Positions 1 to 64,000 of a stretch of 64,000 nucleotides of DNA are shown here, one piece after another (the stretch's first letter is position 1; each line of letters begins with the position of its first letter). The stretch is taken from assembly GCA_017483605.1 (NCBI GenBank), contig JAFUWG010000022.1:1-64000 (forward strand). Reading direction: 5' to 3'. The stretch is from Bacteroidaceae bacterium (lineage in GTDB: Bacteria; Bacteroidota; Bacteroidia; Bacteroidales; Bacteroidaceae). The position numbers were made by a program, and so were the translations under genes. A model generated the notes under the pieces. That model was not told where the DNA came from. It searched no databases and saw only the letters and a list, made by a program, of their open reading frames with translations.

Positions 1-53
1 AAAATCATAGAATTTACAAAGTCTTTGTGTTTTCCCATTGTTTTCCCGAAATA

Positions 54-94
54 AAAAATCAGCAACTTGAATTTCTTCTAAGTTGCTGATTTTT
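54..94 (-). terminator. Terminator of the tRNA unit
   Basis: A 15-bp stem (54-68 with 80-94) encloses an 11-nt loop. Read on the minus strand the stem ends in a run of T, so this is a Rho-independent terminator just downstream of the tRNA-Met 3' end. The A/T-rich flanks make it work on both strands. Confidence 0.8.
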
Positions 95-98
95 AATG

Positions 99-172
99 TG
101 GACCAGCTTGGGCTTGAACCAAGGACCTCCAGATTATGAGTCTGTTGCTCTAACCAACTGAGCTACAAGTCC
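99..172 (-). tRNA. tRNA-Met (CAT anticodon)
   Basis: The minus strand folds into a 74-nt cloverleaf: acceptor GGACTTG pairs with CTGGTCC (one T-T mismatch), the D arm contains AGCTCAGTTGGTTAGAGC, the anticodon stem-loop is CAGACTCATAATCTG with anticodon CAT, and the T arm is TTGGTTCAAGCCCAA. No CCA is encoded, as is common in Bacteroidetes. CAT could in principle be an Ile-lysidine tRNA or an initiator; the sequence looks like elongator Met. Confidence 0.88.
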
Positions 173-232
173 GATGGGGAGAAAAAATGACATCTTTGGT
201 GCGAGATGAACCTTGGATGCCTTTCCCTGGAG

Positions 233-303
233 TTGTGCTACCAGGATTCGAACCTGGAATGACAGAACCAAAACCTGTAGTGTTACCATTACACCATAGC
301 ACA
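233..303 (-). tRNA. tRNA-Gln (TTG anticodon)
   Basis: The minus strand forms a 71-nt cloverleaf. The acceptor TGTGCTA pairs perfectly with TAGCACA, the anticodon loop TTTTGGT gives anticodon TTG, and the T arm is CCAGGTTCGAATCCTGG. Discriminator A is not followed by an encoded CCA. It lies 60 nt upstream of tRNA-Met in the same direction, and both appear to be read from the promoter at 368-399. Confidence 0.9.
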
Positions 304-367
304 ATCCTCATAGCATTTCGTGTGGGGAGACCTCGAAAACGGGGCTGCCTTTCTACGAATGCGACTG

Positions 368-399
368 CAAAGTTAGAGTTTTATTTTGGATTTCCCAAA
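368..399 (-). promoter_or_regulatory. Promoter of the tRNA-Gln/tRNA-Met unit
   Basis: On the minus strand a TTTG -33 box (396-399) and a TAACTTTG -7 box (368-375) are separated by exactly 20 nt, the classic Bacteroidetes housekeeping arrangement. Transcription would start about 60 nt upstream of tRNA-Gln. Confidence 0.8.
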
Positions 400-492
400 A
401 AGTTTTTGTGAAAAATGAGGAGAAAGCCTTATTTTAAGTGCCTTTTTTATAAAAAAACATGAATTATGGGCAATGAATTATGAATTATTTTG

Positions 493-500
493 TACCTTTG
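493..500 (+). promoter_or_regulatory. psd-pssA promoter -7 box
   Basis: TACCTTTG matches the Bacteroidetes -7 consensus TAnnTTTG, 40 nt upstream of the psd start. No good -33 TTTG is seen at the usual spacing. Confidence 0.65.
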
Positions 501-540
501 CATGAAATCTAACCCATAAAAAGGAATAACCAACGATATA

Positions 541-1248
541 ATGTCGAAAGAGAAACCACTGATACATAACAAGCGTAGAAACAAGATTCGTCTGCACCAT
601 GAGGGTACGCACACGTTGCTCTATACGGGCATTTTGGCGGCTCTGATTATTTTTCTTTCATGGTTGTCAAGGGGCACCTTGGCTTGGGGGTCTTATTTTA
701 TTATTATATGTGTAGTGGTCGTATATGGCATCCTGCTCAACTTTTTCCGTTGCCCGATTCGTATGTTCAATGGTCCGACCAACAAGTCGATTGTTGCACC
801 TGCCGATGGACATATTGTGGTGATTGAAGAGGTGGATGAGGAGGAGTATTTCCATGACAGGCGACTGATGATTTCCATCTTCATGAGTCTGACGAATGTA
901 CATGCCAACTGGATTCCCTGCGAAGGAACCATCGTGAAGGTTGACCATCAGAACGGCAACTTCATGAAGGCATACCTTCCTAAAGCAAGCACAGAGAATG
1001 AGCGTTCGATGGTGGTCATTCGCACCCCTCATGGTGTGGAGGTGATGGCTCGTCAGATAGCGGGGGCTGTGGCTCGCCGCATCGTCACCTATCCTAAGGA
1101 GGGCGAAGAGTGCTACATTGACGACCACATGGGTTTCATCAAGTTCGGAAGCCGTGTGGACGTGTATCTGCCGCTCGGAACAGAGGTGTTGGTGAAGATG
1201 GGACAGGCGACTGTCGGTGACGAGACGCTCATTGCACGATTAAAGTAA
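541..1248 (+). CDS. psd: Phosphatidylserine decarboxylase proenzyme
   Basis: Converts phosphatidylserine to phosphatidylethanolamine at the inner membrane. The 235-aa length fits the short Psd class. Two membrane segments lie near residues 25-41 and 50-67. Conserved blocks APADG (86-90) and LTNVHANW precede FGS at 202-204, where self-cleavage between G203 and S204 creates the pyruvoyl group. The gene starts 40 nt after a TACCTTTG promoter box and is followed 16 nt later by pssA, which makes its substrate, so the two form an operon for phosphatidylethanolamine synthesis. Length, motif and neighbour agree, so the assignment is secure. Confidence 0.95.
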
Positions 1249-1264
1249 AAGTTTTTGACATACA

Positions 1265-2014
1265 ATGAAAAAGCATATTCCCAATATCATTACATGCTGC
1301 AATCTCATTTGCGGTTGTATCGCCACCTATTGTGCGTTTCATCATGCTCATCAGGTTGCGTTTCTTTTTATCCTCATGGGTGCCATCTTCGATTTCTTTG
1401 ATGGCATGACGGCTCGTGCCTTGGGCGTGAGTGGCAAGTTGGGCGTCGAACTGGATTCGTTGGCTGATTGTGTGACTTTTGGTGTGGCTCCTTCAGCCAT
1501 GCTCTTCACGCTCTTCAACCATGTGGCATATCCACACGTGATGGCGAGCAACTTCTTTTTCTATGTGATGCCTTTCACCGCATTCCTGATGGCGGCGTTC
1601 TCTGCGATGCGATTGGCAAAATTCAATATTGACGAACGCCAGCACACCGAGTTTATCGGTATGCCGACACCTGCCAATGCCATTTTTTGGGGAGCCCTGA
1701 TTTCAAGCAGTGAGGCGTGGTTGACAAGTCCTCGCTTCAATGCCCTTTTCCTCTTCCTTTTCATGATTCTCTTCTGCTGGCTGCTCGTGTGTGAAGTGCC
1801 GATGTTTGCCTTCAAGAGCATGTCGTGGCCAAAAGACAAGATGAAAATCATCTTCTTGGCGATTGCTGTCATCTTTCTTGCATGGGGGGCAATCTCTGGT
1901 GGCACCGACCCGTATGGCACCGTGTGGCAAGGCTTGTGTCGTGGAGCGGCTGCCAGTGTCGGACTTTATGTCGTGATGTCCATCGTGGCATCTTATTTGC
2001 CTAAGGAAGACTAA
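1265..2014 (+). CDS. pssA: CDP-diacylglycerol-serine O-phosphatidyltransferase
   Basis: Makes phosphatidylserine from CDP-diacylglycerol and serine. The full CDP-alcohol phosphotransferase signature DG-x2-AR-x8-G-x3-D-x3-D is present at D46, G47, A50, R51, G60, D64 and D68. The 249-aa protein is strongly hydrophobic, with several membrane helices after the signature. It lies 16 nt downstream of psd, whose enzyme uses its product. This is the membrane-bound class II type of enzyme rather than the PLD-like E. coli type. Confidence 0.94.
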   Translation: MKKHIPNIITCCNLICGCIATYCAFHHAHQVAFLFILMGAIFDFFDGMTARALGVSGKLGVELDSLADCVTFGVAPSAMLFTLFNHVAYPHVMASNFFFYVMPFTAFLMAAFSAMRLAKFNIDERQHTEFIGMPTPANAIFWGALISSSEAWLTSPRFNALFLFLFMILFCWLLVCEVPMFAFKSMSWPKDKMKIIFLAIAVIFLAWGAISGGTDPYGTVWQGLCRGAAASVGLYVVMSIVASYLPKED

Positions 2015-2054
2015 AGGAGAACGGTCTCCTCACTAAAAAACGATTCATTTGCCC

Positions 2055-2351
2055 ATGTCAGTATTTGTTTTTGCCATCTTCGTGGTGCTGTTCATCATTG
2101 TTGGCATACTCTCCATAGGTATTTATCTGCTCAGCCTGTTGCTGGGTGGCTTTGCAAATCTGAAGAACCTTTTCTATAATCTCACAGGGTGGGGCGATAG
2201 TAGCGGTACACAGCAGCGTACTGCCAAATCGTCAGCATCTGACAATTCTTCTTCTCGCCAACAGGACACCACAAAAAGCGGTAATACTGGCGGCAAGGTG
2301 TTTGACGATAGCGAAGGCACCTATGTGGATTTTGAAGAAGTGAAAGGATAA
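2055..2351 (+). CDS. DUF4834-type small membrane protein
   Basis: A 98-aa protein with one or two N-terminal hydrophobic stretches (about residues 3-35), then a polar Ser/Thr/Gln-rich stretch and an acidic end with GTYVDFEEVK. This fits DUF4834, a Bacteroidetes family of unknown function, by recognition rather than search. I chose the ATG at 2055; a TTG two codons upstream (2049) also opens the frame. It follows pssA by 40 nt with no visible promoter, so it is probably third in the psd-pssA operon. Function unknown. Confidence 0.75.
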   Translation: MSVFVFAIFVVLFIIVGILSIGIYLLSLLLGGFANLKNLFYNLTGWGDSSGTQQRTAKSSASDNSSSRQQDTTKSGNTGGKVFDDSEGTYVDFEEVKG

Positions 2352-2374
2352 TTATTCTTTCACATAGTAAAATC

Positions 2375-2435
2375 GTACCCCTCGGGTACGATGTGCCGTA
2401 GCCGAGGGGTACGCCATGTCGTAGTCGAGGGGTAC
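2375..2435. repeat. 23-bp-period palindromic repeat between convergent genes
   Basis: GTACCCCTCGG (2375-2385) is followed by its inverse CCGAGGGGTAC at 2402-2412 and a near copy TCGAGGGGTAC at 2425-2435. GTACG recurs at 2386, 2409 and 2432, a period of exactly 23. It lies between the DUF4834 gene and proA, which converge, so it could also end transcription, though no T-run is seen. Confidence 0.7.
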
Positions 2436-2480
2436 GTTTCTTGAGGATATGTGAGATGATATAAGTGTGCCGCTGTTTTA

Positions 2481-3725
2481 TTAGGGCCTCACCTGCCCAT
2501 TTCCCTCAATCACCCATTTGTACGTCGTGATTTCCTCGAGAGCCATAGGACCTCGGGCATGAAGTTTTTGTGTGGAGATGCCGATTTCTGCACCAAGCCC
2601 GAATTGTGCTCCGTCGGTGAACGAAGTCGGAGCGTTGTGATAGACACAGGCGGCATCTATTTGCCTCAGGAATTGGTCAGCCGTGGTGCGGTTCTCTGTG
2701 ATGATGCACTCCGAGTGCCCTGACCCGAAACGGCGGATGTGGCGAATGGCTTCCTCTGCCGATGCAACCGTCTTGACAGCCATCGTATAAGACAGAAATT
2801 CAGTGCCGTAACTCTCTTCCGTCGCAGGGCGAAGCAGTTCGGTAGGGTAGTGCCCTTCGAGCGCCGCCAACGCTGGCTCGTCTGCATAAATCAACACCTT
2901 GCTTGTTTGGAGCGGAGCACAAAGGGTGGGGAGGTCGGCGAGGCGGTCAGCGTGGATGAGCATACAATCCAGTGCGTTGCACACGCTCACACGCCGCGTC
3001 TTGGCATTATTGATGATGCGAGCCCCTTTCTCCGTGTCGCCATCCTTGTCGAAATAAGCGTGACACACACCGGCTCCCGTCTCGATGACAGGCACCGAAG
3101 CCTCTTGCCGCACAAAGTCAATCAGTCGTTTGCTGCCGCGGGGAATCACCAGGTCCACCCATCCGTTGGCATGAAGCAATGCACCCGTAGCCTCGTGGGT
3201 GGCAGGCAGCAGTTCGATGGCATTTTCATTCACCCCGAACTCTTTCAGCACCGACTTGATCAGCCCCACAATGGCACGGTTGCTCTCGTCGGCATCCTTT
3301 CCGCCTTTCAGCACACACGCACTTCCTGCCTTCAGACAGAGGGCGAAGACATCAAACGTCACGTTCGGCCGTGCCTCATACACGATGCCAATCACACCAA
3401 AAGGCACGCTCACCCGCTTCAACTCCAATCCATTCGGCAACGTGCTTTGTTTCAGCACTTTGCCCAGTGGAGAAGGCAATTCCGCCACCTTCTTGGTGTC
3501 ACCCGCAATCCCCTCGATGCGTTCGGGCGTCAGTTTCAGACGGTCATACAGCGGGTTCGTCGGCTCCATGCGACTAAGGTCTTTGGCATTGGCTGCCAAG
3601 ATGGAGTCCGTCTCTGCAATGGCCCTGTCAGCCACTGCCAGCAATATCTGATGGATGGTCTCATTGTCGAGGATAGCAAGGTCGAGGCTTGCCTCCTTCA
3701 CCTTCTGAAAAGTCTCTTCTAACAT
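2481..3725 (-). CDS. proA: Gamma-glutamyl phosphate reductase
   Basis: Second step of proline synthesis: NADPH-dependent reduction of glutamyl-5-phosphate to glutamate semialdehyde, which cyclises to pyrroline-5-carboxylate (P5C). The 414-aa length matches the family. Aldehyde-dehydrogenase-like features are visible: the [16 protein letters not shown] block near residue 110, the [12 protein letters not shown] block, and the catalytic cysteine in SVCNALD. The start overlaps the end of proB by 7 bp (3719-3725), showing translational coupling. No proC is present in the window. Confidence 0.96.
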
Positions 3726-4483
3726 AGAAATTCCGTGCAGGGCGTGTTGTCCCTGTCATTCATTAGTTTCACCAAAATGTCATCTCTCTTGCCGTTGGCG
3801 ATAATCACGCTGATGCCTGCGGCAGCCGTCTTGGCAGCCACCGTCGATTTGCTCTGCATTCCCCCTCGTCCGGCACTCGAATGGCTCTCCTGCACATAGT
3901 CGCTCAGGTCTTTCCCTGGCTTCACGATGCTGATGAGCCTGCTTTCGGGGTCGGCGGGATTGCCCGTGTAGATGCCGTCGATGTTGCTCAGGATAATGAG
4001 CATCTGCGATTGTGTCATCTGCGCCATCAACCCCGACAGTTCGTCGTTATCCGTAAACATCAGTTCCGTCACCGACACCGTATCGTTCTCATTCACAATG
4101 GGCAGCACGCTGTTCTCCAGCATCACCCTCATGCAGTTCTCCTGATTCTTCCTGTGCTCCGAATCCGAAAAGTTCTCCTTGGTCGTCAGCACCTGCCCCA
4201 CAGGGATGCCATACTCACGGAACAACTCAAAGTAGCGGTTGATGAGTTTTGCCTGTCCCACAGCCGAGAAGAGTTGCCGCTGGTCCACCGAGTCGAGGTC
4301 GTGCTGAATATGCTTCAATTCGCTCCGTCCACTTGCCACAGCACCCGACGACACCAGAATTATCTCGTGCCCCTGACTACGCAACTGTGCGATTTGGTCA
4401 ACCAGTGCCGACATCCGTGTCACATCCAGCGACCCGTCCTGCCTCGTCAATACGTTACTGCCAATTTTAATCGTTATTCGCAT
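3719..4483 (-). CDS. proB: Glutamate 5-kinase, without PUA domain
   Basis: Phosphorylates glutamate to glutamyl-5-phosphate, the first and feedback-inhibited step of proline synthesis. The amino-acid kinase fold is evident: IKIGSNVLT at the N-terminus, [11 protein letters not shown], the NENDTVS block and [10 protein letters not shown]. At 254 aa it lacks the C-terminal PUA domain of E. coli ProB (about 367 aa). It sits 97 nt downstream of the activase gene at 4581-5486 on the same strand, with no promoter of its own visible in the gap, and overlaps proA. Confidence 0.95.
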
Positions 4484-4494
4484 TTCTCTAATTT

Positions 4495-4564
4495 ATAATG
4501 TATAATTCATAATGTATAATAACCATGCGGCATGTAGGAGTACCTATTATCAATTATACATTAT
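4495..4564. repeat. AT-rich inverted repeat between activase and proB
   Basis: ATAATGTATAATT at 4495-4507 is repeated inverted at 4552-4564 (13 bp perfect), with another partial direct copy near 4509-4520. It fills the 97-nt gap between the activase gene and proB. It has no GC-rich stem or T-run, so it is not an obvious terminator. Confidence 0.6.
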
Positions 4565-4580
4565 TTATTATATATTGTTA

Positions 4581-5486
4581 TTATCCTCCAATCTTTGCCT
4601 CCAAGCCATGCTCTTTCATGATGCCCAGCGCATGTTGCTGCACCTCCTCCGACGGGGCGTCCATCTTGTACGCTTCGGGGTTGTACTCCGTGCCCAGACG
4701 TGCATGTTTCCCTTTCCCCACATCGTGATACACCAGCAGGTTGACCATCTCCGGTTTCTTTGGCAACGAAGCCAAAAATGCAGCCGAAGCCGTCAGGTTT
4801 TCATCGTCGGTGTTCACCCCCACAATCAGCGGAATACGAATCCAGAACCTGTGCCCCAACTCGCTGATGAGCCGTATGTTCTCCAGAATCTGCTCGTTCC
4901 TCACCCGTGTGTAGTGTCGGTGCTTCTCGCTGTCCATCATCTTCAAGTCCACCAGCATCAACTCGCATCGCTCCGCCACCCGTCTCACCTGCTCAGCCGA
5001 GGCAAACAGCGTCGTGTCCACCGTCCTGTGAAATCCTCTTCTGCCCAGTTCCTCCAGCACTTCACACAGGTAATCCGTGTGCATCAACGGCTCGCCGCCA
5101 CACATGGTCACGCCGCCGCCACTCTCTTCCATCACCTGCCGTTCCTTCTCCACCACCTGCATCAACTCCTCCATCTTCCACTCCTTTCCTGCCATCTCCA
5201 ACGCCAGGGTGGGGCATTCGTCCGTACACTTTCCGCAAGCCGTGCAATGCCCCAAGTCCTTGATGCCATCCGCCGTCAGCACCAAGTTCTTCTCCGGACA
5301 CACCTCCACACAACTCCGACATCCAATGCACTTCTTCTTCGTGTACATCTTCACCGCCCCTTCCGACAGCCCCTCCGGATTATGACACCACACACACCGC
5401 AATGGGCAACCCTTCATGAAGATAGTCGTCCGGATGCCAGGCCCATCATTGATGGCAAACCTTTTGATGTCAAAAATCAGTGCCAT
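4581..5486 (-). CDS. Glycyl-radical-enzyme activase (radical SAM), likely for HypD
   Basis: Uses S-adenosylmethionine and a reduced 4Fe-4S cluster to place the glycyl radical on a partner enzyme. The 301-aa protein starts MALIFDIKRFAINDGPGIRT, has the radical SAM triad C27, C31, C34 (GCPLRCVWC), and an inserted pair of ferredoxin-type clusters (C53, C56, C59, C63 and C81, C84, C87, C91), the layout of glycerol dehydratase and HypD activases. I moved the start to 5486: upstream codons overlap the promoter box at 5513-5520 and look non-conserved. The only glycyl radical enzyme in the window is HypD at 46798. Position upstream of proBA fits a partner that makes P5C, but the pairing is inference. 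Confidence 0.9.
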   Translation of the reverse strand: MALIFDIKRFAINDGPGIRTTIFMKGCPLRCVWCHNPEGLSEGAVKMYTKKKCIGCRSCVEVCPEKNLVLTADGIKDLGHCTACGKCTDECPTLALEMAGKEWKMEELMQVVEKERQVMEESGGGVTMCGGEPLMHTDYLCEVLEELGRRGFHRTVDTTLFASAEQVRRVAERCELMLVDLKMMDSEKHRHYTRVRNEQILENIRLISELGHRFWIRIPLIVGVNTDDENLTASAAFLASLPKKPEMVNLLVYHDVGKGKHARLGTEYNPEAYKMDAPSEEVQQHALGIMKEHGLEAKIGG

Positions 5487-5512
5487 AAAATCACCATTCA
5501 CAGAATTCGCCA

Positions 5513-5520
5513 CAAAGTTA
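5513..5520 (-). promoter_or_regulatory. Activase-proBA promoter -7 box
   Basis: TAACTTTG on the minus strand, 26 nt upstream of the chosen activase start. A weak TTG lies about 22 nt further upstream. It supports the 5486 start, because the longer frame would begin before the promoter. Confidence 0.6.
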
Positions 5521-5796
5521 CAAACTTTTTGCCATATAGCGACAAGAACTTCCCAAACTCTTGACAAAGTCACAAAAAAGTTAGTGGAAAATTTGTGTGA
5601 GTCGGAGTTTTTGGGGCTAATTTGCAACCGATAGGAGCGGTAAACCCGTTTAATCCTTTTAATCATCGCGAAGCGGTACGTTGTTTTTATCCCGACAAGA
5701 GTCTGCGACACGATTGAGCAGATTCCACAGATTTGTCTTCAAATCACCTTCCGAAATCTCTTGATTCATCCTTCTGAAAACACCTCATCAGAAGAC

Positions 5797-6030
5797 ACGA
5801 GCCTGAGAGCGAAGTGATGACGAGCGTGAGGACAAGGTGATGACGAGCATCGGAGCAGAGTAATAACGAGCAAGAGGCAAAGGAAAACACGAGCAAGAGG
5901 CGGAGCAAGATACGGGCATGAGAACTCAGATGAAACGAAACACAGGCGTCCGAGATGACGGGCATGAGGACAAGGAAGACATTGGCAAAAGAGTTAGGAA
6001 GACATTGGCGTCGTTCTCGCAAGACACGGA
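5797..6030. repeat. Degenerate tandem repeat, period 23 bp, about 10 units
   Basis: The core ACGAGC begins at 5797, 5820, 5843, 5866 and 5889; variants ACGGGC at 5912 and 5958, ACGAAA at 5935, and ATTGGC at 5981 and 6004. Every step is exactly 23 bp. A second shared patch, roughly TGAGGA, lies 7 to 12 bp into most units. Units diverge towards the right end, and a 23-bp step is not a multiple of three, so the array is not a coding repeat. Confidence 0.85.
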
Positions 6031-6299
6031 CAAGTGACTTGAGTGAACATGGAGGGTCATTCGAATAAGTATTCAGCCTCTGGACGGCACCAGCAGAGTA
6101 CTTGTACTCCACTACAGGAATGTTTTGCATCTGCAATTTTGTCTCTTGTCAGTCAGCACTGCCAAGTTGATAGCCATCATGGACTGCGTCAAAAAGTTTT
6201 TTCCCATTAGATTAGTTGTTTATATGACTTTCTGACTACAAAAATACAAAAAACACTTTAAAAGTAGTTGTACGGATGTCACAATACGTGGAAATTATG

Positions 6300-6307
6300 T
6301 AACTTTG
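6300..6307 (+). promoter_or_regulatory. Promoter of the SusR-like regulator
   Basis: TAACTTTG fits the -7 consensus and ends 17 nt before the ATG at 6325. It shows that the longer open frame beginning at 6268 cannot be the real start. Confidence 0.7.
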
Positions 6308-6324
6308 CAAACAAAAACAGAATC

Positions 6325-8334
6325 ATGCGTTACACGTTGTGGATACTCCTTGGATGGTTATTTCTGGTGACAGACCTGTCGGCACAAGGGCTGCAATACT
6401 TGAAGATGCCCAATCAGGAACTGTTATCGTCTGACAAGGTACTGTTCCTGATGGAAGACAGTGAGGGTTGCATATATTATGCTACTGAGGGTGGTGGCAT
6501 CTGTCGCGATGATGGTCGGCAAGTGGATGTGTTTCGCAGCGATGCAGACCACCCAGACCTTTTGGGAAGCAATAATGTTTGCAGTATGGTCGAGGTGGGA
6601 CGACACATAATCATTGGAACGTTTCATGGTGCATACGTGCTTGATAAGAGCGACTTTTCAATAAGACACCTCAGCGAAGTTGATGACAAACGGGTTGATG
6701 ACATTATTACTTTGCAGTGCGGTGATCTACTGCTGACTGCCAACATGAAAGTGTACCGTTATGACCATTCGTTGAAACTCAAATCCATTTACCCTGTGCC
6801 GGGCAATTACGTGGCTCGTTTGTTTGAAGATGCAAAAGGTCGAATCTGGGCCACCCAATGGCAAGGTGGGCTGCTCCGTCTGGAAGGTGATAAACTTGTA
6901 GAGGCTCCGTGGAAACTGGATGCCCAGCCAACAGATTTGGCTGACGGTGTGAAGGGTACCCTTTGGGTGGGAACCATGGGGTGCGGCGTGGTCTGTTACC
7001 ATCCTGATGATGGAAGCATCGACCTTCAGCCACAAGCAAGCCAAGGAACAGTTACGGATGTTATACTTTCGGTCGCAGAAAACCGGCTGTGGGTTAACAC
7101 CTTAACTGGGCTGCAGGCATACGAAGCCAGTGAGCAACTAAAGTCTTTACCCCTCGTCAGCATTTTGCCTGCTGGTACAAACCTTTCTGGCCGCTTATCA
7201 CTTGACAGGCATGGACGACTGTTGGTGGCAAGTCGCGAGGGAGTATCAGCAGCCATTGGCAGAGACAACAAGTGGAATGTCAAGGAAATCATGGCCACAG
7301 AGTCAGCCGACTCTATGCGGCAAGCACATCAATTGTCAACTCGTCCCACCGCCTTGACTTTCTCTAAGGATAGCACTCTTTGGTTCAGTACGGGCAAGGA
7401 TATCCGACGAAAGAGGCAGTCTGCAGAGACAGAGGAAATAGTACTTACCGACAAGAAGGATGTTTCTGCCATGACTTTTTCTGCCGATGGTACGCTTTGG
7501 CTTGGCACCATTTTCGGTCAACTTTACCGTTATAAGGACGGACAGTTGTCGGTTGACGAGTATGCTACCAATGAATATAGCGACGGCATCGTTGCCATGA
7601 GTACCGACAGTACGGGGCGGCTTGTCATCGTTTACGACCGCTATGTGCGTCTTTACGACACGGAACGCTACACCTTGCGCCAGCAGAGCCGTGAGGCTGA
7701 TGGTGTGTATTGTATTGAACTGCAGGAAACAGGCCCTAATGCTAGATGGAGCCAGCCCGACCGCGATGTGATTGTCGAGCGCTTGCCTCGCTGGCTCACG
7801 TCGTGGTGGATGTGGTGCGTCTATCTGCTGCTGATTGCTGGTGTTGGAGTATTGATTGCCCACAATATCATTTTGCGACGTCAGCGTGATAAGTTCCTTG
7901 AGATGATGAAAGCGGAAATTCGTGGAGATGTTCCCGACGAGGAAACCGCAGGGCACGCGTCGCAGCAACAGCCAGAGATTGATCCGATTCTCCAAAAGGC
8001 GATTGCTTTCGTTGAAAAGAACCTTGGCAACGAGCATTACACGGTTGAGGAGTTGAGTCTGGATATGTGCATGAGCCGCATGACCTTCTACCGCAAAATC
8101 CAGTCTTTGACAGGCCAGAAGCCCACCGAGTTCATCCGCACCATCCGCCTGCGCCGTGCCGCTGAGTTGCTGCGTCAAGGCAGTCAGACTGTCACCGAGG
8201 TCAGTTTTGCCACGGGTTTCTCCTCCGTCAGTTATTTTAGCCGATGCTTCCGCACGATGTACGGTGTGCCACCCACGCTGTTTTGCAAAACAACGACTGC
8301 CGATGACCGCTCGCCTAATGGGAATCTCAGTTGA
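6325..8334 (+). CDS. SusR-like membrane regulator (propeller sensor + AraC HTH)
   Basis: A 669-aa inner-membrane transcription regulator. After a signal sequence (MRYTLWILLGWLFLVTDLSA) comes a long periplasmic part with two-component-regulator-propeller repeats (LFEDAKGRIWATQW, LWVGTMGCG, TLWLGTIFG). One transmembrane helix follows near residues 493-515 (WWMWCVYLLLIAGVGVLIA), then a cytoplasmic AraC-type double helix-turn-helix at about 559-650 ending YFSRCFRTMYGVPP. There is no histidine kinase or receiver domain, as in SusR and unlike hybrid two-component regulators. It probably senses an oligosaccharide and controls the neighbouring GH53 and GH43-GH51 genes. The last 103 nt overlap the GH53 gene tail to tail. 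Confidence 0.88.
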   Translation: MRYTLWILLGWLFLVTDLSAQGLQYLKMPNQELLSSDKVLFLMEDSEGCIYYATEGGGICRDDGRQVDVFRSDADHPDLLGSNNVCSMVEVGRHIIIGTFHGAYVLDKSDFSIRHLSEVDDKRVDDIITLQCGDLLLTANMKVYRYDHSLKLKSIYPVPGNYVARLFEDAKGRIWATQWQGGLLRLEGDKLVEAPWKLDAQPTDLADGVKGTLWVGTMGCGVVCYHPDDGSIDLQPQASQGTVTDVILSVAENRLWVNTLTGLQAYEASEQLKSLPLVSILPAGTNLSGRLSLDRHGRLLVASREGVSAAIGRDNKWNVKEIMATESADSMRQAHQLSTRPTALTFSKDSTLWFSTGKDIRRKRQSAETEEIVLTDKKDVSAMTFSADGTLWLGTIFGQLYRYKDGQLSVDEYATNEYSDGIVAMSTDSTGRLVIVYDRYVRLYDTERYTLRQQSREADGVYCIELQETGPNARWSQPDRDVIVERLPRWLTSWWMWCVYLLLIAGVGVLIAHNIILRRQRDKFLEMMKAEIRGDVPDEETAGHASQQQPEIDPILQKAIAFVEKNLGNEHYTVEELSLDMCMSRMTFYRKIQSLTGQKPTEFIRTIRLRRAAELLRQGSQTVTEVSFATGFSSVSYFSRCFRTMYGVPPTLFCKTTTADDRSPNGNLS

Positions 8335-10115
8335 GACTGGGGACTGCTGCGGATAAACACCCCCGAGAGGCTATATACATCCACTATTTCTCCATCGTCA
8401 GAGTTTGGAAGGCTGATGATGCCGGTCATATCGGCAGGTAATGGCACTGCCTGTCCATCCAAGGGGAATATTCGCAGTGCAGAGATGTCGGGAAGTCCCG
8501 TAGTGCCGGTGGCGGTCAGACGTAATTCATGAAGCCCGGGCTCTGCTATTTTCAAATCTATCGTTTGGTATGCATCTGTTTTTTTCAGGAAATAGATTCT
8601 GCCGATGCTGTCGCCATCAAGCCGTATCTCTATTCCGCGAACGGTTGGAGTGCTGTATTTAAATGCCAGTCGATAAATGCCAGTATCTTCTGTGGTGAAG
8701 TTCCAACTTACGTTACCTCCCCTTTGTTCACGGTTTTCCACGATGCCGCCATCGAAAAGAGCCGACTGCCCCACAAAGAAGGTTACGGTATCAGTGGTTT
8801 GTGTGTTCTTCGAAGTGTCAGTGGCCTTCGTCCAGGCGGTATGAACTCCGATGGGAGCATCGTTCACGGCGAAAGGAATAGTGGCAATAGTAGTTCCGAC
8901 AGGGAAGCCATCGGACACTGTTCCGACAGTCTTTTTGTCGATATGGAATTCTAATGACTGAATACGATTTTTTCGTTGATGTTGCACCCTGGCTTGAAGT
9001 TTCAGGTCACCTGACTCTATGGTCTGCTCCCCAGTTGGAGCGGTCATTTTTGCCTTCATCATCCACGGCACTGTCGTATGTTTCACGCCGAGGAAGGCAT
9101 CCATCATTACCGTAGGTTTGCGAGTCGCCTCATCCCATGCCCCCATGTCATAGCCGCCCATCGATTCTGGTTCCCAGTAGAAACAGCCCAAATCACCATT
9201 CTTTATCATCTTGTCCATCACGCCTACCAAGTATTGGTTGCCTATGACAGCCTCACGTGGATAATGACCAGCCTCTACAATCATACAAGGTTTTCCGTAG
9301 CGTTTTTTCAGGTCGTTGATATTAGACATCACTTTCGTAATCATCGTTGGACCGTCAAGATGCGACCAACGCGGATAGGCCGAAAGTCCTATGATGTCCC
9401 ACTTCGCACCATTTTTCTTTAGTCCATCGAAGATGCTTCGATAGAGCGAGTTGTCATGACCATCGGGCAGATGTACGATGACTTGCATGGTAGAATCGAT
9501 TGCTTTTACGGCATTGTAGCCGTTGAGCACGAACTTGGCAAAGGCAACCGATCCGCCATTGTTGGTCTGCCCCACAGGGTAAAGCATGCCGCGTTTGGTC
9601 TCGTTGCCCACTTGCACCCATTTCGGCACGACTCCTGCCGCCTTGATGGCCGACAACACGTCATAGGTATGGTCATATACCTTCTGAGCCAAAGCCTCCA
9701 CACTATGATCTGTCCATGCCGAGGGGATGGTCTGGTTGCCAGGGTCGGCCCACGTGTCGCTGTAGTGGAAGTCTATCATCACGCCCATGCCTATGGCCTT
9801 GGCCCGCTTACACATATTGACCACCTCCTGCTTGCTGCTGGCACCGCTGTTCACCGTCCATACGCGCAAACGGATATTATTGACTCCTTGCTCCTTCAAT
9901 ATCTGGAGAATATCTTTATGTTTTCCATTCTTGTCCAGCCATTTCGTCCCCCAACTCTCCATTTGAGGCACAAAACTCACATCTGCTCCGAAGGCAAAGT
10001 CTTCGTGTTCGTAACGGCTGAAAATAGTGTCAGTGACGGTCAGCGATTGTGACCACCCATTTTGTACTGCCCAGAAAAGGCCAATCAGCATGGCTGTAAA
10101 TAGTCGTACTTTCAT
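8232..10115 (-). CDS. Secreted GH53 endo-beta-1,4-galactanase
   Basis: Cuts beta-1,4-galactan side chains of pectin. The 627-aa protein has a signal peptide (about 1-23), a GH53 domain (about 40-350) with acid/base E172 in QVGNE and nucleophile E281 in IVEAGH, an Ig-like segment (about 355-455), a jelly-roll carbohydrate-binding module (about 460-565), and a C-terminal tail VDVYSLSGVFI of the kind seen in secreted Prevotella proteins. It is divergent from the GH43-GH51 operon. The stop lies inside the regulator gene on the other strand, so 103 nt code on both strands; the tail looks genuine because it carries the conserved YSLSG pattern. Confidence 0.92.
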   Translation of the reverse strand: MKVRLFTAMLIGLFWAVQNGWSQSLTVTDTIFSRYEHEDFAFGADVSFVPQMESWGTKWLDKNGKHKDILQILKEQGVNNIRLRVWTVNSGASSKQEVVNMCKRAKAIGMGVMIDFHYSDTWADPGNQTIPSAWTDHSVEALAQKVYDHTYDVLSAIKAAGVVPKWVQVGNETKRGMLYPVGQTNNGGSVAFAKFVLNGYNAVKAIDSTMQVIVHLPDGHDNSLYRSIFDGLKKNGAKWDIIGLSAYPRWSHLDGPTMITKVMSNINDLKKRYGKPCMIVEAGHYPREAVIGNQYLVGVMDKMIKNGDLGCFYWEPESMGGYDMGAWDEATRKPTVMMDAFLGVKHTTVPWMMKAKMTAPTGEQTIESGDLKLQARVQHQRKNRIQSLEFHIDKKTVGTVSDGFPVGTTIATIPFAVNDAPIGVHTAWTKATDTSKNTQTTDTVTFFVGQSALFDGGIVENREQRGGNVSWNFTTEDTGIYRLAFKYSTPTVRGIEIRLDGDSIGRIYFLKKTDAYQTIDLKIAEPGLHELRLTATGTTGLPDISALRIFPLDGQAVPLPADMTGIISLPNSDDGEIVDVYSLSGVFIRSSPQSQLRFPLGERSSAVVVLQNSVGGTPYIVRKHRLK

Positions 10116-10293
10116 TGTTTCAATTGCTTATCGTGATTAAATCGGCTGCAAAATAACTACACTTTTTTGAATTCCGTTTTCATACATGTCACAACCAGAT
10201 GAAAGAATGTAACAAGTTGTCTCATGCTTCCTTTATGATACATTTGTTCATGTTTTTGAAAATATAATTCAAGGATGAGTCAGTTTTTTTCCC

Positions 10294-10301
10294 TACCTTT
10301 G
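10294..10301 (+). promoter_or_regulatory. Promoter of the GH43-GH51-esterase operon
   Basis: TACCTTTG, 44 nt before the GH43 start. The 230-nt gap is shared with the divergent GH53 gene, whose own minus-strand box near 10148-10157 (TTATTTTGC) is a weak match. The regulator's binding site should be in this gap, but I see no clear operator. Confidence 0.65.
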
Positions 10302-10345
10302 CAACGAATTCTAATAATCATTACCATAACGCTAAATACGCTTAT

Positions 10346-11428
10346 ATGAATAAAAGAGAAGAATCAATCCTGATGAGTCGCAATTTTCTCATGGCTTTGG
10401 CTCTTACGGTCAGTACTGCTGCACCTGCTCAGCAGCAAAATCATTCCAGTTTTCAACGCGAGGCTTTCCAAACGGACGCTCCCATGGTTCACGACCCTGT
10501 GATGGCTAAGGATGGCGACACGTACTACATCTACGCCACAGGTATGGGTATCCAACAGATGACCTCGAAGGATCGCAAGAAATGGACACTACTTCAGCAA
10601 CCTGTGATGACCGTCATGCCAGGTTGGACGACCGACTCTGTGCCTGGCTTCGGCAGTCACGTCTGGGCACCTGATATCATCCAGTGGCACGGTCGATGGT
10701 GGATGGCCTATAGTTGTTCCACATTTGGCAAGAACGGATCGGCCATCGGCTTACTCAGCAGCCGCTCACTCGGTTCTAATATGTGGAAGGACGAAGGTTG
10801 CATCGTTACTTCACACGAACGGAAGAAGGGCACGGACGGCAAAATGATAGGCGATAACTGGAACGCCATAGACCCGAACTTTGTCATCGACGATAACGAT
10901 CAGCCTTGGCTTGTATGGGGTTCCTTCTGGGATGGCATCCAACTGGCACGTCTCGACTCTACCATGCACATTGCTGTTGGCGAAAAGCCTCGCACCGTCG
11001 CCCGTCGCTACGACCCCAACTTTAAGCCCACAGAGCCGAACCCTACCTCGCGCTTTGCCGGCACGAACGCTATTGAGGCTCCCTTTATCTTCAAGCATGG
11101 TGGCTTTTACTACCTCTTTGTCTCTTGGGACTACTGCTGCCGAGGTGCTCAAAGCAACTATCGGGTAGCCGTGGGACGTAGCAAAACAGTGGAGGGTCCC
11201 TATCTCGACCATACAGGCAAGGATATGGTCAATGGGGGCGGAATGCTCTTTCTGGAAGGAGACAAGAAAGAGTGGGAAGCCGCAGGTCACTGTGCTGCCT
11301 ACAATTTTGAAAGTGAGGATATCTTCATCTGCCATGGTTACAGTGCCACAAAGAATGGTGCCGCTATGCTCATCCAACGTCCTATCAGTTGGACTGCCGA
11401 CGGGTGGCCCGAATTGAAAAACAATTAA
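10346..11428 (+). CDS. GH43 endo-arabinanase / arabinan endo-1,5-alpha-L-arabinosidase
   Basis: A 360-aa secreted enzyme acting on alpha-1,5-arabinan. The five-bladed GH43 catalytic residues are visible: base D50 in VHDP, D177 in AIDPNF, and acid E245 in AIEAPF; WAPD at 108-111 is also typical. The signal peptide runs to about residue 29 (ending PAQ). The start could be the second methionine (MSRNF, residue 10), which gives a more usual signal peptide. First gene of an operon with GH51 44 nt downstream. Subfamily placement (43_4/43_5-like) is from memory. Confidence 0.9.
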   Translation: MNKREESILMSRNFLMALALTVSTAAPAQQQNHSSFQREAFQTDAPMVHDPVMAKDGDTYYIYATGMGIQQMTSKDRKKWTLLQQPVMTVMPGWTTDSVPGFGSHVWAPDIIQWHGRWWMAYSCSTFGKNGSAIGLLSSRSLGSNMWKDEGCIVTSHERKKGTDGKMIGDNWNAIDPNFVIDDNDQPWLVWGSFWDGIQLARLDSTMHIAVGEKPRTVARRYDPNFKPTEPNPTSRFAGTNAIEAPFIFKHGGFYYLFVSWDYCCRGAQSNYRVAVGRSKTVEGPYLDHTGKDMVNGGGMLFLEGDKKEWEAAGHCAAYNFESEDIFICHGYSATKNGAAMLIQRPISWTADGWPELKNN

Positions 11429-11471
11429 CAAACCAGAATAAAGCAAGACTAACTAACTAAAAATATGTGAT

Positions 11472-14003
11472 ATGAAAAAAAATCTTTTCTCAGTAATACT
11501 ACTGACCGCTGTCACAACGGCAACAGCACAAAAGGAACCAATTCGTATTGACCTCAGCAAAAAGGGGGCAGTGGTATCTCCAAACTTATATGGTATCTTT
11601 TTCGAGGAAATCAGCCATGCTGGCGATGGTGGACTCTATGCCGAGTTGGTGCAGAACCGCGGCTTCGAGGAGCATGTGCTGCCTTCTGGCATGACATACA
11701 GAGAGGGTAAGGCTTACGCCCCTGATGCCATGAACTATGAACACCGCAATAACCGCAACTGGAACATCCCCTGGAATCTGGAGGAAAAGAAGATGACAGG
11801 CTGGCATGTTGACGGCGTGAATGCCACGGTGAAGGGCGAAGTCGTTGAGGCTAAGACACCCTTGCACGTCAATACGCCCCATGCCATGCAACTCAACATC
11901 ACGAAGGTTCAGAAAGGCGGAAAGGCTGTACTCACCAACACGGGCTACTGGGGCATGGGGCTGAAGCAAGGTGACAAATACGACCTACGTTTCTATGTCC
12001 GCAACAGCAATTATCGGGGCAATATCACTGCTCGACTAGTGAACGGAGAGACAGGTGCATCCCTCGCTACGACCACCTTTACAAATAAGCAGTTGAAAGA
12101 TTGGACGGAACTGACGGCGACGCTCACTGCTGAGGGTTCTGCAGTTAAAGGTGAACTGGCACTGGAGTTCGACCAAAAAGGCACGGTGCTTGTTGACTAC
12201 GTATCACTCTTTCCGCAGGCCACGTTCAAAGGCCGCAAGAACGGACAGCGGGCTGATGTGGCGCAGATGCTCGTCGACCTGCATCCGAAGTTCATGCGCT
12301 GGCCTGGTGGCTGCATCGTCGAAGGAGCCACGTATGAGAACCGCGTGAAATGGAAGGAAACGTTAGGCGACCCCATGACCCGTCGTGGCGAATGGGATGT
12401 ATGGGGCTATCGTGCCACATGGGGCATGGGTTACCATGAGTTCCTGCAATTCTGTGAAGACTTGGATATGGATGCCATGTTCGTGAACAATGCCGGCATG
12501 TCGTGCTCGGTGCGCAATGGCGATTTCGTAAGCAGCGAGGCTGATATGGATGCTGTAGTGCAAGACTTCCGCGATGCCATCGACTACGCGCTGGCAGATC
12601 CCTCAACGAACAAGTGGGCCAAGATGCGTGCTGAGGCTGGACACCCCAAGCCCTTCCCGTTGAAGTATGTTGAGATTGGCAATGAGAACGTCGGTCCTGA
12701 ATACGTCAAACACTTCAACTATATCTTCGAACGCTTGAAAGCCGAATATCCGCAAATCACGTTTATCAACACCCTCGGCCATACAGACCGCCTACTGGAA
12801 CAGATTCCCGGTGACTATATGGTTGACCCCCACTGGTATCGCGACCCTAATTTCTTCTTTGCCAACAACCACCTCTTCGACGATGCCCCCCGAACCCACG
12901 GCATCTATGTGGGCGAGTATGCCTGTAATGGCGGTGTAGGTGCCGGCAACCTGTTGGCGGCACTCAGCGAGGCCGCTTTCATCATGGGTATGGAGCGTAA
13001 CAGCGACGTGGTGAAGATGTCCAGTTATGCACCACTCTTCGAGAACGAGAACCGCCGTGACTGGCCCTGCAACCTCATCCACATCAACAGTTCTGAAGTC
13101 TATGGCCGTGCCTCCTACTATGTGCAGCAGATGGCGGCAGAGAATCGCCCTACTTATAATATATATGTAAACGAACCTACCTCCGCTGGCGAGGCTCAGC
13201 CTTTCGGCGCTGGTAGCATCGGACTGGGTAGTTATGCCACGCAGTGCGAATACAAGGACATCAGCGTGACTGCTGCCAACGGGCAGGTGAAGAACATCAG
13301 TGTCAGCCAGTTCAAGAGCCTCAAAGGTGAATGGAAGGTGGAGAACGACATCATCCGTCAGACCTCCAACGAACAACTTACAATGAGTCTGCTGCCTGGT
13401 TTCAGTAGCGACAACTACACGCTGCAACTGAAAGCCCGCAAACTGGGTGGCACTGAGGGCTTCTTCATCTATTACGGAATGGACGAGCGTGGGCGCAATG
13501 GCTATGCTGCCAACATTGGCGGTTGGAACAACCGCACAACTGCTATCCAGCCCATCCAGCGTGGTCGTACCAGTGATGTGCTGGGACGCCGTGGCAATCA
13601 AACTGTAGAATCAGACAAATGGTACGATGTGAAGATTGTCGTCACTCCAATGTCTGCCACCCTTTATGTTGACGGTCAGGAGATGACTGTAGCCCGTCCC
13701 ACAGCCGCTACCCGTCACTTCTGCCAGACTGGTTACGACGAGCAGGCAGGGGAACTCATCATCAAGGTGGTCAACGGCACCAATCAGCCCTACAAACGTT
13801 CCTTCAGCATTGACGGTGCCAGCACAATACTGCCTACAGGTAAGGTTATCACTCTCAAAGGTGATGCCAACGATGAGAACACGTTCCTGCAGCCCACAAA
13901 GATTTCGCCCCATACCACGCTGTTCGGTAAGTTTGGCAAGCAGTTCGACTATGAATTTTCACCTATGTCCTTTACTATTATGCGTGTGAAGGTCAACAAA
14001 TAA
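11472..14003 (+). CDS. GH51 alpha-L-arabinofuranosidase, multidomain
   Basis: Removes terminal arabinofuranose from arabinan or arabinoxylan. The 843-aa protein has a signal peptide (to about 20), an inserted CBM4/9-like beta-sandwich (about 105-250), the GH51 barrel with acid/base E405 in EIGNENVG and nucleophile E482 in VGEYACNGG, and a laminin-G or DUF1080-like sandwich (about 625-750) set into the C-terminal all-beta domain. It pairs naturally with the GH43 arabinanase upstream. It ends 1 nt before the remnant gene that begins at 14005. Confidence 0.93.
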   Translation: MKKNLFSVILLTAVTTATAQKEPIRIDLSKKGAVVSPNLYGIFFEEISHAGDGGLYAELVQNRGFEEHVLPSGMTYREGKAYAPDAMNYEHRNNRNWNIPWNLEEKKMTGWHVDGVNATVKGEVVEAKTPLHVNTPHAMQLNITKVQKGGKAVLTNTGYWGMGLKQGDKYDLRFYVRNSNYRGNITARLVNGETGASLATTTFTNKQLKDWTELTATLTAEGSAVKGELALEFDQKGTVLVDYVSLFPQATFKGRKNGQRADVAQMLVDLHPKFMRWPGGCIVEGATYENRVKWKETLGDPMTRRGEWDVWGYRATWGMGYHEFLQFCEDLDMDAMFVNNAGMSCSVRNGDFVSSEADMDAVVQDFRDAIDYALADPSTNKWAKMRAEAGHPKPFPLKYVEIGNENVGPEYVKHFNYIFERLKAEYPQITFINTLGHTDRLLEQIPGDYMVDPHWYRDPNFFFANNHLFDDAPRTHGIYVGEYACNGGVGAGNLLAALSEAAFIMGMERNSDVVKMSSYAPLFENENRRDWPCNLIHINSSEVYGRASYYVQQMAAENRPTYNIYVNEPTSAGEAQPFGAGSIGLGSYATQCEYKDISVTAANGQVKNISVSQFKSLKGEWKVENDIIRQTSNEQLTMSLLPGFSSDNYTLQLKARKLGGTEGFFIYYGMDERGRNGYAANIGGWNNRTTAIQPIQRGRTSDVLGRRGNQTVESDKWYDVKIVVTPMSATLYVDGQEMTVARPTAATRHFCQTGYDEQAGELIIKVVNGTNQPYKRSFSIDGASTILPTGKVITLKGDANDENTFLQPTKISPHTTLFGKFGKQFDYEFSPMSFTIMRVKVNK

Positions 14004-14004
14004 A

Positions 14005-14266
14005 ATGTCAATAATGAAAAGAATGATTTTGTCAGCACTTTTGCTTGCATGGCTGCTACCTGTCACCATGCAAGGACAAGGGAAACGCAAAAGCATTGAC
14101 AATGGTGGAAGTGGGGCTTACAAAGCGGAGGCTCGCGAAGAAGCCACATTTCCGCAGTTGCGAGGTCAATGTTGTGCCTGATGGTGCCCATGGCTTTCCT
14201 CAATCCATCACCCACGTTAAAGCCAACGACTATATCGTGGAGTTCCTCAGAAGAAAGTTGTTGTAA
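14005..14266 (+). pseudogene. Remnant of a secreted alpha/beta hydrolase
   Basis: The frame from ATG 14005 begins with a good signal peptide (SIMKRMILSALLLAWLLPVT) and continues GKRKSIDNGGSGAYKAEARE, typical of secreted Bacteroidetes acetyl-esterase-like hydrolases, but stops after 55 codons. A second frame, shifted by one, then encodes a typical hydrolase C-terminus with the histidine loop (VVPDGAHGFPQS) down to a stop at 14266. The expected 200 or more central residues, including the catalytic serine, are gone. This is best read as an internal deletion with a frameshift. Family assignment rests on short stretches. Confidence 0.7.
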
Positions 14267-14276
14267 ATACTAATTC

Positions 14277-15737
14277 ATGAATAATTATATGATGAAGAAA
14301 ACTGTAATGTTACTATTATTGGCACTGCCTTTATTTGTCTATGGACAGATTTTTGACAGTTCTACAGAGCGGACAAAGGCTCATACCAAATACGGGATGG
14401 TAGCCGGTTATATAGACAATGGCGTATATACTTACAAGGGTATTCCCTACGCTCAGGGCGAACGGTTCTTAGCGGCAGTAGAACCCAATGCATGGCAGGG
14501 CATACGCTCCTGCCGTCATTGGGGACCTGTATGTCCACAGGCAAAAAACAATGGTTGGCAGAATGACGAAGGAGCCTTTTTCTATCAGTGGAACGATGGT
14601 TATCAGAGCGAGGACTGTCTGCGGCTGAATATCTGGACGAAAGGGCTGAACGATGGAAAGAAACGTCCTGTGCTTTTCTGGCTCCACGGAGGTGGTTACA
14701 CCAGTGGAAACGGGCAAGAGCATCCTGGATATGATGGCCGTAATTTGGCGGATAAAGGTGACGTGGTTGTGGTGACCATCAACCATCGCTTGAATGTACT
14801 CGGTTTCCTTGACCTCTCGGCTTTTGGCGAGAAATATAAGGCATCAGCCAACGTGGGTATGACCGACATCGTTGCAGCATTGCACTGGGTGAAAGACAAT
14901 ATTGCCAATTTCGGTGGTGATCCTGACTGTGTCACTATTTTCGGACAATCTGGTGGAGGCGGCAAAGTTTCTACGCTACTCTGTATGCCATCAGCAAAAG
15001 GTTTGTTTCATAGGGCGATGGTGATGAGCGGCTCGTTTTTAGGTAGCACCCCGCAGCAAGAAGCCCGCGAAGTGGGACAAATGACTGCTTGGTTCCTGGG
15101 GCTTACCAGCCAGACTATTGACAGTATTCAGTACGTACCCTACGACCGACTGTTAGAAGCCTCTAATAAGGCATTCTATGAAGTCAGCAACCGACATCGC
15201 GATAAGCAAATCGGACATGGCATCCGTCTTGGTTGGGGGCCAGTTAACGATGGTGATATCATGCCCGGCATCTTTGAAAACGGTAGTGAACGCATCTCTA
15301 ACGAGATACCGCTTCTCATTGGTTCAACTCTCAATGAATTCTCTACACCGAACGAAGATCGGATGGTGCGCTCTGCTGTTATTCAACAGGCTTCTATCCG
15401 TTGTCAAGATGGTGGTGCACCTGTATATGTCTATCTCTCGGCTTACCAAACACCGACCCTCGATGGTAAGAACCATGCTTGCCATAACTCAGATATCCCC
15501 TTTTTCTTCAACAACGTGGTGAAAAGTGCTCAGATGACGGGTGCCACAAAAGAAGGTATCGCTTTGGGCGAAAAGATGAGTAGCGTTCTGCTGACCTTTG
15601 CCCGCTATGGCAATCCCAATGGCCCAAAAGGAAAGATGATTATAAAAGGCCTTCCACAGTGGTCTGCATTTTCCTCCGATACCGAGGCCACCATGCGTTT
15701 CGATGTTCCGAAATGTATAATCACTTATAAAGAATAA
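14277..15737 (+). CDS. Type-B carboxylesterase, internally shortened paralogue
   Basis: A 486-aa secreted alpha/beta hydrolase of the type-B carboxylesterase family, perhaps removing ester groups from pectin or arabinan. The oxyanion loop HGGGY is at 137-141, nucleophile S225 in GQSGGGG, acid E354 in LNEFS and histidine H403 in ACHNSD. Compared with the next gene, about 42 residues between E354 and the QDGGAPVYVYL strand are missing, in frame. All three catalytic residues survive, so it may still work. It is followed 5 nt later by a paralogue, suggesting tandem duplication. Confidence 0.88.
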   Translation: MNNYMMKKTVMLLLLALPLFVYGQIFDSSTERTKAHTKYGMVAGYIDNGVYTYKGIPYAQGERFLAAVEPNAWQGIRSCRHWGPVCPQAKNNGWQNDEGAFFYQWNDGYQSEDCLRLNIWTKGLNDGKKRPVLFWLHGGGYTSGNGQEHPGYDGRNLADKGDVVVVTINHRLNVLGFLDLSAFGEKYKASANVGMTDIVAALHWVKDNIANFGGDPDCVTIFGQSGGGGKVSTLLCMPSAKGLFHRAMVMSGSFLGSTPQQEAREVGQMTAWFLGLTSQTIDSIQYVPYDRLLEASNKAFYEVSNRHRDKQIGHGIRLGWGPVNDGDIMPGIFENGSERISNEIPLLIGSTLNEFSTPNEDRMVRSAVIQQASIRCQDGGAPVYVYLSAYQTPTLDGKNHACHNSDIPFFFNNVVKSAQMTGATKEGIALGEKMSSVLLTFARYGNPNGPKGKMIIKGLPQWSAFSSDTEATMRFDVPKCIITYKE

Positions 15738-15742
15738 CAACG

Positions 15743-17302
15743 ATGATAAAGCAGACATTTATTTGGATCGTGGCAGTGCTGACTACAATATCAGCAACGG
15801 CACAACCCATCACAGCGGGACAACATACCCGAGTTGAGACGGTCTATGGTCCCATTGAGGGCTATCAGGACGGCAGTATCTACACGTTCAAGGGCATCCG
15901 TTATGCCAAGGCAGAGCGATTTATGCCACCACAGGCTCCTGACAAGTTCACAGAACTGCGGCGGTGCAAGGTCTATGGCCCACAGGCACCGCAGGGCGAG
16001 AGCCTGAAGTGGAACGACCGCAACAGTCAAACAGACTACGGCTTCGGAAACCAGTTCGTCATCGAACCGATGGACGAATCAGCCTGTTTGGTGCTGAACG
16101 TATGGACGCCTGGTATTAACGATAAGAAGCACCGTCCTGTCTTCGTGTGGATTCACGGAGGGGGGTACACGGGAGGCTCTGGACACGACCTTCCCTGCTA
16201 CGACGGTCGTGCACTGGCTGAGACTGGCGACATCGTAGTTGTTAACTTGAACCATCGTCTGAACGTGTTGGGCTACATTGACTTGACGGGATTGGGTGGC
16301 AAATATGCACAGAGCGTCAATCTGGGACAGCAGGATATTGTAAAAGCCTTAGAATGGGTACACGACAACATCAGCCGCTTTGGTGGCAATCCCGACGAAG
16401 TGACCATTGGCGGTCAGTCGGGCGGTGGTGGTAAAGTATCGACGCTGTTAGCCATGCCATCGGCCAAGGGGCTCTTCAAACGGGCCATCGTGCAGAGCGG
16501 CTCTACGCTGCGTCAGACACAGCCTGAGCAGACTCAGGTCTTTGGACGTGCTTTTGCTCAGGAGTTAGGTCAGCCTGCTACGGCACAAGCCGATTTCTCT
16601 AAGTTCACCTACGACGAATTGAACCACGCCGTCACCCGTCTGGCTCAACGAGGCATTCGTGGCGGTTTCTCGCCTGTAGTCGATGGCACCATCCTTCCTC
16701 AGCACCCTTTCGACCCGGCTTCACCCGTGTCTAAGGACGTGCCCATGCTCATTGGCACCGACTTCAACGAGTTCACCTTCGACATTAGCCGCAACATGAC
16801 ATGGGAAGAGGCTGAAACAATTGTGCGCCAGTGGCAGGGGGACAAAGCCGACAAGTTTATCGCTGCCTTTAAGAAAGCCTATCCCAAGGCAGAGCCAAAG
16901 GAGATGACTTACGTTGACACAGGTTTCCGTGCCGGAGCCGTGAAACAGGCGGCTGCTAAGGCTGCACAGGGTGGTGCTCCCGCCTATCTGTATCTGTTCA
17001 CGTGGAAACCGGAAAGCAATGTCCTCGGTGCATCCCACGGGATGGAACTGCCCTTTATGTTCCACAATGTCAGTCTGCAAAGAGAGATGACAGGGGCTTC
17101 GACGCGGGCTTATAAATTCGAACATCTTATCAGTAGCATCTGGCTCTCGTTCATCAAGACTGGCAATCCCAACGTGAAGGGGCTTCCCCAATGGGAACCT
17201 TATGATGCAGAGACAGGCGTGACGATGATTCTCGACAATAACCCCGAACCTCGCCAGCACCATGACAAAGAACTGATGGAACTGAGCCGCAGCATTTGGT
17301 GA
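15743..17302 (+). CDS. Type-B carboxylesterase, secreted
   Basis: A 519-aa full-length relative of the preceding gene. The signal peptide ends near SATA-Q21; HGGGY lies at 138-142, nucleophile S226 in GGQSGGGG, acid E343 in DFNEF and H432 in GASHGMELPF. Last gene of the GH43-GH51-esterase operon and 5 nt downstream of its paralogue. The natural ester is not known. In this setting acetyl or feruloyl groups on pectin side chains are the obvious candidates, but that is context only. Confidence 0.9.
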   Translation: MIKQTFIWIVAVLTTISATAQPITAGQHTRVETVYGPIEGYQDGSIYTFKGIRYAKAERFMPPQAPDKFTELRRCKVYGPQAPQGESLKWNDRNSQTDYGFGNQFVIEPMDESACLVLNVWTPGINDKKHRPVFVWIHGGGYTGGSGHDLPCYDGRALAETGDIVVVNLNHRLNVLGYIDLTGLGGKYAQSVNLGQQDIVKALEWVHDNISRFGGNPDEVTIGGQSGGGGKVSTLLAMPSAKGLFKRAIVQSGSTLRQTQPEQTQVFGRAFAQELGQPATAQADFSKFTYDELNHAVTRLAQRGIRGGFSPVVDGTILPQHPFDPASPVSKDVPMLIGTDFNEFTFDISRNMTWEEAETIVRQWQGDKADKFIAAFKKAYPKAEPKEMTYVDTGFRAGAVKQAAAKAAQGGAPAYLYLFTWKPESNVLGASHGMELPFMFHNVSLQREMTGASTRAYKFEHLISSIWLSFIKTGNPNVKGLPQWEPYDAETGVTMILDNNPEPRQHHDKELMELSRSIW

Positions 17303-17319
17303 GGGAACCCCCTACGTCG

Positions 17320-17399
17320 TTACCACGATGCGTATCAATTCATGCACGGGATTTGAAATCATACAATACCCGTGCATGAATTGATACGCATCGTGGTAA
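17320..17399. repeat. Long perfect hairpin, copy 1 of a dispersed element
   Basis: A 31-bp perfect inverted repeat (17320-17350 with 17369-17399) encloses an 18-nt loop. A related copy lies at 35838-35913; both are preceded by CTACGTCGTT. It sits between the esterase stop and the fucO promoter. There is no T-run after the stem. Confidence 0.9.
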
Positions 17400-17431
17400 T
17401 GTTTTATGGTGTGAAGTTTTTTCTCAAAACG

Positions 17432-17463
17432 TTTGGTCGTGAAAAGAAAATGTGTTACCTTTG
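17432..17463 (+). promoter_or_regulatory. fucO promoter
   Basis: TTTG (17432-17435) and TACCTTTG (17456-17463) with a 20-nt spacer, an excellent Bacteroidetes promoter, about 50 nt before the fucO start. Confidence 0.85.
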
Positions 17464-17512
17464 TGGCGAAAGAAGGAAAACGAAACGATTACTAACCTAA
17501 AAACCTACTTTT

Positions 17513-18667
17513 ATGGCACAGAGATTTATTTTGAATGAGGTGTCTTACTTTGGGGCTGGTGCTCGCAAGGAGTTGCCAGATGTGCTTTGCCGCATGAATC
17601 TGAAGAAGGCGCTGGTGTGCAGTGACAAGGGACTCATCAAGGTGGGCACCACGAAGATGGTGACTGACGTGTTGGATGAGGCAGGCTTCCCCTATGAGAT
17701 TTACAGCGAAATCAAGCCGAACCCGACGGTGACGAACGTGCAGCAGGGTGTGGAGGCTTTCAAGCAGAGCGGTGCTGACTGCATCATCGCCATTGGCGGC
17801 GGTTCGAGCATGGACACGGCGAAGGGTATCGGCATCGTGGCGAACAACCCGGAGTTTGCGGATGTGGTGAGCCTCGAAGGGTGTGCTCCGACGAAGAACA
17901 AGTCTGTGCCTATCATCGCCTTGCCCACTACGGCTGGTACGGGTGCTGAGGTGACGATTAACTATGTGATTATCGACGAGAAGCGTCAGGCAAAGATGGT
18001 GTGTGTTGATCCTAACGACATCCCTGCCGTGGCGATTGTTGACCCCGAACTGATGTACACCTTGCCGAAGGGTCTGACGGCTGCAACGGGTATGGATGCA
18101 CTGACACATGCCATCGAGGGTTACATCACGAAGGGTGCCTGGGTGATGAGCGACATGTATGAATTGCAGGCCATCAAGATGATTGCCGAGAACCTGCCGC
18201 TGGCTGTTGAAGAGCCGACCAATCCTGTGGGACGTGAAGGCATGGCACTGGCGCAGTATATCGCTGCTCAGGCATTCAGCAATGTTGGCTTGGGTCTTGT
18301 GCATGGCATGGCACACCCGATGGGTTCGCTACATGACATTCCTCATGGTGTGGCAAACGCCTTGTTGTTGCCTACCATCATGGAGTTTAACATGCCGAAG
18401 TGCATTGAGAAGTTTGGCGTGATTGCTCGGACGATGGGTGTTGACACCACGGGCATGACGGCAGAAGAGGCTGCTCAGGCAGCGGTGGATGCTGTGCGTG
18501 CGTTGAGCATCCGTGTGGGCATTCCACAGCATCTCAGCGACCTCAACATCACCGAAAAGGACATTCCAGCCTTGGCTGCTCAGGCTATTGCTGACGTATG
18601 TACTCCTGGCAATCCTCGCGACGTGACAGAAGCAGAAATCGTGGAACTTTACAAGAAAGTGTTGTAA
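17513..18667 (+). CDS. fucO: Lactaldehyde reductase (iron-containing alcohol dehydrogenase)
   Basis: Reduces L-lactaldehyde, formed from fucose or rhamnose, to 1,2-propanediol with NADH under anaerobic conditions. The 384-aa protein resembles E. coli FucO along its whole length: GGGSSMDTAKGIG for NAD, PTTAGTGAEVT, and iron ligands D195, H199, H264 and H278 in the ATGMDALTHAIEG and LVHGMAHPMGSLHDIPHG blocks. It has its own strong promoter. Rhamnose from pectin backbone would fit the neighbouring pectin genes, but no rhamnose or fucose isomerase is in the window. Confidence 0.92.
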   Translation: MAQRFILNEVSYFGAGARKELPDVLCRMNLKKALVCSDKGLIKVGTTKMVTDVLDEAGFPYEIYSEIKPNPTVTNVQQGVEAFKQSGADCIIAIGGGSSMDTAKGIGIVANNPEFADVVSLEGCAPTKNKSVPIIALPTTAGTGAEVTINYVIIDEKRQAKMVCVDPNDIPAVAIVDPELMYTLPKGLTAATGMDALTHAIEGYITKGAWVMSDMYELQAIKMIAENLPLAVEEPTNPVGREGMALAQYIAAQAFSNVGLGLVHGMAHPMGSLHDIPHGVANALLLPTIMEFNMPKCIEKFGVIARTMGVDTTGMTAEEAAQAAVDAVRALSIRVGIPQHLSDLNITEKDIPALAAQAIADVCTPGNPRDVTEAEIVELYKKVL

Positions 18668-18753
18668 TCTCTAATAGGCTACCGCCTTGCAGGTCTTATG
18701 AACCGCATGGCTATAATAAATTGTGAATTATTCATTATTAATTACTTAAACTT

Positions 18754-19161
18754 ATGGCTTACAAAATTATTGACGTAGAGGGCATTGGCCCTGTTTATGC
18801 AGAGAAACTTCAGGCTGCTGGCATCAAGACCACAGACGAATATCTGGAGAAGTGTGCAACTCCTGCTGGCCGCAAGGCTCTGGCTGAGGAGACAGAAATT
18901 AGTCCTAAACTCATCTTGAAGTGGGCAAATCACGCTGACCTTTTCCGCATCAACGGCATCGCAGGTCAATTCGCCGAACTATTGGAGGCTGCTGGCGTTG
19001 ACACCGTGAAGGAACTCCGTCACCGTGTGGCTGCCAACCTTCAGCCAAAACTCGTCGAGGTGAACGAGGAGAAGAACCTCTGCAACCGTGTTCCTGCCGT
19101 TTCTGAGGTGGAACGCATGATTGAGCAGGCAAAGGAATTGCCACCAGTGCTCACTTACTAA
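18754..19161 (+). CDS. DUF4332 (helix-hairpin-helix) protein
   Basis: A 135-aa cytoplasmic protein with two helix-hairpin-helix-like halves: EGIGPVYAEKLQAAGIKTTD near the start and NGIAGQFAELLEAAGVDTVK in the middle. This is the DUF4332 pattern. Such motifs bind DNA non-specifically in other families; the role here is unknown. It follows fucO by 86 nt with no clear promoter and is closed by a strong terminator 10 nt after its stop. Confidence 0.8.
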   Translation: MAYKIIDVEGIGPVYAEKLQAAGIKTTDEYLEKCATPAGRKALAEETEISPKLILKWANHADLFRINGIAGQFAELLEAAGVDTVKELRHRVAANLQPKLVEVNEEKNLCNRVPAVSEVERMIEQAKELPPVLTY

Positions 19162-19170
19162 TCAAGCGAC

Positions 19171-19200
19171 AAAAAAGCCCCTCGATGGAGGGGCTTTTTT
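19171..19200. terminator. Bidirectional terminator
   Basis: A perfect 13-bp stem (19171-19183 with 19188-19200) with the loop GATG. AAAAAA on one side and TTTTTT on the other make it work for both the DUF4332 gene (plus) and the HerA-like gene (minus). Confidence 0.92.
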
Positions 19201-19234
19201 AATGGCGTTTTATCTTTTCATGCCGATTGAAGAG

Positions 19235-21076
19235 TCACTTAAAGATACTTTTCAGAATCTCGTTCGTCACCTGTCGGGTGGCGGTGGTGGCTGCCGTCTT
19301 GGCGGCGTTGCCAAGGATGGAACCTGAAGAAGAACTTTTCTTGCTCGAAGTGGTCTTCTTGGCCGTTGTCGTCTTCTTCTTGGAGGTGCTTGACGAAGAA
19401 CCGGCAATTTTCTTGCCTACAGAGGTGCCGACTTGACGACCCACGGAGCCTAACACCGCACCAACGAGTGTGCCAAAGATGGTGCGTGTCCATGCGTTGG
19501 TGGTCTTTTTCTTCTCCTTGGCTGCTTTCTCTGCTTCCTTGCGTTGACGTTCGGCTTCTCTTTCTGCCTCCTTACGCTGCCGTTCAGCCTCTCGTTCTGC
19601 TTCTCGTTGCAGTTTTTCTTCCTCACGCTGGCGACGCAGAGCCTCTATTTCTTCAGCCTTGCGTTGGCGTTCTTCTTCTTTCTGCTGCTTTTCCTGTTCT
19701 TTTTGCAGACGTTCGGCTTCCTTCTCCGCCTCCTTCTGCTGCTTTGCCTCCTCTTGGCGACGCAGCATCTCGGCGGCTTCGGCATCTTCCTGCTCCTTCT
19801 GGGCTATGAGCACCTCGTAGGCACTCTCGCGGTCGAAGTATTCGGCATATTCCTTGATGTGCTCGGGGGCTGCATTCTGGATGTCGAGACGCTGCCCCTC
19901 GGTGATGGCACCGATTTGGCTGAGCGGGAAGAGCACCTTGGCACGTTGTACAATCGTGGGGGCACCTTTCTCGTCGAGTACCGACACGAGGGCTTCGCCT
20001 GTTCCCAGTTCCATGATGGCTTGCTCGGTGCTAAACGATGGGTTGGCACGGAACGACTGTGCTGCCACACGCACTGCCTTCTGGTCTTTGGGCGTGTAGG
20101 CACGGAGGGCATGTTGGATGCGGTTGCCCAACTGTCCGAGGATGGCGTCTGGAATGTCGGAAGGCGACTGGCTGATGAAGTAGATGCCCACACCTTTCGA
20201 ACGGATGAGGCGGATGACCTGCTCCAGTTTGTCCACCATCGCCTTCGATGTGCCGTCGAAGAGCATGTGAGCCTCGTCGAAGAAGAATACCAGTTTCGGC
20301 AGCGGCATGTCGCCCACTTCGGGCAGCGTGGCATACAGTTCCGTCATCAGCCACAGGAGGAATGTCGAGTAGAGTTTGGGGTTGAGCATCAGTTTGTCGG
20401 CAGCGAGCACGCTCATCACGCCCATACCGTCCTCCATGTCGATGAGGTCTTCTACGTTGAAGGCTGGTTCGCCAAAGAACTTGTCGCCGCCCTCGCTTTG
20501 AATGGCCAACACGGCACGTTGGATGGCACCGATGCTGGCAGGAGAGATGTTGCCATATATTGTGGTGAAAAGGCTCGTGTTTTGGCCTACGAAGTCGAGC
20601 ATCAGACGCAGGTCTTTCAGGTCGATGAGCAGCAACTGCTTGTCGTCGGCAATGCGGAAGACGATGTTGAGCACACCGCTCTGCACCTCGGATAAATCCA
20701 TCAGGCGGCTGAGCAGTTGAGGCCCCATTGCCGACACGGTGGTACGCATCGGGAAGCCCTGTTCGCCAAACACGTCGTAGAAACGCACGGGACAAGCCTT
20801 ATACTGAGGGTCGGGTACACCAAACTCGTCTTTTCTCTTCTCGATGAACGACGAAGTTTTTCCTGCTTGCGAAATGCCCGAGAGGTCGCCCTTCATGTCA
20901 GCCATGAAGCACGGCACCCCTGCCTGACTGAATGTCTCGGCGAGGACTTGCAGTGAGACAGTCTTTCCGGTACCCGTAGCACCGGCGATAAGACCATGAC
21001 GATTACACATCTGACCGACCAAGTTGATGGGGCCTTCGTCAGAATGGGCGATGTAAAGATTGCCGTTGATGTACAT
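19235..21076 (-). CDS. HerA-like ATPase (DUF853 / YjgR type)
   Basis: A 613-aa P-loop ATPase. Walker A is GATGTGKT (32-39); LVFFFDEAHMLFDG carries Walker B, and SQSPSDIPD follows as a sensor-type motif. The N-terminal 390 residues match the YjgR/DUF853 family, related to the HerA translocase C-terminal domain; function unproven. Then comes a highly charged E/R/Q/K coiled coil (about 415-525) and a Gly- and Lys/Ser-rich tail with GTLVGAVLGSVGRQVGTSVG, a possible membrane-associating segment. It is 40 nt downstream of dsbD on the same strand, probably co-transcribed. Confidence 0.85.
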   Translation of the reverse strand: MYINGNLYIAHSDEGPINLVGQMCNRHGLIAGATGTGKTVSLQVLAETFSQAGVPCFMADMKGDLSGISQAGKTSSFIEKRKDEFGVPDPQYKACPVRFYDVFGEQGFPMRTTVSAMGPQLLSRLMDLSEVQSGVLNIVFRIADDKQLLLIDLKDLRLMLDFVGQNTSLFTTIYGNISPASIGAIQRAVLAIQSEGGDKFFGEPAFNVEDLIDMEDGMGVMSVLAADKLMLNPKLYSTFLLWLMTELYATLPEVGDMPLPKLVFFFDEAHMLFDGTSKAMVDKLEQVIRLIRSKGVGIYFISQSPSDIPDAILGQLGNRIQHALRAYTPKDQKAVRVAAQSFRANPSFSTEQAIMELGTGEALVSVLDEKGAPTIVQRAKVLFPLSQIGAITEGQRLDIQNAAPEHIKEYAEYFDRESAYEVLIAQKEQEDAEAAEMLRRQEEAKQQKEAEKEAERLQKEQEKQQKEEERQRKAEEIEALRRQREEEKLQREAEREAERQRKEAEREAERQRKEAEKAAKEKKKTTNAWTRTIFGTLVGAVLGSVGRQVGTSVGKKIAGSSSSTSKKKTTTAKKTTSSKKSSSSGSILGNAAKTAATTATRQVTNEILKSIFK

Positions 21077-21116
21077 ATTGAATAGGAATTATAGGAATTA
21101 TAAGAAATATGGGAAA

Positions 21117-23225
21117 TCAGAGGGAATAGCGGGAGAGACCGCTGTTGAGCCATGCCAAGAACTTCGGGATGTCCTCGTCGTAGGAATAGGACTTCTCCAG
21201 CGGATTGCCCTCGTTGTCGATGAGCACGTAGAAAGGCTGGGCTGTGGCACCGAACTTGCTCGATTGCAGGTAACTCCACTTGTCGCCCACGGTACGCAGT
21301 TTCCGCTCGTTGCCATTGTCGTTCACCGTGATAGGTTCGGGCAGTTTCGTCTTCTCGTCCACATACAGTTGAATGAGCACGTACTTGTTCGTCATGATGT
21401 CAGCCACCGTTGGGTCAACAAACACGGCAGCCTCCATCTTGCGGCAGTTCACGCAGCCATATCCTGTGAAGTCTATCATGACCGGCAGATGGTGAGCCTC
21501 AGCGTATGCCATGCCTTCCTCATAATCCATAAACATGGGCTTCACCTCCTGCTCGGCGGCAAGGTTGAAGTCTTGTGTCTTCATGGGCGGAGCAAAGGCA
21601 CTCACGGCTTTCAGCGGAGCACCCCACAGGCCAGGCACCATGTAGATGGCAAAGGCGAATGACACCAATGCCATGAGGAAACGAGGGATGGAAGTCTTCG
21701 GACGTGCTATCACGTTGCCTTCCTCGTCATATTTGTCCTCATCATGTGGGAAGCGAATCCAACCAATCAGGTAGGCACCGAGGATGGCAAAGAGGGCTAT
21801 CCAGAGGGCAAGGAACGTCTCGCGGTCGAGCAATCCCCAACCGTATGCCAAGTCTGCCACAGAGAAGAACTTGAGCGAGAAAGCCAGTTCGATGAAGCCC
21901 AATACCACCTTCACCACATTCATCCAGTTGCCGCTCTTCGGAGCCGACTTCAACCACTGCGGGAAGAGGGCGAAGAGCGTGAACGGCAGTGCCAAGGCGA
22001 TGGCAAAGCCCAACATGCCAATGACGGGGCCGACGATGCTCGATGTGACCACCTGCACCAACAGGAATCCAATGATGGGGCCTGTGCAGGAGAAACTGAC
22101 CAGCACCAGTGTGAATGCCATGAGGAACACGCTCAGCAAGCCAGTCGTGCTGTTCGCCTTGTTGTCCACGGCGTTGTTCCAACTGGCAGGAAGTGTCAAC
22201 TCGAAGCCGCCCACAAACGAAAGGCCGAACACCAGCAGCATGAGGAAAAAGATGATGTTGAACACGGCATTCGTCGCCAAGTCGTTCAGTGCCGAAGCCC
22301 CGAAGATGGCGGTGACCAGCAATCCCAACACCACGTAAATGACCACGATGCTGATGCCGTAGAGAACCGCGTCACGGATGCCACGCTTCTTGGCAGCAGC
22401 CAACTCTTCAGGTGTCGATTTCTTCGTCGTGCCTTTCTTCAGGAAGAACGACACCGTCATCGGGATAATCGGCCACACGCAAGGAGTGACCAACGCAATC
22501 AAGCCACCGATGAAGCCCAACAGGAAGATACGCCAAAGGGGGGCATTGGACGTGTCGCCATTGCCTCCCTCGTCAAATGAACGGAGTTGTTCAATCACCG
22601 GAGCCCAGATGCCCCCTTCCTCCGTGGAGGCAGCCACGACAGCACTATCGGCTGCCAGCGAGTCGGCCGAGGCGGCGGCATCTTCTGTCACCTCCTCTTT
22701 CGACGGCTCTTCTGCCACAACCTCCTCTACTTTTTCATCTTTTTTTTTATCCTCAGCCTTCTGCTCAGGCACTTCTCCGCTATACTTGAAGTCCACCGAA
22801 GTCGGCGGGATGCAGTTCTGGTCGTTGCAGGCACCAAACTGGAGGTAGCCCTCCACCTCGTACTTGCCGCCCTTCAGTTTCAGTTTCTGCGTGAACGTGG
22901 CAGTCTTCTCGAAGTAGAACACGTCCGCGTCGAACATGTCCTCATACTTCTTGATGGGAGCTGTGGCAGTCTTCAACTTGCCATCCAGTTCCGCACCCGA
23001 AATCTTCTCTATGTTGAGCGTCGTCGGTGTAGGGCCATCCTCCACCACCTCCGTGCTGTACATGTGCCACCCGTTGTCAATTGTGGCGACAAACGTGATG
23101 ACCGCCTCCGTCTTCGAGGTCTCCTTGATGGAGGTCGCCACTTTCACAGGCTTGGCAAACTGTGCGTTCGCCACGCCGAGGCAGCCGAGGGTCAAAAGTG
23201 TAAATAGTATTCTTTTCATCATCAT
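21117..23225 (-). CDS. dsbD: Thiol:disulfide interchange protein DsbD
   Basis: Carries electrons from cytoplasmic thioredoxin to periplasmic thiol proteins. The 702-aa protein has a signal peptide, an N-terminal DsbD-alpha domain with C133 and C138 (GACNDQNC), an acidic linker, a multi-helix membrane domain with redox cysteines in LVTPCVWPIIPM and FSCTGPIIG, and a C-terminal thioredoxin domain with C591-V-N-C594. Three consecutive Met codons leave the exact start open. It overlaps trxB by 4 nt, a direct coupling of its electron source. Confidence 0.94.
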   Translation of the reverse strand: MMMKRILFTLLTLGCLGVANAQFAKPVKVATSIKETSKTEAVITFVATIDNGWHMYSTEVVEDGPTPTTLNIEKISGAELDGKLKTATAPIKKYEDMFDADVFYFEKTATFTQKLKLKGGKYEVEGYLQFGACNDQNCIPPTSVDFKYSGEVPEQKAEDKKKDEKVEEVVAEEPSKEEVTEDAAASADSLAADSAVVAASTEEGGIWAPVIEQLRSFDEGGNGDTSNAPLWRIFLLGFIGGLIALVTPCVWPIIPMTVSFFLKKGTTKKSTPEELAAAKKRGIRDAVLYGISIVVIYVVLGLLVTAIFGASALNDLATNAVFNIIFFLMLLVFGLSFVGGFELTLPASWNNAVDNKANSTTGLLSVFLMAFTLVLVSFSCTGPIIGFLLVQVVTSSIVGPVIGMLGFAIALALPFTLFALFPQWLKSAPKSGNWMNVVKVVLGFIELAFSLKFFSVADLAYGWGLLDRETFLALWIALFAILGAYLIGWIRFPHDEDKYDEEGNVIARPKTSIPRFLMALVSFAFAIYMVPGLWGAPLKAVSAFAPPMKTQDFNLAAEQEVKPMFMDYEEGMAYAEAHHLPVMIDFTGYGCVNCRKMEAAVFVDPTVADIMTNKYVLIQLYVDEKTKLPEPITVNDNGNERKLRTVGDKWSYLQSSKFGATAQPFYVLIDNEGNPLEKSYSYDEDIPKFLAWLNSGLSRYSL

Positions 23226-24169
23226 ACAATTCCTTTCTCTTGCAAATAATGTAATGCGTCAATCGCTGCGTGGCATCCGCTGCCAGCCGCACTGATGGCT
23301 TGTCGGTAGAGCGGGTCAGCCACATCGCCCGCGGCAAACACACCGGGGATGTTCGTCGCCGTGGTCGGATGCTGCACCTTGATGTAGCCCTGCTCGTCCA
23401 CCTCCACGTCAGGACGGAACACCTCGCTGTTGGGGTGATGCCCAATCGCCAAGAAGAAGCCGTCAATCGGCAGGTCGTAGCGGCGTTCACCCTCCTTGCC
23501 CTTGTTCTCCACCAGATGAGCACCTTCCACACCATCCTCGCCATAGAGCCCCTCCGTCTGCGTGTTCCACAGAATCTCGATGTTCTCCGCCTGCTTCACC
23601 TTCTGCTGCATGGCATCAGAGGCACGCAACACATCACGACGCACAATCATGTACACCTTCTTAGCCAATCCCGCCAGATATTGTGCCTCCTCGCAAGCCG
23701 TGTCGCCACCGCCCACCACGGCCACCACCTTCTTGCGGTAGAAGAAGCCGTCGCACGTGGCACAAGCCGACACACCCATGCCCGCGTATTTCTTCTCGTC
23801 GTCCAAACCCAGATACTTAGCCGACGCCCCCGTCGAGACAATCAGCGTCCATGCCTCCAGTTCCGAGCCGTCGTCCAGCGTCACCTTGTGAGGCTGCGAA
23901 CCGTCTTTCGACAGTGTCACCTTCGTCACCAGCCCCTCACGGATGTCCGTACCCAGCCTTTCCGCCTGAGCCCTCAGGTCATCCATCAACTCCTGTCCTG
24001 TCGTGCCCTCGGGATAGCCAGGGAAATTATCCACCTCCGTCGTTTGCGTCAGTTGCCCGCCAGGCTGCAAGCCCTCGTAAAGCACAGGTTCCAGCGAACT
24101 ACGTGAGGCGTAGATGGCAGCGGTGTACCCCGCAGGTCCACTGCCGATAATCAAAGTTTTCAATGCCAT
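23222..24169 (-). CDS. trxB: Thioredoxin reductase
   Basis: NADPH-dependent flavoenzyme that reduces thioredoxin. The 315-aa length is typical. FAD motif GSGPAGYTAAIYASR lies at 9-23, redox pair C136-A-T-C139 in SACATCDG, NADPH motif GGGDTACEEA and the C-terminal FAD motif FAAGDV. The ATGA overlap with dsbD (23222-23225) shows co-translation. A TATCTTTG promoter box lies 44 nt upstream. Confidence 0.96.
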   Translation of the reverse strand: MALKTLIIGSGPAGYTAAIYASRSSLEPVLYEGLQPGGQLTQTTEVDNFPGYPEGTTGQELMDDLRAQAERLGTDIREGLVTKVTLSKDGSQPHKVTLDDGSELEAWTLIVSTGASAKYLGLDDEKKYAGMGVSACATCDGFFYRKKVVAVVGGGDTACEEAQYLAGLAKKVYMIVRRDVLRASDAMQQKVKQAENIEILWNTQTEGLYGEDGVEGAHLVENKGKEGERRYDLPIDGFFLAIGHHPNSEVFRPDVEVDEQGYIKVQHPTTATNIPGVFAAGDVADPLYRQAISAAGSGCHAAIDALHYLQEKGIV

Positions 24170-24212
24170 GTCTTATCAAATGCTTTTTTAATGATGATTC
24201 TTTTTGAGAGTG

Positions 24213-24220
24213 CAAAGATA
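24213..24220 (-). promoter_or_regulatory. trxB-dsbD promoter -7 box
   Basis: TATCTTTG on the minus strand, 43 nt before the trxB start. No clear -33 box. Probably serves trxB, dsbD and the HerA-like gene. Confidence 0.65.
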
Positions 24221-24268
24221 AGGAAAATAAGGGAAAAATGAAAAAGGAAAAGTGAAAAATTAGTTTTT

Positions 24269-25549
24269 TCACTTACTTGTCATGATTTCCAACACACATC
24301 TGTCCGTTTCGTCCATTGCATCCTTCCCGATGCGGGTCAGGTTGTGGATGGAGCGGTCCACATCGTCTTCGATGATGCCCTCAGCCGAGGTCACGCAGTT
24401 CTGCTGCACAGCCAGCATCGCCGACAGCACAGCCGTGCTCACGCCCGATGCCAACTTCAACGCACACGACGGCTTTGCCCCGTCGCAAATCATGCCCGTC
24501 AGGTTCGCCACCATGTTTTTCACGGCAAACGTCACTTGCTCATAGCCTCCCCCCATCAGGTAGGTGATGCCGCAAGCCGAACCCGTCGATGCCACCACGC
24601 AGCCACACAGTGCGGAGAGTTTGCCCAGCGACTGCTTGATGTAAATCGCCGTCAGGTGGCTCAGCATCAACGCCCGTGTCAACTCCGCCTCCGTGTTGTG
24701 GTTCTCCTCCGCAAACTTCACCACCGGCAATGTGGCACAGATGCCCTGATTGCCGCTGCCCGAGTTCGACATCACCGGGATGGGAGCCCCCGCCATGCGG
24801 GCGTCACATGCACACGCCGTCGAAGAGATGATGTGTGCAAACATCGTGTCGCCAAAGATGCCACGTCCCAGTGGACGCGTCAGCGTCTTGCCCAGCCGGT
24901 GTCCGTAGTTACCCCTCAGCGACTCCTCCGCCGCCCGTTCGTTCAGCCGCTGAGCCTCGCGGATGAACTCGATTTCGTCCAGCGGAGCCGTCGTCGCAAA
25001 GTCATACACCAACTTCATGTTCAGACAGTTGCACTCGCATCCGCTCTCTCCCTCAGCGGCAGTGTCCTTTTGCAGCAGCACCTCCTCGTTCCGCCTCACC
25101 AACACAAAATTCTGATGACCGCCACTGATAGCCGCTATCGCCTCGTCGGCATCCTTCGACACCTTCACCTCGATGTACAGTTTTTCCGCAATCCCCTCTT
25201 TCAACCCGATGCTGATGCGACCCTCAGCCATGAACGCCTTGCCACGCTCCACCGCCTCGTCCGTCACGTCCTTCAGCACCTCCAACCCATACGCCGACTT
25301 GCCGATGAGGGCACCCAACGCCACCGCAATGGGCAGCCCGATCATCCCCGTGCCAGGGATGCCCACACCCATCGCATTCTTCAAGATATTCGCTGACAAC
25401 AGCACTTCAATCCGTTCGGGCAATACGCCCAAAGTCTCCGTCGCCCGTGCCACACACAATGCCACCGCGATAGGTTCTGTACACCCCACCGCAGGCACCA
25501 CCTCGCTCCTCACCAGAGCGATAATTTGTTCTCTAACCTGTTTTTCCAT
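24269..25549 (-). CDS. cyuA: L-cysteine desulfidase / UPF0597 (CyuA/YhaM family)
   Basis: The family includes 4Fe-4S enzymes that split L-cysteine into pyruvate, ammonia and sulfide. The 426-aa protein matches E. coli YhaM throughout: VGCTEPIAVAL with the conserved cysteine at residue 23, ILKNAMGVGIPGTGMIGLP, ARMAGAPIPVMSNSGSGNQG and GMICDGAKPSCALK with likely cluster cysteines. Some homologues may act on serine or other beta-substituted amino acids. Its promoter abuts the ATG (see findings). It lies between a thiol-redox operon and peptide-related genes. Confidence 0.88.
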   Translation of the reverse strand: MEKQVREQIIALVRSEVVPAVGCTEPIAVALCVARATETLGVLPERIEVLLSANILKNAMGVGIPGTGMIGLPIAVALGALIGKSAYGLEVLKDVTDEAVERGKAFMAEGRISIGLKEGIAEKLYIEVKVSKDADEAIAAISGGHQNFVLVRRNEEVLLQKDTAAEGESGCECNCLNMKLVYDFATTAPLDEIEFIREAQRLNERAAEESLRGNYGHRLGKTLTRPLGRGIFGDTMFAHIISSTACACDARMAGAPIPVMSNSGSGNQGICATLPVVKFAEENHNTEAELTRALMLSHLTAIYIKQSLGKLSALCGCVVASTGSACGITYLMGGGYEQVTFAVKNMVANLTGMICDGAKPSCALKLASGVSTAVLSAMLAVQQNCVTSAEGIIEDDVDRSIHNLTRIGKDAMDETDRCVLEIMTSK

Positions 25550-25553
25550 AATG

Positions 25554-25584
25554 CAAAGGTACGATTAAGTGAGCACAATTCAAA
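25554..25584 (-). promoter_or_regulatory. Desulfidase promoter, abutting the start codon
   Basis: TTTG (25581-25584) and TACCTTTG (25554-25561) on the minus strand with a 19-nt spacer. Only 4 nt separate the -7 box from the ATG, so transcription should begin at or within a base or so of the start codon. Confidence 0.8.
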
Positions 25585-25723
25585 ACAAAAATAACTTTTT
25601 TTGTTTTTCCCCCTTTTTCAGCGGTGTTTAGGCGAATGAACTCAGAGTCTTTGTATTTTTCCTTGCGTGCGTACATATATATTTATATACGGCACCTCGC
25701 TCCCCCGTTCGTGTGAGCACATC

Positions 25724-25739
25724 TACCACATTTGTGGTA
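25724..25739. promoter_or_regulatory. Palindrome TACCACATTTGTGGTA, candidate operator
   Basis: A perfect 7-2-7 palindrome ending just before the -33 box (25740-25742) of the Ntn-hydrolase promoter. Position and symmetry suit a repressor or activator site. No regulator gene is adjacent. Confidence 0.5.
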
Positions 25740-25770
25740 TTGCCCACATGGGGAAAAGGGCGTACCTTTG
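25740..25770 (+). promoter_or_regulatory. Promoter of the Ntn hydrolase-SusCD operon
   Basis: TTG (25740-25742) and TACCTTTG (25763-25770) with a 20-nt spacer, 44 nt before the ATG at 25815. Confidence 0.78.
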
Positions 25771-25814
25771 CAGTCGAAAACCAATTAACACAAATTAAAA
25801 CACGGCAAAGGATA

Positions 25815-27122
25815 ATGAACGGAAAGAAAGTTTTTTTAACGCTGCTATTGGCAACCTTGGGTATCGTAGGGACAGAGGCATGTACGTCTGTGCTGGTGTC
25901 GGGCAGGTTTACGAAGGATGGACGTCCTTTGCTGCTGAAGAACCGTGACACAGGCAATCTGTTGAACCACGTGCTCATTGTGCAGGGAGAACGTTATCAG
26001 TATCTGGCGATTGTGGCAGATGGCGACACCTTGCCATACGCTGCTTGGGCGGGTCACAACGAAGCAGGCTTTGCCATTATCAATACGGCGGCGTATAATC
26101 TGAACGGCAAACCTCAACAGGATAGTCGGAATGGTGATGAAGCAGCCTTGCGTAGTCAGCAAGAGGGACAACGAAGCAGACGCCCCAGACGACTGAATGA
26201 TGGTGCTATCATGCGGAGGGCGTTGGAAATTTGTGCTACTCTGGAGGATTTTGAACATTTTCTTGACACGCTGACAAATGCGGAAGGCGATTCGAACTTC
26301 GGCGTCGTTGATGCCAAAGGAGGGGCTGCGTACTATGAGGTGGGCAACCGCACGGACAACGACAAGAGCCAACTCCGATATGTGAAGTTCGATGCCAACG
26401 ACCCTCGGGTAGCCCCCTACGGTTACATCGTCCGCACGAATCATGGCTATTCGGGCAATCGCGAGCAGGACAAGGGCGTGGAACGCTACCTTGCCATCAG
26501 CGAGTATATGCAGCCACGTGGATTCACACAGGACTATGACGCACGCACGTTCATCACACAGATACCACGCACGCTCCGTCATGGATTGACACATCTGGAC
26601 GTGCACGACTTTGCCCCTGAGGATGAGACAGAAGCGGTCTTCTTCCCTTTTCGTGACTTCATTCCGAGGTATCAGACTAGTTGCACGGTGTTGGTGCAGG
26701 GCGTCAGAGAAGGTGAAGACCCGCGGCTGACGGTGAGTTGGACAATTGTAGGCAATCCACTCACAACCGTGGCGGTGCCGCTGCTGCTCACGCCTCATGG
26801 CTCGCTGCCAGAACTGCTGGGCAGGCATGACGGCAAAGGCTCGCTACTGAACCACTGGGGGCTGGAGTTGAAGAAACGACTCTTCCCCGTGACAAGAGGC
26901 AACGGCATTGACTACATCAACGTGGCGGCACTGCTAAACAAAGCCGGCACAGGCATTCTGCAACGAATTCTACCTGTGGAGAAAGGTGTGCTCGACCGTG
27001 GCGATGAGGTGCTGGCGAAACTCCGCACCGCTGGACGGTTGGATGTGAAGGAGGTGGACACTTATTACAAGTGGGTGGACGAGGAACTAAGGCGGCAGTA
27101 TCACGAACTTTTTGGTTTTTAG
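25815..27122 (+). CDS. Secreted Ntn hydrolase (C45/acyltransferase-like)
   Basis: A 435-aa exported hydrolase. After the signal peptide, cleavage before C23 (TEA-CTSVLVSG) would expose an N-terminal cysteine nucleophile; RPLLLKNRDTGN and the NEAGFAIINTAAYNLNG block follow. This is the pattern of N-terminal-nucleophile amide hydrolases (peptidase C45, penicillin/choloylglycine acylase relatives). The substrate is an amide or peptide but cannot be named. The start was moved from 25713 to 25815 because the promoter lies between them. It is 40 nt upstream of a SusC gene and probably in the same operon. Confidence 0.75.
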   Translation: MNGKKVFLTLLLATLGIVGTEACTSVLVSGRFTKDGRPLLLKNRDTGNLLNHVLIVQGERYQYLAIVADGDTLPYAAWAGHNEAGFAIINTAAYNLNGKPQQDSRNGDEAALRSQQEGQRSRRPRRLNDGAIMRRALEICATLEDFEHFLDTLTNAEGDSNFGVVDAKGGAAYYEVGNRTDNDKSQLRYVKFDANDPRVAPYGYIVRTNHGYSGNREQDKGVERYLAISEYMQPRGFTQDYDARTFITQIPRTLRHGLTHLDVHDFAPEDETEAVFFPFRDFIPRYQTSCTVLVQGVREGEDPRLTVSWTIVGNPLTTVAVPLLLTPHGSLPELLGRHDGKGSLLNHWGLELKKRLFPVTRGNGIDYINVAALLNKAGTGILQRILPVEKGVLDRGDEVLAKLRTAGRLDVKEVDTYYKWVDEELRRQYHELFGF

Positions 27123-27162
27123 GAAGATATATTCATTACACATTTAACAAACAAAACAAGAC

Positions 27163-30100
27163 ATGACAAACAGGAAACGTTTTTTAACCGTGGCGGTGGC
27201 AACCATCGTCTCGGTGGCAGAAGCCTTTGCCCAAACAATCAAGGGTACGGTGAAGGACTTGTTGACGGGTGAACCCATTGTGGGGGCGACCATCCGTATC
27301 AACAATGTGAAAGGTGGCGGTGTGGTGACAAATGCTGATGGCGAGTTCACCATCAAGGCGAATAAATTGCCTGTGTCGCTGACTGCCTCGCTGGTGGGAT
27401 ACAGGAAACAAAATGTCGTGGTATATGATGATGAAGAGGACGTGGAGATTGCCCTGAAGGAACAGGTGCAGTCGCTCAACGAAGTCATCATCGCAGTGCC
27501 TTACGGACAGGTGAAGAGAGACAATTTCACAGGTTCGGCGACGTATATCTCGGGCGAACAGATTGCCCAGGCACAGGTGAGCAACGTGACGAAAGCACTG
27601 GAAGGTACGGCACCAGGCGTACAGTCCTTCTCGTCAGCCGGTCAGCCAGGTAGCAGTGCCAGCATCCTCATTCGTGGTGTGGGGTCGGCAAATTACTCGA
27701 ACGAGCCGCTCTACGTGGTGGACGGCGTGCCCTACGGAGGCAGTTTGAACACGATTGCCAGTGCTGACATAGAGAGCATCACTGTGCTGAAAGACGCTGC
27801 TTCGACATCGCTTTATGGCTCACGTGCTGCCAATGGTGTCATCATGATTACGACGAAGAAGGGTCGTCTGAACGAGAAGGCAAAGGTGGACCTGACTGCC
27901 AAGTATGGTTGGTCGAGTCGTGCCATCAAGGATTATAAGCAGGTGGGTACGCAGCAGTGGCTGGAACTGTTTTGGGAGTCACTTCGTAACTATCGGCAAG
28001 ATCAAGGCTTCACTGCAGAAGAGGCAGCAGAGTGGGCATCGAACAACTTTGTGTCTCGTTTGGGCATCAATCCTTATGGTACGAACTTCCCTCAGCCTAT
28101 TGGCACGGACGGAAAGTTGGTGGCTGGTGCAAGCCTGCTGTGGGATGATGATTGGGACGATGCTTTGCAGCAGAATGCTCATTATCAGGACTATACGGTG
28201 AGAGTGAGCGGCGGAACGAACAATACGAAATACTTCTTCTCTGCAGGCTATCTGGATGACCAGGGTGCGTATAAGGCGACGGACTTCTCTCGCTACACCC
28301 TTCGTGCCAACATCGAGACCCAAATCAAGCCTTGGTTGGAAGCAGGTGTGAATCTGGGAACGGCATATACGGTGACGAACGAGCCACCACAGACGAGTGT
28401 GCAGTTGTTGAGTCCTATTTTCTATGCACGCAACATGAGGGGATGGATGCCCATCTATCAGCATGACTTGGAAACGGGTGAACTTCTGCTGGATGACGCT
28501 GGCAACCCTCAGTATGACTATGGACTTTATCGTCTGAACAACTATAATGGCTATAATCTTGTGTCGTCGCTCGATCATGATCGGTGGAGAGATAAGCGTG
28601 AGACGGGGTCAGTACGTAGTTTTATCACAGTGAAACCCCTGAAGGGATTGAGTTATAAGTTCAGCCTCAATATCGACTACAGCAACACGAACTCATTGAC
28701 ATATCGTAACCCCTCTGTCGGCAAATACGCAGCATCGGGTGGCTCGGTATCGCAGAGTAACAGCCGCAGCACACGAGTGACGCTGAACAATGTGGTGAAT
28801 TACTCGACTACGTTCAATGAATTGCACAACCTGCATCTGATGGCAGGTCATGAGTACTACGAGACGAACAGCCACAGTTTGAGTGGCGGTAGAACGGGCA
28901 TCTTGACGGATGGGTATTATGAGTTGAGCATGGCTTCGACGATTTCCAGTTCGACAAGTAGCAGTTCGGCATATAAGTTGTTGAGTTTCTTCGGTAGTGC
29001 TGACTATAATTACGCAGAGAAATACTATCTGTCGGGCTCGCTCCGTACGGACGGTTCTTCTCGCTTCGCTCCCGATAACCGCTGGGGCACGTTCTGGTCG
29101 GTAGGTGCATCGTGGAAGTTGAGCAGTGAGAAATTCCTTGCTGACACGAGTGACTGGCTGGACAATCTCGGACTTCGTGTAAGTTATGGAGGTCAGGGTA
29201 ATGACAATGTAGGCTCAAACTATCAAGCCTTGTTTGCTATCAGCAACAACTTGGGCAATTCGGGCTTGCGTGCTTCGACGCTGAGTTCAGAGAATGTACA
29301 CTGGGAGACGAACCTCAACCTCAACTTGGGTCTTGACTTCGCTTTGTTCAGCAATCGCTTGCAGGGTTCGGTGGAGTATTTCGTACGTCGCTCAAAGGAT
29401 TTGCTGTTCAGTCTTGATTTGGTGCCATCGTCAGGTTTCAGCAGCACGAGCCAGAACATTGGTGCACTGAAAAACTACGGATGGGAGTTCACTCTGTCGG
29501 GTTATCCTATCAGCACAAAGGACTGGAAATGGCGAATTGGTGCTAACTTAACCACTTATAAGAACAAAATTACATCGTTGCCAGAAGAAGAGATGTGGAG
29601 TGGTAACAGAAAGTGGGTGAGAGGCGGTTCGCTGTATGACCTCTATGTGGTGGAATGGGCAGGTGTGAACCCCGAGAATGGTAACGGCCAGTGGTGGTAC
29701 ACGAATGCTGACGGCGAGCGTGTGAAGACGGAGAGTTACTCGCAGGCGAACACAGACGAGAACAAGGTGTATGTAGGCAAGTCGCTGCCGACGTTGAGCG
29801 GTGGTGTGAACACAGAATTGACGTGGAAGGACTTCTCATTGTCTGCCTTGCTGAGTTTCTCGCTGGGTGGTCACATCATTAACAACGACTATTCTCACAT
29901 CATGCAGCAGGGTGGTCACTGGTATGCTTGGAGCGTGGACATCCTCAACCGATGGACTCCTGAGAATACAGAAACGGATGTGGCAAAGTTGACGTATTCG
30001 CCACAGAAGGTGTACAGTTCGGTGGATTCTCATTTCTTGCAGAGTAGTTCGTATGCACGATTGAAAACGTTGACGTTGACCTATAACCTGCCCAAGAAAC

Positions 30101-30270
30101 TGCTTCGCCACGCTGGTATCAGTAAGGCAAGTGTGTTCTTGCAGGGCGAGAATCTTCTGACATTTTGTGGACAGCAGGGTCTCGATCCAGAGCAGTCGTA
30201 TGACGGTTCAAGCAATTTCCGCTATCCTGCCATGAAGACCTTGTCAATAGGCGTAAATGTGGGATTTTAG
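27163..30270 (+). CDS. SusC/RagA-family TonB-dependent outer-membrane transporter
   Basis: A 1035-aa outer-membrane importer driven by TonB. A signal peptide (to about 24) is followed by a carboxypeptidase-D-like beta-sandwich (IKGTVKDLLTGEPIVGATIR), a plug with the SusC signature (LYVVDGVPYGG, SITVLKDAASTSLYGSRAANG) and a long beta-barrel ending in the aromatic residue F. It forms a complex with the SusD lipoprotein encoded 45 nt downstream. No glycoside hydrolase accompanies it; its neighbours are an Ntn hydrolase, an M28 peptidase and a thioredoxin, so a peptide-type substrate is more likely than a glycan. That is inference. Confidence 0.92.
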   Translation: MTNRKRFLTVAVATIVSVAEAFAQTIKGTVKDLLTGEPIVGATIRINNVKGGGVVTNADGEFTIKANKLPVSLTASLVGYRKQNVVVYDDEEDVEIALKEQVQSLNEVIIAVPYGQVKRDNFTGSATYISGEQIAQAQVSNVTKALEGTAPGVQSFSSAGQPGSSASILIRGVGSANYSNEPLYVVDGVPYGGSLNTIASADIESITVLKDAASTSLYGSRAANGVIMITTKKGRLNEKAKVDLTAKYGWSSRAIKDYKQVGTQQWLELFWESLRNYRQDQGFTAEEAAEWASNNFVSRLGINPYGTNFPQPIGTDGKLVAGASLLWDDDWDDALQQNAHYQDYTVRVSGGTNNTKYFFSAGYLDDQGAYKATDFSRYTLRANIETQIKPWLEAGVNLGTAYTVTNEPPQTSVQLLSPIFYARNMRGWMPIYQHDLETGELLLDDAGNPQYDYGLYRLNNYNGYNLVSSLDHDRWRDKRETGSVRSFITVKPLKGLSYKFSLNIDYSNTNSLTYRNPSVGKYAASGGSVSQSNSRSTRVTLNNVVNYSTTFNELHNLHLMAGHEYYETNSHSLSGGRTGILTDGYYELSMASTISSSTSSSSAYKLLSFFGSADYNYAEKYYLSGSLRTDGSSRFAPDNRWGTFWSVGASWKLSSEKFLADTSDWLDNLGLRVSYGGQGNDNVGSNYQALFAISNNLGNSGLRASTLSSENVHWETNLNLNLGLDFALFSNRLQGSVEYFVRRSKDLLFSLDLVPSSGFSSTSQNIGALKNYGWEFTLSGYPISTKDWKWRIGANLTTYKNKITSLPEEEMWSGNRKWVRGGSLYDLYVVEWAGVNPENGNGQWWYTNADGERVKTESYSQANTDENKVYVGKSLPTLSGGVNTELTWKDFSLSALLSFSLGGHIINNDYSHIMQQGGHWYAWSVDILNRWTPENTETDVAKLTYSPQKVYSSVDSHFLQSSSYARLKTLTLTYNLPKKLLRHAGISKASVFLQGENLLTFCGQQGLDPEQSYDGSSNFRYPAMKTLSIGVNVGF

Positions 30271-30315
30271 GAGAATGAAGAATCTTTTCGGAATAAAAAT
30301 AAAAGATAGACAGAT

Positions 30316-31878
30316 ATGAAAAAGAATTGGAAGAATATATTGGTTTGGGCGGCTCTGCTGGGTGCGACTGGCTCTTTCACTGCGTGTGATTTGGAAACGC
30401 CGCCAACGTCTTCGGTGGACGTGGAGAGTGTGTTTGGTTCGACCAGCGATGCTGAAATGGTGCTGGAGGGTGTGTGGCGATACTTGCTGGATGCCAATAG
30501 CGGTGACCGTAACCCGTCGTGGGGCACCATCCGCATGACGGATGACTGCATGGGCAACGACATTGTGGAAACGAACCGCTATGGGGCGAACACGAGGTAT
30601 GACTTTACGGATATTTATGGGCGTGCCAATAGTGCTGGCTCATTGGTGTGGACGCTGATTTATGCGGGTGTGAACAATGCCAACAACGTGCTGGACAATA
30701 TTGACGATGCGACAGGGCAGACGGAAGACCGCAACCGCATCAAGGGGCAGGCTTACGGACTGAGGGGGTACATGTATCTGGAACTGGCGTCGCATTTCAG
30801 TTTTGCCATCGACAAAGACCCGAATGCCGTGTGTGCTCCTATCTATACGAAGACGACAGACTTTGCCCAGGCGAGCGAGGGTGTGGCTGCCAGCAGTGTG
30901 AGTGAGGTGTATGCTCAGGCCATTTCGGACTTGGAGAATGCCCTTGAGTTGATTCCGACGAACTATGCCAGAACGGCGAAGTATCAGATGAACCGTCAGG
31001 TGGTGCTGGGCTTGCTCGCTCGTGCCAACCTCTATGCCCGCAACTGGCAGAAGGCGCTCGATTATAGCGAGGAATTGCTGGGGCTGAATCACTATCTGAT
31101 GACGGAGGAAGAGTGGAAGAGCGGTTTCAATCAGGTGAGCAACAACGAGTGGATTTGGGGTCATCCGCAGACGGCAGACCAGCACGGATACAGTCAGATT
31201 CTGAATTATCTGAACACGACGGAAACGTCATCGACGTATTATAGCCTGATGGTTGACCCTTACTTCCGTGAACTGTATAACGACGGCGACTATCGCAAAG
31301 ACCAGATTTACTGGTCGCCCACTCCGTCGCAAAACCCTGCTACGGCAACGATTCTGTGGATGAGGAACGAGAAGTTCCGCTATTATGATGCCAACTCGAA
31401 ATATGGCGACGTGGTGCTGCTCCGTTCGGGCGAGGTCTATCTCATCAATGCGGAGGCAAAGGCTCGTCTGGGACAGAACAGTGCGGCTGTGGCAAGGCTG
31501 AACGAACTTCGCACGGCTCGTGGTGCGACATTGGCTTCTTCCTCATTGTCGGGTGATGCCTTGGTGGAGGAGATTCTGGTGGAGCGTCGCAAGGAGTTGT
31601 GGGGTGAGGGTTTCTCGCTGGTGGACATCATCCGCAACCAGAAGGCGGTGGAAAGGCGTGACTGGCCAGGCACGAACTTTGACTACACATGGGTGGACAA
31701 CAATGGGGTGACGCAGACTCGAAGCATCCCGACCGCAGGTCACCGCATCATCAACCTGCCTGACGGAACGCCGTTTGTGCCGAACAGCAAGTATTATTTG
31801 TGGCGTATTCCGAACACGGAGGAAACGGCGAACAAGCATTTGTATGAGAATTATCCACGACTTTCGATTTATGATTAA
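30316..31878 (+). CDS. SusD/RagB-family surface lipoprotein
   Basis: The substrate-binding lid of the SusC partner. The 520-aa protein has a lipoprotein signal with lipid cysteine C24 (SFTAC), early SusD motifs, TPR-like helices (QAYGLRGYMYLELASHFSFA; NRQVVLGLLARANLYARNW) and the conserved C-terminal VEEILVERRKELWGEGFSLVDIIR region. The final SYPRLSIYD-like end (NYPRLSIYD) is typical. Translation of the next gene begins 13 nt after the stop. Confidence 0.92.
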   Translation: MKKNWKNILVWAALLGATGSFTACDLETPPTSSVDVESVFGSTSDAEMVLEGVWRYLLDANSGDRNPSWGTIRMTDDCMGNDIVETNRYGANTRYDFTDIYGRANSAGSLVWTLIYAGVNNANNVLDNIDDATGQTEDRNRIKGQAYGLRGYMYLELASHFSFAIDKDPNAVCAPIYTKTTDFAQASEGVAASSVSEVYAQAISDLENALELIPTNYARTAKYQMNRQVVLGLLARANLYARNWQKALDYSEELLGLNHYLMTEEEWKSGFNQVSNNEWIWGHPQTADQHGYSQILNYLNTTETSSTYYSLMVDPYFRELYNDGDYRKDQIYWSPTPSQNPATATILWMRNEKFRYYDANSKYGDVVLLRSGEVYLINAEAKARLGQNSAAVARLNELRTARGATLASSSLSGDALVEEILVERRKELWGEGFSLVDIIRNQKAVERRDWPGTNFDYTWVDNNGVTQTRSIPTAGHRIINLPDGTPFVPNSKYYLWRIPNTEETANKHLYENYPRLSIYD

Positions 31879-31891
31879 AAAGCAGAAGGAC

Positions 31892-33484
31892 ATGAGAAAG
31901 AGTTTCCTTTTTTGTGCCGCTGTGCTGACGGTTTCTCTGGAACTGTCAGCACAATGGCAGAATCAGCCCGAGCCTCTGAAGGTGGCGGCTGACGAGACGA
32001 CCTTCCGTGAGCACGTTCGTGTGTTGGCGTCGGATGAGTACGGCGGCCGTAAGCCGTTGACTCCATACGAGCAGAAGACGATTGACTACATCGCGGGGGA
32101 GTTCAAGAAACTGGGCTTGCAGCCTGCGGGTGGCGACAGTTACTTCCAAGAGGTGCCACTGGTGGATGCGACCGTGAAGGCAAAGGGCGGCAAATTTGTG
32201 GTGAAGGGTCCCAAGGGCAGTACCACGCTGAGGGACTTTGACGACGACATCATCTGGACGGCTCGGAAGGATCTGCGTATCGGCTTGAAGAATGCGGAGT
32301 TCGTCTTTGTGGGCTTCGGCATCAATGCCCCTGAGTTTGGATGGAATGACTATGAGGGCATCGACGTGAAGGGCAAAGTGGTGGTGGCACTGGTGAACGA
32401 CCCTGGCTATTACGACCAGACGCTTTTCAAGGGCAGACAGATGACCTACTATGGCAGATGGATTTATAAGTTTGAGGAGGCGAGTCGGCAGGGTGCCGCA
32501 GGCATATTGGTGGTGCACGACGATCGTCCAGCCTCGTATGGTTGGAACGTGGTGCAGGCTTCGTGGTGGGAACACAACTTGGAACTGATTAACGATAAGG
32601 ACAACCGTGACTTGGTTCTGTTCAAGGGGTGGGTGACTCGCCCGAAGGCAACCGAACTGTTTGAGAATGCTGGCTACACGTATGAAGAACTGTTGACGAG
32701 GGCACAGAAGAAGGGCTTCAGGTCGTTCTCTTTGCAATCGAAGGCAAACATCGACTTCGTGAATGACGTGTCGGTTGGCATCTCCCACAACGTGGCGGCT
32801 GTGCTGCCTGGCACCGACTTGAAGGATGAGTACGTCATCTATAATGCCCATTGGGACCACTTTGGCATCGGCAAACCGATTGATGGCGACTCCATCTACA
32901 ATGGTGCCAGCGACAACGCATCGGGTGTGGCGACCATTCTGACCATTGCCAAGAAGTTTGCTGAACTGGGGGTGAAGCCTCGTCGCTCCATCCTTTTCCT
33001 CGGGGTGACGGCAGAGGAGGCGGTGCTGCTGGGGTCGCAACATTATGTGACGCATCCTTTGGTGCCGCTGGAGAAAACTGTCGCCGTGCTGAATTATGAC
33101 GGCACGGCACCTGCTCCTGCTACGTATGACGTGATTCACCATGCCGAGAATACGGCGGATAAGTTTGTGCGAATTGCGGCAGAGGGACAGGGCAGAACCT
33201 ACGTGCCCGTGAAGTCGGGAACGGGCTATCGCTCCGACCACTTCTCTTTCAATCGTGTGGGTGTGCCGACGATTGTCACGCGTGGAGGTCGCAGCCAAGT
33301 GAAAGAGGGGGCACGTGGCAGAAAGCCTGGTACCTACCATCAGCCGTCGGACGAATACAGCGAGGATTGGGACGTGGCAGGCACGGTGCAGAACATCGGA
33401 TTGACGTTTTCCATCGGCTGGCTGATTGCCAACACGGACGAGACGGTGGAATGGTATCCTGACGCTCCGTATCGGCGAAAGTAA
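31892..33484 (+). CDS. M28 zinc metallopeptidase with PA domain
   Basis: A 530-aa exported aminopeptidase/carboxypeptidase-type enzyme. The signal peptide ends near SA-Q21; a PA (protease-associated) domain occupies about 120-300. Zinc ligands and catalytic residues of the M28 family are in place: H320 and D322 (AHWDHFG), D341 (GASDNASG), E375/E376 (TAEEA), D403 (NYDGTA) and H483 (TYHQPSD). The start at 31892 gives a clean signal peptide; a Met at 31871 overlaps the SusD stop. It would trim peptides brought to or across the outer membrane by the SusCD pair. Confidence 0.9.
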   Translation: MRKSFLFCAAVLTVSLELSAQWQNQPEPLKVAADETTFREHVRVLASDEYGGRKPLTPYEQKTIDYIAGEFKKLGLQPAGGDSYFQEVPLVDATVKAKGGKFVVKGPKGSTTLRDFDDDIIWTARKDLRIGLKNAEFVFVGFGINAPEFGWNDYEGIDVKGKVVVALVNDPGYYDQTLFKGRQMTYYGRWIYKFEEASRQGAAGILVVHDDRPASYGWNVVQASWWEHNLELINDKDNRDLVLFKGWVTRPKATELFENAGYTYEELLTRAQKKGFRSFSLQSKANIDFVNDVSVGISHNVAAVLPGTDLKDEYVIYNAHWDHFGIGKPIDGDSIYNGASDNASGVATILTIAKKFAELGVKPRRSILFLGVTAEEAVLLGSQHYVTHPLVPLEKTVAVLNYDGTAPAPATYDVIHHAENTADKFVRIAAEGQGRTYVPVKSGTGYRSDHFSFNRVGVPTIVTRGGRSQVKEGARGRKPGTYHQPSDEYSEDWDVAGTVQNIGLTFSIGWLIANTDETVEWYPDAPYRRK

Positions 33485-33519
33485 CTCAGGGAGAGTAATC
33501 ACTAAAAAAAGGAAAAAAA

Positions 33520-34527
33520 ATGATGAAGGTAAGATTGATGGTTCTGTCTTTAGGGCTGGTTGCTGTGTCGGCTTGCAGTTGGGGACAGACAGAAAGGGCA
33601 CAGGTCAAGATTGTGGGCGATGTGCCAGAGGGAGTGACAGGCAAGGTGTACTTGCAGAAGTTTAACAATAAACTGTTCGATGATGTGGACTCGGTGGAGA
33701 TTGCCGACGGCAAGTTCTCTTTCGACGAGACGCTGGAGTTGCCCGAACTGTATGGGCTGACGACGGGCAAGGAGCAGACTCCCTACTACCTTTTCTTGGA
33801 GAAAGGTGAAGTGAAGGTGCATCTTGACCCTCAGCAGGGCTACCGCAACTCGACAGCGGCGGGGTCGGCTTTGCAGGACGAGTTTGTGGCATACAAGCAG
33901 CAGCGTGGCGTGGACATCGGCCAGTACATACGGCAGCATCCGGCATCGTTGGTTGCGGCATACGTGCTCTACAGAGATTTCTCCTATCGGCTCACTCCCG
34001 AGCAGATTCAAGAGCATATCGCCTTGCTGAACGAACCGCTGCAGAAGACTGTCTATGTGGACATCTTGCGTGACTTTGCCAAAACGCTGGATGCGGTAAG
34101 TGTGGGCAAACAAGCCCCCGACTTCTCGGCGGCGACTCCCGACGGGGGAATTTTGTCGCTGAAGGAGGTGCTGGCACAGAACAAGTATGTGCTCATTGAC
34201 TTTTGGGCATCGTGGTGCGGTCCTTGTCGGCGGGAGAACCCCAATGTGGTGCGAGCCTATCAGACGTTCCACGACAAGGGATTTACCGTACTGGGCGTAT
34301 CGCTTGACAAGTCGAAGGAAGCGTGGCTGAAAGCCATCGCCAGCGACGGGCTGACTTGGCAACATGTGTCCGACCTCAAGTTTTGGGCAAGTGAACCTGC
34401 CCAACTCTATGGGGTGCGAGTCATCCCCAGCAATTTCTTGGTGGACAGCACAGGCAAGATTGTCGCCCGCAACCTGAGGGGCGAAGACTTGACCGCATTC
34501 TTGAAAGAGGTGCTGGAGAAGGAATGA
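33520..34527 (+). CDS. TlpA-like thioredoxin lipoprotein (DUF4369-type N-terminus)
   Basis: A 335-aa periplasmic thiol-disulfide protein. The lipobox VSAC (C19) suggests a lipoprotein. The N-terminal 25-130 beta-rich part is like DUF4369; the thioredoxin fold begins near 198, with C233-G-P-C236 in WASWCGPC and a cis-proline in RVIPSNF. Last gene of the plus-strand SusCD-peptidase operon, 35 nt after the M28 gene. It converges with a paralogous TlpA gene only 3 nt away. DsbD in the same window could keep it reduced. Confidence 0.9.
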   Translation: MMKVRLMVLSLGLVAVSACSWGQTERAQVKIVGDVPEGVTGKVYLQKFNNKLFDDVDSVEIADGKFSFDETLELPELYGLTTGKEQTPYYLFLEKGEVKVHLDPQQGYRNSTAAGSALQDEFVAYKQQRGVDIGQYIRQHPASLVAAYVLYRDFSYRLTPEQIQEHIALLNEPLQKTVYVDILRDFAKTLDAVSVGKQAPDFSAATPDGGILSLKEVLAQNKYVLIDFWASWCGPCRRENPNVVRAYQTFHDKGFTVLGVSLDKSKEAWLKAIASDGLTWQHVSDLKFWASEPAQLYGVRVIPSNFLVDSTGKIVARNLRGEDLTAFLKEVLEKE

Positions 34528-34530
34528 ATT

Positions 34531-35706
34531 TCATTTAAACAACTCTGCCAACTTCGTGCGGAGGTTCTCGCCTCGGGCATCGTTGTTGGAGACGATGACA
34601 CGCGCATCCTTGTCGAGCAGATAGACGGTGGGGTAGAACTGCACCTTGTAGAGTTTGGCAATGCCTTTGTCGCCGTCGATGTCATTAGGCCAAGGAGTCT
34701 GTTCTTCCTCAAGGGCTTTCAGCCAGTCTGCCTCTCGCTGGTCAGCAGAGATGGAGACAATCTGGAAGCCTTTGTTTTTATATAGTTCGTACTGAGCCTT
34801 GAAGTTGGGGATTTCCTTGCGGCAGGGTCCGCACCATGATGCCCAGAAGTCGAGCAGCACGTATCGGTTCTTCTGGCAGATGTCGTAGAGGTTCAGTTTC
34901 TCGCCAGTGGCATGGTCGGTGAACTCGAAATTAGGCATGGGAGCCTCCGTCGTCATCGGTACGACCCGCTCAGCGACCACCTTGCCGTAGAAACTCTCCT
35001 TCACCTCGGGGGCAAACTGCTCATAGATAGGGAGTTGCTCCGTGGTGAGGTAACTGTAGTTGGTCGTCATGAGGAAAGGACCCATCCAGTTGTCGCTGTT
35101 GTTCGCAATGGCTGTGCTGATGGTGGTAGAGGCAAGGTTGAAGAAGTCGTGCTCGTCTTGTGCAAACTTCTTGTATTCGGGCGTCAGCGTGAGTGCCTTG
35201 TAGGCTTCAGAGTCCCGTCCGCCAGCGGCAGCCAGTTTGTCGAGAATCTCCTTATTGTCAGTGTGGTACTTCTCGTAGGCTTTGTTCAGGGCATCGCGGT
35301 CGGGACGTTGAGCCACATAGCAGTCGTGAGTGGGGGAGTCCTTCACTTCCAGGTTGTCGAAGCCCATAGCCTTCTTGCCGTCCCCTGCGGTGTCGAGATG
35401 CACGTCGGCATTCAGTGTAGCCTGCTCGCCATTGCCAATCGCCACGATGGTGCCGCCGTAGGCATCCACCACGCTGATGCGGTAGCCCCTTGGCTCTGTC
35501 GCGTCCCATGCGAATTTAGCCTTCCCGTTCTGAATCTCCGCCACTTGGATGGGTTTCTCTTCTTCGTAGGTGCCTGCCAAGGCGATGGACAGTTTCGTGC
35601 CGTCTTGCAGCCCCTTCATGTTTACATTCACGCTGGTGTTTTGTGCATACGCTCCCATGCCCCATGCAGAGAGGAACGCCGTGCAGATTGCAAAAATCTT
35701 CTTCAT
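34531..35706 (-). CDS. TlpA-like thioredoxin (DUF4369-type N-terminus)
   Basis: A 391-aa exported thiol-disulfide protein with signal peptide (MKKIFAICTAFLSAWGMGAYA), a beta-rich DUF4369-type region (25-115), a helical middle and a thioredoxin domain with C292-G-P-C295 in WASWCGPC. It has its own TACCTTTG box 53 nt upstream, so it can be made separately from the SusCD-DUF4843-PKD operon that ends 278 nt upstream of it. Its 3' end is 3 nt from the convergent TlpA gene. Confidence 0.9.
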   Translation of the reverse strand: MKKIFAICTAFLSAWGMGAYAQNTSVNVNMKGLQDGTKLSIALAGTYEEEKPIQVAEIQNGKAKFAWDATEPRGYRISVVDAYGGTIVAIGNGEQATLNADVHLDTAGDGKKAMGFDNLEVKDSPTHDCYVAQRPDRDALNKAYEKYHTDNKEILDKLAAAGGRDSEAYKALTLTPEYKKFAQDEHDFFNLASTTISTAIANNSDNWMGPFLMTTNYSYLTTEQLPIYEQFAPEVKESFYGKVVAERVVPMTTEAPMPNFEFTDHATGEKLNLYDICQKNRYVLLDFWASWCGPCRKEIPNFKAQYELYKNKGFQIVSISADQREADWLKALEEEQTPWPNDIDGDKGIAKLYKVQFYPTVYLLDKDARVIVSNNDARGENLRTKLAELFK

Positions 35707-35759
35707 GTCTGTTAGTAAGTCTTTCTGTTAATAAAATCGGTAAAAATGTTTGTTGCTTG

Positions 35760-35767
35760 CAAAGGTA
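35760..35767 (-). promoter_or_regulatory. Promoter -7 box of the minus-strand TlpA gene
   Basis: TACCTTTG on the minus strand, 53 nt before the start codon. No convincing -33 box. Confidence 0.6.
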
Positions 35768-35837
35768 CGCATTCTTTTAAAACTTTCAGCCATCAAGCCC
35801 CAAATATTTGCTTTCTCCAAAAACATTCTACGTCGTT

Positions 35838-35913
35838 CCCTCGTCTCGTATCAATTCATGTACGGGTGTTGTATGATTACAATACCCCGACATGAATTGA
35901 TACGCATCGAGGG
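35838..35913. repeat. Long hairpin, copy 2 of the dispersed element
   Basis: Left arm 35838-35866 and right arm 35886-35913 form a hairpin homologous to the one at 17320-17399: CGTATCAATTCATG and its inverse are shared, as is the upstream CTACGTCGTT. The outer stem CCCTCG/CGAGGG differs from copy 1 by paired changes; a 3x3 internal loop (TCT against CAT) interrupts it. It lies between the PKD-like gene stop and the TlpA promoter. Confidence 0.88.
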
Positions 35914-35984
35914 CATTCAGAGCGTTTGCCCCCATGCCAAAGGCACAGAGGGCAAACGTTGAGAGAAGATGGGGTGTTTCCTTG

Positions 35985-37628
35985 TCAATAAAGCGTTGTG
36001 TGGGTTGAATACTCAAAGGCGAAGACCTTGCCGAACTGGTCGTCGACGAGGGTCATGCCTTCCTGCCCCGGGGCAAAGTCAGAGGTCTGATAGCCGCCCG
36101 ACGTGGGGTCGAACAGGGCGTGATAGACCTTGCCCGTGTGGGTCGTCTCGTTCCATGTGGCGACATACACCACGTGTCCGCCCGTAGGCCATCCGCCCGT
36201 GGGGAGGGTGGAGATGCAAGTGATTTGCTCGTCGGCAGGGAACGTTTCGAGGAGGTTGGCAGCCGTCCGCCCCGAGGTGTAAGCCCACGAATAGACCTTG
36301 TTGCCGACGGTATAGAAGATGGCAGAGCCGATGCTATAGACGTAGTGCTCCGCCTGCTCAATCTCCGCCAGCATGCCGTTGAGCCGCGTGCGTTGGGTGC
36401 AGAGGTTGCCGTTATCGACAGCATTGAAGAAATAGACGATGTTCAGGTAGGTGTTGCCGTCCGCCTCTCGGGTGATGAGGATGGCGTCGCCGCTGTTGCC
36501 CTGACCGTAGTAGAGAAGTTCGCTGCCCGTGCCGATGTCGGTGTAGTTGAATGGACTGTCGGCAGAGGCGGGGAGGAACTGCGAGAGGGCAGTGCCACGC
36601 GAGAAATAGGGTCGGAGTCCACGGTTCTTCTTGTCGAAGACACACTGGAACGAGTTGATGGCACCCTCCACGCCGTAGTAGTTAGAGCGAGTGCCGTAGG
36701 GCAGATAGGGGTAGAGGTCGTAGTCGCCAGGCAGAGCCACGGGGAACTTGCGGTTCGCCTCGTTGGGCGAGTAGAGGCAGTAGAACTTCCCGTCGTTGAT
36801 GAGAAAGTCGGCGCTGTTCACGTTGGCAAACGCCTCGGGGTGGATGCGGTCGGGCACGTTGTAGAAAAGTTCCTCATTCTTGTCCATCGTCGCCAAGCCC
36901 ACAGGACTGACACGGCGCAGTTCCTCCGTGGTGGCGATGTAGTACCAGAGCGGGTTGTAGCCCGTGCCCGTTGACATGAAGAGCGTGACAGGCTCTCCCC
37001 TGATGGGGTCGTCGGCGTTGTATCGAGTCCAGAGGTTTCGTTCGTGATAGTCGCCGAAGATGAGGGCATCCACCGTGCCGAACGCGTCGATGTCCACCAG
37101 CCCGTCCTGATTCAGTTCGAGGGCATAGACCCCGTTAGGGATGGAACCCGAGGCGTTGACGTTGAAGTAGTTGCCGAAGTTGATTTGCACCGTCTCCTTG
37201 ATGCCATAGACCGTGTCCTCCGCTTGGAAATAGATGCGGTGCATGCCCGCAGGAAGGTCACACTTGTAGTAGAGGTCCTTCGTGCGGCAGATGGTGTCGG
37301 CAGGAGGATAGGAAGTCGTGTTGCCCACTTCAATGGCCGTGTACGGGTTGTCGATGACGAGCCATCGGTAGGCAAGGTGCTCGGGATAGGCGTATCTCAC
37401 CCCCGGAATCTGGAACGTGTAGATGGAATCCACATACCACGTGCTGAACGTCTGCAACTGAGCCAGATAGATGCCCGTCGTGTCAATCTCAATCCTGTAG
37501 CCCGCCAGTTCCTCCTCAGAGGGGTAGGCGTAGTTCGTGTCGTCGTCCACACAGGAAGTCAATCCCCCCGTCCCCCACAGGGCGAGGGCAACCGCCGCGA
37601 GGGCAGATAGATTCTTGAAGGTTTTCAT
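35985..37628 (-). CDS. PKD-like surface lipoprotein of a SusCD operon
   Basis: A 547-aa lipoprotein (lipobox LTSC, C26). The N-terminal half has Ig/PKD-like strands (YAYPEHLAYRWLVIDN; GMHRIYFQAEDTVYGI), and the C-terminal half has repeated beta segments that look like a propeller (LYYGQGNSGDAILITREADG; AIFYTVGNKVYSWAY). This fits the PKD-like family that accompanies SusC, SusD and DUF4843 in Bacteroidetes. Function unknown, presumably surface binding. It follows DUF4843 by 12 nt and is the last gene of the operon. Confidence 0.78.
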   Translation of the reverse strand: MKTFKNLSALAAVALALWGTGGLTSCVDDDTNYAYPSEEELAGYRIEIDTTGIYLAQLQTFSTWYVDSIYTFQIPGVRYAYPEHLAYRWLVIDNPYTAIEVGNTTSYPPADTICRTKDLYYKCDLPAGMHRIYFQAEDTVYGIKETVQINFGNYFNVNASGSIPNGVYALELNQDGLVDIDAFGTVDALIFGDYHERNLWTRYNADDPIRGEPVTLFMSTGTGYNPLWYYIATTEELRRVSPVGLATMDKNEELFYNVPDRIHPEAFANVNSADFLINDGKFYCLYSPNEANRKFPVALPGDYDLYPYLPYGTRSNYYGVEGAINSFQCVFDKKNRGLRPYFSRGTALSQFLPASADSPFNYTDIGTGSELLYYGQGNSGDAILITREADGNTYLNIVYFFNAVDNGNLCTQRTRLNGMLAEIEQAEHYVYSIGSAIFYTVGNKVYSWAYTSGRTAANLLETFPADEQITCISTLPTGGWPTGGHVVYVATWNETTHTGKVYHALFDPTSGGYQTSDFAPGQEGMTLVDDQFGKVFAFEYSTHTTLY

Positions 37629-37640
37629 GTCTTTGCGTTT

Positions 37641-38363
37641 TTAGTTGTCAAAAGATACTGGTCGTCCGCTCTCGTCGGTGAGCGGGTTGCCCGGGTGAGC
37701 CGCGTTGTAGTCGCCGAGAGCCCCCACCACGAGCAGGCGGTAGTTCCACATCTCGCCCCACGACATCCCCCCAGGCTCCAGATAGGTGAACGAGCCGAAG
37801 CCGAGCGTGTTGATGATGAAGCGGTACTTCGTGTCGCTGTAGGTGGCACCGAAGAACTCCTCAAGGTCGCCCCAGTTCTTCGGGCGAGAGATGATGTCGC
37901 TGAACCTGACGGTGAGCGTCTGCCAGTCCTTCACACCCCCCTTCAGAGCATTGCGACCGTCGTCCAGAGCCACCTTCAGCACACACTTCTCCGTCTCCAG
38001 TGCAGGGATGCGGTGCAACGTGATGTCAAGCGTTCCGTAGCCCTGCCCCGCAGGGATGGTGACCGCCTCGTTCAGCGAGTAAGAGTCGGCAGGAGCCGTG
38101 GTGGCATCGTCCACCTTCACCCACACCGTGCGTTCCACATCGGCGTTCGCCCCCTCCACATACACCCGAGCCTCCACCGTGAACGTAGTCACCGCCGAGG
38201 CGTAGGCGGCAAAAGAGTATTCCATCGAGTCCGAGCCCAGCGTCCACACCTCGGGACCCACGATGCGGACGTAGTCAGTGCCCACCCATCCCGAAATCTC
38301 GTCTTTCGAGCAGGAGGCGAGCCCCACAGCCGCAGAGAGCAGCACAAAAAGATATTTTTTCAT
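37641..38363 (-). CDS. DUF4843 lipoprotein
   Basis: A 240-aa lipoprotein with lipobox LASC (C18), from MKKYLFVLLSAAVGLASCSK. The all-beta N-terminal part (SMEYSFAAYASAVTTFTVEA) and the KNWGDLEEFFGATYSDTKYRF region match DUF4843. I start at 38363; a Met 12 codons upstream would give a poor signal peptide. It lies between SusD (44 nt upstream) and the PKD-like gene. Role unknown; probably part of a surface complex. Confidence 0.82.
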   Translation of the reverse strand: MKKYLFVLLSAAVGLASCSKDEISGWVGTDYVRIVGPEVWTLGSDSMEYSFAAYASAVTTFTVEARVYVEGANADVERTVWVKVDDATTAPADSYSLNEAVTIPAGQGYGTLDITLHRIPALETEKCVLKVALDDGRNALKGGVKDWQTLTVRFSDIISRPKNWGDLEEFFGATYSDTKYRFIINTLGFGSFTYLEPGGMSWGEMWNYRLLVVGALGDYNAAHPGNPLTDESGRPVSFDN

Positions 38364-38407
38364 CTTACATCTTACATTTTTACATTTAACATTTCCCATC
38401 TCCTATC

Positions 38408-39877
38408 TCACTCCTTCCGTGAACCAAATTCCACCTCATTGTCGGGATAAGGCAGCACATACACCTGACGCGTGGCAGGAGTGCCCGAGCCAGGAATGGC
38501 GGTGTAACCCAACCGCTTGTAGTAGTAGAAGAGTTGCCCCTCACCCAGATAGTCTTTGCGCAGTTCTTTATAGACCTCCTCCTGAATCTCGTCGGGAGAG
38601 AGAGAGGCATCGAGGTCGTAGGCATCGGTGATGTTGCGGTTGTTGCGAACCGTGTTGAGGTACGCCACGGCAGCGGCAGGGTCATTCGCCTTGAGAGCCT
38701 CGGCGCAGATGTAGTACATCTCCGTCCATCGGATGAGGGGCAGCATGTTCATGTAAGAGAACTTGATGCTGTTGCGGCTCTGCCAGAACTTCGCCATGTA
38801 CTTGTAGTCGCCCCCATCGCTGATGAAACCGAAGTTGTAGCGGTAGTCGGTGCCGTAACCCTTGGTGGAGACCTCGAAAATCTGGTCTTGCTTCACGTCA
38901 TTGGGAGTGAGCAGTTGGTTGGCACTCACGGCTGTGGCGGTAAACCAGTTCTTAGTGACATCGTCAAAGTTGTTGATGTTCAATCGGAAGACGTGCTCGT
39001 TTGTGTAAAGGAAATCTCGCTCGGCAATGTTGCTTGTCTCAATCGCCGTGAAGTGCGCGAAGGAGAACTTGGCATCGTCGATAACCTCCTTGGCATAGAC
39101 GTAAGCCGAGTCCGCATTGTTCTCCCAGAGGTAGACACGTGCCAAAGTGGCAGTGGCGGCATAGTAGTTAAATAGTTGGGCTCCATAGTAGCCGTAGGTG
39201 CCGCCTCGCCAGTAGTAGGCGTTGTCGGCAGAAGAGAGGTAGAGTTGGTCGCCTTGTCGCAACTCGTTGCGTGCCTCGATGAGGTCGTTCTTCAGCAGTT
39301 GTAGAGTCTCCTTCACCGTCCGCTGGGGGGTGACGCTGGTGCCATAGCCGGTCACATAGGGCACTGCCACGGCATTGGGCTCACTGGCATAAGATGGGGA
39401 GAAGAGCCTCAGCAGGTCGAAGTGGAGGAAGGCACGAAGCCCCAGTGCTTCGCCCTTGTAAAGGTGATAGTTGTTGTCGTCGAAGGCGGTGCGGTCGGTC
39501 TTGTCGATGTATTGCAGGAGCAGGTTCAGATTGGCAATAGTGTTATACTGCTCGCTCCAGATGGCATCAATCATCGCACGGGTGCTCGACTCCGTGTAGT
39601 TGTAGTTGGAAGCCTCGTAATAGGGGTTGCTGGTGGAGAGGTCGTAATCCTGAGAGAGCACCTCCACGAGTCCGAAAGTGAGGTTGCGTCCGTAGAGAGC
39701 CTCGGAAGTCATCTTTTCGTATGCTCCCACAAGGAAGTCCTTGTAGGCTTGGTCGTCAGTAAAGTACTCATCTGCCAACACCTGCGACTTCGGCCGTACG
39801 TCCAAATAGTCGTTGCAACTGCTCAAACCCACCGTTGCCATGACTGCCACAGACAATATGTAATGTATCTTTTTCAT
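38408..39877 (-). CDS. SusD/RagB-family surface lipoprotein
   Basis: A 489-aa SusD homologue with lipobox LSSC (C21) and CNDYLDVRPKSQV directly after it. TPR-like helices (GEALGLRAFLHFDLLRLF), the ADNAYYWRGG segment and a short C-terminal domain with EVYKELRKDYLGEGQLFYYY are typical. It partners the SusC encoded 30 nt upstream. This pair is unlike the plus-strand pair in sequence, so the two operons probably take up different ligands. Confidence 0.92.
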   Translation of the reverse strand: MKKIHYILSVAVMATVGLSSCNDYLDVRPKSQVLADEYFTDDQAYKDFLVGAYEKMTSEALYGRNLTFGLVEVLSQDYDLSTSNPYYEASNYNYTESSTRAMIDAIWSEQYNTIANLNLLLQYIDKTDRTAFDDNNYHLYKGEALGLRAFLHFDLLRLFSPSYASEPNAVAVPYVTGYGTSVTPQRTVKETLQLLKNDLIEARNELRQGDQLYLSSADNAYYWRGGTYGYYGAQLFNYYAATATLARVYLWENNADSAYVYAKEVIDDAKFSFAHFTAIETSNIAERDFLYTNEHVFRLNINNFDDVTKNWFTATAVSANQLLTPNDVKQDQIFEVSTKGYGTDYRYNFGFISDGGDYKYMAKFWQSRNSIKFSYMNMLPLIRWTEMYYICAEALKANDPAAAVAYLNTVRNNRNITDAYDLDASLSPDEIQEEVYKELRKDYLGEGQLFYYYKRLGYTAIPGSGTPATRQVYVLPYPDNEVEFGSRKE

Positions 39878-39907
39878 GTCTTGTTATAGAATGTTGCTTG
39901 AAGTGAG

Positions 39908-42900
39908 TTAGAATATTGCTTGAAGTGAGAAAGAGAAGGTTTTAGCGTATGGATAGTCGGTACCACGCTCAATCTTCACGTTGCTCCATGTGCAGAGGTC
40001 GCTCATATAGAAAGTGAGTTTGAGTTTGTCGAGGAAGCAATGCTTCATGAAGTTGCAGTGCTTGAAATCATAGTAGATGTTGAGGTTCGACATCTGCATA
40101 AGTGAGTAGTCCTGCACGAAACGAGAGGTTGGCTGCGTGTAACTGCCGTCTGCCACCGCCTTGTAGCGAGCCACTTGTCCAGGGGTTGTCCAGCGGTCGG
40201 TCAGCACTCGCTTGTCCACGTTGTAGCGGGCATTGGCATTCTCTACCTTATTTAATAATGTGGTGTTGTAAATCTGTCCGCCCGTCTGCCAGATGAAGCC
40301 GAGACTGAGGCCGAACCCCTTGTATTCGGCGTTCACACCGAAGTTGCCGCTGATGCCAGGCTGGGTGTCGCCACTGTCCACATAGTCGGCGGCAGTCCAG
40401 TCGTAAGTCTGTGTGCCGTCCTTCTTGAGGAAGACCTCGCGACCAGTCTGAGGGTCGATGCCCAGTGACTTCACCGCCCAGATGGTGGTGAGAGAACTGC
40501 CTTCCTCATAACGGACAGGTACACTGGTGTTTGACTCGTCCGAATCGTACTTGGCATCCGTCATGTCGTTAATGGTCTTGAGCGAATTGCTCACTTTCTT
40601 CAGTGTATTCTTGTTGGCGGCAAAAGCGGCGTAGAGGTTCACATAGGAAGCCGTTGCCTTCTGCTGCCACACACGCCCCGTCAGGTAGAGTTCCCAACCC
40701 TTGTTCTGCACCTCGCCGAGATTTGCCACATAACTATTGAAACCCATTGAGGGTGGGGTGGTCACTGTGGTGATGGTGCCCTTGGTGGTCGATTCGTAGA
40801 GTTCAAAGCGACCTGTCAGGCGGTTTTTCAGAAAACCGAAGTCTACGCCGAAGTTGTTGTCATACTTCTTCTGCCAAGCCAAAGCGTCGTTGGCGAGGGA
40901 GTTGACGTAGGCACCCAACTGTCCGTTGTAGGTGGTGGCGGTGTTGTAGAGGATGGTGCTCACAGCATCATAACTGTTGAAGCCCTGGCTACCAGTGTAA
41001 CCTGTGGAGAGGCGAATCTTGAAGAGGTTCAGCCAGTCTTCCGACCACTCCATGAACTTCTCCCTGTGGAGGTTCCATCCGACACCTGCAGACCAGAAGT
41101 GTCCCCAACGGTTGTCAGAACCAAAGTCCGAAGACCCCGTGAGACGATAGTTCAAGTCCACCAGATACTTCTCGTCAAACGAGTAGTTGACCGACCCCAC
41201 CAGACCCATGTCTTGGGTGATGCCCTCAGAGCCCGAAGGTTTCGTGTTGTAGTATTCCACCGCCTGGGTGATGTGGTCAAGTTTGTCGTTGGGCAGACCC
41301 TGTGCAATCACCGTGTAATAGTCATACTTCTGTCGGCTCCAGTTCATCTGGGCATTGAAGAAGAAGAGGTTCTTGCCAAAATCAATGGAATAGTTGGCAC
41401 CCACGTCGCCGCTGATGCTGTTCTGCTTGCGGTTGGTAGCGGTGTAGCGGCCTTTTTTGTAGAGGTCATCACCTGTGTAGGAGAAGAAGGTCGTGTGTCC
41501 AGCCGGCAGATAGTTGTCAGTGTCCTTCTTTGTATCGGTCAAGCCAAAGCGGGCAAGGAGTTTCAGGCGAGGCAGCACGTTCCATTCGGCATAGAAATTC
41601 TCGGTGATGGTCGTGTAGGTAGTCTCGTAGTTTGTGCCAACCTGTCCGTTCACCACAGGGTTATACTGCGTTGTCAGTCCGCTGAAAATTGCGTTCGTCT
41701 GTCCGTTTTCGTCCTCAATGCGGTCGTAGGGGTTCATCAATGCAAATGCCGAGAACGACCCGTAGGGACTTTCGTGGCTCTTGTTGTAGTCGATGGAGAG
41801 TTTGTTGCGGAAATTGAAATTCTTCACCCGATAGGTCAGCGTCACTCCACCCGACAGGGTGTTGCGGTCGCTCCCTTTCATGGCACCTTCCACATTATTA
41901 TACATCAAGTCCACGCCATACAGCAGGGCATCGTCGCCACCCTCCAGATAGACGGTGTGCTTATGTCCCACACCCACGCGTACAGGCTGACTCAGCCAGT
42001 CGGTATTGGCACCGGCGAGGATGTTGGCATACTTCTGAGCGTAACTTTGGTCGAGGCTCAACTGGTTCAGCACCGAACTGCTCTGGTAGAATCCTGCCAG
42101 ACGCTCAATCTCCCGTTTTTCCTGTGCATTTGTCAGATTGTAACTTGACAAGACGGGTGCTTCGATGTCCATGTTGCCGTTGTACGTGATGCGGAGGCGT
42201 CCCTTCTCGGGCTTCACCGTCTCGATGACCACCACGCCGTTGGCTGCCTTCGAACCATAAATAGCCTTTGCTGTGGCATCTTTCAAGAGGGTCACGCTCT
42301 CCACCTGGTCCATGTTCAGGTCCATTACTTTCTCGATGGTCGTCTCGAAGCCGTCGAGGATGAAGAGCGGCTGGTTAGGGTTGCTCTGATACTCCGAAGC
42401 CACCTCGTTGAATCCTGTCTGACCACGCATTTGGTAGTTGGGCGTGCTGTTTGGGTTGCTACCCGCTGTGAGGTCTTCCACCATAAGGAATGAGGGATCG
42501 ATGTTCTTCAGCGATGTGAGCACATTGTAGTTGCCTACCACCTTCAGGTCTTCACCCTTGATGGTTGTTACAGAGCCTGTGTAGGTGTTCGTCTTTCTGG
42601 AGAACATACCGTTCACCACCACATCGTCCAGTTCGTTTTCCTGTGGTAGCAATTTGATGGTTTTTAGTTCCACTACATCACGGTCGCTCGCTTTGATGCT
42701 GACGGTCTGCTCCTGATAACCAACAAAGGTGACGATGAGCGTGTAATTTTGGTTCTTCCCTAAACCCAGAGAAAACGAACCATCTGTCCCTGTCGCCGTG
42801 CCCACATAGGCATCGCCTTTCAGCACGACATTGGCACCAGGAAGTGGCTCTCCTGTCTCGTCCACAACCTTGCCTTTCACCACTTGCTCGTGGTTCTGTT

Positions 42901-43012
42901 GTTGAGCCATCAGGGTGGAGCCGTCGTTGAGGAAGGGCACTCCCAATGGACACAACAAGAGCAGCGTCAGTAGCAAACGCCATGCAAGGCTTTTGGTCAT
43001 TGTCTGTTCCAT
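39908..43012 (-). CDS. SusC/RagA-family TonB-dependent outer-membrane transporter
   Basis: A 1034-aa TonB-linked outer-membrane protein: signal peptide, carboxypeptidase-D-like domain (VVKGKVVDETGEPLPGANVV), plug with EPLFILDGFETTIE-like SusC signature (QPLFILDGFETT; SVTLLKDATAKAIYGSKAANG) and a beta-barrel ending in LQAIF. First gene of the minus-strand operon SusC-SusD-DUF4843-PKD-like. Its promoter lies at 43057-43064, next to a long inverted repeat. The carbohydrate-active genes that would mark a polysaccharide locus are absent. Confidence 0.92.
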   Translation of the reverse strand: MEQTMTKSLAWRLLLTLLLLCPLGVPFLNDGSTLMAQQQNHEQVVKGKVVDETGEPLPGANVVLKGDAYVGTATGTDGSFSLGLGKNQNYTLIVTFVGYQEQTVSIKASDRDVVELKTIKLLPQENELDDVVVNGMFSRKTNTYTGSVTTIKGEDLKVVGNYNVLTSLKNIDPSFLMVEDLTAGSNPNSTPNYQMRGQTGFNEVASEYQSNPNQPLFILDGFETTIEKVMDLNMDQVESVTLLKDATAKAIYGSKAANGVVVIETVKPEKGRLRITYNGNMDIEAPVLSSYNLTNAQEKREIERLAGFYQSSSVLNQLSLDQSYAQKYANILAGANTDWLSQPVRVGVGHKHTVYLEGGDDALLYGVDLMYNNVEGAMKGSDRNTLSGGVTLTYRVKNFNFRNKLSIDYNKSHESPYGSFSAFALMNPYDRIEDENGQTNAIFSGLTTQYNPVVNGQVGTNYETTYTTITENFYAEWNVLPRLKLLARFGLTDTKKDTDNYLPAGHTTFFSYTGDDLYKKGRYTATNRKQNSISGDVGANYSIDFGKNLFFFNAQMNWSRQKYDYYTVIAQGLPNDKLDHITQAVEYYNTKPSGSEGITQDMGLVGSVNYSFDEKYLVDLNYRLTGSSDFGSDNRWGHFWSAGVGWNLHREKFMEWSEDWLNLFKIRLSTGYTGSQGFNSYDAVSTILYNTATTYNGQLGAYVNSLANDALAWQKKYDNNFGVDFGFLKNRLTGRFELYESTTKGTITTVTTPPSMGFNSYVANLGEVQNKGWELYLTGRVWQQKATASYVNLYAAFAANKNTLKKVSNSLKTINDMTDAKYDSDESNTSVPVRYEEGSSLTTIWAVKSLGIDPQTGREVFLKKDGTQTYDWTAADYVDSGDTQPGISGNFGVNAEYKGFGLSLGFIWQTGGQIYNTTLLNKVENANARYNVDKRVLTDRWTTPGQVARYKAVADGSYTQPTSRFVQDYSLMQMSNLNIYYDFKHCNFMKHCFLDKLKLTFYMSDLCTWSNVKIERGTDYPYAKTFSFSLQAIF

Positions 43013-43056
43013 GAAATAAAAGAGTTTGATAGTGTTTTGTTTGTTGCTTGCGACTG

Positions 43057-43064
43057 CAAAGTTA
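43057..43064 (-). promoter_or_regulatory. Promoter -7 box of the minus-strand SusCD operon
   Basis: TAACTTTG on the minus strand, 44 nt before the SusC start. Confidence 0.7.
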
Positions 43065-43095
43065 CGTTAAAAAAATGAGTGCGGCAAAAGGTCAG

Positions 43096-43136
43096 GAAAA
43101 TTTTACTGTCGAATGCGGAAATACAGTAAAATTTTC
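43096..43136. promoter_or_regulatory. Inverted repeat between divergent promoters, candidate operator
   Basis: GAAAATTTTACTGT (43096-43109) is repeated inverted at 43123-43136 with a 13-nt spacer. It lies just upstream of where the SusC -33 box should be and about 40 nt upstream of the plus-strand promoter, so one bound regulator could affect both. No regulator gene is adjacent. Confidence 0.6.
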
Positions 43137-43154
43137 TTTTTCTGTCTTCTCCGC

Positions 43155-43185
43155 TTGTCTCTTTTTCTGCTTAGCGCTAACTTTG
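43155..43185 (+). promoter_or_regulatory. Promoter of the secreted protein gene
   Basis: TTG (43155-43157) and TAACTTTG (43178-43185) with a 20-nt spacer. The 5' leader would be about 95 nt. Confidence 0.7.
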
Positions 43186-43285
43186 TAGTTGATTTCACAG
43201 TGGATGGAAGGACAAACATATTGGATGATACAATAATTATTTATTTACTTTATTAACACAAATTTAACACAAAAAAGACTGACGT

Positions 43286-44716
43286 ATGAAAAGATTTTTA
43301 CTTTCACTTTTTGCAGTTGTCGCTGCCGTTATCAACATCAACGCTGCCGACGAAATTACCTTGTGGGAAGGGGAACAAGACCTTCAGGCGTGGGCCCTTA
43401 ATTGGGAAGTCCCCACTGGCACTTTCTCTGGTAAAGTGCATGCTGGCGATGAAGTTCGCATCTATCTCTCTCAGAAGGAGTCGGATGGATATTGGAGTCT
43501 CCAACTCTATGATGGTCACTGGGGACAGTTCGTGATACCTCAGTATGCAGGTCACGCCATCAATGGCGACAACGAAAGCATTGAGGATGGCTATGTGTCT
43601 ATTACCCTCGACGATGCACTGGCTGCCGTGCTGAATGATTATGACGACTGGGGCTACAATTTTATTATTCAAGGTGCGGGTATCGTGACGAAAATCACCG
43701 TCGTTCCATCTGAGGGCGAAGACCTCACGGGCGACATCGTGGGCAACTACACTTTCGACTATGCGGCAAGTTCCATCTATGGCGGCACACGTCCGGGGGC
43801 GAAGATGCCTGTCACGATTGAGAAGGCTTCCAATTCTTCGGTCACCATCAAGGGGCTTGGCCATGACTTCGTGGCTTCTATCCTCGCCAACGGCGACCTC
43901 TATGTGGACAAGCAGAACTACCCCTACACCACGCAGACGGAGGCTGGTAACGATACCATCGTAGACTTCATCATCAGCGGTCGTACCGTGTCTACATGGG
44001 AGACGGTCTATGATGAACAGGGCAACTGGGCTGGCGGTGTGTGGAACTACACCTATGCCGACAGCACTGCTTTCATCCTCCAGAACGGTTTCTACACGTT
44101 GCCTGACGGCATTCAGATTGGCAGCCAGTTCATCAAGGATGGCGTTCTGCTGAAGGAAGGCGGCTCGCTGCCTGGCGACGTTTACACCGTGGCTGCCAAC
44201 GTGTATGAGAACGGCGATTTTAACCTTGAACTCATGCGTCCCGAGCAGGTGTGGAGCACGCTGAATGACACCCTGAACGTGGTCGTCGATGGTGACAAGG
44301 TGCAGTTCACCGGTCTCTTTGGCTTGGGCATTGTGGAGGGCACCGTGCTCTCCGACGGCTCTCTCTCTTTCATCGCTCCCGACAACAGTTTCCCATTGAA
44401 TGGTGGCTGGCAAGAACAGGCTGACGGCAGTTGGGGCTACGCCCCGTTCCTTTTCGTCCCGACCGAGACGGGCTATGAGTTCAGCGACCCTGACGCTGGC
44501 TACGCATGGTTTGTTTTCGCCTATGGCGGCAAGGTGCAACTCATCAAGGGTGAGGTTGACCCCGAGGCATACACCACAGCCATCAAGGCTGCCGAGGTGG
44601 CTGCTCCTGCCGTGCTCGACTTCTCCAAGCCTGTTTACAACGTGGCTGGCCAGCGTGTAGGTGCTTCCGCCAAGGGCATCCTCATTCAGAACGGGCGTAA
44701 ATTCCTTGTGAAGTAG
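43286..44716 (+). CDS. Secreted protein of unknown function with sorting tail
   Basis: A 476-aa exported protein. After a signal peptide (to about A20), DEITLWEGEQDLQAW begins a beta-rich module that resembles carbohydrate-binding or calycin-like folds in Bacteroidetes proteins. Two similar beta-rich parts follow: about 150-300 starts GDIVGNYTFDYA, and about 300-440 starts PGDVYTVAANVYENGDF. The end, PVYNVAGQRVGASAKGILIQ then NGRKFLVK, is the standard C-terminal tail of secreted Prevotella proteins. I do not recognise an enzymatic motif. It is transcribed alone, divergently from the SusCD operon. Confidence 0.8.
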   Translation: MKRFLLSLFAVVAAVININAADEITLWEGEQDLQAWALNWEVPTGTFSGKVHAGDEVRIYLSQKESDGYWSLQLYDGHWGQFVIPQYAGHAINGDNESIEDGYVSITLDDALAAVLNDYDDWGYNFIIQGAGIVTKITVVPSEGEDLTGDIVGNYTFDYAASSIYGGTRPGAKMPVTIEKASNSSVTIKGLGHDFVASILANGDLYVDKQNYPYTTQTEAGNDTIVDFIISGRTVSTWETVYDEQGNWAGGVWNYTYADSTAFILQNGFYTLPDGIQIGSQFIKDGVLLKEGGSLPGDVYTVAANVYENGDFNLELMRPEQVWSTLNDTLNVVVDGDKVQFTGLFGLGIVEGTVLSDGSLSFIAPDNSFPLNGGWQEQADGSWGYAPFLFVPTETGYEFSDPDAGYAWFVFAYGGKVQLIKGEVDPEAYTTAIKAAEVAAPAVLDFSKPVYNVAGQRVGASAKGILIQNGRKFLVK

Positions 44717-44754
44717 GCATTGTCTAAAGGCGTTTTGTGTACAAATATTCTTGA

Positions 44755-44792
44755 GGGGGCAGAATCATCACGGTCTTGCCTCCTTTTCTTTT
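44755..44792 (+). terminator. Probable terminator of the secreted protein gene
   Basis: GGGGGCA (44755-44761) pairs with TGCCTCC (44777-44783, one G-T pair) and is followed by TTTTCTTTT. It is 38 nt after the stop codon. Confidence 0.55.
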
Positions 44793-44843
44793 GCAGTCAT
44801 CATCCTACATTGGGTGTGAGAGGGCTTTCGATGCGTCAAAAGT

Positions 44844-44904
44844 GGTCTGAGTCACACCGCCCGAGTGGTGTGACTCAGACCGCCTTGGTGGTGTGACTCA
44901 GACC
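44844..44904. repeat. Three-unit 23-bp-period repeat, first unit inverted
   Basis: GGTCTGAGTCACACC at 44844-44858 is followed by its inverse GGTGTGACTCAGACC at 44867-44881 and 44890-44904. Start-to-start spacing is 23 bp each time. The outer arms extend to a 21-bp perfect match (AAAAGTGG.../...CCACTTTT). It lies between the terminator at 44755 and the POT gene promoter. Confidence 0.88.
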
Positions 44905-44949
44905 ACTTTTGGGGGTATTTGTGTCTTGTCGAAAAAAGGACGATTTTGT

Positions 44950-44980
44950 TTTGTGGGTTGTGCTTTTTGTGTTATCTTTG
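44950..44980 (+). promoter_or_regulatory. Promoter of the POT transporter gene
   Basis: TTTG (44950-44953) and TATCTTTG (44973-44980) with a 19-nt spacer, 35 nt before the ATG at 45016. Confidence 0.75.
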
Positions 44981-45015
44981 CAGATAATTGGTTCCCCAAA
45001 AAGAAAGGAGAAAAG

Positions 45016-46434
45016 ATGGAAAGGCATCCGAAAGGGCTTTATCTGCTGTTTGCCACGGAGATGGCGGAGCGGTTTTCGTATTACGGCATGAGGGCGGTGT
45101 TCACGCTCTACATGGTGGCGGCTCTCTTCACGATGGAGGGGGCGAGCGAGGTGTATGGCTACTACACGGGGCTGGTGTATCTGACGCCGCTGCTGGGTGG
45201 CTGGGTGGCTGACCGCTACTGGGGCAACCGGCGGAGCATCATTGTGGGTGGATTGCTGATGGCGTTGGGGCAGGGGCTGCTGTTTCTGAGTGCCTGTGTG
45301 GTGCGTCCTGCCATCCACGAGGCGGAGGGGGCGATTGACCCTGCGGTGGACAATGGGATGGCGGTGGCATTGATGGTGGGGGGATTGTTTTTCTTGGTGC
45401 TGGGCAATGGCTTTTTCAAACCGAACATCGCGACGATGGTGGGGCGTTTGTATCGTCCGGATGACAAGCGGAAGGATGCAGCGTTCACTATCTTCTATAT
45501 GGGTGTGAATGTGGGTGCGACGTTGGGGCCGCTGGTGTGTGGTGTGTTTGAGGGCGACTGGATGAATCCGACGCGGTTCAGGTGGGCGTTTCTGTGTGCG
45601 GCGGTGGTGATGCTGGTGGCGACGGGTGTGTTCGCTTGGTTGAAGAACAGATATATCGTGACGCATGAGGGGGTGCCTGTGGGCACGGAGCCGACGCATC
45701 ATGAGAAAGCGGCGAAACATCAGTTGTCGGCGAAGGAGAAGCAGCACATTGCTGTGGTGTTCATCATTGCGGTGTTTGTCGTCTTCTTCTGGGCGGCATA
45801 CGAGCAGGCGGGCGTGTCGCTGACGTATTTTGCTGACCAGCAGACGGATAGGCACATCTTCGGGTGGGAGATGCCGACGAGTTATTTCCAGTCGTTTCCT
45901 GCGGTGTTTGTGGTGCTGCTGGCTCCTGTGATGTCGCTGTTGTGGGATGTGCTGGGTAGGTGGGGGCACGAGCCTTCGTCGCCGATGAAGCAGGCGATGG
46001 GTCTGGGGCTGCTGTCGTTGGGGTATCTGTTCATCGCTCAGGGGGTGAAGGATGTGGAGCCGGGCATGAAGGTGAGCATGTGGTGGCTGACGGGCTTGTA
46101 CTTCATCCACACGTTGGGCGAGTTGAGCCTGTCGCCGATAGGTTTGTCGCTGGTGAGCAAGTTGTCGCCGAAGCATCTGGCGAGCCTGATGATGGGTGTG
46201 TGGTTCTTGTCGTCGGCGGTGAGCAACATGCTGGCGGGGCAGTTGGCGACGTTGTATCCTGACGGGTCGCCGAAGTCGCTATTGGGCTTCTCCATCGATT
46301 CGCTGGAGGACTTCTTCATGGTGTTTGTGGTGATGTCGGGTGTGGCTGCTGTGGCGTTGGCGTGTATGACGCCTGTGTTGAAAAGGATGATGAGAGATGA
46401 GCGTGAAAAAAAGGAAGTGAAAAGTGAAGAGTGA
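45016..46434 (+). CDS. POT-family proton-coupled peptide transporter
   Basis: A 472-aa inner-membrane importer of di- and tripeptides. The family motif E15-x2-E18-R19 (EMAERFSYYG) in helix 1 couples proton and peptide; GGWVADRYWGNRRSI is the major-facilitator loop motif, and NGFFKPNIATMVG is conserved. About 12-14 hydrophobic helices are visible. The start at 45016 is favoured because the promoter lies upstream of it and the longer frame would start before the promoter. Its stop codon lies inside the left arm of the inverted repeat at 46415-46512. It could carry peptides released by the nearby peptidases into the cytoplasm. Confidence 0.92.
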   Translation: MERHPKGLYLLFATEMAERFSYYGMRAVFTLYMVAALFTMEGASEVYGYYTGLVYLTPLLGGWVADRYWGNRRSIIVGGLLMALGQGLLFLSACVVRPAIHEAEGAIDPAVDNGMAVALMVGGLFFLVLGNGFFKPNIATMVGRLYRPDDKRKDAAFTIFYMGVNVGATLGPLVCGVFEGDWMNPTRFRWAFLCAAVVMLVATGVFAWLKNRYIVTHEGVPVGTEPTHHEKAAKHQLSAKEKQHIAVVFIIAVFVVFFWAAYEQAGVSLTYFADQQTDRHIFGWEMPTSYFQSFPAVFVVLLAPVMSLLWDVLGRWGHEPSSPMKQAMGLGLLSLGYLFIAQGVKDVEPGMKVSMWWLTGLYFIHTLGELSLSPIGLSLVSKLSPKHLASLMMGVWFLSSAVSNMLAGQLATLYPDGSPKSLLGFSIDSLEDFFMVFVVMSGVAAVALACMTPVLKRMMRDEREKKEVKSEE

Positions 46435-46512
46435 GAAGTGAAAAATCTATTTTACCTGCCATCCGGATGGGGAAACTTAGATTTTTCACTTTTCACTCTT
46501 CACTTTTCACTT
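46415..46512. repeat. Long GTGAAAAG-type inverted repeat after the POT gene
   Basis: A 34-nt left arm (46415-46448) matches the inverse of 46479-46512 with one mismatch; both arms are built from AAGTGAAAAGTGAAGAGTGA-like units. A 30-nt loop separates them. The left arm includes the last codons and stop of the POT gene, and the hypD-operon promoter follows 28 nt after the right arm, so it probably insulates the two transcripts. Confidence 0.85.
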
Positions 46513-46540
46513 AAATTTTTCACTTTTCACTTATTTTTCT

Positions 46541-46548
46541 TACCTTTG
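46541..46548 (+). promoter_or_regulatory. Promoter of the small ORF-hypD operon
   Basis: TACCTTTG, 37 nt before the small ORF start chosen at 46586 and about 250 nt before hypD. Confidence 0.7.
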
Positions 46549-46585
46549 CACTTTGTTGTACAACTCTCTAATATTTATCCTGACT

Positions 46586-46777
46586 ATGAATCCAGAGATT
46601 GACATGATTAAGTGGTGGTCGGCACTGAGCATCGATAACAAGGTGAAGGTGTCGGGCAAGACCTATCCTGAATGCTCCGTATGGTGGAACAATCTGACCA
46701 TCGAGGAGAAGTTGGCTACGAAGGAGGCTTCGGGCATCGAACGTGCCAAGAGGAACAAGACGAAAGGATTTACGTAA
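46586..46777 (+). CDS. Small protein upstream of hypD, unknown
   Basis: A 63-residue frame with paired tryptophans (IKWWSALS and VWWNNLTIEEK) and a basic end (ERAKRNKTKGF). I do not recognise a family. It begins 37 nt after a good promoter and stops 20 nt before hypD, so it is likely co-transcribed and possibly coupled. A start at an upstream Met (46553) would coincide with the predicted transcription start. No membrane or metal motif is visible. It could equally be a translated leader. Confidence 0.6.
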   Translation: MNPEIDMIKWWSALSIDNKVKVSGKTYPECSVWWNNLTIEEKLATKEASGIERAKRNKTKGFT

Positions 46778-46797
46778 AACTTTTTTAGATTAACTAT

Positions 46798-49236
46798 ATG
46801 GAAACTACGGTCGCTATGCGTGCTCCGCATAGCAAAATGAATTACGCCCTTAAATATCCAGAGAATGAGGGTGGCATGAATGAACGTGTGAAGCGGCTGC
46901 ATCAGCAGAGCATCGACACGCCGACAACGCTGACGATTGAGCGTGCACTGATTGAGACGGCGTTCTACAAGGAGAACTACGGCAAGATGCCGAACTGCAT
47001 CTTGCGTGCCCGCAACTTCTACGAGATATGTAAGAAGAAGACTATATATATAGGTAAAGACGAACTGATTGTGGGCGAACGCGGTCCCGTGCCCAAGGCG
47101 GTGCCGACATTCCCCGAACTGACGTGCCACACGGTGGAAGACCTCCACACGCTCGACACACGCGAGTTGCAGCCCTACCACATCAGTCAGGAGGACATCG
47201 ACACGTATGCCCGCGAGGTTATCCCATACTGGGAGGGCAGGACACAGCGTGAGCGCATCTTCAGCCATGTGAGCAAGGAGTGGGAAGAGGCTTACCATGC
47301 AGGTGTGTTCACAGAGTTTATGGAGCAGCGTGCAGGTGGTCACACGGCGATGGACGGCAAGATGTATCATCGTGGCTTGCTCGACTGCAAGGCACTCATT
47401 GCCAAGACGCTCTCGGAACTGGACTTCATCAACGACCCAGAGGCGACGGATAAGCAGCAGGAACTGCAGGCAATGGGCATCAGTTGCGACGCGGCGATTC
47501 TGTTTGCTGAACGTCATGCGGAATTGGCAGAGAAGATGGCGGCAGAGGAGACGAACCTTCAGCGAAAGGAAGAACTGCTGAAGATTGCCGACGTGTGCCG
47601 TTGGGTGCCAGCCCATGCACCAAGGGACATGCAGGAGGCGATTCAGATGTACTGGTTTGTGCATCTGGGCACGGTGACGGAACTGAACGGATGGGACTGC
47701 ATGAACCCAGGACACATCGACCAGCACCTGTATCCTTTCTACAAGAAGGGGCTGGAAGATGGCACCATGACCCGCGAGAAGGCGAAGGAACTCATCAGTT
47801 GCTTCTGGATTAAGTTCAACAACCAGCCGGCACCTCCGAAGGTGGGCATCACGGCATTGGAGAGCGGCACTTACAACGACTTCACCAACATCAACATCGG
47901 CGGCATCGACCGCGAGGGAAAGAACGCCGTGAACGAACTGTCGTACATCATCCTCGAAATTCAAGAGGAACTGCACGAGTTGCAGCCCGGCCTCTCCATC
48001 CATGTGAGCAAGGTGACACCCGACGAGTTTGTGATGGCAGGAGCGAAGGTGATTCGTCAGGGTCACGGCTACCCATCGGTTTTCAATCCCGACACCTACA
48101 CGAAGGAACTGATGCGTCAGGGCAAGACGCAGGAGGATGCCAACGAAGGTGGCTGCTCGGGCTGCATCGAGGTGGGTGCGTTCGGCAAGGAGGCATACAT
48201 CTTGACGGGCTATCTGAACACGCCGAAGATTCTGGAAATCACGCTCAACAACGGCATCGACCCAATGACGGGCAAGAAACTCGGACTGGAGACGGGCGAC
48301 CCTCGCACCTTCACCTCCTACGAGCAACTCTACGATGCTTATCACCAGCAGATGCTGTATTTCGTCAACATGAAACTGGCGGTGAACAACTACATCGAGC
48401 GTATGTTCTCGCTCTATGCCCCTGCCACGTTCCTGTCGCTCTTCATCGACGACTGCATCACTCGTGGACGCGACTACTACAGCGGCGGTGCACGATACAA
48501 CACCACATATATACAATGTACAGGACTCGGCACCATCACCGACTGCCTCTCGACGCTGAAGAAGCATGTGTTTGAGGACAAGAAGTTCACGATGGACGAA
48601 CTGCTCAAGGCTGTCAGCAAGAACTTTGAAGGGAACGAGAAGATGCGCCAGTTCATCATGAACCGCACCCCATTCTTCGGCAATGATGACGAATATGCCG
48701 ACACAATTGCCGTGAAGGTTTACGACGACCTTGTGGATGCCATCGAAGGACATCCCAACACGCGTGGCGGCAAGACCCAACTGAACATGCTCTCGACGAC
48801 TTGCCACAACTACTTCGGTTCGGTGTGTGGTGCATCGGTGAACGGACGCCTGGCACACTTCGCCATCAGCGACGGAACCTCGCCCGCTCACGGAGCCGAC
48901 ACGAACGGCCCAACAGCGGTCATCAAGTCGCTGGGCAAACTCGACCAGACGAAATCGGGCGGCACACTGCTGAATGTGCGCTTTGTGCCCTCGCTCCTGA
49001 AACGCGACGAAGACCTGAAGAAACTGGTGTGTCTCATCCGTGCCTACTTCTCAATGGGCGGTCACCACATCCAGTTCAATATCGTGGATACCCAGACCCT
49101 GCTCGACGCTCAGAAACAGCCCGATGACTACAAAGACCTGCTCGTCCGCGTGGCTGGCTACTCCGACTACTTCAACGACATGACCGAACAGTTGCAGAAC
49201 GAAATCATCGCACGAACGGAGAACGAGGAGTTTTAA
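46798..49236 (+). CDS. hypD: trans-4-hydroxy-L-proline dehydratase (glycyl radical enzyme)
   Basis: Removes water from trans-4-hydroxy-L-proline to give (S)-pyrroline-5-carboxylate. Residues known from Clostridioides difficile HypD, recalled from the literature, all occur here with a constant offset of 22: H182, D300, F362, thiyl C456 and E458 (GGCSGCIEVG), Y472, T667 and radical G787 (RVAGYSDYF). This separates it from pyruvate formate-lyase and diol dehydratases. The frame is 812 codons; the conserved part starts near M27 (MNERVKRL), so the start may be 46837 or 46876. Requires an activase; the candidate is at 4581-5486. Not to be confused with hydrogenase-maturation HypD. Confidence 0.95.
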   Translation: METTVAMRAPHSKMNYALKYPENEGGMNERVKRLHQQSIDTPTTLTIERALIETAFYKENYGKMPNCILRARNFYEICKKKTIYIGKDELIVGERGPVPKAVPTFPELTCHTVEDLHTLDTRELQPYHISQEDIDTYAREVIPYWEGRTQRERIFSHVSKEWEEAYHAGVFTEFMEQRAGGHTAMDGKMYHRGLLDCKALIAKTLSELDFINDPEATDKQQELQAMGISCDAAILFAERHAELAEKMAAEETNLQRKEELLKIADVCRWVPAHAPRDMQEAIQMYWFVHLGTVTELNGWDCMNPGHIDQHLYPFYKKGLEDGTMTREKAKELISCFWIKFNNQPAPPKVGITALESGTYNDFTNINIGGIDREGKNAVNELSYIILEIQEELHELQPGLSIHVSKVTPDEFVMAGAKVIRQGHGYPSVFNPDTYTKELMRQGKTQEDANEGGCSGCIEVGAFGKEAYILTGYLNTPKILEITLNNGIDPMTGKKLGLETGDPRTFTSYEQLYDAYHQQMLYFVNMKLAVNNYIERMFSLYAPATFLSLFIDDCITRGRDYYSGGARYNTTYIQCTGLGTITDCLSTLKKHVFEDKKFTMDELLKAVSKNFEGNEKMRQFIMNRTPFFGNDDEYADTIAVKVYDDLVDAIEGHPNTRGGKTQLNMLSTTCHNYFGSVCGASVNGRLAHFAISDGTSPAHGADTNGPTAVIKSLGKLDQTKSGGTLLNVRFVPSLLKRDEDLKKLVCLIRAYFSMGGHHIQFNIVDTQTLLDAQKQPDDYKDLLVRVAGYSDYFNDMTEQLQNEIIARTENEEF
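46813..46833 (+). promoter_or_regulatory. Hairpin at the 5' end of hypD
   Basis: GCTATGCG (46813-46820) pairs perfectly with CGCATAGC (46826-46833) around a 5-nt loop. If hypD starts at the ATG at 46837, the hairpin ends 3 nt before the start codon and could affect translation; if it starts at 46798, it lies within codons 6-12. Confidence 0.55.
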
Positions 49237-49277
49237 GGACTGAGTTTAGGGCTTATTATAGGCTTGAGAAAAGAATT

Positions 49278-50378
49278 ATGAGACGGATTATTTTTGCAAT
49301 GCTCTTGTTGATGGTGGCTTCAGAAGGCTTGATGGCTCAGAAGAAGGCACAGCAAATGGCAGACTCGATTGTGAAGTATCAGTTGAAGTCGGGCGGATGG
49401 CCAAAGAATCAGGATTGGTTGAAGGGCGTGAACCCGAAAGAGGCAAAGGAATGGCAGAAGTCGGGCGTGGGTTCAACGATTGATAATGGAGCGACGGTTT
49501 CAGAGATGAGAACACTGGCGGAGGCTCTGAACAATACGTATAGGGTGGTGGAAGATGGCTTTGGATGGATTGACAAGAAAGTGTTGGAAGAACAGCGGGA
49601 GAAATACCGTGTCTCGTTCCGTCAAGGGCTGGCATTCTTGCTGAAGATGCAGTATGAGAATGGTGGCTTCCCTCAGTTCTATCCCGAGAAACGAAAGGAG
49701 GATTATTCATCGCAGATTACGTTTAACGACAATGCGACGGTGAATGTGCTGAAGTTGCTGCTGGAGGTGGCAACCGATGCCGAATCCTTTGCAAATATGG
49801 GGATTGACAAGTCGACGAAAAAGAAGTGCCAGGCTGCATACGATAAGGGTATTCAGTGCATTCTTGATTGCCAGATTCGTGTGGATGAAGAGGGACGGGT
49901 GTTGGAATATGGAACGGAGGCTTGGAAGCGGGGCAAGAAGACGGTGTGGTGTCAACAGCATGACAAGAGGACGCTGGCTCCTGTGAAGGCTCGTGCCTAT
50001 GAACTTCCGTCCTACTCAGGTCATGGCGAAACGGTGGCACTTTTAGAACTGTTGATGGATATGCCGTATCCATCGGCAGAATCGGAGGATGCGGTGAAAT
50101 GTGCGGTGGAATGGCTGGAAGGACATGCTTTGAAAGATGTAGAGTTGGAGACATTTACCAATGAGGATGGGAAAAAGGACATTCGATTGGTGGAGAAAAG
50201 GGGGGCACCTATGCTATGGGCACGTTTCTATGGCTTGGAAAAGGCGGAACCCATGTATTGTGACCGTGACGGGATTCCACAGAAACACCTTTCGGACATC
50301 GGATATGAACGCCGAAATGGTTATCAGTGGATAGGTGATAGTCCTCAGCGGATTATTGATAGATACAGAAAAAAGTAA
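49278..50378 (+). CDS. Pectate lyase, PL10 family
   Basis: Cleaves de-esterified homogalacturonan by beta-elimination. A 366-aa exported protein (signal peptide to about A20) with the PL10 pattern: SGGWPKNQDW at the N-terminus, STIDNGATVSEM, YENGGFPQFYP, ITFNDNATVNVL and the C-terminal RGAPMLWARFYGLE-like end (LWARFYGLEKAEPMYCDRDG). It lies 41 nt after hypD with no promoter visible, and only 19 nt before the DUF3467 gene. It belongs functionally with the pectin side-chain enzymes 32-42 kb upstream. Confidence 0.9.
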   Translation: MRRIIFAMLLLMVASEGLMAQKKAQQMADSIVKYQLKSGGWPKNQDWLKGVNPKEAKEWQKSGVGSTIDNGATVSEMRTLAEALNNTYRVVEDGFGWIDKKVLEEQREKYRVSFRQGLAFLLKMQYENGGFPQFYPEKRKEDYSSQITFNDNATVNVLKLLLEVATDAESFANMGIDKSTKKKCQAAYDKGIQCILDCQIRVDEEGRVLEYGTEAWKRGKKTVWCQQHDKRTLAPVKARAYELPSYSGHGETVALLELLMDMPYPSAESEDAVKCAVEWLEGHALKDVELETFTNEDGKKDIRLVEKRGAPMLWARFYGLEKAEPMYCDRDGIPQKHLSDIGYERRNGYQWIGDSPQRIIDRYRKK

Positions 50379-50397
50379 TTTATAATAAAGAAACATT

Positions 50398-50721
50398 ATG
50401 GCAGAAAACAACAATCAGCAACTTCAGATTGAACTGAAGCCTGAGGTGGCAGAAGGCGTCTATTCAAACCTTGCCATCATTACTCACTCCAGCAGTGAGG
50501 TTATTACGGATTTTGTACAGATGATGCCAGGCTTGCCTAAGGCACAGGTGAAAAGCCGCATCATCATGGCTCCTGAACATGCAAAACGTCTGCTTTTGGC
50601 TTTGCAGGACAATATCCAGAAGTATGAGAAGCAGTTTGGAACAATCAAGTTAACGCAAGGACAGCAGCCGAGTGATGGCAGAACGATTGCTCCGTTCACC
50701 ATCAAAAAAGGCGAGGCTTAA
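50398..50721 (+). CDS. DUF3467 protein
   Basis: A 107-aa cytoplasmic protein of unknown function. IELKPEVAEGVYSNLAIITH, SEVITDFVQMMPG and SRIIMAPEHAKRLLLALQDN are the DUF3467 signature. In Bacteroides genomes this gene, as I recall, sits between rpoC and rpsL; here it still precedes rpsL but a pectate lyase replaces rpoC on its left. A terminator-like hairpin follows. Confidence 0.85.
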   Translation: MAENNNQQLQIELKPEVAEGVYSNLAIITHSSSEVITDFVQMMPGLPKAQVKSRIIMAPEHAKRLLLALQDNIQKYEKQFGTIKLTQGQQPSDGRTIAPFTIKKGEA

Positions 50722-50771
50722 GCGTTGGCTTTGTCCTTACGCACGCGTACATTATTATATATAATAAAGAG

Positions 50772-50808
50772 TTTGCCACAGGCGTCGAAGAGAGGTGTCT
50801 GTGGCAAA
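50772..50808 (+). terminator. Terminator after DUF3467
   Basis: TTTGCCACAG (50772-50781) pairs with CTGTGGCAAA (50799-50808), followed by TTTTG. It separates the hypD-pectate lyase-DUF3467 unit from the ribosomal operon. Confidence 0.7.
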
Positions 50809-50962
50809 TTTTGTCCTAAAAAGTTTGATTTTGTAACATGAAGATTGCTTTTGGATATATTTTATTTGTTAAATAAATTTAAAATCAGCGGTTTTTGGGG
50901 CAATCTGCCAAAGATGGTAAAAAATAAATCATCTAAAAATGTGTTGTTTGGCAGAAAAATCG

Positions 50963-50970
50963 TAACTTTG
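50963..50970 (+). promoter_or_regulatory. Promoter of the ribosomal protein operon
   Basis: TAACTTTG with TTG/TTTG sequences at 50944-50950 upstream, spaced closer than usual. It is the best promoter before rpsL and predicts a leader of roughly 235 nt. Confidence 0.65.
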
Positions 50971-51208
50971 CACCACTTTTTGGAGTAGTGCGTGCCTTTG
51001 TTAGGTACATGACGTATCGTGTGGGATGATTTCGCCCTGTTGTGAGGGGTGTAAACAGGTAAAAAGTTGACGATACTTAAATTTAGCACGAAGCAAAGCG
51101 AGCAGCTTACCACAAAGCAACGGATTCCCCTTCGGGTGGAAGGGAAAAGGTAGGCTCTCAAACAGAATGACAATAATTAAATAATAATAATATAAAAAAA
51201 TAAACAAA

Positions 51209-51589
51209 ATGCCTACTATTCAACAATTGGTAAGAAAAGGCCGTAAGGTGTTGGTAGACAAGAGCAAGTCTCCTGCTTTGGATTCTTGCCCACAGCGTCG
51301 CGGTGTTTGCGTGCGTGTGTACACTACAACTCCTAAGAAGCCTAATTCAGCGATGAGAAAGGTCGCTCGTGTTCGTTTGACAAACAAGAAGGAAGTAAAC
51401 TCTTACATTCCAGGAGAAGGTCACAACCTTCAGGAGCACTCCATCGTGCTGGTGCGTGGTGGTCGTGTGAAGGATCTTCCAGGTGTACGTTATCACATCA
51501 TTCGCGGTGCGCTTGATACCGCAGGTGTGGCAAGCCGTACACAGCGTCGTTCTAAGTACGGTGCAAAGCGTCCAAAGGCTAAGAAGTAA
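51209..51589 (+). CDS. rpsL: Ribosomal protein S12
   Basis: A 126-aa decoding-site protein of the small subunit. [16 protein letters not shown] and [12 protein letters not shown] are both wild type: the lysines where streptomycin-resistance changes usually arise are unchanged. First gene of the str part of the operon, with a long leader upstream and 156 nt before rpsG. Confidence 0.98.
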
Positions 51590-51745
51590 TCCTTTTTCTT
51601 ACAAAACAAAAAGAAACAACAGTTTTTTCACAACGTTTGGTTTGACGGAAATGCTTGAAGGGTTGAGTAAATGCCCTTGAGTGGGCGTTGAAGACACACA
51701 CAATATGCAGCCTCAGACTAAAGAAAGATTAAATCAAACAAAAAA
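51590..51745 (+). promoter_or_regulatory. rpsL-rpsG intercistronic region, possible S7 control site
   Basis: 156 nt, much longer than the other gaps in the operon. It contains self-complementary stretches, including GGGTTGAGTAAATGCCC and TGCCCTTGAGTGGGCG near 51660-51690. In E. coli the S12-S7 gap is where S7 binds its own mRNA; here the same role is a guess from position. Confidence 0.4.
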
Positions 51746-52222
51746 ATGAGAAAAGCTAAACCAAAGAAGCGTGTGGTTCTTCCAGATCCAGTGTATGGTG
51801 ATGTGAAGGTCACGAAGTTCGTTAACAACCTCATGTATGACGGCAAGAAGAGTGTGGCTTACACAATCTTCTACACGGCTTTGAAGAACGTAGAGAACAA
51901 GATGAAGAACGAGGAGAAGTCTCCACTGGAAATTTGGAAGACTGCTCTCGACAACATCACTCCTCAGGTGGAGGTGAAGAGCCGCCGTATTGGTGGTGCC
52001 ACATTCCAGGTTCCAACAGAGATTCGTGCAGACCGCAAGGAGGCTATCTCGATGAAGAATATGATTTCTTTCGCTCGTAAGCGTTCGGGCAAGAGCATGG
52101 CAGACAAACTTTCTGCTGAGATTATGGATGCCTTCAACCAGCAGGGTGGTGCGTTCAAGCGTAAGGAAGATATGCACCGCATGGCTGAGGCTAACCGTGC
52201 ATTCGCACACTTCCGCTTCTAA
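51746..52222 (+). CDS. rpsG: Ribosomal protein S7
   Basis: A 158-aa 30S head protein and primary binder of the 16S 3' domain. [19 protein letters not shown] at the start, [16 protein letters not shown] and [16 protein letters not shown] are conserved. It precedes fusA by 46 nt, the usual str order. Confidence 0.98.
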
Positions 52223-52268
52223 TAACAACTCATTAGTTTAACAAAAAGGTAAAAAGGAAAAAGAGAAT

Positions 52269-54386
52269 ATGGCAAAGCAAGATTTGCATCTTACGCGTAA
52301 TATTGGTATCATGGCCCACATTGATGCTGGTAAGACTACCACATCGGAGCGTATCCTGTTCTACACAGGTAAGACTCATAAGATTGGCGAGGTTCATGAT
52401 GGTGCCGCCACTATGGACTGGATGGCTCAGGAGCAGGAGCGTGGTATTACTATCACTTCTGCTGCTACAACAGCATATTGGACTTGGAATGGTCAGAAGT
52501 ACAAGTTCAATCTGATTGATACTCCGGGACACGTGGACTTCACGGCAGAGGTGGAGCGTTCACTCCGTGTACTTGACGGTGCTGTTGCAACATACTGTGC
52601 AGTGGGCGGTGTTGAGCCTCAGTCAGAAACGGTATGGCGCCAGGCTGATAAGTATAGCGTTCCGCGTATTGGTTACGTGAACAAAATGGACCGTTCGGGT
52701 GCTGACTTCTTTGAGGTGGTTCGCCAGATGAAGGAAGTGCTTGGCGCAAAGCCTGTCCCTGTTGTAATTCCAATTGGCTCGGAAGAAAACTTCAAAGGTG
52801 TGGTAGACCTCATTAAGATGAAGGCTATTCTGTGGCATGACGAGACAATGGGTGCTGATTATGATGTTGAGGAAATTCCTGCAAATCTTCGCGATGAAGC
52901 AGAGGAATGGCGTGGTAAGATGCTGGAATCAGTGGCTGAATTTGATGATGCTCTTATGGAGAAGTTCTTTGATGATCCTTCTACCATCACAGAGGAAGAG
53001 TGCATCCGTGCACTCCGTAAGGCTACCATTGCTCTTGAGTGTACGCCAATGCTCTGTGGTTCTTCTTTCAAGAACAAGGGTGTGCAGACGCTGCTTGATT
53101 ATGTATGTGCTTTCCTCCCATCGCCACTGGATACTCCAAACATCGTGGGTACCAATCCTAACACGAAGGATGAGGAAGACCGCAAGCCATCAGAGGATGA
53201 TAAGACTTCGGCTCTCGCATTTAAAATTGCGACAGATCCATATGTAGGTCGTCTCACCTTTATTCGTGTTTATTCTGGTAAGATTGAGGCTGGTTCTTAT
53301 ACATACAACTCTCGTTCAGGAAAGAAAGAGCGTGTGTCACGCCTCTTCCAGATGCACTCTAATCATCAAAATCCAGTAGAAGTAATTGGTGCAGGTGATA
53401 TTGGTGCTGTAGTTGGTTTGAAGGATATCCGTACAGGTGATACACTTTGTGATGAGGATGCTCCAATCGTTCTTGAGTCAATGGACTTCCCAGACCCAGT
53501 TATCGGTATTGCGGTTGAGCCTAAGACTCAGAAAGACCTTGACAAACTTTCTGTTGGTTTGCAGAAACTGGCGGAGGAAGACCCGACTTTCACAGTGAAG
53601 ACGGATGAACAGTCTGGTCAGACAGTTATTTCTGGTATGGGTGAACTTCACCTTGATATCATCATTGACCGTCTGAAGCGTGAATTCAAGGTTGAATGTA
53701 ATCAAGGTAAGCCTCAGGTGAACTACAAAGAGGCTATCACTAAGACTGTTAATCTCCGTGAGGTTTATAAGAAGCAGTCCGGTGGTCGCGGTAAGTTCGC
53801 TGACATCATTGTGAACGTTGGTCCTGTAGATGACGATTTCGAAGGTACAGGTCTTCAGTTCGTGGATGAAGTTAAGGGCGGTAATGTTCCTAAGGAATTC
53901 ATTCCTGCTGTACAGAAGGGCTTTGCTGAGTCAATGAAGAACGGTGTGTTGGGCGGTTTCCCAATGGATAGTCTCAAAGTGACATTGCTGGATGGTAGTT
54001 TCCACCCTGTGGACTCTGACCAGTTGTCATTTGAAATCGCAGCACGTCAGGCTTACAAGAATGCATGTGCTCAGGCCAAGCCTGTACTGATGGAGCCAAT
54101 TATGAAACTTGAAGTAGTCACTCCAGAAGAGAACATGGGTGACGTAATCGGCGACCTTAACAAGCGTCGTGGTCAGGTGGAAGGTATGGATAACGCTCGT
54201 TCTGGTGCTCGTGTTGTGAAGGCAACAGTTCCACTGGGTGAAATGTTCGGTTACGTAACCGCTCTCCGTACCATCACTTCTGGTCGTGCAACGTCTTCAA
54301 TGCAGTATGACCATCATGCTCCTGTCTCAAGTTCTATTGCAAAGGCTGTACTGCAGGAGTGCAACGGTCGTGTAGACCTTGTGTAA
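52269..54386 (+). CDS. fusA: Elongation factor G
   Basis: The translocation GTPase, 705 aa. GTPase motifs are visible: [12 protein letters not shown] (G1, about 16-27), [11 protein letters not shown] (G2), DTPGHVDF (G3) and [10 protein letters not shown] (G4). Domain IV carries SGGRGKFAD. Unlike E. coli, no tuf gene follows; rpsJ comes next after a 95-nt gap with a hairpin. Confidence 0.98.
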
Positions 54387-54400
54387 ATGAATGAAAGGTT

Positions 54401-54444
54401 TGAGGGTGCAGGCAAGCAAACGACTCTTTGCCTGCATACCCTCA
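54401..54444 (+). promoter_or_regulatory. Hairpin between fusA and rpsJ
   Basis: TGAGGGTGCAGGCAA (54401-54415) pairs with TTGCCTGC-A-TACCCTCA (54428-54444) with one bulged base. No T-run follows, so it looks like an mRNA processing or attenuation element rather than a full terminator. Confidence 0.6.
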
Positions 54445-54481
54445 TACTGATATATAGTAAATTAATTAAATAATTAGTCAA

Positions 54482-54790
54482 ATGAGTCAACAAAAAATTC
54501 GTATTAAGCTTAAGTCTTATGACCACAATCTCGTTGACAAGTCAGCAGAGAAGATTGTGAAGGCTGTGAAGGCTACTGATGCGATTGTGAGTGGTCCTAT
54601 TCCACTTCCAACCCACAAGCGTATCTTCACTGTAAACCGTTCTACATTCGTGAACAAGAAGTCTCGTGAGCAGTTTGAACTCTGCACTTACAAGAGATTG
54701 ATTGACATCTACAGTTCTACAACAAAGACGATAGATGCTCTCATGAAACTTGAACTTCCAAGCGGTGTTGAGGTTGAGATTAAAGTTTAA
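54482..54790 (+). CDS. rpsJ: Ribosomal protein S10
   Basis: A 102-aa 30S protein (and NusE in antitermination). [20 protein letters not shown] and [14 protein letters not shown] are conserved. First gene of the S10 block. Confidence 0.98.
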
Positions 54791-54820
54791 TATCAGAGAA
54801 CAATTAAAAGTATTATTGAA

Positions 54821-55435
54821 ATGCCAGGATTATTAGGAAAAAAAATCGGAATGACATCCGTTTTCAGTGCCGATGGTAAGAATCTTCCATGCACTGTTAT
54901 CGAAGTAGGTCCTTGTGTTGTAACTCAGGTTAAGACTGTTGAAAAAGATGGCTATGCTGCTGTTCAGGTGGGCTTCCAAGACAAGAAAGAGAAGCATACC
55001 ACAAAGCCGATGCAGGGTCATTTCAAGAAGTCTGGTACAACACCAAAGAGACACTTGGCCGAGTTCATTTATGACGAGGAACATAACCTCGGTGATGTAA
55101 TCACAGTAGAACTTTTCAACGATGCTGCTTACGTTGATGTAACAGGTACATCTAAGGGTAAGGGTTTCCAAGGCGTTGTTAAGCGTCATGGTTTTGGTGG
55201 TGTAGGTCAGGCAACTCACGGCCAGGACGACCGTCTTCGCAAGCCAGGTTCAATCGGTGCTTGTGCCACTCCTTCTCGCGTGTTCAAGAATGTCCCAATG
55301 GCGGGTCAAATGGGTAATGCGCAGGTTACTACACACAACCTTCAGGTAATTAAGGTAGTTCCAGAGCACAACCTCCTTCTTTTGAAAGGTAGTGTTCCTG
55401 GTTGCAAAGGTTCAATCGTTATAATCAAGAAGTAA
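54821..55435 (+). CDS. rplC: Ribosomal protein L3
   Basis: A 204-aa 50S protein near the peptidyl transferase centre. [15 protein letters not shown] start, [17 protein letters not shown] and the [18 protein letters not shown] loop, including the methylatable glutamine, are all present. It ends 3 nt before rplD. Confidence 0.98.
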
Positions 55436-55438
55436 GCA

Positions 55439-56068
55439 ATGGAAGTTTCTGTATTAAATATCAAGGGTGAGGACACTGGTAAGAAGGTGGTTCTGAATGA
55501 TGCTATCTTCGGAATCGAACCTAACGACCATTGTATCTATCTTGCCGTAAATCAGTATCTCGCCGCTCAGCGCCAGGGTACTCATAAGTCAAAGGAAAGA
55601 AGCGAAATAACAGGCTCTACTCGCAAACTCATTCGTCAGAAAGGTGGCGGCGGTGCTCGTCGCGGTGACATCAAGTCTCCAGTACTTCGTGGCGGTGGCC
55701 GTGTGTTCGGTCCACGTCCTCGTGACTATTGGTTTAAACTTAACAAGAAGGTGAAGGCTTTGGCTCGTAAGAGTGCTCTCTCTTATAAGGCTCAACAGAA
55801 TGCAATCGTTGTCGTTGAAGACTTTGATTTTGAGGCTCCAAAGACAAAAGAAGGCATTGCTTTGTTAAATAATCTTAAAGTTGAGGGTAAGAAGACTCTG
55901 ATTGTTTTGCCAGAAGTGAAAAAGAACGTAAATTTGTCAGTCCGTAACATTCAGCGTGTTGAAGTTATGACAGCCAGTGCACTCAATACATATAAGGTAA
56001 TGAATGCAAATGTGCTTGTTGTGACTGAAAATGCGCTAAAGTTGGTTGATGAAACTTTTAACAAGTAA
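55439..56068 (+). CDS. rplD: Ribosomal protein L4
   Basis: A 209-aa exit-tunnel protein. [20 protein letters not shown] and [20 protein letters not shown] form the extended loop that lines the tunnel and reaches the macrolide site. In E. coli L4 represses the S10 operon; here no leader site is evident. Confidence 0.98.
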
Positions 56069-56080
56069 GGAGGTACAAAT

Positions 56081-56374
56081 ATGGCATATATCGTAAAACC
56101 ATTGGTTACAGAGAAGATGACGGCTATTTCGGAGAAGCAGAACAATAAGTTCGGCTTCATCGTACTTCCTACAGCCAATAAGATTGAGATTAAAAAAGAA
56201 GTTGAAGCAAAGTATAACGTAAATGTAGTTTCGGTAAACACTATGAACTACGCTGGTAAGCGTAAGAGCCGTTACACAAAGGCGGGTGTTATTAAGGGGC
56301 GTACAAAGGCTTTCAAGAAGGCTATTGTGACCCTGAAAGAAGGCGAGACTATTGATTTCTATAGTAACATTTAA
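56081..56374 (+). CDS. rplW: Ribosomal protein L23
   Basis: A 97-aa protein at the tunnel exit, where trigger factor and SRP dock. [20 protein letters not shown] and the [14 protein letters not shown] loop identify it. It lies 12 nt after rplD and 8 nt before rplB. Confidence 0.97.
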
Positions 56375-56382
56375 TTAAACAC

Positions 56383-57207
56383 ATGGGTATTCGTAAATTT
56401 AGACCAGTAACACCTGGTCAGAGGCACAAAGCTATTGGTACGTTCGATGATGTTACTACATCAGTACCAGAGAAAACTCTTGTTTTCGGAAAGCGCAGTA
56501 CTGGCGGACGTAACAACTCCGGTCAGATTACTGTCCGTTACAGAGGTGGCGGTCACAAGCGCTTGATTCGTATCGTCGATTTCAAGAGAGACAAGGACGG
56601 AATTCCTGCAGTAGTAAAGACTATTGAGTACGATCCAAACCGCTCTGCGCGTATTGCTCTTGTCTTTTATGCTGACGGTGAAAAACGTTACATCGTTGCT
56701 CCTAACGGTTTGCAGGTAGGTGCGACTATCATGTCGGGTCCGGATGCAACTCCAGATCTCGGCAACACCCTTCCACTTGAGAACATCCCAGTTGGTACTG
56801 TGATTCACAATATCGAACTGCGTCCAGGCCAGGGTGCCAAGATGGTACGTTCTGCAGGCAACTTCGCTCAGTTAACTTCACGTGAGGGACGCTTCTGTGT
56901 GATTAAGCTCCCTTCAGGCGAAATTCGTAAGGTGCTTTCTGTTTGTCGCGCAACTATTGGTAGCGTCAGCAATTCAGACCACGCACTTGAATCTTCTGGT
57001 AAGGCAGGTCGTAGCCGTTGGCTCGGTCGTCGTCCACATAACCGTGGTGTTGTCATGAACCCAATTGATCACCCTATGGGTGGTGGTGAAGGACGTCACA
57101 CAGGTGGACACCCACGCTCACGCAATGGTCTGTATGCTAAGGGTCTTAAGACTCGTGCACCAAAGAAGCAGTCAAACAAGTACATTATCGAAAGACGTAA
57201 CAAGTAA
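56383..57207 (+). CDS. rplB: Ribosomal protein L2
   Basis: A 274-aa 50S core protein important for peptidyl transfer and subunit joining. [15 protein letters not shown] start, [19 protein letters not shown] and the [19 protein letters not shown] loop with the conserved histidine are present. Length is normal. Confidence 0.98.
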
Positions 57208-57222
57208 TAAAGTTAACTGAAT

Positions 57223-57492
57223 ATGAGTCGTTCATTAAAAAAAGGTCCATACATTAACGTAAAGCTCGAAAAGAAAGTTCTCGCCATGAACGAGAGCGGC
57301 AAGAAGAGCGTTATCAAGTCATGGGCTCGCGCTTCAATGATATCTCCTGATTTTGTAGGTCATACTATTGCAGTGCATAACGGTAATAAATTTATTCCTG
57401 TTTACATTACTGAAAATATGGTAGGTCACAAACTTGGTGAGTTTGCACTTACTCGTACTTTCCGCGGTCACGCAGGTAACAAGAAGAAGTAA
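57223..57492 (+). CDS. rpsS: Ribosomal protein S19
   Basis: An 89-aa 30S head protein. [18 protein letters not shown] and [18 protein letters not shown] are conserved. It follows rplB by 15 nt. Confidence 0.98.
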
Positions 57493-57534
57493 TTGTAACA
57501 CAGGCTTCAACCAAGTAAAAAAGACTTTTATATA

Positions 57535-57939
57535 ATGGGAGCAAGAAAAAGATTAATGGCCGATAAGATTAAGGAGGCCAAGAAGACTACTTACTTCGCC
57601 AGTCTGCGCAATATCCCTTCTTCGCCACGTAAGATGCGTTATGTTGCCGACCTTGTTCGCGGTATGGAAGTGAGCAAAGCTCTTGCAACGCTCAAGTTCA
57701 ACAGTAAAGATGCTGCAAAAGACCTTGAAAAGTTGCTTCGTTCCGCTATCGCTAACTGGGAACAGAAGAATGACCGCAAGGCTGAAAATGGTGAACTCTA
57801 TATCTCAAAGATTTTTGTTGACGAAGGTGCTACGCTCAAGCGAATGAGACCTGCACCTCAGGGACGTGGTTACAGAATCCGTAAGCGTTCTAACCATGTT
57901 ACCATTTTCGTGGACGCTAAAACTAATGAAGAAAAGTAA
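57535..57939 (+). CDS. rplV: Ribosomal protein L22
   Basis: A 134-aa tunnel protein. [20 protein letters not shown] and the beta-hairpin [20 protein letters not shown] that reaches the tunnel constriction are visible. It ends 2 nt before rpsC. Confidence 0.97.
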
Positions 57940-57941
57940 TT

Positions 57942-58673
57942 ATGGGACAAAAATGTAATCCAATAAGCAACCGCCTCGGTATTGTAAGAGGTTGGGATTC
58001 TAACTGGTTCGGCGGAAATGATTTTGGTGACAACCTCCTCGAGGACAGCAAAATCCGCAAGTACCTTAATGCACGTCTCGCAAAGGCAAGCGTTTCAAAG
58101 ATTGTTATCGAACGTACACTCAAACTTGTTACTATCACTATCTGTACAGCACGTCCAGGTTTTATTATTGGCAAGGGTGGTGAACAGGTAGAGGCTCTGA
58201 AGAAGGAACTTAAGAAAGTGACAGACAAAGAAGTTCAGATAAACATCTATGAGATTAAGCGTCCTGAGCTTGATGCTGTGATTGTTGCAAATAATATCGC
58301 TCGTCAGATTGAAGGAAAGATTGCTTATCGTCGTGCAATCAAGACCGCTATCGCTAATACAATGCGTTCTGGTGCAGAGGGTATTAAGGTTCAGATTTCT
58401 GGTCGTCTGAATGGTGCAGAAATGAGCCGTTCTGAAATGTATAAGGAAGGTCGTACCCCACTTCATACGCTCCGTGCAGATATTGACTACTGCCTTGCTG
58501 AGGCTCTCACAAAGGTTGGCCTCCTTGGTATCAAGGTTTGGATTTGCCGTGGTGAGAAGTTTGGCAAGCAGGATCTTACTCCAAACTTTGCTCAACAGAA
58601 GGAGTCTGGTCGTGGTGGCAACAATGGTGGCGGTCGTCGTTTCAGAAACAGAAAGTCTAATAACCGCAATTAA
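57942..58673 (+). CDS. rpsC: Ribosomal protein S3
   Basis: A 243-aa mRNA-entry protein with a KH domain ([20 protein letters not shown]) and [20 protein letters not shown]. The C-terminal tail is Gly/Asn/Arg-rich ([17 protein letters not shown]). It starts [14 protein letters not shown]. Confidence 0.98.
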
Positions 58674-58741
58674 AAATCTGACTGCTTCCTGATGCGGAAC
58701 AATGATGAAGCGATGGTAGCAGTATATAGAAGACATTAACT

Positions 58742-59173
58742 ATGTTACAGCCAAAAAGACAAAAATATAGAAGACCGCAAAAAGGTCGCGGTCGTTGGAA
58801 GGGTGTCTCTCACAGAGGTACCGAACTTGCTTTCGGCAGTTTCGGCATAAAGGCCCTTGAGACTAAGTGGATCACAGCTCGCCAGATTGAGGCTGCCCGT
58901 GTCGCTATTACACGTTATATGCAGCGTCAAGGTCAGGTATGGATTCGAATCTTCCCTGATAAACCAATCACGAAAAAGCCTGCAGACGTCCGAATGGGTA
59001 AAGGAAAGGGTGATCCATATCAGTATGTGTTCCCTGCAAAACCTGGCCGTATTCTTTTCGAGATTGAAGGTGTTTCATACGACATTGCAAAGGAGGCTCT
59101 CCGACTCGGTGCCCAGAAACTTCCTACTACTACAAAGTTTGTTGTACGTCGTGATTACGATAAAAACGCTTAA
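58742..59173 (+). CDS. rplP: Ribosomal protein L16
   Basis: A 143-aa 50S protein near the A-site t[43 protein letters not shown] and [20 protein letters not shown] are conserved, including the arginine hydroxylated in some bacteria. It is separated from rpsC by 68 nt. Confidence 0.98.
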
Positions 59174-59175
59174 TT

Positions 59176-59364
59176 ATGAAAATTTCAGAAATTAGAGAAC
59201 TTACTACAGAAGAGCTCGCTGAGCGCATCGAGGTGGAGGTTGCCAATTTGAATAATATGAAGTTCAACCATCATATTTCTCCACTTGCAGATAATTCTCA
59301 GATTAAGAAGTTGCGTCACGACATCGCACGTATGAAGGGCGAGCTTACTCAGCGTAATAAATAA
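59176..59364 (+). CDS. rpmC: Ribosomal protein L29
   Basis: A 62-aa helical hairpin protein at the tunnel exit. MKISEIRELTTEELAERIEV at the start and LRHDIARMKGELTQR at the end fit the family. Begins 2 nt after the rplP stop. Confidence 0.97.
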   Translation: MKISEIRELTTEELAERIEVEVANLNNMKFNHHISPLADNSQIKKLRHDIARMKGELTQRNK

Positions 59365-59376
59365 AGAATTGAGCTA

Positions 59377-59634
59377 ATGGAAGCTAGAAATTTAAGAAAA
59401 CAAAGACAGGGTGTCGTGACTAGCGACAAGATGGATAAGACTATCGTTGTTGCTGCCAAGTTCAAGGAGAAGCACCCTATATATGGTAAGTTTGTCCAGA
59501 AGACAAAGAAATACCATGCTCATGACGAGCAGAACGATGCCCATATCGGTGACACTGTTCTTATCATGGAAACTCGCCCTTTGAGCAAAACTAAGAGATG
59601 GAGATTAGTACAAATCGTTGAAAGAGCTAAGTAA
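59377..59634 (+). CDS. rpsQ: Ribosomal protein S17
   Basis: An 85-aa OB-fold 30S protein. [20 protein letters not shown] and [20 protein letters not shown] are typical. It ends 2 nt before rplN. Confidence 0.97.
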
Positions 59635-59636
59635 AT

Positions 59637-60002
59637 ATGATACAAGTAGAATCAAGATTACAGGTCGCTGACAACAGCGGTGCTCGCGAAGTTCTGTGTA
59701 TTCGCGTTCTCGGCGGTACTAGACGTCGCTATGCAACAGTAGGTGACGTTATTGTAGTGGCAGTTAAGAGTGCTATTCCTACCAGTGAGGTAAAGAAGGG
59801 TTCTGTATCAAAGGCTCTGATTGTTCGTACAAAGAAAGAAGTACGTCGTCCAGACGGCTCATACATCCGTTTTGATGATAATGCGTGTGTTCTGTTGAAC
59901 AACGCAGGCGAAATGAGAGGTAGCCGTATCTTTGGCCCTGTTGCTCGTGAGCTCCGTGCTGCTAACATGAAGGTAGTTTCTTTGGCTACTGAAGTACTTT
60001 AA
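59637..60002 (+). CDS. rplN: Ribosomal protein L14
   Basis: A 121-aa 50S interface protein. [20 protein letters not shown], the target region for ribosome-silencing factors, and [13 protein letters not shown] are conserved. The first gene of the classic spc block. Confidence 0.98.
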
Positions 60003-60025
60003 CCATTAAAAGTAAACACACAGCA

Positions 60026-60343
60026 ATGAGTAAATTACATATTAAGAAAGGCGACATGGTTTACGTGAACGCTGGCGATGACAAAGGAAAGACTGGTAAA
60101 GTCACCAAGGTTCTCGTCGAGAAGAAGCGTGCCATTGTCGAGGGTGTTAACATCGTTAAGAAGAGCACAAAACCAAGTGCTGCACACCCACAGGGAGGTA
60201 TTATTGAGCAGGAGGCTCCAATCCACATTTCAAACCTCAACGTTGTTGACCCAAAGACTGGTAAGCCAACTCGTATTGGCCGAAAGCTTGGTGAGAATGG
60301 AAAGTTAGTTCGTTACGCTAAAAAGTCAGGGGAGGAATTATAA
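60026..60343 (+). CDS. rplX: Ribosomal protein L24
   Basis: A 105-aa early-assembly protein with a KOW motif ([20 protein letters not shown]). [20 protein letters not shown] follows. Its stop overlaps the rplE start by one base (60343). Confidence 0.97.
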
Positions 60344-60897
60344 TGAGTACTACTGCACAACTTAAAACTGTATATGCTGAACAAATTGCTCCAGCACTTC
60401 AGAAGCAATTCAACTATTCTTCTCCAATGCAGATCCCTGTATTGAAGAAAATTGTGGTCAACCAAGGTCTTGGTATGGCAACTGCTGACAAGAAAGTGAT
60501 CGAGGTTGCAATGAATGAGATTGCCCAGATTACAGGACAGAAGCCCGTTGCTACTAAGTCAAAGAAGGATATTTCTAATTTCCGTCTTCGTAAGCAGATG
60601 CCTATTGGTGTGATGGTTACTTTGCGTCGTGAGCGCATGTATGAGTTCCTTGAGAAACTTATTCGTGTCTCTCTCCCGCGTATCCGTGACTTTAAGGGTA
60701 TTGAGTCTAAGTTTGATGGCCGTGGTAACTACACACTGGGTATCACAGAACAGATTATTTTCCCTGAGATTAACATCGATCAGGTGGACAAAATTACTGG
60801 TATGAATATCACATTTGTTACATCTGCAAAGACTGATGAAGAGGGTTATGCACTCCTCAAGGCTTTCGGTCTTCCATTTAAGGACGCTAAAAAGTAA
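60343..60897 (+). CDS. rplE: Ribosomal protein L5
   Basis: A 184-aa 5S rRNA-binding protein. [40 protein letters not shown] and [20 protein letters not shown] are conserved. It is translationally coupled to rplX. Confidence 0.98.
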
Positions 60898-60903
60898 ATA
60901 ACA

Positions 60904-61206
60904 ATGGCAAAAGAATCAATGAAAGCACGCGAAGTAAAGCGTGCGAAGCTCGCAGCCAAGTATGCCGCCAAGCGTGCAGCTTTGAAGAAGATTATTGCTA
61001 CTGCTGAAGACCCTGTTGAAGCATATGAGGCAGCTCGTGCCCTTCAGGCTATCCCAGCAAATGCAAACCCAATCCGTCTTCACAATCGCTGCAAAATCAC
61101 AGGACGTCCAAGAGGTTACATGCGTCAGTTCGGTCTCTCTCGTATTCAGTTCCGTGAGATGGCATCTGCTGGCCTAATCCCAGGCGTAAAAAAGGCAAGT
61201 TGGTAA
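60904..61206 (+). CDS. rpsN: Ribosomal protein S14, zinc-free type
   Basis: A 100-aa 30S head protein. The two CxxC zinc motifs of the short form are absent: the core reads [20 protein letters not shown] with a single cysteine, so this is the longer zinc-independent form. It is followed by a 217-nt gap. Confidence 0.97.
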
Positions 61207-61423
61207 ATTGCGGATACCGGCTACCAAGTTCTTGGCAAATAAAAATCTAATGGTTACCAGTTCGGGGGTAACCAGAAGATACTTTATTTTCGAGAGACGG
61301 TGGGGAAAAACAGTAATGATACTAAGTTTCTCTGCTGGTTAAAGCTAAGTAAAGACAGTTTTAATTTAATGTTAAATATTGTCGGGACTTTCCCAAACAT
61401 CTCCCGATTAATTTAATTCTATT
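61207..61423 (+). promoter_or_regulatory. Structured 217-nt gap inside the spc block
   Basis: No gene. GGTTACC (61249-61255) and GGTAACC (61267-61273) form a hairpin, and ACCGGCTACCAAGTTCTTGG lies upstream of it. No TAnnTTTG box is seen. The gap between rpsN and rpsH is by far the longest in the spc block, so a cis-acting control element, for example for S8, is possible. Confidence 0.45.
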
Positions 61424-61819
61424 ATGACAGATCCAATAGCTGATTATCTTACGAGACTGAGAAACGCAATCATGGCAAAGCATAAGATTGTTGAAATTCC
61501 AGCCTCAAACCTTAAGAAAGAAATCACCAAGATTCTTTTTGACAAAGGTTACATTTTGAACTACAAGTTCATCGAGGAGGGTCCTCAGGGTGCTATTAAG
61601 ATAGCTCTGAAGTATGACCCTCAGACAAAAGTAAGTGCTATTCAGTGCTTGAAGCGTGTGTCTCGTCCAGGTCTCCGTAAGTACACTGGATACAAGGACA
61701 TGCCACGTGTTATTAACGGATTAGGTATCGCAGTTGTATCTACATCCAAAGGTGTTATGACAGACAAAGAGGCTTCAGAACTCAAAGTGGGTGGTGAAGT
61801 TCTTTGCTATGTTTATTAA
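61424..61819 (+). CDS. rpsH: Ribosomal protein S8
   Basis: A 131-aa 30S platform protein, and the spc operon repressor in E. coli. DPIADYLTRLRNAIMAKHKI, VSRPGLRKYTGYKDMPRVIN and GIAVVSTSKGVMTDKEA are typical. It comes after the 217-nt gap. Confidence 0.98.
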   Translation: MTDPIADYLTRLRNAIMAKHKIVEIPASNLKKEITKILFDKGYILNYKFIEEGPQGAIKIALKYDPQTKVSAIQCLKRVSRPGLRKYTGYKDMPRVINGLGIAVVSTSKGVMTDKEASELKVGGEVLCYVY

Positions 61820-61835
61820 TTAAGGAGGATATATA

Positions 61836-62405
61836 ATGTCTAGAATTGGTAAATTACCTATTATTATTCCTGCAGGAGTTACTATTACTCATAAGGATGA
61901 CATTGTAACTGTAAAAGGTCCTAAAGGCGAACTCAGCCAGTATGTAAATCCTGCCATCAAGGTTACAATCGAGGACGGAAAGTTGACAATGGAGGAGAAC
62001 GAAGAACTGATGCAGGATAACACAAAGCAGCGCCATGCATTCCACGGATTGTATCGCTCGCTCGTGAATAACATGGTTGTTGGCGTGTCAGAAGGATATA
62101 AGAAGACCCTTCAACTCGTCGGTGTTGGTTACCGTGTTTCAAATCAGGGCAATGTTCTTGAATTCGCACTTGGATATTCTCATGCTATCGTCTTTGAAGT
62201 GCCAAAGGAAATCAAGGTCGAGACGAAGTCTGAGAGAAATCAGGATCCTCTTATCATGCTCGAGTCTGCAGACAAACAATTGCTTGGACTCGTTTGTGCT
62301 AAGATTCGTTCTTTCCGTAAGCCTGAGCCATACAAGGGCAAGGGTATTCGCTTCCAAGGTGAGGTGATTAGAAGAAAGTCTGGTAAGTCTGCAAGTGCTA
62401 AATAA
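61836..62405 (+). CDS. rplF: Ribosomal protein L6
   Basis: A 189-aa 50S protein near the factor-binding site. MSRIGKLPIIIPAGVTITHK, VKGPKGELSQYVNP and KPEPYKGKGIRFQGEVIRRK are conserved. GGAGG lies 8 nt before the start, an unusually good Shine-Dalgarno for this phylum. Confidence 0.98.
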   Translation: MSRIGKLPIIIPAGVTITHKDDIVTVKGPKGELSQYVNPAIKVTIEDGKLTMEENEELMQDNTKQRHAFHGLYRSLVNNMVVGVSEGYKKTLQLVGVGYRVSNQGNVLEFALGYSHAIVFEVPKEIKVETKSERNQDPLIMLESADKQLLGLVCAKIRSFRKPEPYKGKGIRFQGEVIRRKSGKSASAK

Positions 62406-62421
62406 TTAAATTGACAAGAGT

Positions 62422-62763
62422 ATGATTACAAAGATTGAAAGACGTATCAAGATTAAATATAGAGTACGCAATAAGATTTCTGGTACTGCTGAACGCCCAC
62501 GTATGAGTGTGTTCAGAAGTAATAAGCAGATTTACGTTCAGGTAATTGATGACGATGCACAGAAGACACTTGTTTCTGCATCATCACTTGGTCTTGAGAA
62601 GATGAACAAGTCTGAACAGGCCGAGAAGGTTGGTGAACTGGTTGCAAAGAAGGCACTTGACGCTGGAATTACAGCAGTTGTTTTCGACCGTAATGGTTAC
62701 TTGTATCACGGTAGAGTTAAGAAGGTGGCTGATGCCGCCCGTAATGCTGGACTTAAATTTTAA
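62422..62763 (+). CDS. rplR: Ribosomal protein L18
   Basis: A 113-aa 5S rRNA-binding protein. [20 protein letters not shown] near the start and [20 protein letters not shown] at the end identify it. It lies 16 nt after rplF and 8 nt before rpsE. Confidence 0.98.
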
Positions 62764-62771
62764 ATACGATT

Positions 62772-63281
62772 ATGGTAAATAGAGTTAAAGTACAAAACGA
62801 TGCCGAGCTGAAGGACCGCTTGGTTGCTATTAATCGTGTTACTAAGGTTACTAAGGGTGGTCGTACATTCACATTCGCAGCCATCGTTGTTGTAGGTGAT
62901 GGTAACGGTGTTATTGGCTATGGTCTTGGTAAAGCCGGCGAAGTTACAGCAGCAATCGCAAAGGGCGTAGAGGCTGCAAAAAAGAATTTGGTGAAGGTTC
63001 CTGTGCTCAAAGGTACTGTTCCTCATGAGGCATATGCTAAGTTTGGCGGTGCCCGTGTTCTTATCATGCCTGCTTCAGAAGGTACTGGAGTGGTTGCAGG
63101 TGGTGCAATGCGTGCCGTATTCGAGAGTGTCGGCATCACAGACGTGCTTGCAAAATCAAAGGGCTCATCTAATCCTCACAATCTTGTGAAGGCAACGATT
63201 GAAGCACTTGCAGGTATGCGTGATGCAAAGACTGTCGCACAGAATCGTGGTGTTAATTTGACAAAAGTATTCAAAGGATAA
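62772..63281 (+). CDS. rpsE: Ribosomal protein S5
   Basis: A 169-aa accuracy protein. [40 protein letters not shown] and the end [15 protein letters not shown] are conserved. The spectinomycin-site loop VTKGGRTF looks wild type. Confidence 0.98.
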
Positions 63282-63293
63282 GGAGAAATAATC

Positions 63294-63470
63294 ATGGCAA
63301 CAATCAAGATTAAGCAAGTAAAGGGCCAGGCTGGCCGTCCAATAGACCAGAAGAGCACTCTGGAGTCTCTTGGTCTTGGAAAAATTAACAAGGTCGTTGA
63401 ACGTGAGGATTCTCCATCTTTGCGTGGTATGATTCGCAAGGTGGCACACCTTGTTGAGGTTATTGACTAA
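63294..63470 (+). CDS. rpmD: Ribosomal protein L30
   Basis: A 58-aa 50S protein. ATIKIKQVKGQAGRPIDQKS, LESLGLGKINKVV and GMIRKVAHLVEVI match the family. Too short for many gene callers; AGGAGA lies 8 nt upstream of the ATG. It sits 12 nt after rpsE, in the standard place before rplO. Confidence 0.96.
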   Translation: MATIKIKQVKGQAGRPIDQKSTLESLGLGKINKVVEREDSPSLRGMIRKVAHLVEVID

Positions 63471-63501
63471 CGTATTTAATACAATTAAAATCAGATTAAA
63501 A

Positions 63502-63948
63502 ATGGAATTATATAATTTGCAACCCGCTGCAGGTTCTACTCATAATAGCAAGCGTGTCGGCCGTGGTTACGGTTCTGGCAAGGGTCGCACATCAACTCGC
63601 GGTCACAAAGGTGCCAAGGCTCGCTCTGGTTATAAGAAGAAGATTGGTTTTGAAGGTGGTCAGATGCCACTCCAGCGCCGAGTTCCTAAGTTCGGCTTCA
63701 AGAACATCAATCACGTTGAATACAAGGCAATAAACCTTGATCTTATTCAGAAACTTGCAGAGGAGAAGAATCTCACTAAGATTGGTATTGCAGAGCTTAT
63801 TGCTGCAGGTTATGTCAACAAGAATCAGTTGGTGAAGATTCTTGGTAATGGCGAACTTACAGCCAAGGTTGATGTAGAGGCACATGCTTTTTCTGCATCA
63901 GCAGAGGCTGCAATCACAGAAAAGGGTGGAAACGCTGTAAAACTCTAA
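63502..63948 (+). CDS. rplO: Ribosomal protein L15
   Basis: A 148-aa 50S protein. MELYNLQPAAGSTHNSKRVG, the Gly/Arg-rich KGRTSTRGHKGAKARSGYKK and MPLQRRVPKFGFKNINHVEY are typical. I use the ATG at 63502; the same frame is open back to 63451, but that overlaps rpmD and adds non-conserved residues. Confidence 0.97.
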   Translation: MELYNLQPAAGSTHNSKRVGRGYGSGKGRTSTRGHKGAKARSGYKKKIGFEGGQMPLQRRVPKFGFKNINHVEYKAINLDLIQKLAEEKNLTKIGIAELIAAGYVNKNQLVKILGNGELTAKVDVEAHAFSASAEAAITEKGGNAVKL

Positions 63949-63952
63949 ACAA

Positions 63953-64000
63953 ATGGGAAAAGCAATTGATAAACTTAAAAATATCAAGCTTGTCAAGACT
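63953..64000 (+). CDS. secY: Protein translocase SecY, 5' end only
   Basis: The first 16 codons (MGKAIDKLKNIKLVKT) run off the window. The position directly after rplO and the KAI-x-LKNI start fit Bacteroidetes SecY, the core of the Sec channel. The identification leans on gene order. Confidence 0.75.
   Translation, partial: MGKAIDKLKNIKLVKT

Follow-up and report, generated by a model that had tools for sequence, protein, structure and literature searches.

In the enzyme families concerned, the activase needs SAM to generate the glycyl radical of HypD. Hydroxyproline is converted by HypD to P5C, the same compound that ProBA makes from glutamate and that ProC turns into proline. PMC7077986 describes HypD as one of the glycyl radical enzymes of highest abundance in the gut microbiome of healthy humans. 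No account of the control of HypD in Bacteroidota was found in the literature searched.

Three described systems come closest to the locus reported here. The hypE-hypD-(proC) clusters of clostridia, as in Clostridioides difficile, contain the same enzyme pair, their P5C product likewise feeds proline synthesis, and the HypD active-site residues checked are identical. Among the best 80 of 523 confirmed relatives, which are mostly clostridial loci, the activase gene is directly upstream of hypD in 70 (68 by a script rule and two that slightly overlap the hypD frame), while in another 2 it lies further upstream; in 8, four of them with an upstream stretch shorter than 1 kb, it was not found. proC lies within the flanks of 28 of these best 80, in agreement with the preliminary description, which had placed the clostridial activase gene next to hypD and proC; proA or proB was found within the flanks of none. 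In the locus reported here, by contrast, the activase gene precedes proBA and hypD is elsewhere. The second system comprises the hypD-hypE pairs of Bacteroidota, for example that of Parabacteroides distasonis. Their activases belong to the same clade, and the order of hypD followed by the activase gene is the one found in the genus studied here wherever the two genes are together. Outside this genus a link to proBA was seen in 0 of 28 listed order-level loci (flanks of up to 1.5 kb) and in 0 of 17 same-family loci, the latter count being centred on hypD, so that the activases of genomes G120 and G186, which lie elsewhere, fall outside the regions read. The third system is the proBA operon, which has the overlapping proB-proA pair in common with this locus; here a radical SAM activase gene is added in front.

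The window, the whole 64,000-nt stretch of Bacteroidaceae DNA that was analysed, carries the features collected in Table 1. On sequence evidence, the reading that we regard as probable is that the activase gene encodes the activase of HypD and heads a transcription unit made up of activase, proB and proA, from which hypD was separated by an inversion. The activase frame comprises 301 aa from its ATG, the listed ORF of 376 aa having an upstream GTG. It contains the radical SAM motif CPLRCVWC and two ferredoxin-type CxxCxxCxxxC clusters, and its Pfam matches are Radical_SAM and Fer4. The CxxxCxxC motif together with two ferredoxin clusters is what is expected of HypE, although some HypD-linked activases have no clusters. 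A gene position next to hypD, also expected of HypE, is found in relatives; in the window the two genes are 41 kb apart. ProB scores 247 bits on NCBIfam TIGR01027 (cut-off 186) and ProA 526 bits on NF001221 (cut-off 289), and their genes are adjacent and co-directional, as in a proBA operon. The motifs and the Pfam and NCBIfam matches confirm what had been read from the sequence at the outset, namely a radical SAM activase with two ferredoxin clusters followed on the same strand by proB and proA. The activase is under purifying selection, with dN/dS values of 0.070 against genome G015 and 0.048 against G034, both rough since dS exceeds 1. The spacing between the activase gene and proB is 97 nt. 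Within this gap (4484-4580) an AT-rich inverted and direct repeat, AATGTATAAT / ATTATACATT, was spotted by eye; the matching gap of several relatives consists of a few bases only. Seven HypD-adjacent activases from this and other genera (L027, L029, L042, L049, L052, L055 and L056) are 276-278 aa long, and neither CxxCxxCxxxC motif was found in them.

Table 1. Positions of the genes, promoter-like boxes and putative breakpoint regions in the window
Feature	Position	Strand	Basis or remark
proA, glutamate-5-semialdehyde dehydrogenase	2481..3725	-	NCBIfam; 7-nt overlap with proB
proB, glutamate 5-kinase, 254 aa	3719..4483	-	Pfam (AA_kinase domain only); NCBIfam
Predicted HypD activase (radical SAM activase of HypE type for a glycyl radical enzyme), 301 aa	4581..5486	-	Profile matches, motifs, tree
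Bacteroidetes-type -7 box TAACTTTG	5513..5520	-	26 nt before activase ATG; consensus match
Putative left inversion breakpoint region, activase promoter box to AraC-type regulator gene	5521..6267		Gene order
POT-family (PF00854) transporter	44893..46434	+	Adjoins hypD in several relatives, upstream of it
Bacteroidetes-type -7 box TACCTTTG	46541..46548	+	Upstream of 63-aa ORF and hypD; consensus match
Conserved 63-aa ORF, 20 nt upstream of hypD	46586..46777	+	Conserved; found in 15 of 45 genus genomes
HypD	46798..49236	+	NF043068, active-site residues
Putative right inversion breakpoint region, hypD stop to pectate lyase gene	49237..49277		Gene order

The positions of hypD, the activase gene and proB were compared in 45 genomes of the genus, which together contain 43 copies of the activase gene. 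In four more divergent genomes (G004, G005, G033 and G039), whose HypD is 82-83% identical, a different, shorter activase adjoins hypD; proB is on another contig in three of them, which are those where it was found. The other 39 copies are of the window type. In 37 of these 39, the activase gene precedes proB on the same strand at a distance of no more than 200 bp, the exceptions being G003, where the genes are 974 bp apart with a gene between them, and G025, where they are divergent. hypD, on the other hand, is less than 1 kb upstream of the activase gene in only 17 copies (within 200 bp in 9, at 200-1000 bp in 8). Among the remaining 22, it is on the same strand at a distance of more than 1 kb in 7, on the same contig but the opposite strand in 2 (the window and G025) and on another contig in 12, some of these near contig ends and not all of them proven separations; in one genome hypD was not found. 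The usual order in the genus is hypD, activase, proB, proA, and it is very likely that the ancestor of its main part, the four divergent genomes aside, had these genes in one cluster. Genome G041 (99% complete) yielded neither hypD nor the activase gene, and there proBA has remained next to pssA and psd.

The position of the activase gene next to proBA on the same strand, noted at first for the window, is thus that of a conserved unit. The proposal of a split hydroxyproline-to-proline system fared less uniformly. It holds for the window, where hypD is 41 kb from the activase gene, yet the window is not a lone case, and most of the genus keeps the activase gene before proBA, often with hypD near. 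The enzymes and the pathway themselves are already known. No description of a linkage of the activase gene to proBA that is kept while hypD moves was found in the literature searched, and an earlier report may exist. Between hypD and the activase gene, five loci (L018, L019, L020, L022 and L023) have an msrA-like gene; Pfam PMSR confirmed the copy of L019. Genome G023 (99% complete) has two activase-proB-proA units (L030 and L031) on different contigs.

Promoter-like boxes were sought with TAnnTTTG, which we take to be the Bacteroidetes -7 consensus. One precedes the activase gene of the window, with no clear -33 element by eye at the usual spacing, and another lies upstream of hypD. A box is present within 100 nt upstream of the activase gene in 15 of the 21 copies (of 39) whose upstream region was examined; 0.91 would be expected from shuffled sequences. 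By comparison, it occurs in 1 of 14 activase-proB gaps of at least 8 nt, the other seven regions having shorter gaps or, in G025, divergent genes. The preliminary description had seen no promoter before proB, and this is borne out, as the 97-nt gap of the window contains no TAnnTTTG box. Since there is a box before the activase gene and none before proB, co-transcription of the activase gene with proBA is likely, and the size of the gap and the conservation of the gene order are compatible with it. hypD and activase-proBA seem to form two separate transcription units, a layout that would explain why the separation of hypD is tolerated. Six of the 21 upstream regions are without a box. In two of them (L019 and L020) the msrA-like gene ends directly before the activase gene, which may therefore be read from hypD-msrA, and a longer transcript is possible in all five loci where this gene intervenes. 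Rfam gave two tRNAs only over the whole window, and hence no known leader RNA before activase-proBA or the hypD unit.

A mechanism can be proposed from this arrangement. The activase would put the glycyl radical on HypD, and HypD, expressed from its own promoter-like box 41 kb away, would once activated make P5C from hydroxyproline. ProBA would supply P5C from glutamate, and ProC, encoded elsewhere in the genome, would reduce P5C to proline. ProC is present on another contig, where its frame is open over 259 aa (its domain match runs over one TGA). A PutA-like protein of 1123 residues, which combines a proline dehydrogenase domain and an aldehyde dehydrogenase domain, could convert P5C to glutamate. 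An activase carried on the proBA transcript would be available when proline is being made, and HypD activation may in this way follow proline demand. Under the strongest form of this proposal, the activase is a control point: HypD is made inactive from its own promoter and is switched on only with the proline-gene transcript, so that the two sources of P5C run together. We advance this form tentatively and consider it rather doubtful.

Capture of a promoter would explain the linkage about as well as a response to proline demand, and is a serious possibility though it falls somewhat short of an even chance. The activase gene would have come to lie before proBA and its promoter would have become that of proBA, locking the linkage and leaving hypD free to move, with no regulatory meaning for HypD. 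The distribution of boxes, common before the activase gene and nearly absent from the activase-proB gaps, is in favour of such a history, as is the wide variation of the hypD-activase distance beside a short and steady activase-proB distance. G041 bears on both sides: its proBA is preceded by a box that starts 72 nt before proB, where neither hypD nor the activase gene was found, and this same box shows that proBA can have one without an activase gene. The linkage is also breakable, as the inserted gene of G003 and the divergent genes of G025 show. The promoter lock is thus not absolute. A reversed flux through ProBA as an energy-yielding route for hydroxyproline was also considered, and no evidence for it was found.

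In a genus that keeps the activase gene at proBA while hypD moves, the making of HypD is separate from its switching on, and the question of whether bacteria control a glycyl radical enzyme by way of its activase becomes accessible to experiment. The gene order kept across most of the genus may couple hydroxyproline use to the demand for proline. It also provides gene-context evidence that hydroxyproline feeds proline synthesis in these Bacteroidota, beside a possible PutA-type route to glutamate.

The distance between hypD and the activase gene in the window can be traced by comparison with G034. Turned to the orientation of the window, the genes of G034 run psd, pssA, proA, proB, activase, hypD, POT transporter and serine dehydratase, followed by thioredoxin reductase-like, DsbD-like and HerA-like genes, pectate lyase, DUF3467 and rpsL; G031 has the same order from the activase gene onward. 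In the window the outer genes are in place, the block that runs from hypD as far as the HerA-like gene is turned round, in gene order as well as in strand, and carbohydrate-use genes have been added. One inversion with breakpoints between the activase gene and hypD and beside the pectate lyase gene would explain the order of the window. Most simply, an inversion of about 43 kb would have separated hypD and left the activase gene with proBA. The neighbouring block was read in 12 genomes, 10 of which show its genes. In 9 of these 10 (G006, G007, G008, G016, G024, G029, G031, G034 and G043) it has the orientation of G034 relative to the activase gene, whose position in G006, G029 and G043 was taken from a separate reading of the locus. 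In G012 it has the orientation of the window, yet hypD is on the side of the activase gene, 5.1 kb away on the same strand. This gene order points to more than one rearrangement of the region, whose history may be longer.

An artefact of assembly, the living strain having hypD beside the activase gene as its relatives do, is an improbable source of the 41-kb split. The split in this species is seen on one contig of one assembly, and the closest relative by HypD identity (G015, 98%) has the two genes 1.9 kb apart on one strand. Against this, the order of the window has coherent flanks on both sides, and hypD is distant elsewhere too: of the 42 rows with both genes, 7 have it on the same strand at a distance of more than 1 kb, 2 (the window included) on the opposite strand and 12 on another contig, where contig ends may mislead. 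In G120, from another genus, about 89 kb of one contig separates the two genes, and in G186 they are on different contigs. Split hypD-activase pairs are not confined to the genus of the window.

The pairing of this activase with HypD is strongly supported by sequence comparisons. HypD, the sole glycyl radical enzyme (GRE) first noticed in the window, is also the only PFL-type GRE found in the whole assembly (3.06 Mb, 81.5% complete), which gave one PFL-like, one Gly_radical and one full-length activase match. The next activase-like match, above its own cut-off, is the NrdG of a separate anaerobic ribonucleotide reductase. With the assembly at this level of completeness, another GRE could be missing. 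In a sample of 161 genomes of the family, HypD was found in 31 (E ≤1e-180) and the activase in 29 (E ≤1e-60), all 29 within the 31; 0 of the 130 genomes that lack HypD at this threshold have the activase. The two genomes with HypD and no activase at threshold have related genes nearby. In G057, whose HypD is 53% identical, a 34% identical activase-like gene lies 3.7 kb upstream, and in G166 a 44% identical activase gene lies 485 bp downstream of hypD. In a sample of 393 genomes of the order, the activase (E ≤1e-75) occurs in at least 29, the window genome included, a lower bound with up to six candidates scored per genome. In 27 of the 28 other order-level loci listed, hypD precedes the activase gene on the same strand with about 320 bp or less between them; in the sole exception the activase gene starts at base 676 of a 3.3-kb contig. 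In P. distasonis an annotated hypD is followed after 3 nt by an activase gene of the same type.

On the HypE model NF043069 (cut-off 425 bits) the window activase scores 318 bits, below the cut-off; the hypD-adjacent activase of P. distasonis scores 321 and thus misses it as well, compared with 448 for that of C. difficile. In a tree of 39 rows, 32 HypD-linked activases of Bacteroidota, Bacillota, Fusobacteriota and further phyla, that of the window among them, separate from the remaining 7 with a support of 97/97. This support depends on the choice of rows, the tree being a subset without E. coli PflA, YjjW, the activase-like row of G057, L150, four truncated rows and most of the clostridial and genus rows. 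The GREs beside the 7 comparison activases score 526-641 bits on the HypD model NF043068 (cut-off 1100), so none of them is HypD by this model. A tree of 79 rows, which has very long E. coli branches and joined long branches together, gave no resolution of the deep order between Bacteroidota or clostridial HypE and other activases. Phylogenetic comparison with HypE thus places the activase with HypD-linked ones in the smaller tree only. Together with co-occurrence and the adjacency of the two genes across the order, the smaller tree backs the partnership suggested in the preliminary description. That the activase serves another GRE absent from the incomplete assembly is very improbable: its score below the curated HypE cut-off and the incompleteness of the assembly would allow it, but the activase was found in none of the 130 HypD-less genomes of the family sample and the 45 genus genomes gave no GRE except HypD at E 1e-90 with a HypD query, a threshold that would miss a true PFL.

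HypD itself scores 1156.7 bits on NF043068. All 14 active-site positions checked are identical to those of C. difficile HypD, among them His160, which we take to be an active-site position of that enzyme. Twelve others (Phe152, Arg156, Trp277, Asp278, Lys326, Ser334, Asp339, Phe340, Cys434, Tyr450, Thr645 and Gly765) are named in PMC7077986; Glu436 was deduced from the CXE motif given there, and Asp292 was left out of the check, falling on a Phe in the numbering used. The 63-aa ORF upstream of hypD has no match in a Pfam search and a dN/dS of 0.04-0.07. It occurs in 15 of the 45 genus genomes, at most about 140 bp before hypD in 8 and on a contig other than that of hypD in 7. The POT transporter may import hydroxyproline peptides.

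The hypD genes of relatives in more than one genus carry in-frame inserts near two fixed sites, after residues 250-254 and 612-613 of the window HypD, which has none. The inserts of L022, L023, L025, L033 and L072 are tandem 7-bp CAACTGT-type repeats, those of L037, L045, L050 and L053 are GC-rich palindrome-like stretches, and L024, L048, L057, L076 and L077 have inserts near these sites too. The inserts recall the palindromic elements of Rickettsia. Two hypD matches (G017:C36:13237-15633 and G029:C37:200470-202902) each count one internal stop, TGA and TAA respectively, and are possibly decayed genes or matches that overrun the end of the gene.
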